Source: Roseococcus sp.
GTDB taxonomy: Bacteria; Pseudomonadota; Alphaproteobacteria; Acetobacterales; Acetobacteraceae
Length of the DNA stretch: 35,832 nucleotides
Direction of reading: 5' to 3'
Assembly: GCF_019747315.1 (NCBI RefSeq)
Contig: NZ_JAIEQY010000397.1
Coordinates: 1 to 35,832 of the forward strand
Part shown: piece by piece, positions 1 through 35,832 of the stretch
Layout: the number at the start of each line of letters is the position of its first letter
Numbering within the stretch: position 1 is the first letter of the stretch
Notes under the pieces: generated by a model
What the model saw: the letters and a program-made list of their open reading frames with translations, nothing else
Told to the model about the DNA's origin: nothing
Databases searched by the model: none
Made by a program: the position numbers and the translations under genes

Positions 1-1565
1 TCCCACTCAATCGTCCCCGGCGGCTTGCTCGTGATGTCATAGGTCACGCGGTTCACGCCCCGCACCTCATTCACAATCCGGTTCGCCACCCGCCCCAAAA
101 ACCCCATGTCGAACGGATAAAACTCCGCCGTCATGCCGTCCGTGCTGGTCACGGCGCGCAGCGCGCAGGCCATGTCATAGGTGCGGCCATCGCCCATCAC
201 GCCCACGGTGCGCACCGGCAGCAGCACGGCGAAGGCCTGCCAGATGGTGTCGTAGAGGCCGGCCGAGCGGATCTCCTCCAGGTAGATCGTGTCCACCTTT
301 CGCAGCAGGTCCGCCTTCTCGCGCGTCACCTCGCCCGGGATGCGGATGGCCAGGCCCGGCCCGGGGAAGGGGTGGCGGCCCACGATCTCCTCGGGGATGC
401 CGAGCTCACGGCCCAGCACGCGCACCTCATCCTTGAACAGCTCGCGCAGGGGTTCCACCAACTGCATCCGCATGCCCTCGGGCAGGCCGCCCACATTGTG
501 GTGGGACTTGATGGTGACCGAAGGCCCGCCGGTCGCGGAGACGCTCTCGATCACGTCGGGGTAGAGCGTGCCCTGGGCCAGGAAATCGGCGCCGCCGATC
601 TTGTTCTGCTCCTCCTCGAAGACCTCGATGAAGAGGCGGCCGATGATCTTGCGCTTCTGCTCGGGATCGGTGACGCCGGAGAGCTGGCCGAGAAACAGGT
701 CGCTCGCGTCGCGATGGACGAGCTTGATGTTGAAGCGCTCGCGGAAGGTCTTCACCACCTGCTCGCTTTCGTTGGCGCGCATCAGGCCGTGATCCACATA
801 GATGCAGGTCAGCTGGTCGCCGATCGCCTCATGCAGCAGCACGGCCGCCACCGAGGAATCCACGCCGCCCGAAAGCCCGCAGATCACGCGGCCGCTTCCC
901 ACCTGGGCGCGGATCTTGGCGATGGTCTCGGCGCGGTAGCCGGCCATGGTCCAGTCGCCGGTGCAGCCGCAGACGCCATGGGTGAAGTTGCGCAGCAGGG
1001 CCGCGCCATGCGGCGTGTGCACCACCTCGGGGTGGAACATGGTGCCGTAGTAGCGGCGCTCGTCATGGGCGATGAGGGCGAAGGGCGCGCCCTCGCTCTC
1101 GGCGACCACGCGGAAGCCGGGCGGCAGGACGGTGATGCGGTCGCCATGGGACATCCAGACCGTCTCCAGCGCGCCGCGGGCCCAGACGCCCTGGGTGATC
1201 GGGCAATCGCCGGTGACGGTGACGACGGCGCGGCCGAATTCGCGCGCATGCCCGCCCTCGACCGTGCCGCCCAACTGATGCGCCAGCGTCTGCTGGCCGT
1301 AGCAGATGCCGAGGATGGGCAGGCCGGATTCGAAGGCGTAGTCCGGCGCGCGCGGGCTCTCGCCCTCGGTCACGCTGGCCGGCCCGCCCGAGAAGATGAT
1401 CCCCTTGGGCGCGAAGGCGCGGATACGCGCCTCGGGGGCGGCGTTGAAGGGCCAGATCTCGCAATAGACGCCCGACTCGCGCAGGCGGCGCGCGATGAGC
1501 TGCGTCACCTGGCTGCCAAAATCGAGGATGAGGATGCGGTCGTGCTGGGCGGGGGTGTTGCTCAT
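1..1565 (-). CDS. guaA: GMP synthase (glutamine-hydrolysing), 3' end cut by window edge
   Basis: GuaA converts XMP to GMP using ATP and glutamine, the last step of GMP synthesis in the cytoplasm. The start is ATG at 1565 (protein begins [19 protein letters not shown]). The N-terminal class I glutamine amidotransferase domain shows GICYGQQ with the nucleophile at about Cys88 and a later FHPEV His/Glu pair. The ATP-pyrophosphatase domain has the P-loop SGGVDSS near residue 230. The C-terminal dimerisation domain ends in the usual [11 protein letters not shown](E). About 521 codons are visible; only the final base of the last codon and the stop are missing, so the gene is essentially complete. 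It follows an MFS gene by 30 bases on the same strand and is probably the last gene of the moaA-to-guaA series. guaB, which supplies its substrate, is 11 kb away in another operon. Confidence 0.97.
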
Positions 1566-1595
1566 GTCGTTCGGCACCACAGCCGGCCTGATCCG

Positions 1596-2714
1596 TCAAG
1601 CCGGGCGCGCGGCGAACCAGGCCCCCGCCGAGAGCAGCAGCCCCACCGCGAAGACCAGCGCATGGCTCTCGCCCGAGGCGCCGAAGATCCCTGCCAGCGC
1701 GAAGGCCGCCACCGCCTGCGCCACGGAATACGCAATGGTGGCCCGCACCCAGAGGGCACCCGCCGCCGGCCCCGCCACCTCCCGCGCCCAGGCGAGGGTC
1801 ACGGCCGAGACGCCCACGCCGGCAAAGCCGCCCGCCAGCGCCGCCAGCGGCAAGGCCGGCCACCAGGGCAGCAGCGCGAAGACCAGGGCCGCGACCTGCA
1901 CGCCCAGCCAAAGCCGCACCGCCCTCGCACCCCCCAGCCGGTCCGCCACCCGCCCGCCCAGCAGCGTGCCCAAGAGCCCGCCCAGCCCGAAGATCATCCA
2001 GAGCCCGCTGCCGGCAAGGATGCCGAGGCCAAAGCCACGCGCGGCCAGATCCGCCAGATAGACCATATGCGGCACCATCCCCGCGCCCGAGAGCGCATAG
2101 GCCAGCAGCAGCCCCGGCACGGCCGGCGGCGGCAGGGCGGCCGCGCGCCCGGCCGGATCGCTTGGAAAACGTGGCTGGGCGAAGGCCCAGAGCAGCGCCG
2201 TCAGCCCCGCGAGCCCCAGCCAGCCGGCACTGGGGCCGGAGAGAAGAAGCGGCGGCAGCAGCGCAGCGCCCAGGAAAATCCCGCCACCCACCCCGCTCAC
2301 CACCACGCCCGAGGCCAGGCCCCGCCGCTCGGGCGGCACGGCGCGCTGGATGGCCGGCCCCGCGAGGGACATCAGCACGCCGCCGGCCAGCCCCGCCAGC
2401 AGCCGCCAGGGCAAGAGCCAGAATAGCCCGCCGGGCCAGGCCGAGGCCAGCAGCGAGACCAGGGCGCCCGCCATGCCCAGCGCCAGCGCCGGCCGGGTGC
2501 CGATTCGCCGCCCCAGCGCCTGCGCCCCCATCGCCCCACCGACATAGCCGGCCAGGGCCGCAGCCCCGAGCAACCCGGCCTCGGCCCCGCTCACCCAGCC
2601 GGCTTCGACCAGCGCCGGAAACAGAGGCACGAAGGCGAAGCGCGCCAGGCCGATCCCCACGCAGGTCGCCGCCGCGCCGGAGAGGGCGAGCGGCAGGAAG
2701 CCCGTGGCGCTCAC
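1596..2714 (-). CDS. MFS transporter, YbfB/YjiJ type
   Basis: A 372-residue, highly hydrophobic protein with about 12 predicted membrane segments, so an inner-membrane transporter of the major facilitator superfamily. The opening ([20 protein letters not shown]) resembles the YbfB/YjiJ subfamily, whose substrates are mostly unknown. An MFS-type basic loop ([13 protein letters not shown]) lies between segments 2 and 3. The start is GTG at 2714, overlapping the NAD kinase stop in the sequence GTGA, so translation is probably coupled. The next gene, guaA, begins 30 bases downstream. The substrate cannot be read from the sequence; a nucleobase or drug exporter would suit the neighbours but is a guess. 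Confidence 0.88.
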
Positions 2715-3478
2715 ACGGTGAACTGCTCGGCGATGATCCGCTCGGACAGGCTGCGGTCGGGGTCGAAGAGCATGGTCATGGTGATGCTGCGATCCTCCCG
2801 CACCTCGACGCGGCGCACATCGCGCACCTCGGTGTAGTCGGCCGTGGCGGAGACGGGGCGCTTGTCGGGCTCCAGCACCTCGAACACCACCTTGGCGGCC
2901 GAGGGCAGCAGCGCGCCCCGCCAGCGCCGCGGGCGAAAGGCGGAGATGGGCGTCAGCGGCAGCAGCCGCGCATCCAGTGGCACGATCGGCCCATGCGCGG
3001 AGAGGTTATAGGCGGTGCTGCCCGCCGGGGTGGAGATCAGGATGCCATCGCAGATCAGCTCCGGCAGGCGTTCCTTGCCATCCACCAGGATGCGCAGCTT
3101 GGCCGCCTGGCGCTGCTCGCGCAGCAAGGAGACCTCGTTGATGGCGAGCGAGGCATGGGTGCCGGTGGCGGAATGGGCGCGCATGCGCAGCGGGTGCAGA
3201 TGCGCGGCCTGGGCGGCCTGGAGCCGGGCGGGGAGGTCGTCCTCGCGGTAGGAATTCATCAGGAAGCCGACGCTGCCGCGATTCATCCCATAGATCGGCG
3301 CGTTGCGGCCGAGGAATCGGTGCTGCGTCTCCAGCATCAGCCCATCGCCGCCGAGGGCCACGATGAAATCCGCCTCCTGCGGCGGGGCATCGCCGTAGAG
3401 CGCCACCAGCCGGGCCAGCGCCTCCTGGGCGGGCGGGGCGGCGGAGGCGAGGAAGGCGATCTTGAGGGGAAGGCTCAC
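2711..3478 (-). CDS. nadK: NAD kinase
   Basis: NAD kinase phosphorylates NAD to NADP in the cytoplasm. The 255-residue protein carries the family hallmarks: GGDG at residues 43-46, NEVSLL at 114-119, and a glycine/serine-rich segment [17 protein letters not shown] that forms the nucleotide site. Length matches short alphaproteobacterial NadK proteins. The start is GTG at 3478, overlapping the upstream amidase stop (GTGA), and the stop in turn overlaps the GTG start of the MFS gene. The double overlap indicates a single transcript with coupled translation. Confidence 0.95.
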
Positions 3479-4317
3479 GCCAGCCGCCGATGTTCGAGCA
3501 CCGGCATGTCGCGCCGTACCTTGGCCGTGACCGCCGGGTCAATCCGCGCCGTGGTCCAGCCGATGCCGTCGCTGGCCTTGGCCACCACATGGCCCCAGGG
3601 ATCGGCGATCAGGGAATGGCCATAGACCTGGCGTGTCGCCCCGCGCTCCTCATAGGTGCCCCAGGAGGCGGCGGCCGCGATCCAGCATTGCGTCTCGATG
3701 GCCCGCGCCCGCAGCAGCACCTCCCAATGATCCTTGCCGGTCATCAGGGTGAAATTGGAGGGCACGAAGATGACCTCCGCGCCCTTGCGGCGCAGCGCCA
3801 GATATTGCTCGGGGAAGCGCATGTCGTAGCAGATGGTGCAGCCGAAGGTGATGCCCTTGGCCTCGAAGGTCACCAGCTCGCCCCCTGCGCCATAGAGCGC
3901 GCTTTCGCGATAGCCCGTGCCATCCGGGCCGGTGATGTCAAACAGGTGGATCTTGCGGTAGCGGGCGATTTCCACGCCGCTCGGGTCGAAGACCAGCGTC
4001 GTGTTGAAGAACTTCTCCGGTCCCTGCTCGATGCCCCCTGCTTCAATGATCGAGCCGCCATGGACATGGATGCCGGCGCCCTTGGCCACGTCGCGCAGGA
4101 ATTCATAGGCGGCGCCACCCGTACCCCCGGGCTCGGGCAGGGTTTCCGCCGCCGCCGCCCGTGCCTCGCGCCCGCCGCCCAGATTGGTCCAGGTCTCGGG
4201 CAGGGTGATCATCTCGGGACGGTCGGCCTGCAATGCGCCCTCGATCAGGCGGCGCGCCTGGTCGAGATTGGCCGCCTTGTCGCTCGTCTGGTTCATCTGG
4301 ATGGCGGAGATGCGCAT
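3475..4317 (-). CDS. Carbon-nitrogen hydrolase, Nit1-like (probable deaminated glutathione amidase)
   Basis: A 280-residue nitrilase-superfamily amidase with the complete catalytic triad: Glu41 in LPETW, Lys122 in [10 protein letters not shown], and Cys163 in [11 protein letters not shown]. The YRKIHLFD and CYDxRFPE signatures are typical of the Nit1 branch, which hydrolyses deaminated glutathione, a repair substrate formed by transaminase side reactions. It could instead act on another small omega-amide. Start is ATG at 4317, eight bases after the stop of the small secreted protein; its own stop overlaps the nadK GTG start. Confidence 0.92.
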
Positions 4318-4325
4318 GGTGGAAC

Positions 4326-4808
4326 CTATCGAGTGGTGGGCGGCACGCGCCGCTCATCCAGCGGCACGCCGCGGGAGACCCCCCAGCGCGCCAGTTGCGG
4401 GTCAAGCATTTCGCTCCGCTCGCCCGAGGGGCGCTGCGAGACGAAACGCACGCGGCCGGCGGTGAGCATCGCGACCTCCATCACTCCATCACGCGGACGG
4501 AGCGTGAGGAAGACCTCCTGCTCACCCACGCCACCGACCCGGGTGCCGCGCAGCACCAGCGCCGTGCCGTCAAAGGCGATGGGCGCCACCTGCTGCATGT
4601 TGCTCATCAGCAGCCGAACCCCGGGATCGCCCAGCAGGAGCGAGAGGTTGCGCCGCACCGCCGGGTCATTCAGCACGACGGGGGTGTTGGTGGTGCCGAT
4701 CTGCGCCGAGAGATGACCAAGGGCGCCCTGCTTGTGGTCCACCGCGGGCTGCGCCGCGGCAACAAGGGGCAACACCACAAAGGCCAGGGCGCGCCTGGCC
4801 AGGCTCAA
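4326..4808 (-). CDS. Small secreted or periplasmic protein of unknown function
   Basis: I choose a TTG start at 4808, overlapping the upstream stop in TTGA. It gives a 160-residue protein that begins with a convincing signal peptide: a basic start (SLARRA), a hydrophobic core (LAFVVLPLVAAA) and a likely cleavage site after AAA, before QPAVDHK. Starts further upstream would run antisense-like through the neighbouring coding region and lose this signal. The mature part has no domain I recognise. It contains LLLGDPGVRLLMSNMQQV and several short beta-like stretches and is not unusually biased. It lies directly between a small membrane protein and the Nit1-like amidase, and may work with the membrane protein at the cell envelope; this is inference from position only. 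Confidence 0.72.
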   Translation of the reverse strand: MSLARRALAFVVLPLVAAAQPAVDHKQGALGHLSAQIGTTNTPVVLNDPAVRRNLSLLLGDPGVRLLMSNMQQVAPIAFDGTALVLRGTRVGGVGEQEVFLTLRPRDGVMEVAMLTAGRVRFVSQRPSGERSEMLDPQLARWGVSRGVPLDERRVPPTTR

Positions 4809-5125
4809 GGCTGGCGCGGCCAGGAGATGCGCGGCTCCGCGCGGCCGCTCGGGCCAGGGGAAGGCGGCGGCGGTTCGGGCAAAGTGGGCGCCACCTCCCA
4901 CACCTCGCGCCGCGCCTCGGGCTGGCGCGCGGCCAACACGCGCAGATCGCCGCGGAGGTCATCCAGCTGCGCCTCGATCGATTCCAGGCGCCCCTTCACC
5001 CCGAAGACCGAGAAGGGCATCACCAGCAGGCAAAGCGCGAGCAAAGCCAGCACCAGCAGGGCCACCAGCCCGGTCCATTCCGGCAGCCCCGGCAGCGTCA
5101 GGCGGGTGGCGAGGTCGTTCAGCAT
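4805..5125 (-). CDS. Small single-span membrane protein with coiled coil and proline-rich tail
   Basis: A 106-residue protein of unknown function. It has one clear transmembrane helix (about residues 19-42, VALLVLALLALCLLVMPFSV), then a short charged heptad-like segment (RLESIEAQLDDLRGDL) that could form a coiled coil, then a proline-rich tail (LPEPPPPSPGPSG). The ATG at 5125 shares a base with the moaA stop (TGATG), and its own stop overlaps the TTG start of the next gene, so it is translated within the moaA operon. The architecture suggests a membrane-anchored oligomeric adaptor, but no specific role can be assigned. Confidence 0.8.
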   Translation of the reverse strand: MLNDLATRLTLPGLPEWTGLVALLVLALLALCLLVMPFSVFGVKGRLESIEAQLDDLRGDLRVLAARQPEARREVWEVAPTLPEPPPPSPGPSGRAEPRISWPRQP

Positions 5126-6114
5126 CAGCCGCCGGTCACGCTCATGTGGCGCGCCACGGCCGGGGCCGCGCGCCGGCGGTCGATGATGAAATCATGCCCC
5201 TTGGGCTTGCGGGTGATGGCCTCGGCGATGGCGGCGCGCAGGCCTTCCTCGCCCAGCCCCGGGTCGCGCAGCGGGGCGCGGAGATCGGCCGCATCCTCCT
5301 GGCCCAGGCACATGTAGAGCGTGCCGGTGCAGGTCAGCCGCACGCGGTTGCAGCTCTCGCAAAAGTTGTGGGTCATCGGCGTGATGAAGCCGAGACGCGT
5401 GCCGGTCTCCGCCACGTCGTAATAGCGCGCGGGGCCGCCCGTGCTGTGGCTGCTGTCCTTCAGCGTCCAGTTCTGCTTGAGGCGGGCGCGGACCAGGCTG
5501 AGGGGCAGGAACTGATCCGTCCGGTCCTCGCTGATCTCGCCGAGGGGCATCGTCTCGATCAGGCAGAGGTCGAAGCCATGCTCGCCGCACCAGCCGAGCA
5601 TGCGGTCGAACTCATGCTCGTTCACGCCCTTGAGGGCCACGGCGTTGATCTTCACGTGCAGGCCCGCGGCCTTGGCGGCGAAGATGCCGTCCAGGACCTT
5701 GTCCAGCTCGCCCCAGCGGGTCGCGGCCTTGAAGGCGGCGGCGTCCAGCGTGTCCATCGAGACATTGATGCGGCGGACGCCGGCCGCGGCCAGCTCATCC
5801 GCGTATTTCGTGAGCTGCGTGCCGTTGGTGGTGAGCGTCAGCTCGTCCAGGCCGGAACCGATGCGGGAGCCCAGGCCGCGCACCAGCGACATCACGTTCT
5901 TGCGCACCAGCGGCTCGCCGCCCGTCAGCCGCAGCTTGCGGACGCCCAGGTCAATGAAGGTGCCGCAGAGACGCTCCAGCTCCTCCAGCGTCAGAACCTC
6001 GGATTTGGGGAGGAAGGTCATGTCCTCCGCCATGCAATAGACGCAGCGGAGGTCGCAGCGATCCGTCACGGAAACGCGGAGGTAGCTGATATGACGCCCG
6101 AAAGGGTCGATCAT
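5125..6114 (-). CDS. moaA: GTP 3',8-cyclase (molybdenum cofactor biosynthesis)
   Basis: MoaA is a radical SAM enzyme catalysing the first step of molybdenum cofactor synthesis, rearranging GTP for cyclic pyranopterin formation. The 329-residue protein has the radical SAM cluster motif at Cys20, Cys24 and Cys27 (CDLRCVYC), the SAM-binding GGEP ([10 protein letters not shown]), the second [4Fe-4S] motif C-x2-C-x13-C ([12 protein letters not shown]...C), and the C-terminal Gly-Gly (VTGG) needed for activity. Start is ATG at 6114. No other moa gene is nearby; instead it heads a run of overlapping genes ending in guaA. I saw no molybdenum cofactor riboswitch in the 49 bases upstream. Confidence 0.97.
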
Positions 6115-6163
6115 GGCGGCGAGGGGTCCCGGAGAGGTGTGATTTCACCCCATTTGGGGCGGA

Positions 6164-7390
6164 TCAACCCGCTGTTGCAAGGGTCGGGCGCGCACCAGGG
6201 GCCTTGGCCATCCAGTTCAGCACGCTGGCGGTGATGCCGACCACGATCATGACCGGCCAGAAGGCGGCGTAGCTGCCGGTCCAGGCCATCAGCACGGCGC
6301 CCGAGCCGGCACCCAGGAACCCACCGATCTGATGGCTGAAGAAGCAGACGCCATAAAGCGCGCCGAGATCCCCCACGCCGAAGCGGCGCGCGATGGCGGC
6401 CGAGGTCAGCGGCACGGTGCCGAGCCAGACAAAGCCCATCACCGCCGCGAAGAAGATGGTTCCCCATTCGCTGGGCGGTGCGATGGCGAAGGCGGCGATG
6501 GCCAGCGTGCGGACCAGGTAGATCCAGCCCAGCCCGGTCTCCGGCTTGATGCGTGTGGAAAGCCAGCCGCAGAACCAGGAGCCGGGGATGTTGAACAGCC
6601 CGATCATCATCATGACCATCATGCCCAGCGCCGCCGGCTGGCCGCACAGCGCGATGTGAGAGGGCAGGTGCGTGGTCAGGAAGGCCAGCTGGAAGCCGCA
6701 GGCGAAAAAGCCGCCGGTCAGCAGCGCGAAATCGCGGTCGGCCAGCGAGCGGCGGGCCAGGCCGGGCAGCCCCATCAGCCCGGCCGCGGGCGGCCCGCTG
6801 CGCGGGGCGGGGCGCCACTCGATGTTGCGCGCGATAGGGATGATCAGCACGGCGGAAATCGCCAGCATGGCCAGCGCGCCCGCAGCACCGAAGCCGCCGA
6901 TGGCCGAGAAGGTGATGGGCACCATCGCCGCCTGGCCCAGGCTGCCGCCGGCGCTGGCGATGCCGATGTATTCGCCCCGCTTCTCGGGTGGGGCCAGGCG
7001 GCCGATGGCGGCCAGCGCCAGCCCCGTGCCCGCGCAGGCCACGCCCAGGCCCGAGAAGAAGCCGATGCCGATCAGCACCATGAGGTTGGAGGGCATCAGC
7101 GCCGGCAGGCCGCAGCCGATCAGGTAGAAGACGCCGCCAAAGGCCATGACCCGGCCCGAGCCGTATTTGTCGGCCATCGAGCCCGAGACCGGCTGTGCCA
7201 GCCCCCAGGTCAGGTTGTGGAGTGCCACGGCCAGGCCGAAGGCCCAGGGCGCAATGCCATGCTCGGCCGAGAGCGGCAGCAGGAGCAACCCGAAGGTCTG
7301 GCGAATGCCCATGGCCAGGCTGGAGGTCGCCGCCGCCGCGATGATGGCGATCCAGAGGACGCTGCGGGCGGAGGGTGCGACAATTGGCAT
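6164..7390 (-). CDS. MFS transporter
   Basis: A 408-residue protein (ATG at 7390; a GTG 33 bases further upstream is possible but less likely) with about 12 hydrophobic helices. It opens with VLWIAIIAAAATSSLAMGIR and the motif RQTFGLLLLPLS, common in carboxylate-type and oxalate/formate-like major facilitators. A typical loop 2-3 motif (GSMADKYGSGRVMAFGG) is present. There is an unusual run of five methionines (MMVMMMIG) in a membrane segment of the second half. The gene ends 49 bases before moaA on the same strand with no strong terminator between, so read-through into the moaA operon is possible. Substrate unknown; an organic anion is plausible. Confidence 0.88.
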   Translation of the reverse strand: MPIVAPSARSVLWIAIIAAAATSSLAMGIRQTFGLLLLPLSAEHGIAPWAFGLAVALHNLTWGLAQPVSGSMADKYGSGRVMAFGGVFYLIGCGLPALMPSNLMVLIGIGFFSGLGVACAGTGLALAAIGRLAPPEKRGEYIGIASAGGSLGQAAMVPITFSAIGGFGAAGALAMLAISAVLIIPIARNIEWRPAPRSGPPAAGLMGLPGLARRSLADRDFALLTGGFFACGFQLAFLTTHLPSHIALCGQPAALGMMVMMMIGLFNIPGSWFCGWLSTRIKPETGLGWIYLVRTLAIAAFAIAPPSEWGTIFFAAVMGFVWLGTVPLTSAAIARRFGVGDLGALYGVCFFSHQIGGFLGAGSGAVLMAWTGSYAAFWPVMIVVGITASVLNWMAKAPGARPTLATAG

Positions 7391-7476
7391 GTTCAAAGCA
7401 GACCAAGCCGCTCTGCGACGCACAAGCGAAGCTTACGCCGGGTCCGGCATGTTCAGGGCGCATGCAGGGAAAAGGT

Positions 7477-7501
7477 GGGTGGGCCCGTCGGGAGCCCACC
7501 C
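7477..7501 (-). terminator. Candidate intrinsic terminator after the DUF1127 gene
   Basis: Perfect 8-base arms GGGTGGGC (7477-7484) and GCCCACCC (7494-7501) enclose a 9-base loop. Read on the minus strand, the hairpin is followed after three bases by TTTTCCC. It lies about 60 bases downstream of the stop of the minus-strand DUF1127 gene and before the MFS gene, as expected for a terminator. The T run is short, so efficiency is uncertain. Confidence 0.55.
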
Positions 7502-7562
7502 CCCAGGGGACGGCTCGGGGGCCACCTGCGCCGATCAGGGCGCGGGCGGCAAACCCCGATCC

Positions 7563-7889
7563 TTACGCCGCGTGGCGCGTGTCCACCTGGTCATTGGCCG
7601 CGAGCGGCGTGGCGGCGGTGGCGCTGGCCGTGATGCTGCTGCGGGTCAGGCCGATATCGGCCAGCTCACGGTCGCTCAGGGCGCGCAGCTGCTCGATGGT
7701 CTCACGGCGGGTGCGGAGGGCGGTCAGCGCGGCGCGCAGGCCATGGAACAAGCCGGTGATGCGCGCGGCAATGGCGCGGTCGCGCGCCTCGCGGGCTTCG
7801 GCGATGATGGCCTGGATGCGCTCCGCCTCGGCGTTGCGCGGCGAGCGGGGCATCAGCAGCGCGGCTTCGGCTGGGGTGATGCGGTTCAT
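7563..7889 (-). CDS. DUF1127 domain protein
   Basis: A 108-residue, charged, helical protein. The stretch ETIEQLRALSDRELADIGLT is the DUF1127 (YjiS-like) signature of a short Arg-rich C-terminal motif found in many small alphaproteobacterial proteins; some family members affect small-RNA turnover or phosphate and stress responses. Here the motif is central, preceded by a helical stretch rich in Ala, Glu and Arg (residues 15-45), and followed by a low-complexity Ser/Thr/Ala tail. Start is ATG at 7889. The gene diverges from the aminopeptidase gene across a 156-base region. Function is unknown, and regulation of RNA is only a possibility. Confidence 0.87.
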   Translation of the reverse strand: MNRITPAEAALLMPRSPRNAEAERIQAIIAEAREARDRAIAARITGLFHGLRAALTALRTRRETIEQLRALSDRELADIGLTRSSITASATAATPLAANDQVDTRHAA

Positions 7890-7988
7890 GGGTTTTGGTC
7901 CTGTTGTGAGGGAGCGGCTTCTCCGCCCCGGTAGCGATGATCTAGGGGATTGCGACCGGAACAGGTTGTGCGAAGCTCATGCTTCCGA

Positions 7989-8005
7989 CATGCGTTTAGC
8001 GCATG
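7989..8005. promoter_or_regulatory. Palindrome in the divergent DUF1127/aminopeptidase promoter region
   Basis: CATGCG (7989-7994) and CGCATG (8000-8005) form a perfect inverted repeat with a five-base spacer TTTAG. It lies 40 bases upstream of the aminopeptidase ATG, in the most AT-rich part of this divergent intergenic region. The form fits an operator for a dimeric regulator, but no regulator is encoded nearby and the arms are short. Confidence 0.35.
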
Positions 8006-8045
8006 CCATATTAACGACACATGTTTTTATGACGGGACTGATAAG

Positions 8046-9815
8046 ATGTTAACCCGCGCTGAACGCCTCGCCGCCCTTCGCCGCGCCCTGGCCGGGCTCG
8101 GCGTGGACGGGTTCCTCATTCCCCGCTCGGACGAGCATCTGGGCGAATATGTGCCGCCCTCGGGCGAGCGCCTGGCCTGGCTCACCGGCTTCACCGGCAG
8201 CGCCGGCCTCGCCATCGTGCTGGCGGACCGCGCCGCGGTCTTCACCGATGGCCGCTACACCACCCAGGTGGTGGCCGAGACGGATGCCGCCCTCTGGGAG
8301 CGCCGCCATTTGACCGAGCAGCCGCCCGAGGCCTGGCTGCGCGAGCACGCTTCCGGCCGCACCATCGGCTATGATCCCTGGCTGCACAGCGAGGCCTTCC
8401 TGAAGCGCCTGACGGGCGTGACGCTGCAACCGCTCTCCCCCAATCCGCTGGACGCGATCTGGGAGGACCGGCCTGCTGCCCCCGCCGCCGCGGTGCTGCC
8501 ACATGGCCTCGACCTCGCCGGTGAAAGCGCCGAGGCGAAGCGCGAGGCCGCCGCGACCCAGCTTCGCGAGGCGGGCGAGGATGCGGCCCTGCTGGCCGAT
8601 TCCCACTCCGTCGCCTGGCTGTTGAACCTGCGCGGCGCCGACCTCGCACATACGCCCATGCCGCTCGCCTTCGCGCTGCTCGGCGCCGATGCCTCGGTGC
8701 GAATGTTCCTGCATGCGCCGGAGCGTGTGCCGGAGGCGACGCGCGCGCATCTGGGGAACCGCGTCTCCATCGAGCCGCGCGGCAACCTGCCACGCGCCCT
8801 GGCCGAATGGTCCGGCAAGACAGTGCGCCTGGATGCCGAGGCCACGCCCGCCTGGTTCTCCGCCACGCTGCGCGAGGCCGGCGCGCGCGTCATCGCCGGC
8901 GAGGATCCGACGCGCCTGCCCCGCGCGGCGAAGAACGCGACCGAGCAGCAGGGCGCGCGCAACGCGCATCGGCGCGATGCGGTGGCCGTCGCGAATTTCC
9001 TCGCCTGGTTTGCGGCCGAGGCGCCGGGCGGCGGCCTCACGGAAATCTCCGCCGCCGCGCATCTGCTGGATGAGCGGCGCCGCGTGGCCGGCTTCGTGGC
9101 CGAGAGCTTCCCCGCCATTTCCGGCGCGGGCGAGAATGGCGCCATCGTGCATTACCGCGTGACCGAGGCGACCAACCGCCCGATCCATGCCAATGAGTGC
9201 TACCTGATCGACAGTGGCGGCCAGTATCCGGACGGCACGACCGACATCACCCGCACCCTCTGGACCGGCCCTGGCCCCGCGCCGGCCTGCCTGCGCGCGC
9301 GTTATACGGCGGTGCTGCGCGGGCATATCGCGCTGGGCACGCTGCGCTTTCCGGCGGGGGTGGCGGGGCCGCACCTGGATGCCATCGCGCGGCGGCCGCT
9401 CTGGGATGCGGGGCTGGATTACGACCATGGCACCGGGCATGGGGTGGGCAGCTTCCTCTCGGTGCATGAGGGGCCGGTCTCCTTCAGCCGCGCGGCGAAG
9501 GTGGTGCCGATCCAGGCGGGCATGATCCTCTCCAACGAGCCCGGCTATTACCTGCCTGGGGCTTACGGCATCCGCATCGAGAATTTGCTGCTGGCGCGCG
9601 AGGCTGCGGCGCAGCCGGACCAGGCCAAGCCCTTCCTGGAGTTCGAGACGCTGACGCTGGCCCCGTATTGCCGGGCCTTGCTGGATGCGGCGCAGTTGAC
9701 GCAAGCGGAACTGGCCTGGGTGAACGCATATCAAGCCCGCGTGCTCTCGGAGATCGGCCCCCTGCTGGAACCCCCGGTTTTGGCCTGGCTGCAGGCGGAA
9801 TGTGGGCCCTTCTAA
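8046..9815 (+). CDS. Xaa-Pro aminopeptidase, M24B (aminopeptidase P family)
   Basis: Removes N-terminal residues that precede proline, in the cytoplasm. From ATG 8046 the protein has 589 residues, typical of the long, two-creatinase-domain aminopeptidase P form. The N-terminal creatinase-like domains start at MLTRAERLAALRRAL. The C-terminal pita-bread domain has all five metal ligands: Asp389 (IDSGG), Asp400 (TDITRT), His465 (GTGHGVG), Glu498 (SNEPGYY) and Glu512 (RIENLL). The spacing nearly matches human XPNPEP1 as I recall it. A longer reading frame extends upstream to 7950 but would consume the divergent promoter region. The gene stands alone and ends six bases before a hairpin element. 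Confidence 0.95.
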   Translation: MLTRAERLAALRRALAGLGVDGFLIPRSDEHLGEYVPPSGERLAWLTGFTGSAGLAIVLADRAAVFTDGRYTTQVVAETDAALWERRHLTEQPPEAWLREHASGRTIGYDPWLHSEAFLKRLTGVTLQPLSPNPLDAIWEDRPAAPAAAVLPHGLDLAGESAEAKREAAATQLREAGEDAALLADSHSVAWLLNLRGADLAHTPMPLAFALLGADASVRMFLHAPERVPEATRAHLGNRVSIEPRGNLPRALAEWSGKTVRLDAEATPAWFSATLREAGARVIAGEDPTRLPRAAKNATEQQGARNAHRRDAVAVANFLAWFAAEAPGGGLTEISAAAHLLDERRRVAGFVAESFPAISGAGENGAIVHYRVTEATNRPIHANECYLIDSGGQYPDGTTDITRTLWTGPGPAPACLRARYTAVLRGHIALGTLRFPAGVAGPHLDAIARRPLWDAGLDYDHGTGHGVGSFLSVHEGPVSFSRAAKVVPIQAGMILSNEPGYYLPGAYGIRIENLLLAREAAAQPDQAKPFLEFETLTLAPYCRALLDAAQLTQAELAWVNAYQARVLSEIGPLLEPPVLAWLQAECGPF

Positions 9816-9820
9816 CGAGA

Positions 9821-9866
9821 GGGGTCCGGGGCCTGAGGCCCCGGCCGCCGGAGGCCCTTTTTTCTT
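9821..9866 (+). repeat. Hairpin repeat element, copy 1 (likely terminator)
   Basis: Stem CCGGGGCC (9826-9833), loop TGA, GGCCCCGG (9837-9844), followed by CCGCCGGAGGC and TTTTTTCTT. It begins five bases after the aminopeptidase stop and ends at the base before the acetyltransferase stop on the other strand. Compared with the other copies, the second pair of the stem is C-G instead of T-A: both sides changed together, which supports a selected stem. An alternative stem GGGCCT (9829-9834) with AGGCCC (9852-9857) abuts the T run directly and would be a canonical terminator. Confidence 0.8.
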
Positions 9867-10430
9867 CTACCGCGGCAGGTTCGTGCCCGCCGTCGCACTG
9901 AGCAGCGTATGGATCGGCGTCCAGGCATAGGCCAGCTGTGCTGTCTTCTGCCCCGCGAAGACCATCTCCTCCCGCGCGGCGAGCTTGGCGCCGAGCCGGG
10001 CGTAGAACCAGCGGGAGGGGTTGTCCTCCAGCACCCAGGCGAAGGCCGATTCCGCGCCGAGGGAGGCGAGGTGCGAGGCCATGGCGCGCATCAGCCGCCG
10101 GCCGATGCCGCGGTCGCGGAAATCGTCCAGCAGGTAGATGGTTTCGATCTCGCCTTCGGCGATGGTGGGCCGGCGGGAGAGACCACCGGTGATGAAGCCG
10201 ACCATCCCGCCGCCCGGGATTTCCCGCCCATCGGCGATGGCGACAAAGCCCGCATGGCCGCCGCGCCGCTCCAGGATGGCGCGCTCATAGCCCATGCTTT
10301 CGCGGCTGACGGAGAGGGTGGTCAGGTAGGTTTCGGGCAGCACGCCGGCATAGGTGCTGCGCCAGGCGGCCAGGTGGACCCGGGCCATGGCATCGGCATC
10401 TCCAGGGCGGGCGCGGCGGATGGTGACCAT
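9867..10430 (-). CDS. GNAT family N-acetyltransferase
   Basis: A 187-residue GCN5-related acetyltransferase. It opens with IRRARPGDADAMARVHLAAW, the usual first strand and helix, and has the acetyl-CoA pyrophosphate loop in IYLLDDFRDRGIGRRLM (R-x-x-G-x-G) around residues 98-114, then the late ENPSRWFYARLGAK segment typical of the family. The acceptor substrate cannot be deduced. Start is ATG at 10430, 12 bases after the stop of the RNA methyltransferase gene, so it is probably the last gene of the guaB operon. Confidence 0.9.
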   Translation of the reverse strand: MVTIRRARPGDADAMARVHLAAWRSTYAGVLPETYLTTLSVSRESMGYERAILERRGGHAGFVAIADGREIPGGGMVGFITGGLSRRPTIAEGEIETIYLLDDFRDRGIGRRLMRAMASHLASLGAESAFAWVLEDNPSRWFYARLGAKLAAREEMVFAGQKTAQLAYAWTPIHTLLSATAGTNLPR

Positions 10431-10442
10431 GGCAAGGCGGGC

Positions 10443-11746
10443 CTAGCCGGCCTTTTCCAGAACGGCGCAGAAAAAGCCATCCGTGCCGTGCGCGCCGGGC
10501 GAAAGCAGGAGGTGCGGCGTGGCGGTGGGCGGCGCCCCGGGCATGCCGGAATCGGCCCAGGCCGTGCTCAGGGGCACGGCGCGGAAGGCCGGGTGGCTCG
10601 CCAGGAAGGCCTCAACCTGCAATTCATTCTCCTCCGGTAGCATTGAGCACGTCGCGTAGACGAGCCTACCCCCACCCTTCACCAAATGCGCCGAAGTTAC
10701 AAGAATTTCATGCTGCTTTCCGAGCAATTCCCTCAGGTCCTCGGGGCCGGTGCGGCTGCGCGCATCGGGGTTGCGGCGCCAGGTGCCGGTGCCGGTGCAA
10801 GGCGCATCCACCAGCACGCGGTCGAAGGTGCCGGCGCGGCGCTTCACCCAGCGGTCGCCAGCTTCCAGCAGATGGGTCTCGGCATTGTGGACGCCGGCGC
10901 GGCGCAGGCGCTTGTTCGCCCCTTCCAGGCGCGGCACCGAGACATCGCAGGCGGTGATGCGGCCCTGATTGGCCATGGTGGCGGCCATGGCGAGCGTCTT
11001 GCCCGCCGCCCCCGCGCAGTAATCGGCGACGCGCATGCCGGGCCGCGCATTGGCGAGCGCCGCGATGAGCTGGCTGCCCTCATCCTGCACCTCGATCACG
11101 CCCGCCTTGTAGGCGGCGGTGCCGGTGATGGGCGTGCGGTGCGGCAGGCGCAGCCCCCAGGGCGAGAAGGGCGTCGTCTCCGACACCAGGCCCTCGGCGC
11201 GGAGCGCCGCCTGGGCGGCCTCGCGCGTGGATTTCAGCAGGTTCACGCGGAGGTCGAGCGGCGCGGTGCCCTCCATGGCCAGCGCCTCGGCCTCCAGCGC
11301 CGCGCCGAAGCGGGCGCTGAGGCCCGGCAGCGCCCATTCCGGCAGGTTGAGGCGCGGGCCGTCCGGCATTTCCTTGCCCATCAGCGGCTTGCCGATGAGG
11401 TGCTCGCCCACGCCGAGTTCGCCCACATCCAGCGGGCCCGCGGCAAAGCGGCCGCCGTCAAACAGCCGCGCCGCCTCCACCAGCTTGCGCTTCTCGGTCA
11501 GCAGGAGATGCGCGAGGACGAGAAGGCGCGGCGTAAGGCGGGCGCCGCTCTGCGCGATCCACCATTCCAGCCGCAGCCGCTGGCGCAGCACGCCCCAGGC
11601 GAGGTCGGAGACCGCGCGCCGGTCACTGCCGCCGATATAGCGGCGCGCGCGGAAGAAATCGGCGCTGATGGCATCGGCCGGCCGGCGTGGCTGGTCGAAG
11701 ACCTGGTGCAGCAGGTCAATCGCGGCGGAAAGCCGTCCCTCGGGCG

Positions 11747-11750
<4 letters not shown>
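10443..11750 (-). CDS. RsmB/RsmF-type RNA m5C methyltransferase
   Basis: A SAM-dependent methyltransferase of the NOL1/NOP2/Sun family that makes 5-methylcytosine in RNA, most likely 16S rRNA. The 435-residue protein has a helical N-terminal part (NusB-like in RsmB), then the catalytic domain with a SAM loop ADYCAGAAGKTLA at residues 242-254, Cys318 in DAPCTGTG and Cys368 in YATCSM, the two cysteines used for release and attack. It is probably RsmB, since guaB-rsmB linkage is common in alphaproteobacteria, but RsmF cannot be excluded. Start is GTG at 11750, overlapping the haloacid dehalogenase stop (GTGA), implying coupled translation. Confidence 0.9.
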
Positions 11751-13961
<2,211 letters not shown>

Positions 13962-14055
13962 TCACACGACCTTGGCGTGTTCGCTTAACCGCGCGGGCGG
14001 GCCGCGTCCAGCGCTGGAATTCGCGGGGGAGGTATGAAACGACCCGTGGAAGGGG

Positions 14056-14190
14056 AAAAAGAAAAGGCCTCCGGCGGCTGGGGCCGAGAGGCCCCAGACC
14101 CCAAAACTTCAGGGCGGCACCAGCACATCATTGATTTGAATGATTAAAAATGGGGTCTGGGGCCCCGGCCCCAGCCGCCGGAGGCTCTTT
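14056..14190. repeat. Head-to-head hairpin repeat doublet, copy 2
   Basis: Two oppositely oriented copies of the repeat. The left copy (about 14056-14103, minus orientation) has stem CTGGGGCC (14078-14085), loop GAGA, GGCCCCAG (14090-14097), and an A-rich left end. The right copy (14152-14190) has stem CTGGGGCC (14157-14164), two-base loop, GGCCCCAG (14167-14174), then CCGCCGGAGGCTCTTT. Between them lies a 48-base AT-rich spacer, the longest spacer of the three doublets, which holds a smaller inverted repeat ATCATT (14127-14132) / AATGAT (14139-14144). It sits between the end of rlmE and the start of guaB, both on minus: the only copy not between convergent genes. The guaB promoter may lie between here and 13941. 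Confidence 0.8.
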
Positions 14191-14205
14191 GTCCTTCTGC
14201 CGCGC

Positions 14206-14889
14206 TCAGCGCTTGAACCCCATCGCCACCACATAGAGCTCGCTGCTTTCCTTGCGGCTGGCTGGCGGCTTCGCGTGCTGCACCTTGGTGAAACTCTGGC
14301 GCAGCCGCTCCAGCATCGCCTTCTCGCTGCCGCCCTGAAACACCTTGGCGACGAAGGCGCCACCCGGGGCCAGCACCTTCACCGCGAAATCCAGCGCCAG
14401 GGCCGCCAGGTCCATGATCCGCAGATGGTCCGTCGGGCCATGGCCCGTGGTGTTGGGCGCCATGTCGGAGAGCACGAGGTCGGCATAGCCGCCCAGCGCC
14501 TCCAGCACCGCGGCCTCGGTCGCGTCATCCTGGAAATCGCCTTGGAGGATGATGGCGCCGGGCAGGTTGTCCATCGGCAGCAGATCCAGCGCCACGACCT
14601 GGCCGCGCTCGCCCAATTGCCGCAGCGCCACCTGCGTCCAGCCGCCCGGGGCGGCGCCGAGGTCCACCACGCGCTGGCCCGGCTTGAGCAGCTTGAAGCG
14701 CTCATTCAGCTCGGTCAGCTTGAAGGCGGCGCGGGAGCGATAGCCGGCCGCCTGGGCCTGCTTCACATAGGGATCGTTCAATTGCCGCAACAGCCAGCGC
14801 TGGCTCGCATTGCTGCGGCTGCGGGCGGTCTTCACATTGACATGGGTGCTGCGGGGACCGGGTCCCTGCTTGCTCGGCGGTTTGGCCAT
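14206..14889 (-). CDS. rlmE: 23S rRNA 2'-O-ribose methyltransferase (U2552)
   Basis: RlmE (FtsJ) methylates the ribose of U2552 in 23S rRNA during 50S maturation. From ATG 14889 the protein has 227 residues and the Rossmann SAM site VVDLGAAPGGWTQV (residues 74-87). The K-D-K-E catalytic tetrad is present as Lys57, Asp142 (SDMAPN), Lys182 (AKVFQGG) and Glu217 (KESSELYVV), with near-identical spacing to E. coli RlmE. A longer frame to 14970 would overlap the upstream Bug gene and adds no family sequence. The basic N-terminus (residues 1-30) is longer than in E. coli. The gene is 41 bases downstream of the Bug receptor and may be read through from it. Confidence 0.96.
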   Translation of the reverse strand: MAKPPSKQGPGPRSTHVNVKTARSRSNASQRWLLRQLNDPYVKQAQAAGYRSRAAFKLTELNERFKLLKPGQRVVDLGAAPGGWTQVALRQLGERGQVVALDLLPMDNLPGAIILQGDFQDDATEAAVLEALGGYADLVLSDMAPNTTGHGPTDHLRIMDLAALALDFAVKVLAPGGAFVAKVFQGGSEKAMLERLRQSFTKVQHAKPPASRKESSELYVVAMGFKR

Positions 14890-14930
14890 GCGGGCGGTGT
14901 AGAGCAGAATGGGCCCGATCGGAACGGCCC

Positions 14931-15887
14931 CTATTGGTTCAGGTTCACCCGCCGGCCGATATCCACCCATTGCGCCACAACGGCGCGGGTCTGCGCGTCA
15001 TGCTCCTCAGGCGTGTTGTTGATGGGCTGGTAGCCCATGGTTTGCAGCCGCTCGCGCAGCGCGGGCTCGGCCATGGCGGTGCGGAAGGCATCGGCGATGG
15101 CCGTGCGGATCGGAAGCGGCGTGCCCACCCGCGCATGCAGGCCCCAAAGGCTCGCCACATCCACGCCGGGCAAGCCAGCGGCCGTGAAGGTCGGGATGGT
15201 CGGGTCCACGCCGTCCGTGGTCTTGGCGATGGCGCGCACCGTGCCGGCGCGGATCAACTGCCCCGAGGCCGCGAAGCCGCCGATATTCATGCTGACTTCG
15301 CCCGACATCAGCGCCGTGAGGGCGGGGCCGGAGGAGCGGTAGGGCACATGGATCAGCTCGATCCCCGCCTGCAATTGCAGCATCACGCCGGTGAAATGCG
15401 TCGAGGAGCCGATGCCGCCCGAGGCGAAGCTGAGCCGCCCCGGCTGCGCCTTCGCCAATGCGATCAACTCGGCGAGGTTCGTCGCCGGAACCTGCGGGCC
15501 GAGGATGAGGACGACCGGCGCCTGCGCCAGCATGCTGATGGCGGAGAAATCCCCCAGCGTGTCGAAGGGCAGGCGCGGGATGATGGCGGGGTTGAAGTAG
15601 AAGGCATTGTCGCAGGCGAGGATGGTGTAGCCATCCGGCGCCGAGCGCGAGACGAATTCGGCGCCGACGATCGCGGTCGCATCCGGGCGGTTCTCCACCA
15701 CGATGGTCTGGCGCAACAGGGCGGAGACGCTGGGCACCAGCGTGCGGATCAGGATATCCGTGCCGCCGCCTGGCGCGCGCGGGATGACCATGCGGATGGG
15801 GCGGTCCGCGAAGCTCACCCCTTGGGCGCGCGCCTGGAGCGCGGGCAGGGCCAAGGGCAGGGCAAGCGCGGTGCGGCGGCGGATCAT
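14931..15887 (-). CDS. Bug family tripartite tricarboxylate receptor (periplasmic)
   Basis: A 318-residue periplasmic binding protein of the Bug/TctC family, which captures small organic acids or amides for TTT-type uptake or sensing. It has an N-terminal signal peptide (RRRTALALPLALPALQARAQG), then the family opening IRMVIPRAPGGGTDILIR and the later APDGYTI and HVPYRSSGPA segments that contact ligands. The ATG at 15887 is preceded by AGGAGA at good spacing. No TctA or TctB membrane genes are in the window, so it is an orphan receptor. It follows the lactonase-like hydrolase gene by 62 bases on the same strand, which suggests a ligand related to that enzyme's substrate or product. Confidence 0.92.
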   Translation of the reverse strand: MIRRRTALALPLALPALQARAQGVSFADRPIRMVIPRAPGGGTDILIRTLVPSVSALLRQTIVVENRPDATAIVGAEFVSRSAPDGYTILACDNAFYFNPAIIPRLPFDTLGDFSAISMLAQAPVVLILGPQVPATNLAELIALAKAQPGRLSFASGGIGSSTHFTGVMLQLQAGIELIHVPYRSSGPALTALMSGEVSMNIGGFAASGQLIRAGTVRAIAKTTDGVDPTIPTFTAAGLPGVDVASLWGLHARVGTPLPIRTAIADAFRTAMAEPALRERLQTMGYQPINNTPEEHDAQTRAVVAQWVDIGRRVNLNQ

Positions 15888-15915
15888 GCGGGGATCTCCT
15901 GGTCCCGCGCATGAT

Positions 15916-15934
15916 CGGGGCGGGCTTCGCCCCG
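15916..15934 (-). other. Hairpin between the metallo-hydrolase and Bug genes
   Basis: Perfect 7-base arms CGGGGCG (15916-15922) and CGCCCCG (15928-15934) with a five-base loop, in the 62-base gap between two minus-strand genes. No T run follows, so it is not an obvious terminator. An intercistronic mRNA-stabilising or processing hairpin is possible. Confidence 0.4.
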
Positions 15935-15949
15935 CGTCAATCCGCGATC

Positions 15950-16732
15950 TCAGGCGGGCGCCACATCCAGGCGGATAATGTCGGGCGCCACCGCCGGATA
16001 CATCGCCATCACCTTGGGGTCGTGGCCCGGGATCACATGCTGCGGGCTCTCGCCCAGGCTCGGCAGCAGGGCCTGCGCGGCGAGGTAATCCGCGACATTC
16101 ACCACCACGGGGAAGGGGATGCCCGTCTCCGCATTGGCAAAGAAATGCATGGCGTCGGACGCCAGCACCACCCAGCCGCGCTTCGTATGCACCCGCACCA
16201 CCTGCAGGCCCGGCGCATGGCCGCCCACATGGCGCACGGTGATGCCGGGTGCCACCTCGCTCTCGCCGGCGTGAAAGGTCACGCGGTCGCCATGCACCAG
16301 GCGGACGAAGCTCACCACCTGCTCCACATCATAGGCGCGGCGCAGGAAGGGCTTGCACATGCAGGGGCCGACCGCGTGCTCGATCTCGCAGGCCTGGGCG
16401 TGGAAGCGGGCGCGGGGGAATTTCTCGAAATTGCCGGCGTGGTCCCAGTGCAGATGGGTGCTGATTACGCTCGTCACGTTCTCGGCCTTCACGCCGAGGG
16501 TGGCGAGACCCTCGGTCGGGCAGCGCAGGAAATCATGGCCGCGCGCGGCGCATGTGGCCGCATCGGCGCCGCTGTCGATCAGGATGGCCCGGCCATCGCG
16601 CACCGCGGCCCAGACGAAGAAATCCATGGGCATCGGCCCGTCATGCGCATCGCCCGGCGCGGTCATGAACTGGTCCCGCGCCAGGCGGCGCGGATTGGTG
16701 GCGTAGCGGATGGCGTAGAGCTCATAGGTCAT
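15950..16732 (-). CDS. Metallo-beta-lactamase-fold hydrolase, N-acyl homoserine lactonase-like
   Basis: A 260-residue zinc hydrolase. The HxHxDH motif is THLHWDHAGN (His93, His95, Asp97, His98), with further ligands His172 (GGHAPG), Asp193 (ASDAMH) and His237 (IPGHDP): the complete dinuclear site. The arrangement and the GHAPGLQ segment resemble the AiiA/AttM branch of N-acyl homoserine lactonases, but many relatives open other lactones. The ATG at 16732 is preceded by GAGGA at good spacing; a longer frame to 16819 would cross the divergent promoter and overlap the alcohol dehydrogenase start. It forms a probable operon with the Bug receptor. No luxI or luxR gene is present, so a catabolic lactonase role is at least as likely as quorum quenching. 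Confidence 0.9.
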   Translation of the reverse strand: MTYELYAIRYATNPRRLARDQFMTAPGDAHDGPMPMDFFVWAAVRDGRAILIDSGADAATCAARGHDFLRCPTEGLATLGVKAENVTSVISTHLHWDHAGNFEKFPRARFHAQACEIEHAVGPCMCKPFLRRAYDVEQVVSFVRLVHGDRVTFHAGESEVAPGITVRHVGGHAPGLQVVRVHTKRGWVVLASDAMHFFANAETGIPFPVVVNVADYLAAQALLPSLGESPQHVIPGHDPKVMAMYPAVAPDIIRLDVAPA

Positions 16733-16755
16733 GGCGTTGTCCTCGTTTCGGCCAT

Positions 16756-16786
16756 GCTGGACAGGCTGGCGCAGCGCGTCCAGCCT
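16756..16786. promoter_or_regulatory. Inverted repeats between the lactonase-like and alcohol dehydrogenase genes
   Basis: Two overlapping inverted repeats occupy the 79-base divergent gap: GCTGGAC (16756-16762) with GTCCAGC (16778-16784), and AGGCTGG (16763-16769) with CCAGCCT (16780-16786). They cannot pair at the same time. A shared operator for the divergent operons is plausible; no regulator gene is adjacent except the downstream GAF protein. Confidence 0.35.
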
Positions 16787-16811
16787 GCGGCCCATCAGGG
16801 AGGAAAAGACC

Positions 16812-17942
16812 ATGCGCATGAAAGCCGCAGTGCTGCACGCCCAGGGCCTGCCGCGCCCCTATGCCGAGACGCAGCCCATGCGCATCGAGGAGGTGGAACT
16901 CGCACCCCCCGGCCCGGGCGAGGTGCTGATCGAGATTGCCGCCGCCGGGCTTTGCCATTCCGACCTCTCGACCATCGAGAACCAGCGCCCGCGGCCGCTC
17001 CCCATTATCATCGGCCATGAGGGCGCCGGCATCGTCCGCGCGCTGGGCGAAGGCGTCACGGGGTTGAAGGAGGGCGACCATGTGGTGGCGCTTTTCGTCA
17101 CGAGCTGCGGGGAGTGCCGGCATTGCGCGCGCGGGCGGCCGAATATCTGCGGCGTCTCCTTCGATGCGCGGGCCAAGGGCACGCTGATGTCCGGCGCGCG
17201 GCGGCTCAGCCGGCTGGATGGCGCGGTGGTGAACCACAATTCCGGCCTCTCGCTCTTCGCGCAATTCGCGGTGGTGATGCGCGACAGCCTGGTGAAGGTC
17301 GACCGCGACATCCCCCTGGAGGATGCGGCGCTGTTCGGCTGCGCGGTGATGACCGGCGCGGGCGCCATCCTCAACACCGCCCGCCTGCGCCCGGGCGAGG
17401 AGGTGGCGGTGGTGGGGCTGGGCGGCGTGGGGATGAGCGCGCTGATGGCGGCCGTTGCCACCGGCGCCACGCGAATCGTGGCGGTGGATACCAGCCAGGC
17501 GAAGCTCGACCTGGCGCGCGAATGGGGCGCGACGGACACCTTTCTGGCCGGCAATGCCGATTGCGCGGCGGCGGTGCGCGAGGCGACGGCGGGCGGGCTG
17601 GATACGGTGGTGGAGACGGCGGGCAGCATTCCCGCGCTGGAGCTGGCCTATGCCATCACCGCGCGCGGCGGCAGCACGATCAGCGCGGGCCTGCCCAATG
17701 TGAACGCCAAATTCGCCTATTCCCATGCGGCGCTGGTGAGCGAGGAGCGCAGCATCCGCGGCAGCTACATGGGAAGCTGTGTGCCCAGGCGGGACATCCC
17801 CTTGCTGCTGGGATTGTATCGCAGCGGCAAGCTGCCGGTAGACCGCCTGAAGAGCGGCTATGTGAGCCTGGAAGAGATCAATACGGGCTTCGACCGCCTC
17901 TCCGACGGCACCGTGCTCCGGCAAATTCTCCGCCCCAATTGA
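16812..17942 (+). CDS. Zinc-dependent alcohol dehydrogenase
   Basis: A 376-residue medium-chain NAD(P)-dependent alcohol dehydrogenase. Catalytic zinc ligands are Cys48 (GLCHSD), His69-Glu70 (GHEGAG) and Cys177 (FGCAVMTG). The structural zinc lobe has four cysteines at 99, 102, 105 and 113 (CGECRHCARGRPNIC). The nucleotide fold shows GLGGVG at 202-207 and an acidic residue (VAVDTS) indicating NAD. The length and second zinc site resemble the class III / benzyl alcohol branch. Start is ATG at 16812 with AGGA just upstream. It diverges from the lactonase-like/Bug operon; joint degradation of a lactone or hydroxy compound is a reasonable inference. Confidence 0.94.
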   Translation: MRMKAAVLHAQGLPRPYAETQPMRIEEVELAPPGPGEVLIEIAAAGLCHSDLSTIENQRPRPLPIIIGHEGAGIVRALGEGVTGLKEGDHVVALFVTSCGECRHCARGRPNICGVSFDARAKGTLMSGARRLSRLDGAVVNHNSGLSLFAQFAVVMRDSLVKVDRDIPLEDAALFGCAVMTGAGAILNTARLRPGEEVAVVGLGGVGMSALMAAVATGATRIVAVDTSQAKLDLAREWGATDTFLAGNADCAAAVREATAGGLDTVVETAGSIPALELAYAITARGGSTISAGLPNVNAKFAYSHAALVSEERSIRGSYMGSCVPRRDIPLLLGLYRSGKLPVDRLKSGYVSLEEINTGFDRLSDGTVLRQILRPN

Positions 17943-17943
17943 C

Positions 17944-17985
17944 GGGGTCTGGGGCCCCGGCCCCAGCCGCCGGAGGCCTTTTTTC
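17944..17985 (+). repeat. Hairpin repeat element, copy 3 (likely terminator)
   Basis: Starts two bases after the dehydrogenase stop. It has GGGGT, the stem CTGGGGCC / GGCCCCAG with a two-base loop, the constant CCGCCGGAGGCC and TTTTTTC. Its TTTTTTCTTA tail provides the TAA stop of the convergent GAF gene, so the element fills the whole gap between the two coding regions. Confidence 0.8.
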
Positions 17986-18471
17986 TTATTGTGCGTCGTC
18001 GAGAATCCACTGCACCGGCGCCACGGCGAGCGCCGCAAAGACCCGCAGCAGCGGCAGCTGCGCCTCGGAATAATGCCCCGCGGCGTGCAGCAGGTTCAGC
18101 GCGCCCAGCGTGTGCCCGTTCCAGCGGATGGGCATGTTCACGCAGGATTCGCAGCCGAGCGAGAGGATCAGCTCATGGTCCGGGAAGGCCTGGATGATCT
18201 CGGCGCGGTCCCGGCAGAAGCGCGGCTCGCCCGCCTGGACCAGGCGGCGGTGATAGCCGCTATCGCGCTGCACCGGCTTGTAGCCGCCCACCGGGTATTC
18301 CACGGGCCGGCTGGAATGGAAGCGCCGATTCATCCCGCGCGGTTCGTCCAGCACCAGCACGGTGAAGAGGCGATGGCCGATCATGCTGGCCAGCGCCGCG
18401 TCGAGGGCAGCGAGGCCGACCTGCGGCTGCCCCGGGGAGGCGAGCGCGCGGGCGAGATCCTCCATGGTCAT
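17986..18471 (-). CDS. GAF domain protein
   Basis: A 161-residue protein, essentially one GAF domain. It contains the family features FTVLVLDEP early, then GCESCVNMPIRWNGHTLGALNLLHA, the usual strand-loop-strand that closes the ligand pocket, and a helical end. Start chosen is ATG at 18471 (a second ATG six bases in is possible); the longer frame to 18732 would read through a GC-rich non-coding region with no family similarity. GAF domains bind small molecules, and a lone domain may be a sensor or a free methionine sulfoxide reductase-like enzyme; two of the cysteines (GCESC) would need comparison. It may be transcribed from the promoter near 18.8 kb, past a terminator. Confidence 0.85.
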   Translation of the reverse strand: MTMEDLARALASPGQPQVGLAALDAALASMIGHRLFTVLVLDEPRGMNRRFHSSRPVEYPVGGYKPVQRDSGYHRRLVQAGEPRFCRDRAEIIQAFPDHELILSLGCESCVNMPIRWNGHTLGALNLLHAAGHYSEAQLPLLRVFAALAVAPVQWILDDAQ

Positions 18472-18596
18472 GGCGTGATGCCGAAGGCGGGCATGCGTGT
18501 CTCCCCGATCCGCTCGAATTGGCGGTTTCAGGTGCGAGGATGGGCGTCTTGTCGGGAAAAGGAAACGGGCGGTGGGTGTTGCGGACCGGCGCCATT

Positions 18597-18638
18597 CGGG
18601 AAAAAGAAACGGGCCGGTCGGGTTTCCCCAACCGGCCC
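18597..18638 (-). terminator. Strong intrinsic terminator on the minus strand
   Basis: Perfect 8-base arms, on plus GGGCCGGT (18611-18618) and ACCGGCCC (18631-18638), with an inner GGG/CCC pairing in the loop. On the minus strand the hairpin is followed at once by GTTTCTTTTTCCCG, a good U tract. A similar tail, GTTTCCTTTTCCCG, recurs 44 bases further on without a strong stem, suggesting a duplication. No annotated gene ends nearby: the dioxygenase stop is about 350 bases upstream. Confidence 0.75.
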
Positions 18639-18767
18639 GGGGCCCGCAAGGGCCAGTCTGGCGGGGGCTTGCCGGGAAATAGCCACCGCCGGATGCCGTC
18701 AGCAGAGACCCTCGCGGGCAGCATGACGACAAGAGGAAGGTTGCGCCCCGCTGGCCTGCCGGGGCAT
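18600..18767 (-). ncRNA. Candidate small RNA or attenuated leader
   Basis: The interval between the predicted start point about 7 bases after the -10 box and the end of the terminator U tract. An RNA of about 165 bases would be made with no open frame that looks coding. Two readings are possible: an independent small RNA, or the leader of the GAF gene (start 18471) with an internal terminator as an attenuator. Only promoter and terminator are seen; conservation cannot be judged here. Confidence 0.4.
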
Positions 18768-18773
18768 GGGAGA

Positions 18774-18802
18774 ATCATGAACTCGAAGCAATCGCGAGTC
18801 AA
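18774..18802 (-). promoter_or_regulatory. Sigma-70-like promoter, minus strand
   Basis: On the minus strand TTGACT (18802-18797) and CATGAT (18779-18774) are separated by exactly 17 bases. They match the consensus boxes at five and four of six positions. An inverted repeat ACTCG (18781-18785) / CGAGT (18795-18799) lies in the spacer and could be an operator. It is one of the clearest promoter-like sequences I found in the window. Confidence 0.55.
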
Positions 18803-18984
18803 GAAGTCGGACATGTGGACACTCGATTTGTCCATCAAGACTGACAGTTCTCGCATGCCATCCGCGCAATGATCCGGCGCTATCCCAGGGCCAGCCTCAG
18901 ACGGAAATCGGGGGGCGGGGCAACCGGCCGGGGCGCCTCCGCCGCCGGGCGGGGATGCGCTTCCGGGCGGAGCGAAAAATAATT

Positions 18985-19698
18985 TTAGCGAGCGGCGGCG
19001 CCGAGGCGCTTCCAGGTCAGCACCAGGACATCCCGACTCGAGGGCAGGGCCGGATCGGCCGGCTCCACCGGCGTTACCCCATGCATGACCCGGTGGTCGT
19101 CGAGGATGGCGAGGTCCAGCATTCCCTCTAGCGTGAAGCGGGCCATTTCGGCCCCCGCATCATCCGTCACCAGTGTCTCGCCGCCCTGGAGATTGGTGCG
19201 GGCCAGCATGGCGATGAGCACGACATCCACGCCGTCATGATGCACGCCCTCGGGCGTCGGCAGGCCGGGGGTGCCGGGGGCGGCCTCGACGCGGAACTGG
19301 TGCATCTCGACGAACCAGGGCGTTCCGGGGCGCAGCCCATCGGCCACGCCGTGGCCCAGTTCCAGCAGCCCGGTGCAGACCGGGTTCAGCACCACGGCAT
19401 CCTCGACGGGTGCGAACCAGCGATCCACGCCGCCATTCAGCTTGTTATGAACCGAGGCCTGGAAATGCGGCCGGTGCAGCCCCCGCGCATGGCCGGGCCG
19501 CCCAGGCAGCGCCAGGAAATTGGCCAGGCGCCGGCGGCGGTAGCGCCCACCATCGGCCATGAAGCCATCCGTCTCCAGCCGCTGCCAGCTCTCCGCGAAG
19601 TCGCGCAGCGCCGCCTCGGGCGCCGCCAGCAGCGCCGCCGTCTCGGCGGGGCGCAGCCGGGCGAAGCCCTGGGCCTGAACCTGGGCCAGCGTGGTCAT
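18985..19698 (-). CDS. 2-oxoglutarate/Fe(II) dioxygenase (2OG-Fe_Oxy_2 type)
   Basis: A 237-residue oxygenase resembling the family that includes the L-isoleucine hydroxylase IDO and biofilm protein BsmA. The iron triad is His153 and Asp155 (GVHHDG) and His206 (HRVMHGVTPV); Arg222 (SSRDVLVLTWKR) is the likely 2-oxoglutarate anchor. EMHQFRVEA at about 131-139 and TNLQGGETLVTD at 168-179 are further family segments. Members hydroxylate free amino acids, so an amino acid substrate is plausible but not shown. The ATG at 19698 overlaps the stop of the lutA-like gene (ATGA), so the two are translated together. The gene ends with TAA followed by a T-rich stretch. Confidence 0.88.
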   Translation of the reverse strand: MTTLAQVQAQGFARLRPAETAALLAAPEAALRDFAESWQRLETDGFMADGGRYRRRRLANFLALPGRPGHARGLHRPHFQASVHNKLNGGVDRWFAPVEDAVVLNPVCTGLLELGHGVADGLRPGTPWFVEMHQFRVEAAPGTPGLPTPEGVHHDGVDVVLIAMLARTNLQGGETLVTDDAGAEMARFTLEGMLDLAILDDHRVMHGVTPVEPADPALPSSRDVLVLTWKRLGAAAR

Positions 19699-20456
19699 GA
19701 CAGGTCGCCGATCGGCGGGGCCTCCGTGATGCCGGCCAGCACCTCGGCCACATGGCGCACGCGGATCGCGCTGCCCTCGCGCTTCAGCCGTCCGGCCATG
19801 TTCAGCAGGCAGCCGAGGTCACCCGCCAGCAGCGTATCCGCGCCGGTGGCCGCGATGTCGCGCGTCTTGTCGCTGACCATGCGGGTCGAGATCTCGGGGT
19901 ATTTCACGCAGAAGGTGCCGCCGAAGCCGCAGCAGATCTCGGGCTCGGCCATTTCCTTCAGCCCCAGGCCCTGCACCGTCTCCAGCAGCCGGCGCGGCTG
20001 CGCCTTGATGCCGAGCTCCCTCAGGCCCGAGCAGCTGTCGTGATAGGTGATGGTGCCGTCATAGCTGGCTTCGACGCGCGTCACCTTCAGCACATCGGTC
20101 AGGAAGGAGACGAGCTCATGCGTCTTGGCGGCCAGCGCCTCGGCCTGGGCGCGCGCCTCGGGGTCGGTCTCGGCGAAGAGGCTGGGGTAATGATGCGAGA
20201 TCATCCCCGCGCAGGAGCCGGAGGGAGCGATCACATAATCATAGGGCAGGAAGGCCGCGATCACCTGGCGTGCGATTTCCTGCGTGCTCGCGCGGTCGCC
20301 GGAATTGAAGGCGGGCTGGCCGCAGCAGGTCTGGCTGAGTGGGACCACCACCTCGCAGCCGGCATCCTCCAGCAGCTTGATCGCGGAGAAGCCGACGGCC
20401 GGGCGATACAGGTCCACCAGGCAGGTGACGAAAAGGGCGACGCGGGGTTTGGACAT
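19695..20456 (-). CDS. lutA: (Fe-S)-binding cysteine-rich protein, LutA/YkgE type
   Basis: A 253-residue protein with two CCG (cysteine-rich) domains: TCCGQPAFNSG with Cys44-Cys45 and ICCGFGGTFCVKYPE with Cys175-Cys176, plus the extra cysteines in PSGSCAG and HDSCSG. This is the pattern of LutA, a subunit of the LutABC L-lactate oxidation complex, and of the C-terminal half of glycolate oxidase GlcF. The usual partners lutB and lutC are not next to it: upstream is timA, and downstream a 2OG dioxygenase that overlaps it by four bases. It may work with partners elsewhere, or as an electron-transfer protein for another oxidoreductase. The symbol reflects the family, not a proven role. Confidence 0.85.
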   Translation of the reverse strand: MSKPRVALFVTCLVDLYRPAVGFSAIKLLEDAGCEVVVPLSQTCCGQPAFNSGDRASTQEIARQVIAAFLPYDYVIAPSGSCAGMISHHYPSLFAETDPEARAQAEALAAKTHELVSFLTDVLKVTRVEASYDGTITYHDSCSGLRELGIKAQPRRLLETVQGLGLKEMAEPEICCGFGGTFCVKYPEISTRMVSDKTRDIAATGADTLLAGDLGCLLNMAGRLKREGSAIRVRHVAEVLAGITEAPPIGDLS

Positions 20457-20481
20457 ACCGGAAAGCTACCTGCGTTTCGCC

Positions 20482-20503
20482 CGCGCGGGAAATATCCCGC
20501 GCG
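20482..20503 (-). other. Hairpin between timA and the lutA-like gene
   Basis: Nine-base arms CGCGCGGGA (20482-20490) and TCCCGCGCG (20495-20503) with loop AATA. It lies in the 69-base gap between two minus-strand genes. No T run follows on either strand, so it may be an mRNA stability or partial termination element and not a canonical terminator. Confidence 0.4.
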
Positions 20504-20525
20504 CGGCACAGCCATGCGGGGTTTT

Positions 20526-21194
20526 TCAGCCGCTGCGGGTCGCCGTCAGCTTCCAGGTCGGGTCCTTGGCCGTCAGGTCACGCTGGAAGGTCCAGATATC
20601 AATCACCTCGGTGATGGCATCCGAACCCGCCACGATTTCGCCGCCGCGGCCGGTGGTCATGTTCACCTGGTCGGAGACGAAGCGGACCGTCACATCGGCG
20701 ACGGTCCCGTTCAGCTCGGCCGCTTCCAGGGCCAGTTCGTGCATGGAGCGGATTTCGGTTCGCTGGCTCTCGCCCGCGGATTCCCGGCCCGCCACGGCCT
20801 GCTCGAAGCCGGAATAGGTATCGTCCGAGAGCAGGGCGCGCAGGGTCTGCCGGTCGCCCTGGGCGAAGGCGGCGACAATCATGCGGAAGGCGCCCTCGGC
20901 GCCGTCCAGGAAGGCATTGGGCTCGAAGCTGCGATCCAGCCCGGCGATGCGCGTCAGCGCCTGGCCAGTCGGGCTTTGCGGCATGGGCAGGTTGCGGCGG
21001 GCCCCGGTGGTGCGGGCGGGCATCACATCCTCGGCGACGCCTTCCACGCGGGCGGCGCGGGCCTCGGGCATGCCGGGGGTCTGGGGCGGGCGCTCAAAGC
21101 CCTGCCGCTTGCCGAGCACGCTGCGCAGCCGCAGGACCAGAAAGGCCGCGACCATGGCGAACAGAATCAGATCAATCGGGAAACCGCCCTGCAT
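20526..21194 (-). CDS. Tim44/TimA family membrane-anchored protein
   Basis: A 222-residue protein with one N-terminal membrane helix (DLILFAMVAAFLVLRLRSVLG, about residues 8-28), a Pro/Arg-rich linker, and a C-terminal Tim44-like domain (GAEGAFRMIVAAFAQGDRQTLRALLSDD, then TEVIDIWTFQRDL and PTWKLTATR). Alphaproteobacterial TimA is the ancestor-like relative of the mitochondrial import adaptor Tim44; its bacterial role is poorly defined. I prefer ATG 21194 to the in-frame ATG at 21206 because GGAGGT lies five bases before it. It leads a possible timA-lutA-dioxygenase series, interrupted by a hairpin. Confidence 0.88.
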   Translation of the reverse strand: MQGGFPIDLILFAMVAAFLVLRLRSVLGKRQGFERPPQTPGMPEARAARVEGVAEDVMPARTTGARRNLPMPQSPTGQALTRIAGLDRSFEPNAFLDGAEGAFRMIVAAFAQGDRQTLRALLSDDTYSGFEQAVAGRESAGESQRTEIRSMHELALEAAELNGTVADVTVRFVSDQVNMTTGRGGEIVAGSDAITEVIDIWTFQRDLTAKDPTWKLTATRSG

Positions 21195-21313
21195 TGGGAC
21201 CTCCATCAGTCGACATACTTAGGCACGGGATGGACAAGTCGCAACGGGCGCGGCACGGAATCCCGGATTGCGACATCACCAGCCCTACCCGGAAGGCGCT
21301 TGGCACAAACCCT

Positions 21314-21330
21314 CCTTGCGGCCCGCAAGG
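21314..21330 (+). other. Hairpin in the leader of the histidine phosphatase gene
   Basis: CCTTGCG (21314-21320), loop GCC, CGCAAGG (21324-21330): a perfect seven-base stem, 21 bases before the ATG at 21352. No U tract follows. It could influence translation initiation, since the gene lacks a clear Shine-Dalgarno sequence. Confidence 0.4.
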
Positions 21331-21351
21331 CCTGCCGCTACCCAGCATGCC

Positions 21352-21906
21352 ATGATCTTCCTGCGCCACGGACAGAGCGAATTCAACCTCCATTTCACGG
21401 CCACCCGCCGTGATCCGGGCATCATTGACCCCAAGCTCACGCCCCTCGGTCATGAGCAGGCGGCGCAGGCGGCGGAGGCGCTGGCCAGCCGCGACATCCG
21501 CCGCATCATCGTCTCGCCCTACACACGCGCGCTGGAGACGGCCGCCCCCGTCGCGCGGCGCCTCGGCCTGCCGCTCACCGTCACCCCCACGGTGCGGGAG
21601 CGCTATGCCTTCACCTGCGATGTCGGCTCGCCCATCAGCCAGCTGCGCGCCGCCTGGCCCGAGGTCGGCTTCCACGCGATCGACGAGGTGTGGTGGCCCG
21701 CCATCGAGGAACCGGCCGAACAGGTGGAAGCCCGCGCCCGCCTCTTCCGTGCCGAAATGGCCGCGCTGGATGACTGGGCGCATACGCTGGTCGTCTCGCA
21801 TTGGGGCTTCATCCTGGCCTTCACCGGCCAGTCGGTGATGAATGGCGTGATGCTGGAGTCCAACCCCACGGACCGGCACCCGGAACAGGTGATCTGGAAG
21901 CACTGA
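21352..21906 (+). CDS. Histidine phosphatase (phosphoglycerate mutase-like)
   Basis: A 184-residue member of the branch 1 histidine phosphatases. The catalytic LRHGQSE gives Arg5-His6-Gly7, SPYTRALETA contributes the second arginine, ERYAF the proton donor region, and VVSHWGF the second catalytic His150. The short length and simple core fit a broad phosphatase more than a glycolytic mutase. Start is ATG at 21352 (MIFLRHGQ, the standard family opening); an upstream frame to 21268 includes a hairpin and no family sequence. The next gene, a Bug receptor, starts 65 bases downstream on the same strand with its own good ribosome-binding site. Confidence 0.92.
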   Translation: MIFLRHGQSEFNLHFTATRRDPGIIDPKLTPLGHEQAAQAAEALASRDIRRIIVSPYTRALETAAPVARRLGLPLTVTPTVRERYAFTCDVGSPISQLRAAWPEVGFHAIDEVWWPAIEEPAEQVEARARLFRAEMAALDDWAHTLVVSHWGFILAFTGQSVMNGVMLESNPTDRHPEQVIWKH

Positions 21907-21971
21907 AGGAGCCCCTTCCACGCGGCGCGAATTGCCGCGAAGCTTCCGGCAAAATCAACCGGAGGCTCGCC

Positions 21972-22958
21972 ATGACCCAGATCACCCGCCGCACCGCCCT
22001 TGCCCTTCCCGCAGCCGCCCTTGCGGCGCCGGCTCTTGCACAGGCCGAATGGCGGCCGACCCAGCCCGTCCGCATCATCGTGCCCGCCGCGCCGGGCGGC
22101 ACGGCCGACATCATGGCGCGCCTGCTGGCCGCCCATCTGCAGACGCGCTTCGGCAGCAATGTGGTGGCGGAAAACCGCTCCGGCGCCGGCGGCAATATGG
22201 GCACCATGGAGGTGATCCGCTCGGCGGCGGATGGGCACACCCTGCTCTCGGGCAATATCGGGCCGCAGGCCATCGCCTATTCGCTGTTCCGCAACCTGCA
22301 ATACACGCCGACCAGCCTGATCCCCGTCTGCGGCATGATCCGCGGGCCGAATGTGCTGGTGGTCCACCCCTCCGTACCGGCCAACACCGTCCCCGAATTC
22401 GTCGCCTGGCTGAAGGCCAATCCGGGGAAGATGTCCTACGGCTCGCCCGGCATCGGGCAATCGCCGCATCTTTCGGGCGTGTGGTTCGCGCAGCTCACCG
22501 GCACGGATGCCATCCATGTGCCCTTCCGCGGCGCCGGCCCGGCGGCGATCGAGCTGGTGGCCGGAAACATCCAGTTCATGTTCGACAACCTCACCAGCGG
22601 CATCCAGCAGGTGCGCGCCGGCCGCGTCCGGGCGCTCGCCGTCACCAGCGCCGACCGCAACCCGCAGCTGCCCGACATCCCCGCCCTGCGCGAGACCATG
22701 CCGGAACTGGCGAGCTACGACGTGAACACCTGGTTCGGCCTTTTCGCGCCGGCCAATACGCCCGCCCCCGTCATCCAGCGCCTGAATGCCGAGACGCGCG
22801 GCATGATCGCCGCGCCCGAGATGCAGGCGCGCTTCGCCCAGATGGGCGGCACGCCGCTGGCCGGCACGCCCGAGGAATTCGCCGCCTTCGTGACCAGCGA
22901 GATCGAGAAGTGGCGCAACGTCATCACCCGGGAAGGATTGCAGGTGGACCTCTCTTGA
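21972..22958 (+). CDS. Bug family tripartite tricarboxylate receptor (periplasmic)
   Basis: A 328-residue periplasmic binding protein. Signal peptide: TRRTALALPAAALAAPALAQA. The mature part opens with VRIIVPAAPGGTADIMARLL, the Bug family N-terminal strand and loop, and later has IHVPFRGAGPAAIELV. ATG 21972 is preceded by GGAGG six bases upstream. The last four bases overlap the TTG start of the amidohydrolase gene (TTGA), so the receptor and the enzyme are translated together: the strongest substrate hint for any Bug protein here, pointing to a ligand that is, or becomes, an amidohydrolase substrate (for example a cyclic amide, aminopyrimidine or triazine-like compound). No TctAB genes are nearby. 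Confidence 0.93.
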   Translation: MTQITRRTALALPAAALAAPALAQAEWRPTQPVRIIVPAAPGGTADIMARLLAAHLQTRFGSNVVAENRSGAGGNMGTMEVIRSAADGHTLLSGNIGPQAIAYSLFRNLQYTPTSLIPVCGMIRGPNVLVVHPSVPANTVPEFVAWLKANPGKMSYGSPGIGQSPHLSGVWFAQLTGTDAIHVPFRGAGPAAIELVAGNIQFMFDNLTSGIQQVRAGRVRALAVTSADRNPQLPDIPALRETMPELASYDVNTWFGLFAPANTPAPVIQRLNAETRGMIAAPEMQARFAQMGGTPLAGTPEEFAAFVTSEIEKWRNVITREGLQVDLS

Positions 22959-24379
22959 GCGAACTCATCGTCACGGGCGGCGTGGTCATCACGCTGGATG
23001 CCCAGCGCCGCGTCATCGAGAACGGCGCCGTCGCGATGCGCGGCGGCCGCATCCTCGCCGTGGGCCCCGCGGCCGAGATCGCGGCGCAATTCCCCTCGCC
23101 CGAACGGGTGCTGGATGCGCGCGGCAAGGCCGTGCTGCCCGGGCTGATCGACACCCACGCCCATGCCGGCCACGGCCTGGTGAAGACGCTGGGCAATGGC
23201 GACAGCGCGGCCTGGAGCGAGGCCTGCCGCATCATCTACAGCACCGCCTCGCCCGCCGAATTCTGGTTCGCCGAGGCGCGCCTCGTGGGGCTGGAGCGCC
23301 TCAAGGCGGGCGTCACCACGGGCGTCTCCGTCCTCGGCGGCGGCGATTGCATCATGCGCCTGGACAGCCCCGCCGCCGGCGAGGCCCGGGCGCGGGCCAT
23401 CGCCGAGATCGGCATCCGCGACATCATGGCGGTGGGCCCGCGCCGCCCGCCCTTCCCGCATGACTATGTGCTGGAGGATGGCACCACCCGCGCCATCAGT
23501 TTCGAGGCGATGCTGGAAACCATGGGCCTGCTCTTCGAGCGGCTGCATGATCGCGGCCGGATGCGGCTCTCCACCTTCATGCCCGTCTATCGCGAAGCCA
23601 CGCATGACGCGGCCAAGGTCGCCGAGATCAAGGCCCAGGGCCGCGCCGTGCGCGAGCTGGGCACGAAGTTCAAGGCGCGCTTCCACCAGGATGGCCACCG
23701 CAACAACAGCATCGCCATGGCCGATGCGATGTTCGGACTGCTGGGGCCGGACGCCTTCCTCTCCCACTGCACGGACCTCACGGACGCCGACATCGCCACG
23801 CTTGTGAAGACCGGCGCGCATGTGATCCACAACCCGACGGCCATCGCCGCCGTGCGCGGCTTCTGCCCGGTGGTGCGACTGCTGGACGCCGGCGTGAACG
23901 TCGCCATCGCCAGTGACGGCACGGCGCCCGACCGCAGCGGGGACCTGTTCCGCCACGCCTTCGAGGCGATGCGCTACGCCCAGCGCGCCACGCGCGACGA
24001 CAGCCTGATCCCGCCCGGCCGCGCGCTGGAGATGATCACGGTGGATGCCGCCGCCGCCCTCGGGATGGAGCGCGAGATTGGCAGCCTGGAGGAGGGCAAG
24101 CGTGCCGACCTCATCACCGTGGACCTGACGGCGCCGCACATGGTGCCGGCGAACATGCCGGTCTGGCGCGTGGTCTGCTTCGCCACCGGCGCCGATGTGC
24201 GGGACGTGGTGATCGGCGGCGAAGTGCTGATGGAGGGCCGGCGCCTTTCACATCTGGACGAGGCGGAGATCGTGGCCGCGGCGGAGGCGGAGACGGCGCA
24301 GATGCTACGGCGTTCAGGACTGAGCCACCTTGCGGTGGAAGAGCCGGGCTGGGGGCAGACGAAGTATAAAAGGAAGTAA
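22955..24379 (+). CDS. Amidohydrolase (chlorohydrolase/deaminase-like)
   Basis: A 474-residue metal-dependent hydrolase of the amidohydrolase superfamily, close in layout to the TrzN/AtzA, guanine deaminase and S-adenosylhomocysteine deaminase group. The flanking beta-sandwich begins SELIVTGGVVITLD; the barrel has the metal pair His68/His70 (DTHAHAGHG), His244 (FHQDGH), His271 (LSHCTD) and Asp321 (ASDGTAPD); the sandwich closes with GSLEEGKRADLITVD. The usual HxxE motif after the third ligand is replaced by HQDGH, so the reaction type is not certain. Start is TTG at 22955, overlapping the Bug receptor stop; a longer frame upstream is antisense-free but merely shadows the receptor gene. Confidence 0.9.
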   Translation: MSELIVTGGVVITLDAQRRVIENGAVAMRGGRILAVGPAAEIAAQFPSPERVLDARGKAVLPGLIDTHAHAGHGLVKTLGNGDSAAWSEACRIIYSTASPAEFWFAEARLVGLERLKAGVTTGVSVLGGGDCIMRLDSPAAGEARARAIAEIGIRDIMAVGPRRPPFPHDYVLEDGTTRAISFEAMLETMGLLFERLHDRGRMRLSTFMPVYREATHDAAKVAEIKAQGRAVRELGTKFKARFHQDGHRNNSIAMADAMFGLLGPDAFLSHCTDLTDADIATLVKTGAHVIHNPTAIAAVRGFCPVVRLLDAGVNVAIASDGTAPDRSGDLFRHAFEAMRYAQRATRDDSLIPPGRALEMITVDAAAALGMEREIGSLEEGKRADLITVDLTAPHMVPANMPVWRVVCFATGADVRDVVIGGEVLMEGRRLSHLDEAEIVAAAEAETAQMLRRSGLSHLAVEEPGWGQTKYKRK

Positions 24380-24382
24380 CAG

Positions 24383-24476
24383 GGCCTCCGGCGGCTGGGG
24401 CCGAGAGGCCCCAGACCCCAATACTTAAGGAAAGGGGTCTGGGGCCCCCGGCCCCAGCCGCCGGAGGCCTCTTTTC
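24383..24476. repeat. Head-to-head hairpin repeat doublet, copy 4
   Basis: Left copy 24383-24419 in minus orientation, right copy 24434-24476 in plus orientation, separated by 14 AT-rich bases. Each has its own CTGGGGCC / GGCCCCAG-type stem (the left with loop GAGA, the right with an extra C), and the two copies can also pair with each other over their whole length. It starts three bases after the amidohydrolase stop and its right T-rich tail runs into the TAA stop of the convergent VOC gene. Confidence 0.8.
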
Positions 24477-24878
24477 TTATACCGTTTCTTCCGGCGGATA
24501 ATTCAGCTCCACCGCGATCCCATCCGGGTCCAACAGAAACAGTTGCGTCTGCCGGTCGCGCGGGATCACCCGCTCCTCGAAGGTGAGCCCGGCCTTGGTG
24601 AGCCGTTCCTTCATCTCGGCCAGGCCGGTGCAGGAAAAGGCGATGTGGTCCAGCAGCCCGGTCGGTCCCACCACGCGCTCGGGCCAGCCGGCCTCGCGCT
24701 GCGGGCGGGGGCCGATCAGGTGGACGGTGGGAATGCCGCCGCAATAGAGCCAATGCCCGTCGAAGCCGAGCGGCGGGCGATAGCCTTCCTCCAGCCCCAG
24801 CACATCCGCATAAAAGGCGCGGGTGCGCTCCAGATCCACTGGGCGGATCGTGTAGTGGTTCAGGCCTTCAAGCGGCAT
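24477..24878 (-). CDS. VOC (glyoxalase-fold) family protein
   Basis: A 133-residue vicinal oxygen chelate protein with two beta-alpha-beta-beta-beta units. Likely metal ligands are His8 (GLNHYTIR), His78 (LLDHIAF) and Glu124 (AVELNYP), the glyoxalase/dioxygenase arrangement; His53 may add a fourth. The first unit has RTRAFYADVLGLEEG, as is standard. ATG 24878 is preceded by GGAGA. It lies 10 bases after the flavoenzyme gene and is the last gene of the three-gene operon, so it probably acts on that pathway's intermediates (isomerase, lyase or extradiol-type reaction). Confidence 0.9.
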   Translation of the reverse strand: MPLEGLNHYTIRPVDLERTRAFYADVLGLEEGYRPPLGFDGHWLYCGGIPTVHLIGPRPQREAGWPERVVGPTGLLDHIAFSCTGLAEMKERLTKAGLTFEERVIPRDRQTQLFLLDPDGIAVELNYPPEETV

Positions 24879-24888
24879 GGCGGTCTCC

Positions 24889-26094
24889 TCACAGGAAGCG
24901 CGGATTGGGGTTCAGCCCCATCAGATGCTGGCCCACGGTTTCGAAATGCGTGCGGCGGCCCTGCACCTGCTGGGTGACGGCGTGGATGTCACGGAAGCGA
25001 CGCTCGAAGGGCTGGTCTTCGAAGATCGCCGTCGCCCCCGCCTCGGTCCAGGCAAAGTCGGCCACCTGCTTGGACTGGTGGATGGCGAAGGTGGTGGCCA
25101 GGCGGATCGAGACCTTGTGCTCCGTGGTCAGCGCGGCGCCGGTCGCGACATGATCCTGCGCCTCGCGCAGCGCCAGGTGCAGTTGCGCGCGGGCGGCGCG
25201 CCATTGCCCCTCGGCCCAGGCCAGGCCGTTCTGCAGCACGGGGCTGTCCCGCAGCATGCGGGTGGTGTTGAGCGGCGTCTTCTCGCTGGCAAGGTGGATG
25301 AAGGCGTCCAGCATCCCGCGCGCGGCGCCGAGCGCCACCGAGGCGAAGCCCGAGGCGTAGAGATGCGTGGTGGTGAAGCGATAGAGCGCGCCATGCCCCT
25401 GGGGGTGGCGCTCATCATCGCGGTCGCGCCGCGTGGAGAAGGCCTCGGGGACGAACAGATCCTCGACGGCATAGGTGTCGCTGCCGGTGCCGCGCAGGCC
25501 CATGACGCGCCAATTGGGCGCGGTGGCGATCGCCTCCCGCGGGAAGAACATGGTGCGTTCCATGGGCGTGCCCTCGGGCGTCATCCGCAGCGTGCCGTCG
25601 GGCTCGCGGATGCGGCAATGGCCGCCGAACCAGGTGGCGTGGCGGCCGCCGCTGGCGAAGGTCCAACTGCCGGTGACGCGATAGCCGCCCTCCACGGCCT
25701 GCGCGATCTGGTCCGGGCCCACCGAGCCCCAGGCCAGCGCCGCATCGCGCCCGCCCCAGATGACGCGGGCCACCTCGGGCGCCACATAGGCCGCCGCCAT
25801 GGAACAGCCGGAGGCCTGGCCGATGCACCAGGCGGTGGAGGCATCGGCGCGGGCGATGATCTCCATCATGCGGGCAAAGGTCTCGGGGGTGGTTTCATCG
25901 CCGCCGATCTGGCGCGGCAGCAGCGTGCGGAAGAGGCGCGCGCTGTGCAGCGCTTCAAGCAGGTCGGGCGGGAGGGCGCGGTCGGCCTCGATGCGCGGGG
26001 CGGCGGCCTCGATCAGGGGCGCCACGGCGCGGGCGCGGGTGATGGGGTCTTCAGCCATTGGCGTGAAGATCACGCGGTCACTGGCGGCACTCAT
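24889..26094 (-). CDS. Acyl-CoA dehydrogenase-fold flavin monooxygenase (class D-like)
   Basis: A 401-residue flavoprotein with the acyl-CoA dehydrogenase fold. The sequence pattern (RALPPDLLEALHSARLFRTL, ADASTAWCIGQ, GGYRVTGSWTFASGG, WRVMGLRGTGSDTY) matches the group-D hydroxylases such as HsaA, DszC and the oxygenase component of 4-hydroxyphenylacetate 3-hydroxylase more than true acyl-CoA dehydrogenases; the usual catalytic glutamate of the latter is not apparent. Such enzymes need a separate flavin reductase, which is not in the window. I choose ATG 26094, since GGTGGAG lies just upstream; ATG 26115 has no ribosome-binding site. Confidence 0.85.
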   Translation of the reverse strand: MSAASDRVIFTPMAEDPITRARAVAPLIEAAAPRIEADRALPPDLLEALHSARLFRTLLPRQIGGDETTPETFARMMEIIARADASTAWCIGQASGCSMAAAYVAPEVARVIWGGRDAALAWGSVGPDQIAQAVEGGYRVTGSWTFASGGRHATWFGGHCRIREPDGTLRMTPEGTPMERTMFFPREAIATAPNWRVMGLRGTGSDTYAVEDLFVPEAFSTRRDRDDERHPQGHGALYRFTTTHLYASGFASVALGAARGMLDAFIHLASEKTPLNTTRMLRDSPVLQNGLAWAEGQWRAARAQLHLALREAQDHVATGAALTTEHKVSIRLATTFAIHQSKQVADFAWTEAGATAIFEDQPFERRFRDIHAVTQQVQGRRTHFETVGQHLMGLNPNPRFL

Positions 26095-26152
26095 TTTTGC
26101 TCCACCCTGATTCATTTATGCGGACAAGTCTGGCGCCCGGCGGGGAGCGCCG

Positions 26153-27304
26153 TCAACCAAGTCGCGAATCGAGCCAGGGCTTTGCCATGGGTTGCCAGGG
26201 CGTGGCGCGCGCAGCGGCCTCCTCCAGCGCAAGGGCAAGGCCGGGTGCGGCCGGAAGCGGCGCGCTGCCCGCCACGAAGCGCTGGTCCGCTCCCTGCGTC
26301 ATGGTGAAGAAGCGCTCCGTCTCGCCGAACTGCACTTCCAGCGGCAGCAGGTTGGGCAGGGTGGCGCAAAGCTGCACGGAATGGCCGTGGCAGATCGGCC
26401 CGGTCGGGTTGTGCGGCGCGATTTCCACGCCGGCGCTCTGCGCGAGGGCGGCGATGCGCATGATCTCGCCATGGCCGCCGGCATATTTGATGTCGGGCAT
26501 CAGCACGTCATAGCAGCCGGCCTCGATGACCGTGCGATAGGCGCCGAGGCCCGCCAGCGTCTCGGCGCCGGCCAGGCGCATGCCCTGCGCATTGGCCAGG
26601 CCGCGCAGGCGGCGGATTTCGGCGTGATTGGCCTCGGAAACCGGGCATTCCAGCCAGAAGAGGGCAAAGGGCGCGACGTCGCGGATCAGCCCGGCGGCCC
26701 CGCCGGGCGAGAAGCGCCAATGCGCATCCACCATCACATCCACATCGCGGCCCACGGCCTCCCGCACGGCGGCGATGCGGGCCAGCCCCTCGGCATAGGC
26801 GGCGCGCTGATCCGGGTTGGCCGCATCCTCCCAGACCATGGGCTCGAAGGGGGCGAGCTTCACGGCGCGGAAGCCGGCCGCGACGGCCCGGCTGGCGGCG
26901 GCGGCGAAGCCCGCGGGCGTGCGGGGATCGGCACCGCGGTTGATATTGGCGTAGAGCGGCACGGCAGGGCGCAGCGCGCCGCCCAGCAGCGCATGGATGG
27001 GCTGCCCCGCCGCCTGGCCGGCGATGTCCCACAAGCCCTGCTCCAGCGCGGAAAGCACGGCATGGGTGACCAGCCCGCCCGGCGCATGCGGGATCAGCCG
27101 GGCGAGGCGGTTGCGTTCGCGGGCATCCTCCCCCACCAGGCGCGCGCTGATCCGCACCACCTCGGCCGCCAGCAGCGACTCATGGTCGGCGAGGGTGCAT
27201 TCGCCCGTCCCGGTCAGGCCGGATTCGGTGCGGACCAGCAGGAAGCACCAATTGGTCTTGGGCGTGACATTCACACCCAGGAAGTCGAGTGCGGCGATGC
27301 GCAT
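26153..27304 (-). CDS. Enolase-superfamily enzyme (mandelate racemase/muconate lactonising type)
   Basis: A 383-residue member of the enolase superfamily: an acid-sugar dehydratase, racemase or cycloisomerase. Metal ligands are Asp193 (VDAHWRF), Glu219 (WLECPV) and Glu248 (AGAETL). Catalytic base candidates are Lys149 (AVKLAPF; the second lysine of a KxK motif is absent) and the His298/Asp271 dyad ([15 protein letters not shown]), which places it in the mandelate racemase subgroup. Start is ATG at 27304 ([11 protein letters not shown]). It is 58 bases upstream of the flavoenzyme gene and first in the operon, diverging from htpG. Confidence 0.92.
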
Positions 27305-27368
27305 GCCAGGCTGCCCGTATGGTTGCGCGCAGCTTTGCCCCGGCCCCGCGCCGGCGCAAGCTTGGGTG

Positions 27369-27391
27369 CTTGAAAGCCGCGCGAGCCCCAC
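27369..27391 (+). promoter_or_regulatory. Candidate heat-shock (sigma-32) promoter of htpG
   Basis: CTTGAA (27369-27374) and CCCCAC (27386-27391) resemble the sigma-32 boxes CTTGAA and CCCCAT. The 11-base spacer is a little shorter than the usual 13-14, so the -10 box could instead begin two bases further on. It lies about 40 bases before the htpG start, the gene expected to be under this factor. Confidence 0.45.
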
Positions 27392-27431
27392 GCATATCGC
27401 GCGCGGCCCGATGTCAGGAATGGAGGCAAGA

Positions 27432-29249
27432 ATGAGCGAGACGGTGGAACGGCACGAATTCGGCGCGGAGGTGGGGCGCCTGCTCGAGCTGGTGGTGCAT
27501 GCGCTCTACTCCGAGCGCGAGATTTTTCTCCGCGAACTGGTGGCGAACGCCGCCGATGCGTTGGATCGCCGCCGCTTCGAGGCCCTGACCAACGAGGCCC
27601 TCGGCCTGCCGGCCGAGGCGAAGCTGCGCATCACGCCCGACAAGGCAGCCCGTACGCTGACCATCAGCGATGCCGGCATCGGCATGGGCAAGACGGAGCT
27701 GGCGCAGCACCTGGGTACCATCGCGCGCTCGGGCACGCGGGCCTTCGCGCAGAGTCTCGCGGATGCGCCGGCGGCCGAGAAGCCGAGCCTGATCGGCCAG
27801 TTCGGCGTGGGCTTCTACTCGGCCTTCATGGTGGCGGAGCGTGTGGAGGTCACCTCGCGCCGCGCCGGCGCGGAGGAAGCCTGGCTCTGGGCCTCGGAAG
27901 GCAAGGGCGACTACACCCTGGCGCCGGCCGAGCGCGCCGATGCGGGCACCGACATCGTGCTGCACATGAAGTCCGATGCCGGGGAGTTCCTGGAGCCTTC
28001 GCGCCTCAAGACCATCATCCGCAAATGGGCCGATCACATCGCCATCCCCATCCTCGTCCTGAACGAGGGCAAGGAGGAAGCGGCCAATGAGGGCACCGCG
28101 CTCTGGCAAAAGCCCAAGGCCGAGGTGAGCGAGGAGAGCTACACCGAATTCTACCGCCATCTCGGCCATATGTTCGACAGCCCCTGGGGCACGCTGCATT
28201 GGCGGGCGGAGGGGGCGCTGGATTTCTCGGCGCTGCTCTTCATCCCGGGCATGAAGCCCTTCCAGGCGGTCGAGGATGAACGGACGAGCAAGGTCCGCCT
28301 GCATGTCCGCCGCATGTTCATCACCGACGAGGCGGAGCTGCTGCCGCCCTTCCTGCGCTTCGTGCATGGCGTGGTGGACACGGAGGACCTGCCGCTCAAT
28401 GTCTCGCGCGAGATGCTGCAGGCCACGCCCGTGCTCTCGCGCATCCGCCGCGCCGTGACCAACCGCGTGCTCTCCGAGCTGAAAACCCGCGCCAAGGACG
28501 CCGAAGCCTACACCGGCTTCTGGGAAAACTTCGGTTCCGTCCTAAAGGAAGGCGTCTGGGAGCCGGGTGAGCACCAGAAGGATGTGGCGGCGCTGCTGCG
28601 CTTCCGCTCCTCTTCGCTGGAGGGCTGGACCTCGCTCGCCGACTACGTCTCCCGCATGAAGGAGGGGCAGGAGGCGATCCATATCCTGGTGGGCGATGAC
28701 GCTGCCGCGCTGGCGAAGTCACCGCAGCTGGAGGGCTATCGCGCGCGGGGCATCGAGGTGCTGCTGCTCTCCGAACAGATCGACGCCTTCTGGCCGGAAC
28801 GGCTTGGCGAGTTCGAAGGGAAGCCGATCCGCAGCATCACCCAGGGTGCCAGCAAGCTGGAGCCCGAGGGCGAGGCCGCGCCCGATGTCTCGGCCCTGCT
28901 GGAGCGGCTGAAGACGGCGCTCTCCGAACATGTCTCGGAGGTGCGGGCGACGGACCGCCTGGTGGAGAGCGCCGCCGTGCTGGCGGCCGGCGAATACGGG
29001 CCGGACCTGGCCATGCAGCGCCTGCTGCGGCGCGCGGGCCGCGGCCTCCCGGGCGGGCTGCCGGTGCTGGAGGTGAATCCGCGCCACGTGCTGATCCAGA
29101 AGCTCGCCGTGGGCGATCTGGATGATGCGGCGTTGGCCGACCAGGCCGGGCTGATCTTCGACCTGGCGCGGCTGCAGGATGGCGATGCACCGCGCGATCC
29201 CGCGGATTTCGCGCGGCGCGTGGCGCAGGCGCTGGCGCTGGCGGGGTAA
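27432..29249 (+). CDS. htpG: Chaperone HtpG (Hsp90)
   Basis: A cytoplasmic ATP-dependent chaperone of 605 residues, a little shorter than E. coli HtpG. The GHKL ATPase domain has [19 protein letters not shown] with the catalytic Glu35 and Asn39, SDAGIGM, and the lid motif [14 protein letters not shown]. The middle domain includes [10 protein letters not shown], which carries the conserved arginine contacting ATP. The C-terminal dimerisation domain ends in a run of alanines without the eukaryotic MEEVD. ATG 27432 is chosen because GGAGG lies just upstream; an in-frame ATG at 27420 is less well placed. It has a candidate heat-shock promoter upstream. Confidence 0.97.
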
Positions 29250-29253
29250 GGGA

Positions 29254-29324
29254 AAAAAAGGGACCTGCGGCGGCTGGGGCCCCTGCTTTAAGGGTGGGGC
29301 CCCAGCCGCCGGAGGCCCTTTTTT
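29254..29324. repeat. Long inverted repeat, hairpin doublet copy 5 (bidirectional terminator)
   Basis: A near-perfect inverted repeat. The core arms, 15 bases with no mismatch, are 29269-29283 and 29296-29310 (GGCGGCTGGGGCCCC and its complement), around a 12-base loop (29284-29295). Flanking pairs continue, with two mismatches, to a run of A on the left and TTTTTT on the right, so it can terminate transcription from both sides. It begins four bases after the htpG stop and ends three bases before the Bug receptor stop. Confidence 0.85.
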
Positions 29325-29327
29325 GCC

Positions 29328-30308
29328 TCACTCCGGCTCCACCCGCGCCAAGCGCAGCAGCGTCTGCGCCTTGTCGAAATCGCGCGCGATGTAGCTGTCC
29401 AGCGCCGCACCCGCCTGGAAGAGCGGGACGATGCCAAGGCCCGTGAGGCGCGTGCGCACCGCTTCCTCGCCCATGATGGCCTCGATTTCGGCGGCAATGC
29501 GGCTGGCCAGGGCGTCGGCCATGCGCGGCGGCGACCAGACCGCCCACCAGGAATGCGAATCCACGCTGGGGAAGCCCGCCTCGGCCGTGGTCGGCAACTC
29601 GGGCGCCGCGGCGCTGCGCTGCGGCGCGGTGATGGCGAGGCCGCGCAGATTGCCCGCGCGCACCGGCGGCAGCATGGCCAGCATGGGGTCGGCATTGATG
29701 CCCAGGCGCCCGCCCAGCAGATCCACCAGCAGCGGCGCCGTGCCGCGATAAGGCACGAAGGTCACATCGGCGCCGACATTGCGGACGAACTCGATCGAGG
29801 AGAGATGCCCGGCCGAACCCAGCGCGGAGACGCCGATGGACCAGTCGCGCGGATTGGCGCGCATGGCGGTGGCGACCTCGGCCAGGCTGGTCTGCGGGCG
29901 CTGGGCGCTGACGGCCATGAGGCAGGGCCCTTCGCCGACGCGCGCGATGGGCTTGAGGTCGGTCAGCGGGTCATAGCCCGGGGCGCGCATCACCAGCCGG
30001 GCGATGGTCTGCACGCTGGCCGAGACCATCAGCGTGTAGCCATCCGGCGCCGCCTGGGAGACGGCGATGCCGCCCACCGTGCCATTGGCGCCGGCCCGGT
30101 TCTCGACCGTGACCGTCTGGCCCGTGCGCTCCGCCATGCGGGTGGCGACGGTGCGGGCCATGGTGTCCACCGAGCCGCCGGGCGCGAAGGGCACGATGAT
30201 CCGCACCGGGCGGGCGGGCCAGGCGGCCTGGGCCAAGGCGGGCTGAGCCAAAGCGGGGAGCAGGGCGCCGGCGGCCAGGGCGGTGCGGCGGGTGAGGCGG
30301 GTGGTCAT
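29328..30308 (-). CDS. Bug family tripartite tricarboxylate receptor (periplasmic)
   Basis: A 326-residue periplasmic binding protein with a signal peptide (TRLTRRTALAAGALLPALAQ, cleavage after an AQA), followed by VRIIVPFAPGGSVDTMARTV and the family segments AAPDGYTLMVS and FVPYRGTAPLLVDLL. Start is ATG at 30308. It is a single-gene unit, convergent with htpG and divergent from the family 5 binding protein, so its ligand cannot be guessed from partners. No TctA or TctB genes are visible. Confidence 0.93.
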   Translation of the reverse strand: MTTRLTRRTALAAGALLPALAQPALAQAAWPARPVRIIVPFAPGGSVDTMARTVATRMAERTGQTVTVENRAGANGTVGGIAVSQAAPDGYTLMVSASVQTIARLVMRAPGYDPLTDLKPIARVGEGPCLMAVSAQRPQTSLAEVATAMRANPRDWSIGVSALGSAGHLSSIEFVRNVGADVTFVPYRGTAPLLVDLLGGRLGINADPMLAMLPPVRAGNLRGLAITAPQRSAAAPELPTTAEAGFPSVDSHSWWAVWSPPRMADALASRIAAEIEAIMGEEAVRTRLTGLGIVPLFQAGAALDSYIARDFDKAQTLLRLARVEPE

Positions 30309-30360
30309 GATGAGGGAGGCTCCAGAATTGATTCAGGCAGCGTTACCGCCACCCGACGAA

Positions 30361-30376
30361 AATTTCACCTGAAATT
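30361..30376. promoter_or_regulatory. Operator-like palindrome between two divergent binding-protein genes
   Basis: AATTTC, four bases, GAAATT: a perfect palindrome AATTTCACCTGAAATT in the most AT-rich part of the 171-base divergent gap. It lies 52 bases upstream of the Bug receptor start and about 104 upstream of the family 5 protein start. It is a good candidate operator for joint control of both genes. Confidence 0.45.
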
Positions 30377-30479
30377 CAAGCGCCACAGCGCGGGGCGGGG
30401 ACGAATTCAGGGTGACATCCGATGCGCGCCAGGGCCAGGATGCGCGGGACGGCGCGAAAGTCGCCGCGAGGAAGCATCC

Positions 30480-32057
30480 ATGACGATCACCCGCCGCACC
30501 ACGCTCGCAATCCCCCTCGTTGGACTGGCGGCGCCCGCCTTCGCGCAGAACCGGGGCGATCCCAACGTGTTGCGGGTGAAGCTGTTCGGCGATCTGCGCG
30601 CGCTGGACCCCTTCATCTCGCCCGAATACATGGCCCGCAACCATGGCTACATGGTCTATGACACGCTCTTCGCCCTCGATTCCAAGCTGCGCCCGCAGCC
30701 GCAGATGGTGGAAAGCCACAGCGTCAGCGCCGACCGCCTGACCTGGGATTTCACGCTCCGCGAGGGCCTGCGCTTCCATGATGGCGCGCCGGTGACGAGC
30801 GAGGATGTGGTCGCCTCGCTGCGGCGCTGGGCCATCCGGGACGGGCATGGCGCGCAGATGCTGGCCGAGGGGAATAGGCTGGTCGCCGTGGATGCGCGGC
30901 GCTTCCGCCTCACGCTGCAACGCCCCTGGGCGCTGGTGCTGGATGCGCTGGCCAAGCCCTCGGGACTGCCGGCCTTCATCATGCCGGCGCGCGTGGCGGC
31001 GACGCCGATCACGACGCCCATCACCGACCCCACGGGCAGCGGCCCCTACATGCTGCGGCGCGAGGATTGGCGGCTGGGCGACCGCACCACCTATCGCCGC
31101 AATCCCGATTACCGCCCGCGCAGCGAGGCGCCGGACGGGCTGGCCGGCGCCAAGCTCGCCCGCATGGAGCGCGTGGAATGGGTGGTGCTGCCGGATTCCA
31201 GCAACGCATTGAACGCCTTGCAGACGGGCGAGCTGGACATCTTCGAGGAACTCCCGCCCGACCTCTTTCCCATCGTGTCGCGCAACCGCAACCTGCGGCT
31301 GGCGGCGCAGGATGCGGCGGGGGTGCAGCCGATCTTCCGCATGAACCAGGCTGTGGCCCCCTTCGACAATGTCAGGCTGCGCCAGGCGATGCGCCTGCTG
31401 GTGGACCCGTCGGAGATGATGCCGGCCTACATGACCGATCGCGAGCGCTGGCGCGACTGCCGCAGCTTCTTCCCCTGCGCCTCGCCCTTCCACACGAATG
31501 AGGGCTGGGTGACGCCCAATCTGGATCTCGCGCGGACCGCCGTGCAGCAATCGGGCTATGACGGCACGCCCGTGGTGGTGCTGGACGCGCAGGACAGCAC
31601 GATCAGCAGCACCTTCGCCCGCGTCTCGGCCGACCGCATGCGGCGCGTGGGGATGAATGTGGACCTCCAGGCGATGGATTGGGCGACGCTGGTGACGCGG
31701 CGCCTGTCCAAGAACCCGGTGAACCAGGGGGGCTGGAGCCTGTTCTGCTCAGCGCCCGCCGCCGTGGATCTGATGGATCCGGTGAGCCACATCGCGCTGC
31801 GCTCGGCCGGCGCCAGGACGGCGCTGCCCGGCTGGCCGGACGATCCGGAGCTGGAGCGGCTGCGCGATGCCTTCGCCTTTGCCGCGACGGAGGAGGAGCG
31901 CAAGGCCATCGCCGTGCAGACGCAGCGCCGCGCGGTGGAGAGCGTGCCCTATCTGCCGCTCGGCATGATGAGCCTGGTGCGCGGCCATAGCGCGCGGCTG
32001 AACGGAATTCTGGAAGCCGCCATCCCGGTCTACTGGAACATCGCGAAGACGGGCTGA
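30480..32057 (+). CDS. ABC transporter substrate-binding protein, family 5 (peptide/nickel type)
   Basis: A 525-residue periplasmic solute-binding protein. The signal peptide is TITRRTTLAIPLVGLAAPAFAQ. The mature protein has the SBP_bac_5 course: LDPFISPEYMARNHGYMVYDTLF, then LREGLRFHDGAPVTSEDVVASLRRW, GSGPYMLRR, and a late IPVYWNIAK. Relatives bind oligopeptides, nickel, glutathione or opines. Start is ATG at 30480 with GAGGAAG upstream; a longer frame to 29553 is only a shadow of the divergent gene. No permease or ATPase genes (dpp/opp BCDF) are adjacent, so it is an orphan receptor. The gene ends convergently with another Bug gene without the hairpin element seen elsewhere. Confidence 0.93.
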   Translation: MTITRRTTLAIPLVGLAAPAFAQNRGDPNVLRVKLFGDLRALDPFISPEYMARNHGYMVYDTLFALDSKLRPQPQMVESHSVSADRLTWDFTLREGLRFHDGAPVTSEDVVASLRRWAIRDGHGAQMLAEGNRLVAVDARRFRLTLQRPWALVLDALAKPSGLPAFIMPARVAATPITTPITDPTGSGPYMLRREDWRLGDRTTYRRNPDYRPRSEAPDGLAGAKLARMERVEWVVLPDSSNALNALQTGELDIFEELPPDLFPIVSRNRNLRLAAQDAAGVQPIFRMNQAVAPFDNVRLRQAMRLLVDPSEMMPAYMTDRERWRDCRSFFPCASPFHTNEGWVTPNLDLARTAVQQSGYDGTPVVVLDAQDSTISSTFARVSADRMRRVGMNVDLQAMDWATLVTRRLSKNPVNQGGWSLFCSAPAAVDLMDPVSHIALRSAGARTALPGWPDDPELERLRDAFAFAATEEERKAIAVQTQRRAVESVPYLPLGMMSLVRGHSARLNGILEAAIPVYWNIAKTG

Positions 32058-32111
32058 TGCATGGAGATGCAAGAGCCTCTTGGAAACCACGCAGGTTTTC
32101 ACCTTGCCTGC

Positions 32112-32134
32112 TTCGAGGGGCAGAGTTCCTCGAA
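32112..32134. other. Weak inverted repeat between convergent genes
   Basis: TTCGAGG (32112-32118) and CCTCGAA (32128-32134) with a nine-base loop, in the 86-base gap between the family 5 protein and a Bug gene. No T run follows. It is the only convergent gap in the window without the hairpin repeat, and this may be its substitute. Confidence 0.35.
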
Positions 32135-32143
32135 ACGCTTCCC

Positions 32144-33124
32144 TCAGTCCACGCTCGCCCCCGAGGCCCGCACCACCGGCGCCCAGCGTGCCGTCTCCTC
32201 CGCCATGAAGCGGGCGAAATCCGCCCGGCTGGCCGAGGGGCGCGGCAGGCTGCCGCCCGCCGAAAGCCGCGCTTGCAGTGCGGGCTCGCCCAGGGCGGCG
32301 AGGGTTTCGCGGTGCAGGCGTTCCAGGATGGGTTCGGGCGTTTGCGCCGGCGCCACCACGCCGAACCAGCCGGTGGAGACGATGTCCACGCCGCCCTCGC
32401 GCAGGGTGGGGACATCGGGGAAGGCAGGGATGCGCTCGGTGCCCGTGGCGGCGATGGCGCGCACGCGGCCGGACCGCGCCAGCTCGGCCACGGCGCTGAC
32501 GGATTGGAACAGCACCTGGATGCGGTTCTCCATCAGGTCCGTGTTCATCTGCCCGCCGGCGTTATACGGGATGTGCGTCATCTCGACCCCTGTGGCCTGG
32601 GCAAATTGCGCGCCGGCCAGATGCTGCGAGGAACCGGCGCCGACCGAGCCGAAATTGATCTGCCCCGGCCGCGCCCGGGCATAGGCCACGAATTCGCTGA
32701 GGTTGGTCACGGGCAGCGCAGGCGGGATGACCATGAGGTTGGGCACCAGCGCCATGAGAGTGATCGGCGCGAAATCCGCCACGGGTTCGAAGGGCAGGCT
32801 GCGGTACAGGGTGCGGTTCACCGCATTGCTGGCGATGCTGGCCAGGCCCAGCGTGTAGCCATCCGGGGCGGCGCGGGCGACCACGGTCATCCCGATATTG
32901 GTGCCCGCACCCGGCCGGTTCTCGATGACAATCTGCTGGCCGATCCGCGCCGCCACGCGCTCCATCACCAGCCGCGCCGTCACATCGCCGGCGCCGCCGG
33001 CCGGGCCGGGGACGATGAAGCGGATGGGGCCCCGCGCGGGCCAGGCCTCCTGCGAAGCCACCTGGGCTTGGGCCGCCAGCGGCAGCAGGAGAGCGGCCAG
33101 GATCAGGCGGCGGGAGAGGGGCAT
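32144..33124 (-). CDS. Bug family tripartite tricarboxylate receptor (periplasmic)
   Basis: A 326-residue periplasmic binding protein. Signal peptide: PLSRRLILAALLLPLAAQAQ. Mature features are IRFIVPGPAGGAGDVTARLV, then NRPGAGTNIGM, the ligand-facing region of the family, APDGYTLGLA, and HIPYNAGGQMNTDL. ATG 33124 is preceded by CGGAG; a longer frame to 33166 adds no signal-like sequence. It diverges from the racemase-superfamily gene across 116 bases. No membrane partner genes are seen. Confidence 0.93.
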   Translation of the reverse strand: MPLSRRLILAALLLPLAAQAQVASQEAWPARGPIRFIVPGPAGGAGDVTARLVMERVAARIGQQIVIENRPGAGTNIGMTVVARAAPDGYTLGLASIASNAVNRTLYRSLPFEPVADFAPITLMALVPNLMVIPPALPVTNLSEFVAYARARPGQINFGSVGAGSSQHLAGAQFAQATGVEMTHIPYNAGGQMNTDLMENRIQVLFQSVSAVAELARSGRVRAIAATGTERIPAFPDVPTLREGGVDIVSTGWFGVVAPAQTPEPILERLHRETLAALGEPALQARLSAGGSLPRPSASRADFARFMAEETARWAPVVRASGASVD

Positions 33125-33240
33125 GGCGGCACTCCGGGTTCCGCCCCGGAATAGGCGGCGCCCCACCCCCTCGCAAGCGCGTCTTGTGCCGAGGGCCGCG
33201 CGGCGCGAGACTCGCGCCCTGCATGAATGGGGTGATGCGG

Positions 33241-33987
33241 ATGCGCGATGTTCTGGGCTGGCGGAAGAAATTCGGCGTGATGGGCCCCTCCACCAACACG
33301 GTGGTGCAGCCGGATTTCGACATGATGCGCCCGGCTGGCGTCACCGCGCATTACAGCCGCATCTTCACCCCCGATTCCGACGCCGTGAGCAACGAGACCT
33401 TCCGTGCGGGGGCCGAGCTGATCGGCGCCAATACGCTGGACGCAGTGCGCAGCGTGATGACCTGCAAGCCCGACTACCTGGTGATGGGCATGAGCGCCGT
33501 GACCTTCTTCGACGGCGCCGCGGGGGCCGACCGCTTCGTGCAAAGCGTGGAGGAGGTGAGCGGGCTGAACATCTCCATCGGCTCGCATTCCTGCCACGCG
33601 GCCTTCCAGGCCTATGGCGGGGTGAAGCGGCTGGCGATCCTCTCGCCCTATTGGCCCAGCATGAATGCCGAGGTGATCCGCTATTTCGGCGACATGGGCT
33701 ATTCCACGGTGCGGGACCGCGCCCTGCAATGCCGCCGCTGGACGGCCATCGCCGAGGTCACGCCGGCCGAGCTGGCACCCGTGCTGCGGGAGCTGGATGG
33801 CGATGATGTGGATGCCATCGTGCAGGTGGGGACCAACCTCTCCATGGTGCGCCTGGCGGCCGCGGCCGAGATGTGGCTCGGCAAGCCCGTGATTGCGATC
33901 AACACGGCCACCTGGTGGCATGCGCTCCGGGCCAATGGCATCACCGAGAAGATGGACGGCTTCGGCCGGCTGATGGCGGAGTTCTAG
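33241..33987 (+). CDS. Asp/Glu racemase-superfamily protein (maleate isomerase/arylmalonate decarboxylase-like)
   Basis: A 248-residue protein. The opening KFGVMGPSTNTVVQPDF, then LVMGMSAVTFFDG (81-92) and VDAIVQVGTNLSMVRLA (190-206), align with the two active-site loops of maleate cis-trans isomerase and arylmalonate decarboxylase. In those enzymes one or both loops carry a catalytic cysteine; here the corresponding positions appear to be Met84 (Gly in the decarboxylase) and Gly197. So neither canonical cysteine is present, although Cys118 and Cys163 lie elsewhere. Start is set at ATG 33241, where GGGG is eight bases upstream; ATG 33223 and 33235 are alternatives. The gene is followed three bases later by the oligopeptidase gene and probably forms a transcript with it. 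Confidence 0.82.
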   Translation: MRDVLGWRKKFGVMGPSTNTVVQPDFDMMRPAGVTAHYSRIFTPDSDAVSNETFRAGAELIGANTLDAVRSVMTCKPDYLVMGMSAVTFFDGAAGADRFVQSVEEVSGLNISIGSHSCHAAFQAYGGVKRLAILSPYWPSMNAEVIRYFGDMGYSTVRDRALQCRRWTAIAEVTPAELAPVLRELDGDDVDAIVQVGTNLSMVRLAAAAEMWLGKPVIAINTATWWHALRANGITEKMDGFGRLMAEF

Positions 33988-33990
33988 ACC

Positions 33991-35655
33991 ATGCTTTTCC
34001 AGGACATCACGGCGCCGACGCCGACCGAGCAGAGCCTCGCCGCCGAATTCGACGCCATCGCGGCGCTGCTGGATGCGGGGGAGCGCGCCAAGGCGGTGGC
34101 GCAATGGGATGCGGCACGCCGGGCTTACGACACCTGGTCCGCGCTGGTGCATCTGCGCTTCTCGCAGGACACGACGAGCGAGGCCGCCAAGGAGGCACGG
34201 GAATACGCGGACAAGCTGGCCCCCGTCGCCACCGGGCATGAGGTGGCGATCAAGCGCCGGCTGCTGAAAGACCCCGACCGCGCGGGCATCGAGGCGCTGG
34301 TGGGCGCCCATGTGCTGCGCCTCTGGAAGACGGACATCACGACCTTCAACCCGGAGATCACCGAGGATCTGGAGGAGGAATCAAGGCTCTCCGCCCGCTA
34401 CACCGCGCTGCTGGCCTCGGCGAAGATCGAGATTGACGGGAAGGTCGTGAACCTCTCGGGCCTCGCGCCCTATGCCGAGCATGCGGACCGCGCCATGCGC
34501 CAGGCGGCCGAGGCGGCGCGCTGGGCTTTCTTCGAGAAGAATGGCGCCGAGCTGGACGAGATCTATGACGCGCTGGTCAAGCTGCGCCACGGCATGGCGC
34601 TGAAGCTGGGCGATGCGAATTTCATCCCGCTCGCCTATCGCCGCATGCGGCGCGTGGATTACGACGCCGCCGATGTCGCGCGCTATCGCGACCAGGTGGC
34701 CGAGCATGTGGTGCCGCTGGTGGGCAAGTTGCTGGAAGCGCGCCGCGCCGAATTCGGCTGGGACAAGCTGCGCTATTGGGATGAGGCGCTAATCGACCCG
34801 GAGGGCAATCCCGCGCCGATCGGCGACCACGACACGCTGGTGACCGCGGCACAGGAAATGTTCGACCGGATGGACCCGCGGCTGGGCGAATTCTACCGGC
34901 TGATGCAGGCGGGCGGCTTCCTCGATTTGAAGAACCGTCCGGGCAAGGCGGGGGGCGGCTTCTGCACCTCCTTCCCCACCGCGGGCGTGCCCTTCATCTT
35001 CGCCAATTTCAACGGCACGCATCACGATATCGGCGTCTTCACCCATGAGATGGGCCACGCCTTCCAGTGCTGGGAAAGCCGGCACCAGCCGGGCATTGAC
35101 CAGCTCTGGCCGACCATGGAGGCGGCGGAGATCCACTCCATGGGCCTGGAATTCCTGACGCATCCGCAGATGGGGCTGCTGGTGGGCGAGGATGCGGCCG
35201 ACCGGTTCCGGCGGATGCACCTGATCACCTCGCTCGCCTTCCTGCCCTATGGCGTCTGCGTGGATCACTTCCAGCACGAGGTCTATGCGAACCCGAACGC
35301 GACGCCGGAGGAGCGGCATGCCATCTGGCAGAAGCTGGAGCGGCGCTACATGCCCTGGACCGACTACGGGGACCTCGCCTACCCCGCGAAGGGCGGGCGC
35401 TGGCAGGCGAAGCAGCACATCTACAACAGCCCCTTCTACTACATCGACTACACGCTGGCGCTGTGCTGCGCGATGCAGTTCTGGGTGAAGTCCCGTCACG
35501 ACCCCAAGGCGGCGCTGGACGAATATGTGGCGCTCTGCGCGCGCGGCGGCTCGGCGCCCTTCCAGGACCTGGCGCGCGGCGCGGGGCTGGTCTCGCCCTT
35601 CGCGGCAGGCGCGCTGGCGGAGGTGGTGCGCGAAGCAGAAGCAGCGCTGGCCTGA
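33991..35655 (+). CDS. M3 family oligoendopeptidase (PepF-like)
   Basis: A 554-residue cytoplasmic zinc metallopeptidase of family M3. The zinc motif is His352-Glu353-x-x-His356 (THEMGHAF), with the third ligand about Glu380 (EAAEIHSMGLEF). QHIYNSPFYYIDY near the C-terminus supplies the transition-state His/Tyr residues. The N-terminal half is helical, without recognisable modules. Oligoendopeptidases of this kind degrade short peptides. It starts three bases after the racemase-superfamily gene stop, so the two are almost certainly cotranscribed; the reason for pairing a peptidase with that enzyme is unclear. It ends six bases before hairpin copy 6. Confidence 0.95.
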   Translation: MLFQDITAPTPTEQSLAAEFDAIAALLDAGERAKAVAQWDAARRAYDTWSALVHLRFSQDTTSEAAKEAREYADKLAPVATGHEVAIKRRLLKDPDRAGIEALVGAHVLRLWKTDITTFNPEITEDLEEESRLSARYTALLASAKIEIDGKVVNLSGLAPYAEHADRAMRQAAEAARWAFFEKNGAELDEIYDALVKLRHGMALKLGDANFIPLAYRRMRRVDYDAADVARYRDQVAEHVVPLVGKLLEARRAEFGWDKLRYWDEALIDPEGNPAPIGDHDTLVTAAQEMFDRMDPRLGEFYRLMQAGGFLDLKNRPGKAGGGFCTSFPTAGVPFIFANFNGTHHDIGVFTHEMGHAFQCWESRHQPGIDQLWPTMEAAEIHSMGLEFLTHPQMGLLVGEDAADRFRRMHLITSLAFLPYGVCVDHFQHEVYANPNATPEERHAIWQKLERRYMPWTDYGDLAYPAKGGRWQAKQHIYNSPFYYIDYTLALCCAMQFWVKSRHDPKAALDEYVALCARGGSAPFQDLARGAGLVSPFAAGALAEVVREAEAALA

Positions 35656-35661
35656 ATTTCT

Positions 35662-35706
35662 GGGGTCTGGGGCCTTTCGGCCCCAGCCGCCGGAGGCTTC
35701 TTTTCC
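35662..35706 (+). repeat. Hairpin repeat element, copy 6 (likely terminator)
   Basis: GGGGT, stem CTGGGGCC (35667-35674), loop TTTC, GGCCCCAG (35679-35686), then CCGCCGGAGGCTTC and TTTTCC. It starts six bases after the peptidase stop and ends five bases before the stop of the convergent gene. Confidence 0.8.
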
Positions 35707-35711
35707 TTGCC

Positions 35712-35832
35712 TCAGCTCGCGCTGAACGTAATGTCCTTCGCCCCATCCCACAGCACCGAGCGGCAGACCTTCGCCAGCCGGTCGAGCCCATCCGTGATGG
35801 TCAGGAAGTGGTTGCCCGCCAGCTGTCCCGCC
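35712..35832 (-). CDS. C-terminus of an unidentified protein, cut by the window edge
   Basis: On the minus strand an open frame enters at the right edge and ends with TGA at 35714-35712. The 39 visible residues (beginning AGQLAGNHFLTITDGLDRLA, ending DGAKDITFSAS) have a codon pattern like the surrounding genes, and the position next to hairpin copy 6, facing the peptidase gene, fits a real gene end. I do not recognise the family. Confidence 0.6.
   Translation of the reverse strand, partial: AGQLAGNHFLTITDGLDRLAKVCRSVLWDGAKDITFSAS

Follow-up and report, generated by a model that had tools for sequence, protein, structure and literature searches.

A candidate trans-acting small RNA gene with a conserved hairpin loop in Roseococcus and its relatives of the Roseomonas clade

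The DNA analysed here, referred to as the window, is a stretch of 35,832 nucleotides from Roseococcus sp., and the features of interest lie in a gap between two genes on its minus strand. Upstream of the gap is a 2OG-Fe dioxygenase gene (18985-19698, minus strand) and downstream on the same strand is a GAF gene (17986-18471, minus strand) that starts at 18471, these identities coming from a search of the six adjoining proteins. The GAF start codon is overlapped by the terminal ATGA of an 8-codon mini-ORF (18468-18494, minus strand), which is found in all seven GAF-bearing genus loci examined (the window and L002-L007), with its length kept but not its sequence, translational coupling or a leader peptide being possible roles for it.

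The original prediction for this gap was of a promoter TTGACT-17-CATGAT and, further downstream, a strong stem with a T tail, giving either a free RNA of about 165 bases or a leader of the GAF gene with conditional termination. The letters of the promoter are where they were said to be, with TTGACT at 18802-18797 and CATGAT at 18779-18774 of the minus strand separated by a spacer of 17 nt, and this is the one promoter-like site found in 17500-20000, against 0.2 expected in shuffles. The stem and tail are equally present, as a 13-pair stem at 18639-18610 followed by TTTCTTTTT at 18609-18601 (minus strand). The whole terminator scan returned two candidates against 1.3 expected, which is not above chance, and it is the length of the stem and its conservation that are the evidence for the terminator rather than the scan total. 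A second TTTCTTTTT tract lies at 14056-14064 (minus strand), between mechanically called ORFs. The local base composition had also been described as less GC-rich than the flanks, and this holds for 18597-18802 (0.665 against 0.686 and 0.695 in the flanks and 0.696 in the whole window), although the dip lies mainly upstream of the RNA, as the GC content of 18768-18900 is 0.549. The features of the locus are collected in Table 1.

Table 1. Features of the RNA locus, with window positions and the observations on which each is based.
Feature	Position	Strand	Basis
Small RNA gene, about 155-170 nt	18600..18770	minus	Conservation and fold z-score of -3.09; 5' end probably within 18770-18755, 3' end at the T tract
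5' stem UGUCGUC...GACGGCA with inner hairpin	18694..18731	minus	9 predicted pairs, 4 with two-sided changes
Hairpin H1, 9-bp stem with a U-C mismatch at the sixth position in the window	18660..18690	minus	Covariation
H1 loop UAUUUCCCGGCAA, likely seed	18669..18681	minus	Near-invariant across loci
Linker AGACUGG	18653..18659	minus	ACUGG in the main type; ACGAGG in the Falsiroseomonas/Roseomonas subtype
Hairpin H2, GGCCC-UUGC-GGGCC	18641..18654	minus	Pairing in 96% of cells; a two-sided change at 1 of 5 pairs
Intrinsic terminator, 13-bp stem (11 GC) and TTTCTTTTT	18601..18639	minus	Pairing in 98.5% of cells; two-sided changes at 7 of 13 pairs
Promoter TTGACT-17-CATGAT of the original prediction	18774..18802	minus	Present, poorly conserved
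Conserved block ATTGC-N6-TTNA-N9-CA	18767..18792	minus	35 aligned loci

Comparison of the locus with those of relatives establishes, at the level of sequence, the gene, its strand and its structure, and the size, strand and terminator of the free RNA of about 165 bases are well supported by it. The predicted RNA of 168 nt folds better than its shuffles, one of 200 being as good. An alignment of the core from 15 sequences of the genus has 47 invariant columns out of 106, and in the helices counted in this set (H1, H2 and the terminator) 9 of 27 pairs have two-sided changes, amounting to 30 such cells against 7.6 in shuffles. For cells, pairs, percentage and covariation score alike, none of 500 shuffles reached the observed value. 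The signal in these 15 sequences comes mostly from the terminator, which holds 7 of the 9 two-sided pairs. The 5' stem is weaker than the other helices, with up to 3 of the 15 sequences broken at a pair.

H1 was also considered alone in a wider set of 49 rows, reduced to 42, 36 of them distinct, by dropping 7 in which the loop was shifted. In these 36 ungapped sequences 93.2% of cells are paired and two-sided changes affect 5 of the 9 pairs, which 1 of 500 shuffles equalled or exceeded, with 20 two-sided cells against 6.4 in shuffles (none of 500 as high). Versions of H1 that were slid along the alignment gave at most 7 two-sided cells, the +3 slide nevertheless pairing in 80% of cells because the letters of the stem repeat GGC. 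Further types of pair were not above shuffles, for which 242 of 500 were as high for the core helices and 95 of 500 for H1. RNAalifold offers an alternative pairing of the H1 blocks in which 98.5% of cells are paired, against 92.3% for the chosen fold, but it has zero two-sided changes outside the terminator, and it was set aside because the wider set does show two-sided changes in the 9-bp stem; it is possible as a second fold, less likely than the 9-bp H1. Whilst the stem varies, the loop letters TTCCCGGCA are invariant in the 36 distinct sequences, and this putative seed, conserved on a covarying stem, is predicted to be exposed.

Conservation is less simple in the region of the promoter. 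The original prediction had made its case depend on both terminator and promoter being conserved in close relatives, and this is so for the terminator and only in part for the promoter. Among 12 loci of the genus the letters ACT of TTGACT are each kept in 10 and the A of CATGAT in all 12, the other letters not being general, and in a wider alignment of 35 loci (one of 36, L064, could not be placed) the majority letters of TTGACT are found in 12-17 of 27-28 loci, the alignment being gappy there, with C as the majority at the first position. Only one letter of CATGAT, the A at 18778, is general, being kept in 34 of the 35. The promoter as first proposed survives in the genus as ACT and this A, its remaining letters are poorly conserved, and it has been replaced here by the overlapping block at 18792-18767, which, judged from conservation, is probably the real promoter. 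The letters of ATTGC (18792-18788) are kept in 33, 35, 31, 29 and 32 of the 35 loci, the TT of the block in 31 and 34, the A in 34 and the CA (18768-18767) in 34 and 35, with a spacing that is fixed across the aligned loci except L065. The block would be either a -35 and -10 pair, with a start near 18755, or a -10 with an upstream element, with a start near 18767. The inverted repeat ACTCG/CGAGT that had been pointed out in the promoter spacer is present in the window (18781-18799, minus strand), where it overlaps the conserved block, and it is found in only part of the genus, several members being without it and the relative L007 having AGTCG/CGACT, with both arms changed.

A strict form of the block, ATTGCN6TTAAGN6CNCA, occurs once each in 5 of 100 family genomes, and all five sites lie 50-67 bases upstream of a match to the RNA model R1 (the fifth, in G206, a weak one), with one hit for a reversed control pattern. 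The 100 genomes include 17 clear carriers, of which 4 have the strict block and 13 lack it, and the window's own genome has TTCAT in the place of TTAAG. The promoter block is specific to the sRNA gene where strict, yet variable. The idea of a heat-shock promoter was rejected, as the regions upstream of groES in the genus, which have CTTGACTC/CTAGAT-like boxes, are by eye unlike the block. These groES regions (L256-L268) carry GCACTC/GAGTGC repeats, apparently in two copies, which we take to be CIRCE-like. A dyad of the form TGTCAGAT..ATGACA is found about 40 bases before the promoter block (18829-18847, minus strand), imperfect in the window and clear in four genus loci (L004, L005, L006 and L008) at about equal distance; it is possibly an operator.

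The spread of the RNA was followed at three depths. A DNA search of 60 genomes gave 17 with a match, and the 15 of these that match the RNA core all fall within the genus (the window's own genome and 14 others, of 21 searched), whilst two genomes of other genera (G023 and G027) were dropped, their matches of 31-34 nt being to sequence outside the RNA. Of the genus relatives, 12 are at least 97% complete, and two of these (G007 and G012) gave no DNA match. In the family, R1 has matches in 66 of 249 genomes at E <= 0.01, of which 45 are at E <= 1.1e-6 and count as carriers. The 21 others, with a best E of 1.8e-5 to 0.01, were left out of that count, and the remaining 183 of 249 have no match at E <= 0.01; the weak match in G206, outside the carrier count, nonetheless carries the strict promoter block. 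The best 30 of the R1 family loci all have the loop CCCGGCA[AG]. The pattern GGCYATTTCCCGGCARGCC was found in 70 contigs of a collection of named genomes, 39 of which match R1 at E < 0.001 (L104, which ends at the edge of its locus and has an E of 0.0036, was left out), and the titles of those 39 are all of Roseomonas-clade genera or Acetobacteraceae MAGs; the contigs without an R1 match belong for the most part to a scatter of taxa and appear to be chance hits. Roseococcus, Belnapia, Siccirubricoccus, Roseicella and Falsiroseomonas are among the named carriers, and in the NCBI taxonomy Roseococcus and Belnapia are placed in Roseomonadaceae, Acetobacterales. Over the whole class, under stricter filters that lose weak matches, R1 matches 17 of 289 genomes and R2 40 of 289, with the own genome included in both. 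None of the 12 R1 loci inspected, of 20 retrieved from other genomes, has the loop, and in the R2 loci retrieved there are CCCGGCA strings in a few, by eye none of them in such a hairpin.

Two readings of the locus would make the RNA something other than a gene in its own right. The locus might encode a small protein, by itself or from an RNA of dual function, or else a longer protein on one or other strand. Mechanical ORFs of 117-248 amino acids do span the gap, on both strands, which qualifies the claim that no gene lies between, and an ATG frame crosses the loop in the window and in two close relatives (L109 and L151). The ORFs do not hold up in the 14 other genus loci, where the translation of the plus-strand ORF is 83% alike for L002 and 63% for L003 with DNA that is 90% and 83% alike, and where the translations of the window ORFs break up or contain stops elsewhere, with no match in L011-L015. 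It is because the translations are less alike than the DNA, are broken and have stops in several of the 14 loci that the gap ORFs fit non-coding DNA. On the sense strand the comparison of 35 loci establishes the lack of a common frame, start codons being absent or in different frames, and the changes in H1 follow base pairing. A protein-coding reading was rejected on the missing common frame and the failure of the window ORFs in relatives, and appears very improbable. The RNA could instead be the 5' leader of the GAF-domain gene, with read-through set by conditional termination, for which it is favourable that RNA and gene share a strand, that the GAF start lies about 130 bases beyond the T tract in the window, and that a GAF gene follows the RNA in 7 of the 15 genus loci. 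The other 8 of the 15 keep the RNA without a GAF match (E 1e-8) in retrieved flanks of up to 1.5 kb, and among 30 retrieved family loci, a set that overlaps with the genus set, 29 are without one, the sole exception being the window's own locus. The dioxygenase gene is a commoner neighbour than the GAF gene, though not constant. The pattern of covariation in the terminator stem is that of a fixed terminator, and no fold that opens it appeared among the predicted folds; in the minimum free energy fold of the window's RNA the 5' CCCGCGAGGG pairs with the H2 region and the terminator is left intact. Because the GAF gene adjoins the RNA only in the closest relatives, an attenuator is disfavoured and a free RNA favoured, the leader option was rejected on linkage, the link to the GAF gene not being retained, and it would seem very unlikely. 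On these sequence comparisons the independence of the RNA from the GAF gene is established.

We regard it as quite probable, from what the sequences suggest, that a trans-acting regulatory sRNA of the Roseomonas clade, which works as an antisense through its loop, is encoded at 18770-18600 (minus strand) by a stand-alone gene. Transcription would be from the dedicated conserved promoter block and would end at the intrinsic terminator, and the stem of H1 would present the fixed loop UUUCCCGGCAA, which is rich in C and whose most likely partners in base pairing are G-rich stretches of mRNA, probably near ribosome-binding sites. Hfq probably assists this pairing, and the mRNAs so paired would be repressed or destabilised. 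A Rho-independent terminator with a U tract, a feature of the trans-encoded sRNA class, is present, and an hfq gene was found in 13 of 13 genus genomes searched, which is only permissive for Hfq binding. A trans-acting antisense sRNA, with the loop as its putative seed, is in keeping with the loop, the stem, the terminator and the presence of hfq.

Pattern searches of 13 genomes for targets complementary to the loop gave no conserved target, one target pattern having 17-36 sites per genome among the matches listed. The 13-nt complement of the loop, with at most one mismatch, has 41 sites in the 13 genomes, 11 of which are the RNA gene itself. Mechanical ORF calls were used to inspect 19 of the 30 others, none proving to be a conserved start region. 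Most of the inspected sites are inside ORFs and a few touch the start of an ORF; two of the latter, L229 (by eye) and L244, belong to genomes without an RNA match, G012 and G007, at another two (L240 and L247) the ORF begins at a TTG within the site itself, and the surroundings of these sites differ by eye. The lack of a conserved target in these searches could also favour an RNA that acts mainly by binding a protein, be it as scaffold or sponge, and whose loop is the protein site and not a seed, as could the strong structure and a loop that is invariant over its whole core. The sponges of CsrA/Rsm use GGA loops, however, whereas a C-rich loop fits antisense seeds, and an Rfam scan of the window found no family at threshold; action mainly through a protein is considered unlikely. 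The RNA is kept by many relatives, in which it probably switches other genes through base pairing.

Whether the family extends beyond the clade depends on its resemblance to BjrC68, an sRNA of Bradyrhizobiaceae that is named as previously analysed in a passage of an earlier paper (PMC4842269). BjrC68 (RF02353) is the nearest Rfam family to the window, at 22.3 bits and an E of 0.0018 in a 551-base search, and L013 scores 20.1 bits, both below the gathering score of 39, with no match at E <= 1 in the other 14 of the 15 loci scanned. Both have a hairpin, with the loop AAAUACCCGGCAA in BjrC68, and then a terminator hairpin and UUUCUUUUU, and the alignment runs in register through the loop with eight identical letters, CCCGGCAA, at two loci (the window and L013); ACGAGG, which follows H1 in the Falsiroseomonas/Roseomonas subtype in place of ACTGG, also resembles the UCGAGG of BjrC68. 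Unlike the RNA of the window, the 82-position model of BjrC68 has no counterpart of H2 and the 5' stem. A search of RF02353 over the class gave 24 of 142 genomes, none over the cut-off, and the stretches retrieved are by eye mostly plain terminators that score as high as the window; a 20-nt BjrC68-like pattern with at most three mismatches was found in 76 of 289 genomes, with no hairpin and terminator at any inspected site, and no inspected R1 or R2 match outside the family has the loop in a hairpin. As similar scores occur on apparent plain terminators, kinship with BjrC68 is supported by the identity of the loop only. The RNA might belong, as one lineage, to a deeper sRNA family of the Alphaproteobacteria that also includes BjrC68, a possibility which would be compatible with a trans-acting sRNA and which we consider doubtful, and a fuller version, in which Roseomonas-clade and rhizobial (BjrC68) branches of an old family kept an 8-nt CCCGGCAA loop fixed as stems, flanks and promoter were rebuilt, is rather unlikely; were it true, one deeply conserved target or protein partner would be implied.

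Taken on its own clade, the RNA apparently represents a real and conserved sRNA family, new although of a known kind, and apparently undescribed, as no title on sRNAs of the Roseomonas clade was found among those listed in searches of the open-licence PMC literature. It would serve as a regulatory RNA throughout the clade, a large group of environmental bacteria, the invariant loop would be a ready seed for the identification of targets, and the alignment is probably sufficient for an Rfam entry. With terminator attenuators and riboswitch-type leaders it shares the order of promoter region, structured RNA and terminator before a gene on the same strand, but here, unlike in those systems, the downstream gene is not conserved and no terminator-opening fold was seen. 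A closer likeness may be to RusT of Caulobacter crescentus, which excerpts of the paper that reports it describe as a multi-stem, Hfq-bound sRNA of 118 nt whose pairing through a conserved stretch in the second stem-loop was tested there (PMC11005374). RusT, described from Caulobacter and, as far as those excerpts go, from another genomic setting, is likened to the window RNA by description and not by sequence, and it is possibly its functional analogue if the reading as a trans-acting sRNA is right.
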